Assembly: GCA_016928495.1 (NCBI GenBank)
Contig: JAFGKQ010000288.1
Coordinates: forward strand, 1-5,087
Source of the DNA: Candidatus Fermentibacterales bacterium
GTDB lineage: Bacteria; Fermentibacterota; Fermentibacteria; Fermentibacterales; JAFGKQ01
Direction of reading: 5' to 3'
Length of the DNA: 5,087 nucleotides
Under the pieces are notes generated by a model that saw nothing but the letters and a program-made list of their open reading frames with translations, searched no databases and was not told where the DNA came from. Below are positions 1-5,087 of the stretch, piece by piece (within the stretch, counting starts at the first letter, position 1; each line of letters begins with the position of its first letter). The translations under genes and the position numbers were made by a program.

Positions 1-1
1 C

Positions 2-964
2 CCGGGGCACTGCGACCCGGCGGACCCGGGGGTCAGACGCAACCAGCACTACGCCGACATCGCGGCCAGCATACAGAAGGTCACCGAGGAGGTCGTGCTG
101 AAGATGGTCGGCCACCTCCACGAGACGACCGGAATGAAGCGGCTGTGCATGGCTGGAGGGGTCGCCCTCAACTCGGTAGCCAACGGCCGGATCATGCGCG
201 AGTCGCCCTTCGAGGAGGTCTTCATACAGCCGGCGGCGGGGGACGCCGGCGGGGCTCTGGGAGCCGCGCTCTACGTCCATCATGTCCTGCTGGGACACCC
301 CCGCAGGTTCGTGATGGAGCACGCCTACTGGGGCCGGGAGTACGGCGAGCAGGACATCAGGTCCTCGATCGAGCGGACCGGGCTGCCGGCCGTCCGCATC
401 GACGACGAGGAGAAGCTCACGGACCGCATCGTCGAGGAGCTTCTCTCGGGCAAGGTCATGGGCCTGTTCCAGGGCAGGTTCGAATGGGGTCCCAGGGCGC
501 TCGGCAACAGGTCCATAATCGCCGATCCGAGGGACCCCGGGATGAAGGACACCATCAACCGCAAGATCAAGTTCAGGGAGCCTTTCAGGCCTTTTGCCCC
601 AGTCGTGACCGAGTCCGACGCCGGTACCTACTTCGACGGGATCGAGGGGCTCGCCGGGGCCTGGCCCCTGAGGTACATGCTCTCCGTCTTCCCCTGGAGG
701 CAGGACAAGGCCGGGGTCGCGCCGGCGGTCAACCACCTCGGCACCGGCAGGCTCCAGACAGTCAGACCCGAGTGGAACAGCCGCTACTGCCGGGTGGTGG
801 ACAAGTTCGGACAGGCCACCGGGACACGAGTGCTGGTGAACACCAGCTACAACCTGCGGGGCGAGCCCATAGTCAGCAGTCCCGGTGATGCGCTCAGAAC
901 CTTCGCAAACAGCGGCATAGACCACGCGGTGCTCGACCACTGGCTGGTCAGCAAGCCGGGGTAG
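2..964 (+). CDS. O-carbamoyltransferase, NodU/CmcH family, C-terminal part (5' end outside window)
   Basis: Enzymes of this family transfer a carbamoyl group from carbamoyl phosphate, through carbamoyl-adenylate, to a hydroxyl of a sugar or natural product in the cytoplasm. The frame is open from base 2 with no stop, so the gene starts upstream; 320 residues are visible. The first part is the end of the TsaD/Kae1-like ASKHA domain: a HYADIAASIQ stretch (about nt 47-76), AGGVALNSVANG (about nt 152-187) and QPAAGDAGGALGAAL (about nt 227-271). The Carbam_trans_C (YrdC-like) domain follows, with the hallmark GRFEWGPRALGNRSI at nt 473-517, then REPFRPFAPVV and a late NTSYNLRGEPIV (nt 842-877). The end SKPG agrees with the usual family C-terminus, so the 3' end is intact. 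The valine codon GTG at 95 is internal, not a start. The substrate cannot be told from sequence. The family call is very secure. Confidence 0.95.
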   Translation, partial: PGHCDPADPGVRRNQHYADIAASIQKVTEEVVLKMVGHLHETTGMKRLCMAGGVALNSVANGRIMRESPFEEVFIQPAAGDAGGALGAALYVHHVLLGHPRRFVMEHAYWGREYGEQDIRSSIERTGLPAVRIDDEEKLTDRIVEELLSGKVMGLFQGRFEWGPRALGNRSIIADPRDPGMKDTINRKIKFREPFRPFAPVVTESDAGTYFDGIEGLAGAWPLRYMLSVFPWRQDKAGVAPAVNHLGTGRLQTVRPEWNSRYCRVVDKFGQATGTRVLVNTSYNLRGEPIVSSPGDALRTFANSGIDHAVLDHWLVSKPG

Positions 965-974
965 CCGGCCTTCC

Positions 975-1769
975 TTGGAGCTACCGCCGGAACTGGCAGA
1001 GTCTGTGGGTTCTGACGAGAGGCTTGCCGTCATGTGCTCCGGCGGGCTCGGCAGCTCAGTCCTGCTCGCCGCCTCCGCTCAGCTCCTGGGGAACGACAGG
1101 GTCCTCGCCCTCACCGCCGACTCCGAGCTGCTCCCCTCGACGGAGAGGTCGGCCGCGTTGCTTCTCGCCGGGGAGCTGGGCGTAGACCATCTGCTGGTTC
1201 CCCTGCCCCTCACGGATGAGCCCGCCCTGATCAGCAACGGACCGGCACGCTGCTACCACTGCAGGAGGCTCATGGTCGCCGGCCTGCGCAGAGCCGCCGG
1301 AGAACGGGGATTCGAGAGCCTGGCGGACGGAAGGGGCGCGGACGGTCAGACATGCGACGGTAGGGGACCCGAGCCCATCCCGGAGCAGGGAGTGCTGTCA
1401 CCGCTCGCAGCGGCCGGGATGACGAGGGACATGGTAAGGGACCTGGCAGTGCGGCTGGGAGTGCCCGGGGCGAACAGGCCGCCCGAGTCCTGCCTGGCCA
1501 CCAGGCTGGAAGCGGGCATGCCTCTGGAGAGTGCGAGGCTGGCCCTGGTCGACCGGCTGGAAGGGCCACTCAGGAGCGATGCCGTCGGCAGGCCCAGACT
1601 GAAGCTGGGGCGGCGTGACGAGGCAACGCTGGTGTTCGCGCCGGAGGACTCGGAGCTGGTCGAGAGGCACAGGGACTGGTTGCTGGAGCAACTCCTGGCG
1701 GCTGGGATGACTCTCATAAGGTTCGAGGCGAGCTGCGGGACAGGTCCGTCCGGGGGCCGGGCGCGTTAG
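975..1769 (+). CDS. LarE-like PP-loop ATPase / sacrificial sulfur transferase, divergent
   Basis: LarE proteins adenylate a substrate (pyridinium dicarboxylate mononucleotide in nickel-pincer cofactor synthesis) and insert sulfur, often from their own cysteine. The 264 residues match the family's usual length and motif order: a PP-loop at 22-28, CYHC at 93-96, an LADG block at 117-120, SPLAAAG at 142-148, and RPPESCLATRL at 168-178. C173 sits where L. plantarum LarE has its sacrificial Cys176. R206-x-R208 lies where I recall the LarE phosphate-binding arginine pair, and the C-terminal MTLIRFEASCGTG resembles the family end. Several normally conserved residues differ: the PP-loop reads SGGLGSS instead of SGGxDS, and the usual DGTN...DD block reads DGRGADG. 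The TTG start at 975 is the only start codon between the upstream in-frame stop (918) and GTG 1005; its Shine-Dalgarno is weak. It begins 10 bases after the carbamoyltransferase stop, so probably the same operon. LarB and LarC are not in view. Confidence 0.82.
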   Translation: MELPPELAESVGSDERLAVMCSGGLGSSVLLAASAQLLGNDRVLALTADSELLPSTERSAALLLAGELGVDHLLVPLPLTDEPALISNGPARCYHCRRLMVAGLRRAAGERGFESLADGRGADGQTCDGRGPEPIPEQGVLSPLAAAGMTRDMVRDLAVRLGVPGANRPPESCLATRLEAGMPLESARLALVDRLEGPLRSDAVGRPRLKLGRRDEATLVFAPEDSELVERHRDWLLEQLLAAGMTLIRFEASCGTGPSGGRAR

Positions 1770-2191
1770 TCCCTCCAGTCGGGAAGGGGCTTCGTGTCCC
1801 AGACCCGGACCACCCTGTCGCGCTCCTTCTCGAAGTCGGGTGTGGACGCGGGCATGTTCTTTGCCTGCTGCTCGACCCTCTTCATGATCTTCCCTACCAC
1901 GAGCACAACGGCCGAGGGCACGATCACGTACAGGACATCCGGCGGCCGAAGGCGGTGCGAGAACAGGCCGATGAAGTAGAGCACCATCGGAGCCGTGAGA
2001 AGGGCAATCTGCAGCAGCGCGGCGTACATCTGGTACCCGACCTCGCGCCTGAACCGCCTGATGTCCCCGGTCGAGGAGAGAATGCCCAGATCTTCGACCA
2101 TCCGCCTGAGCCTGCTCATGAATACGAAGGCGTTCAGGAGCGCCAGTGCAGGGAACAGGATCAGGAGGGTGCGTATGAAGCCGCCGCTCAT
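1766..2191 (-). CDS. small three-helix membrane protein, unknown function
   Basis: I do not recognise this 141-residue protein. Three hydrophobic segments are visible at about residues 6-26, 56-77 and 86-102. The loop after the first (about 27-50) is rich in arginine (RLRR, RRFRRE) and KIMKR follows the third, so the positive-inside rule suggests an outside N-terminus and a cytoplasmic C-terminus. The 40-residue tail is charged and ends in WDTKPLPDW. There is no signal peptidase site, cysteine pair or enzymatic motif. ATG at 2191 is preceded by GAAAGG (2201-2206, minus strand) at 9-base spacing, supporting this start. Its TAA stop (1766-1768) overlaps the TAG of the larE-like gene on the opposite strand by bases 1766-1768. 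It is the only minus-strand gene in the window and is probably a separate transcription unit. Membrane-segment spacing and the good ribosome binding site make it more likely real than a shadow. Confidence 0.78.
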   Translation of the reverse strand: MSGGFIRTLLILFPALALLNAFVFMSRLRRMVEDLGILSSTGDIRRFRREVGYQMYAALLQIALLTAPMVLYFIGLFSHRLRPPDVLYVIVPSAVVLVVGKIMKRVEQQAKNMPASTPDFEKERDRVVRVWDTKPLPDWRD

Positions 2192-2200
2192 CTCGGGTCG

Positions 2201-2206
2201 CCTTTC
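2201..2206 (-). promoter_or_regulatory. Shine-Dalgarno for the minus-strand membrane protein
   Basis: On the minus strand this reads GAAAGG, followed by 9 bases and then ATG. It supports the ATG at 2191 as the start of the membrane protein. Confidence 0.6.
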
Positions 2207-2228
2207 GCGCTGGGGTCTTGTGCAGCCT

Positions 2229-2244
2229 GCCCGGTCAGCCGGGC
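2229..2244. repeat. 6-bp inverted repeat with 4-base loop
   Basis: GCCCGG, loop TCAG, CCGGGC: a perfect 6-bp GC stem. It lies about 38 bases upstream of the membrane protein start, so it would fall in that gene's leader if the promoter is farther upstream. There is no T-tract on either side, so it is not an intrinsic terminator. Confidence 0.5.
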
Positions 2245-2295
2245 CGACTCGCTAGGAATGCGAAGAAGCCCGGCCTGGCGCAAGTGCCTCGCGGA

Positions 2296-2327
2296 CCCGG
2301 AGGCGAGGGAGCCAGCCCTCCTCCGGG
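2296..2327. repeat. long GC-rich hairpin in the intergenic region
   Basis: CCCGGAGG (2296-2303) pairs with CCTCCGGG (2320-2327). After a two-base CG bulge, AGGG (2306-2309) pairs with CCCT (2316-2319), leaving a six-base AGCCAG loop. That gives 12 base pairs, mostly GC. On the plus strand it is followed by CCCGGTTTCTT, a short interrupted T-rich run, so a plus-strand terminator is possible, but no plus-strand gene ends nearby. It sits just upstream of the promoter candidate at 2337-2365. Confidence 0.5.
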
Positions 2328-2336
2328 CCCGGTTTC

Positions 2337-2365
2337 TTGCTGCGGGAAGGGGCTTGGACTACATT
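2337..2365 (+). promoter_or_regulatory. weak sigma-70-like promoter candidate for the epimerase unit
   Basis: TTGCTG (2337-2342) and TACATT (2360-2365) are separated by exactly 17 bases, matching the consensus at 3 of 6 and 4 of 6 positions. The second box is in the only AT-rich patch of the gap. It would start transcription near 2372, giving a short leader before the 2431 frame and about 240 bases before the epimerase. The match is weak and the host's sigma factor preference is unknown. Confidence 0.25.
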
Positions 2366-2430
2366 AACAGCCTGGCCGGAGCCTTCATGGCGCCGCGCCG
2401 TCAGCACGGGGAAGACGGGAGCATCCTTGA

Positions 2431-2616
2431 ATGGGCAATCCGGACTCGCTCACAGGTGCGGCTGAGACGGACGCCCCGATGGCTTTCCCTGCGGTGGGCA
2501 GGCAGCTAGTCCCGGAAGCTGTATCGCTCTACGCGGGCAAGTGCTCGGGGATCATTGCCGTAGCGCAGCGTTGCGTCGGCTCGGCGCGGGCCATGGAACG
2601 AGGGACGGCCGGATGA
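2431..2616 (+). CDS. possible 61-residue small protein overlapping the epimerase start
   Basis: I do not recognise this product. Three things favour a real gene. Its TGA stop (2614-2616) overlaps the epimerase ATG (2613) as ATGA, the usual signature of translational coupling. About half of its codons begin with G and about 73% end in G or C, a coding-like pattern that the overlapping arginine-rich frame (2387-2509) lacks. The composition is ordinary rather than arginine- or proline-dominated, with a mildly hydrophobic middle (VPEAVSLYAG, SGIIAVAQ) and two cysteines (residues 38 and 47). GGGAG lies 9 bases before the ATG, a rather long spacing. Against it: short length, no known motif, and third-position G+C that looks below the neighbouring genes. 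It could instead be non-coding leader of the epimerase. Confidence 0.35.
   Translation: MGNPDSLTGAAETDAPMAFPAVGRQLVPEAVSLYAGKCSGIIAVAQRCVGSARAMERGTAG
2600..2605 (+). promoter_or_regulatory. Shine-Dalgarno fixing the epimerase start
   Basis: GAGGGA lies 7 bases before ATG 2613. It decides for this start over the in-frame GTG at 2541, which would add 24 residues ahead of the Rossmann fold. Confidence 0.7.
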
Positions 2617-3584
2617 CCGGCCGCAGGTGCCTCGTTACCGGCGGAGCCGGCTTCATAGGCTCCAACATGTGCAGAAGGCTGCTCCGTGAAGGCTGCCGCG
2701 TGAGGATCCTCGACAACTTCTCCACGGGCAGGCGCTCCAACATCCTGGATCTCGACGGAGATGTAGAGCTGCTGGAGGGTGACCTCCGCAGCTATCACAC
2801 GGTGAAGACTGCCGTGAGGGGCATCGAGGTGGTGTACCATCTGGGTGCCCTGCCGAGCGTGCCCCGCTCGATAGCAGACCCGATCACCACCAACGAGGTC
2901 AACGTACAGGGGACCCTGAACGTACTCCACGCCGCCCTCGACGAGGGTGTCGGAAGGGTGGTCTTCGCCTCCTCCTCCTCCATCTACGGCGACTCCGCCG
3001 ATGGCCGCAAGAGCGAGGACATGACGCCCGCGCCGTTATCCCCCTACGCCGTCAGCAAGCTCGCGGGAGAGACGTACTGCCGGGTCTTCACCCATGTCTA
3101 CGGGCTCGAGACGGTCTGCGTCAGGTACTTCAACGTCTTCGGGCCCTATCAGGACCCGGGCAGCCACTACTCGGCGGTGATCCCTCTCTTCGCAACCGCC
3201 ATCCTCGATGGAAGGCGCCCGGTCATCTACGGCGACGGCAGGCAATCGAGGGACTTCACCTACGTGGACAATGTGGTGCACGCGAATCTGCTGGCCGCGG
3301 AATCGAAGTCGGCCGCAGGCATGACGATGAACGCGGCCTGCGGCACCGGCGTCAGCGTGGCGGAGCTCGCGCGCAGGATGCTCGAGCTCCTCGGCAGGCC
3401 CGACCTGGAGCCTGTTCACGAGCCCGAGAGGCCCGGCGAGGTAAGGCACAGCGTTGCCGACACGACCCTGGCACGGAGGCTCCTGGGATACGAGCCGCTC
3501 GTGTGCTTCGAAGAGGGGCTGGAAGCAGCCCTGGAGCACTTCCGCAGCCTTCGCGAGAAGGGCCCCGTCAGGCCCGGCCCCTGA
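2613..3584 (+). CDS. NAD-dependent nucleotide-sugar C4-epimerase, WbpP/GalE-like extended SDR
   Basis: The product likely inverts C4 of a UDP-sugar through a 4-keto intermediate using bound NAD, supplying precursors for surface glycans in the cytoplasm. The 323 residues show the complete extended short-chain dehydrogenase plan. The glycine motif GGAGFIGS is at 10-17, the ribose-binding Asp of ILDNFSTGR is at 34, and GDL is at 56-58. ALPSVPRSIADP at 79-90 is typical of the WbpP (UDP-GlcNAc 4-epimerase) subgroup. The serine-rich catalytic strand SSSSIYG is at 120-126, and the YxxxK pair is Y145/K149 in SPYAVSK. RYFNVFGPYQDP follows at 171-182, then GDGRQSRDFTYVDN at 207-220. ATG 2613 is chosen because the Rossmann motif begins a few residues in and GAGGGA precedes it. 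WbpP-like activity on N-acetylated sugars is favoured over plain GalE, but a related decarboxylase or dehydratase cannot be fully excluded. Confidence 0.92.
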   Translation: MTGRRCLVTGGAGFIGSNMCRRLLREGCRVRILDNFSTGRRSNILDLDGDVELLEGDLRSYHTVKTAVRGIEVVYHLGALPSVPRSIADPITTNEVNVQGTLNVLHAALDEGVGRVVFASSSSIYGDSADGRKSEDMTPAPLSPYAVSKLAGETYCRVFTHVYGLETVCVRYFNVFGPYQDPGSHYSAVIPLFATAILDGRRPVIYGDGRQSRDFTYVDNVVHANLLAAESKSAAGMTMNAACGTGVSVAELARRMLELLGRPDLEPVHEPERPGEVRHSVADTTLARRLLGYEPLVCFEEGLEAALEHFRSLREKGPVRPGP

Positions 3585-3592
3585 GCCGGGCC
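3571..3592 (+). repeat. 8-bp GC hairpin straddling the epimerase stop codon
   Basis: GGCCCGGC (3571-3578) pairs perfectly with GCCGGGCC (3585-3592), and the six-base loop CCCTGA contains the epimerase TGA. An alternative pairing, CCCTG (3579-3583) with CAGGG (3593-3597), would instead hide the AGGGAG that precedes ATG 3603. There is no T-tract, so it is not a standard terminator. It may affect translation or decay of the downstream message. Confidence 0.5.
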
Positions 3593-3602
3593 CAGGGAGT
3601 CT

Positions 3603-3740
3603 ATGAGCCGCGCGAGGTTCGACCCGGCCTCCGGCATCTCCGGGGAGGTGGCGCCGGGGGCTCCCGTGGATGCCGGTCGGCGAACCGATGACCGGAGGGC
3701 CGATCCGGGCCGGCCGGGGCTGGGCGAGGAGGAGGCTTGA
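3603..3740 (+). CDS. possible 45-residue small protein coupled to the thioredoxin-fold gene
   Basis: I do not recognise this product. It starts at ATG 3603, with AGGGAG (3594-3599) three bases before it, which is tight. It ends in a TGA (3738-3740) that overlaps the TTG start of the next gene as TTGA. Slightly over half of its codons start with G and about 84% end in G or C, which looks coding. The sequence is hydrophilic and probably disordered, rich in Gly, Ala, Pro, Asp and Arg (for example DAGRRTDDRRADPGRPG), with no cysteine, membrane segment or recognisable motif. It starts 18 bases after the epimerase stop, so all three could be one operon. It may only be a translated spacer that delivers ribosomes to the weak TTG start. 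Confidence 0.4.
   Translation: MSRARFDPASGISGEVAPGAPVDAGRRTDDRRADPGRPGLGEEEA
3727..3732 (+). promoter_or_regulatory. Strong Shine-Dalgarno for a TTG start
   Basis: AGGAGG, inside GAGGAGGAGG, lies four bases before TTG 3737 and within the end of the small frame 3603-3740. It supports the rare TTG as the genuine start of the thioredoxin-fold gene. Confidence 0.65.
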
Positions 3741-4420
3741 CCTTCCTCCTGCTGCCCGGCGGATCGAAGCGCACCGAGCTCTCGAGGAGACTGCTGCGCT
3801 CCAGGATCGCATTCACGGCTGCCCTTGTCGCGGCCTGCGCGCTGCTGGCCTACCTGTTCAGCCTGGGCGGCGCCAGCCAGCCCTGCGCGGAGCGCTTCAG
3901 CACCGTAGGGGACTTCCCGCCCGGCCACGTCTGGTTCAACACACCCGTTCCTCTCAGTCTCTACGGGGAGCTCGACAAGCACATTACTCTCGTTCTGTTC
4001 TGCGACTGCGCCTCGCTGGCGGACGTCCAGGGGCTCCTCCGGCTCCAGACGATGAGGGAGCAGTACTCGGAGATGCCCGTTGCCGCCATCATCGCGCTGG
4101 TGAACCCGTCGACCGACCTCGACAGCCTGCGCGGAGTGATCGCGACCTGGGGCATAAGCTCTCCCGTGATCCTCGATCACGATGGGGCCGTCTCCAGGGA
4201 CTTCATGGTGGACGGCTACCCGACCCTGCTGATACTCGAGACACATGGCAGGATCGCCGCTTCCTACGGATCCGGCTGGTACCAGCGCGATCTGTCGGGC
4301 CTGGTGGACGACCTGGTCTCCCAGGCTCTGGCCTCCCGCTCCCTCTCACACGAGCCCTACGAGGAGCAACAGGGGGAGTACCTCCCGGATCCGCTGCCCT
4401 GGGAGCGGAGCGGACCCTGA
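3737..4420 (+). CDS. membrane-anchored thioredoxin-fold protein without CxxC (TlpA/NHLRC2-like)
   Basis: A 227-residue protein with a basic N-terminus (K11, R12, R17, R18, R21, R23), one hydrophobic segment at about 24-43 and a domain that would lie outside the membrane. No lipobox precedes C50. Residues about 66-195 follow a TlpA or NHLRC2 thioredoxin fold: WFNTPVPLSL leading to strand ITLVLF (83-88), a helix, AAIIALVNP (116-124), ATWGISSPVILDHDGAV (136-152), then the cis-proline loop GYPTLLIL (160-167) and a closing helix. The redox site is odd. After F88 the sequence is CDCASLAD; aligned on NHLRC2-type FWTYCCINC, the CxxC positions hold SLAD, and the two cysteines (C89, C91) sit earlier as CxC. 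It may therefore be non-redox, or use a CxC pair. The tail after 200 is acidic and proline-containing. The TTG start has a strong ribosome binding site and TTGA coupling. Confidence 0.75.
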   Translation: MTFLLLPGGSKRTELSRRLLRSRIAFTAALVAACALLAYLFSLGGASQPCAERFSTVGDFPPGHVWFNTPVPLSLYGELDKHITLVLFCDCASLADVQGLLRLQTMREQYSEMPVAAIIALVNPSTDLDSLRGVIATWGISSPVILDHDGAVSRDFMVDGYPTLLILETHGRIAASYGSGWYQRDLSGLVDDLVSQALASRSLSHEPYEEQQGEYLPDPLPWERSGP

Positions 4421-4509
4421 GGGGGCTTTGACAACGAGCACGGCGTTTCGCTTGTTTCAGTGTGCAGGGGCAAGGGCACTGCCCGTAGGCAAGAGCCATC
4501 ACCATGACC

Positions 4510-4515
4510 AGGGAG
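4510..4515 (+). promoter_or_regulatory. Shine-Dalgarno for the cupin GTG start
   Basis: AGGGAG lies seven bases before GTG 4523. It selects this frame over the out-of-frame ATG at 4504. Confidence 0.6.
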
Positions 4516-4522
4516 CAAGGAA

Positions 4523-4864
4523 GTGGTTACCGTAAAGAAGAGCACGGAAGTAAGGCCGCAGGAGGTCAGGGACTCCGGAGCGTCGAAGGTCCAGAAGCGA
4601 ATCCTCGTAGGCGAGAAGGAGGGCTCCAACCGCATCGTCATGAGGATGTTCACCATCCGCCCGGGCGGCCATACGCCGCGGCACACCCACGAGATGGAGC
4701 ACGTGATCTACGTGGTCGAGGGAGAGGGAGAGGTCGTCGACGGTGACGGGTTCGCGCACGAGCTGAGGCCAGGCTACTGCGCCTTCGTTCCCCCCTACGA
4801 CCTCCACCACTTCCAGAACCGGACCGAGAGGAACTTCAGCTTCCTCTGCATCATAGGGACGTAG
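4523..4864 (+). CDS. single-domain cupin protein (cupin_2 type)
   Basis: A compact 113-residue beta-barrel, probably cytoplasmic. Cupin motif 1 is PGGHTPRHTHEMEHVIYVVEGEGE at residues 47-70, of which H54, H56 and E59 are the expected metal ligands. Cupin motif 2 is PGYCAFVPPYDLHHFQN at 83-99, with H95 as the fourth ligand in the usual H-x3-N spacing. All four ligands are thus present, consistent with binding Mn, Fe, Zn or similar. Such stand-alone cupins serve as sugar isomerases, epimerases, dioxygenases or small-molecule sensors, and the sequence does not say which. GTG 4523 is chosen for its AGGGAG. A 102-base gap separates it from the preceding gene, so it may have its own promoter, though no good one is visible. 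A strong hairpin begins right after the stop. Confidence 0.9.
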   Translation: MVTVKKSTEVRPQEVRDSGASKVQKRILVGEKEGSNRIVMRMFTIRPGGHTPRHTHEMEHVIYVVEGEGEVVDGDGFAHELRPGYCAFVPPYDLHHFQNRTERNFSFLCIIGT

Positions 4865-4867
4865 TTG

Positions 4868-4930
4868 AAGCAATTCAACTTGCTCGACTGTCACGGGTCC
4901 CTGGAAATCCCCGAGCAAGTTGAATTGCTT
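4868..4930 (+). repeat. perfect 19-base inverted repeat (hairpin) after the cupin gene
   Basis: The arm at 4868-4886 (AAGCAATTCAACTTGCTCG) is the exact reverse complement of 4912-4930, with a 25-base loop. Transcribed, it would form a stable stem directly after the cupin stop (4862-4864) and could act as a 3' end or processing signal. No T-tract follows, so it is not a classic intrinsic terminator. A smaller hairpin (GTTGAA 4864-4869 with TTCAAC 4874-4879) competes for the left arm. The right arm is also part of the tandem repeat unit; the left arm is not repeated in later units. Confidence 0.85.
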
Positions 4931-5087
4931 TGACTAAGTCCCTGAACGTTCGCCTCGACTGTCACGGGTTCCTGGAAATCCCCGAGCAAGTTGAATCGCT
5001 TTAACTACGTCCCTGAACGCTCGCCTCGACTGTCACGGGTTCCCGGGGATCCCCGAGCAAGTTGAATCGCTTTAACTACGTCCCTGA
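4883..5087. repeat. 71-bp tandem repeat array, about 2.9 units, continuing past the window
   Basis: Unit starts are at 4883, 4954 and 5025, an exact 71-base period, and the third unit is cut at base 63 by the window edge. Units 1 and 2 differ at five positions; units 2 and 3 differ at three of the 63 visible. Each unit begins CTCGACTGTCACGGGT, carries CCCCGAGCAAGTTGAAT in the middle and CCCTGAACG near the end. The similarity runs the whole length of the unit, with no variable spacer, so it is not a CRISPR. The period is not a multiple of three and no protein reads through it. Base composition is less GC-rich than the genes. Confidence 0.93.

Follow-up and report, generated by a model that had tools for sequence, protein, structure and literature searches.

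The closest described systems are RAYT genes and the repeat families associated with them. RAYT genes flanked by terminal inverted repeats (TIRs), often GGGGWSAS, have been reported together with dispersed families of such repeats as dimers and clusters; REPs were located near the 3′ ends of genes, often supplying the stop codon, and repeat clusters were reiterated in tandem together with their flanking DNA (Di Nocera et al. 2013, PMC3733652). REPINs, tandem REPIN clusters that include flanks, and evenly spaced single REPs were described by Bertels and Rainey (2011, PMC3116915), and the TIR-type transposases form TnpA-Y1 subclass 2.1 (PMC6006769). We analyzed a stretch of 5,087 bp from a Candidatus Fermentibacterales bacterium (“the window”), which is an entire contig (C55) of a metagenome-assembled genome (MAG; 81% complete, 337 contigs) and which ends in a 71-bp tandem array that, according to the original prediction, matched no repeat class. 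That judgment has to be reversed, since the core of the unit represents a terminal inverted repeat, that of a transposase-associated element, and fits the descriptions of REPtrons/TIRtrons and REPINs. The array is very probably a non-autonomous, RAYT-mobilized REPIN/MITE-like element that inserted at the 3′ end of a gene and was later amplified in tandem by slippage.

Anatomy of the array

TRF found a single array in the window, with a period of 71, 94% matches and 0% indels (Table 1). As it runs off the contig end, its 2.9 copies are only the visible part, consisting of units of 71, 71 and at least 63 bp, the third being truncated. The array is real, and its units differ exactly as predicted, at five positions over 71 nt (unit 1 vs unit 2) and at three over 63 nt (unit 2 vs unit 3); 126 of 134 positions were identical in a self-comparison at a lag of 71. 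Overlooked in the prediction was a copy of the unit core in inverted orientation that lies immediately before the array interval and is 91–94% complementary to the three copies downstream. The locus is a single inverted pair of 32-nt arms (AGGGACGTAGTTGAAGCAATTCAACTTGCTCG) in which the stretch comprising loop, right arm and 10-nt flank is present three times: a left arm is followed by a 25-nt loop, a right arm and a 10-nt flank, and everything from the left-arm end through the flank then recurs two further times. The 71-bp unit is therefore composed of the left-arm end (CTCG), the loop, the 32-nt right arm and the flank (GAACG[T/C]TCGC).

The left arm and the first right arm form one hairpin around a short spacer, as in a REPIN. 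The RNA fold of positions 4850-4955 has a free energy of −52.9 kcal/mol (z −8.8 vs shuffles), and single-stranded DNA from 4850 to 5087 folds with a z of −7.5 against shuffles. The left arm itself contains a 7-bp mini-hairpin, AGTTGAA-GCAA-TTCAACT (DNA hairpin −5.0 kcal/mol, z −2.6). Of the smaller dyads pointed out originally, the palindrome CGGGGATCCCCG is present in unit 3 and those of the GGG..CCC kind do fold, weakly (−2.8 to −4.7 kcal/mol). The spacer dyad of unit 3 (5015-5053) combines a T to C change with an AA to GG change in a way that preserves pairing, which is a single, weak case.

Table 1 Features of the locus at the contig end.
Feature	Position	Strand	Basis
Cupin-domain gene, 113 aa	4523..4864	+	Cupin_2, E=3.2e-17
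Left arm (terminal inverted repeat), AGGGACGTAGTTGAAGCAATTCAACTTGCTCG	4855..4886	+	Inverted repeats; profile match 34.7 bits
25-nt loop, left arm to first right arm	4887..4911	+	Sequence and inverted repeats
Tandem array, 71-bp unit	4883..5087	+	TRF, unit comparison
Unit 1 right arm	4912..4943	-	29/32 complementary to left arm; unit comparison, profile
Unit 2 right arm	4983..5014	-	30/32 complementary to left arm; unit comparison, profile
Unit 3 right arm	5054..5085	-	30/32 complementary to left arm; 2 nt before contig end; unit comparison, profile

A dispersed family of arms

The suggestion of a dispersed intergenic repeat was borne out, as some 20 further places in the genome carry the arm. 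The 11-mer GGGACGTAGTT has 32 exact sites there vs none for a reversed control, and among 41 relatives of the order it is absent from most and reaches a maximum of four sites. From these sites 33 arms could be read at 21 places, many of them as inverted pairs 77–204 bp apart, often at the ends of genes, and there are ten inverted pairs when that around the RAYT gene (see below) is included. A profile made from the arms gave 37 matches in the genome at E 0.1 or better, which is a count and no independent proof, the profile having been built from the same sequences. Alignment separated two subfamilies, a main one (GGGGACGTAGTTAAAGAAACTTAAGAAACTTG), whose arms form no stable hairpin by themselves (z 0.08), unlike a classical REP, and a window-type one (GGGACGTAGTTGAAnnAATTCAACTTG), which comprises the window, contig C288 and several single arms.

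A second family, GGGGACACGCACTA, is also dispersed (24 sites at one mismatch or fewer vs 3 in the control), and with GGGGACACATCACTTATCT the genome holds at least three TIR families. Four hybrid elements (C145:1048-1168, C234:4777-4971, C255:3103-3185 and C240:3380-3814) have GGGGACGTAGTT at one end and GGGGACACGCACTA/CCA at the other. A further pair of inverted main-subfamily arms, which have the private variant AAAGTTAAG in common, lies 1.37 kb apart at C49:1649-3017; considered as a RAYT locus, it was rejected, as it encloses another ORF, one resembling an outer-membrane-barrel protein with no Pfam match, and this may be an element of the RAYT type that carries a passenger gene.

Association with a RAYT gene

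The genome encodes two Y1_Tnp genes, on contigs C225 and C90. The C225 gene is intact, a 371-aa open frame that scores 32.7 bits against Y1_Tnp (cut-off 23 bits) and carries the motifs HVH and Y..NPVRAG; its best NCBIfam match is REP_Tyr_transpos (REP-associated tyrosine transposase), at an E of 2.3e-14 that is below the cut-off of that model. It is flanked by inverted main-subfamily arms that are identical at 32/32 nt, so the statement that the repeat is not an IS end was mistaken, and the units are essentially the ends of a known mobile element, a finding that the original prediction had itself said would speak against a new class. The family arms thereby flank the gene of a Y1 (HUH) transposase, in the manner of a TIRtron, and the genome holds a RAYT cognate to the main subfamily and only possibly to the window subfamily. 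The latter (GTTGAAnnAATTCAACTTG) differs from the C225 arms (GTTAAAGAAACTTAAGAAACTTG), and the window arm is, judged by alignment, a diverged and non-identical member of the same family. The arms on either side of the C90 RAYT form another perfect pair, GGGGACACATCACTTATCT, and this gene was rejected as the carrier of window-subfamily arms; a RAYT with exactly those arms was not found in the 81%-complete MAG. The window copy may thus have been mobilized by the C225 RAYT or by a relative of it that is lost or unassembled.

Relatives of the C225 RAYT are present in 27 of 42 genomes of the order, and RAYT genes of relatives carry arms similar to that of the window (GGGGACGTACCACACTTCTTCAACTT). 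Many are flanked by inverted repeats well above random, several of which read AGGGGACGTACCACACTTCTTCAACTT(G), and this sequence has the head GGGACGTA and the end TTCAACTTG in common with the window arm. A homologue (38% identity over nearly the full length) on a Deltaproteobacteria contig (L090) is flanked by GGGGACGTAGTTAAA arms and matches Bac_DnaA_C below the cut-off (E=1.7e-5); the C225 protein gave no match to a helix-turn-helix (HTH), which transposases of subclass 2.1 have at the C terminus, and a PDB sequence search with the RAYT returned none. Such a transposase would recognize the arm as single-stranded DNA, cut and rejoin it, and thereby spread arm pairs through the intergenic DNA, for the most part immediately beyond the 3′ ends of genes.

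Origin of the tandem copies

The most likely cause of the reiteration of loop, right arm and 10-nt flank would be a slipped-strand or microhomology-mediated duplication that took place at the hairpin as the DNA was replicated, a route that we prefer over cleavage by the transposase because the ends of the units and those of the arms fall at different positions. The one-armed layout recurs in a relative from another family of the same order (G002), whose sister arms (GGTATCAGGTTAAAGAAACTTAAGAAACC) keep the inner body and differ in the head. Its RAYT gene on contig C2 lies between two GGTATCAGGTTAAAGAAACTTAAGAAACC arms with 2 and 5 mismatches. On C140 of the same genome, a 71-bp stretch that consists of an 11-nt flank, the left arm and part of the loop occurs twice in tandem before a single right arm, which is the mirror image of the arrangement in the window, and a 120-bp tandem of the sister family, again with two copies, is found on C135. 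By inspection, the C140 repeat junction has only CC(A/G)G in common with both sides, as would be left by microhomology or slippage. That the period is 71 bp both in the window and on C140 is probably due to chance, since the units have only the arm in common and the other array of that genome has a period of 120 bp.

An unlikely alternative is that the RAYT made the copies itself, by repeated insertion of an excised one-armed intermediate beside the first copy and with no replication slippage. Asymmetric REPIN excision has been reported in P. fluorescens (PMC3116915), and the one-armed units with a 71-bp period in G002 would suit this route too; however, the units reach 10–11 nt into the outside flank and break off within the other arm or in mid-loop, and the C140 junction shares just the few nucleotides that microhomology would leave. 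There is only a slight chance that the tandem is an assembly artefact, a single element falsely repeated at a contig end. The position of the array and the fragmented metagenome assembly would allow for this, but the 3–5 substitutions between units argue against simple duplication by the assembler, and in another genome a comparable tandem (L147) is internal to its contig. Two contigs of G002, C40 and C136 (ends of L156 and L167), terminate at or near an arm (..TCGGTATCAG), and arm repeats seem to break the assemblies of that genome as in the window.

Probable insertion at a gene end

The array had been held to be non-coding, which is correct for the tandem units, but the first arm overlaps the end of the cupin-domain gene, whose last two codons and stop (GGG ACG TAG, 4856-4864) fall within it. 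The protein ends in ..FLCIIGT* here vs ..FLC(S/T/I)IP(K/R)* in seven relatives, and on this comparison the first arm has taken the place of the gene's last codons and provides the stop. The differing terminus and the arm-encoded GT* are good evidence that the element landed right where the gene ends; amplification by slippage would then have followed insertion at the last cupin codons, the stop now being the TAG of GGGACG-TAG. Across the genome, 17 elements could be classified with a heuristic, simple codon-model gene call, and nine lie between convergent, five between same-direction and three between divergent genes (binomial P 0.012 for the convergent fraction against 25%). The arms carry stops at +8 (TAG), +12 (TAA or TGA) and, in the main subfamily, +22 (TAA), and thus in all three frames; nine gene ends use an arm stop codon according to the same heuristic calls.

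In a transcript, the strong stem-loop at the cupin 3′ end, which is without a T-run, would protect or define the end of the mRNA, and the hairpin may in this way affect cupin mRNA as a by-product of the element. That it is instead a terminator or mRNA stabilizer selected at this locus and unrelated to mobile DNA is very improbable. Its place directly at the gene end, and that of several family members between convergent genes, would agree with such a role, but some 20 unrelated loci carry the arms as well, which also form the exact ends of a transposase element, the T-run is missing, a terminator scan gave no terminator-like match in the array, and no Rfam family reached its gathering score, the hairpin drawing only chance miRNA-like matches far below it. 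A tRNA search found none. That the repeats are binding sites for a protein (iterons, partition or regulator sites) or a CRISPR-like locus would explain the regular 71-bp spacing and yet is scarcely credible, as the window has no replication, partition or cas gene, searches of plasmid and phage DNA gave no match, an arm scan of viral contigs found none, and the core is dispersed and transposase-linked. The original prediction was right to exclude CRISPR, in which conserved repeats alternate with unique spacers, given that spacer and arm are both repeated here; its suggestions of a small-RNA source and of a protein-site array found no specific support.

Comparison with described repeat classes

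The locus fits a TIRtron/REPIN-type repeat, a kind that is already known. TIRtrons (TIRYTs) resemble it in having a gene for a Y1 transposase whose C-terminal extension is long, in terminal inverted repeats of ~30 nt that start with GGGGAC, in dispersed copies as dimers and clusters, and in the presence of several families per genome. They differ in that the family head here, GGGGACGT, matches GGGGWSAS at 6/8 positions and departs from it at two, and in that some window-type arms have a small self-complementary core after GTA, which blurs the distinction between a TIR and a GTAG-type REP; the sister families of the same genome (GGGGACAC) match GGGGWSAS at 8/8 positions. With REPINs the locus shares an inverted pair of short repeats and a spacer in one long hairpin, a linked RAYT, and tandem arrays, ordered and made up of nearly identical units with flanking DNA included, although the genome holds about 34 arms rather than hundreds and the visible array repeats one arm and the loop rather than the whole pair. 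The GTAG REPs and BIMEs of E. coli and Stenotrophomonas are similar in the GTAG of the arm, the mini-hairpin of the window subfamily, the extragenic position near gene 3′ ends and the arm-supplied stop codon. However, GTAG is here found 6 nt into the arm, with part of it in the stem, and every extra copy is oriented alike, whereas BIMEs alternate. Assignment to the strict GTAG REPs (a 20–40 nt palindrome with an unpaired GTAG foot) was rejected, as the AG belongs to the stem and arms of the main subfamily do not form a stable hairpin.

What appeared as an unknown tandem repeat thus becomes a RAYT-linked element, which extends the class to an uncultured order, where one genome has at least three TIR families and a relative has a sister family. 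Such repeats explain some of the contig breaks in assemblies of this kind, and arms with stops in every frame can settle on gene ends. A more tentative idea, against which we would put the odds, is that the RAYT arms of the order are modular, with an outer 8-nt head (GGGACGTA or GGTATCAG) that changes between genomes and an inner body (GTTAAAGAAACTTAAGAAAC) that stays, the hybrids on C145, C234, C255 and C240 joining the heads of two families, and one-armed tandems arising repeatedly. If so, the head would be the recognition code of the transposase, swappable during element evolution.

Elsewhere in the window, positions 975-1769 encode a LarE-like sacrificial sulfur transferase (TIGR00268, just over the cut-off), which adjoins genes for a carbamoyltransferase and an NAD-dependent epimerase.
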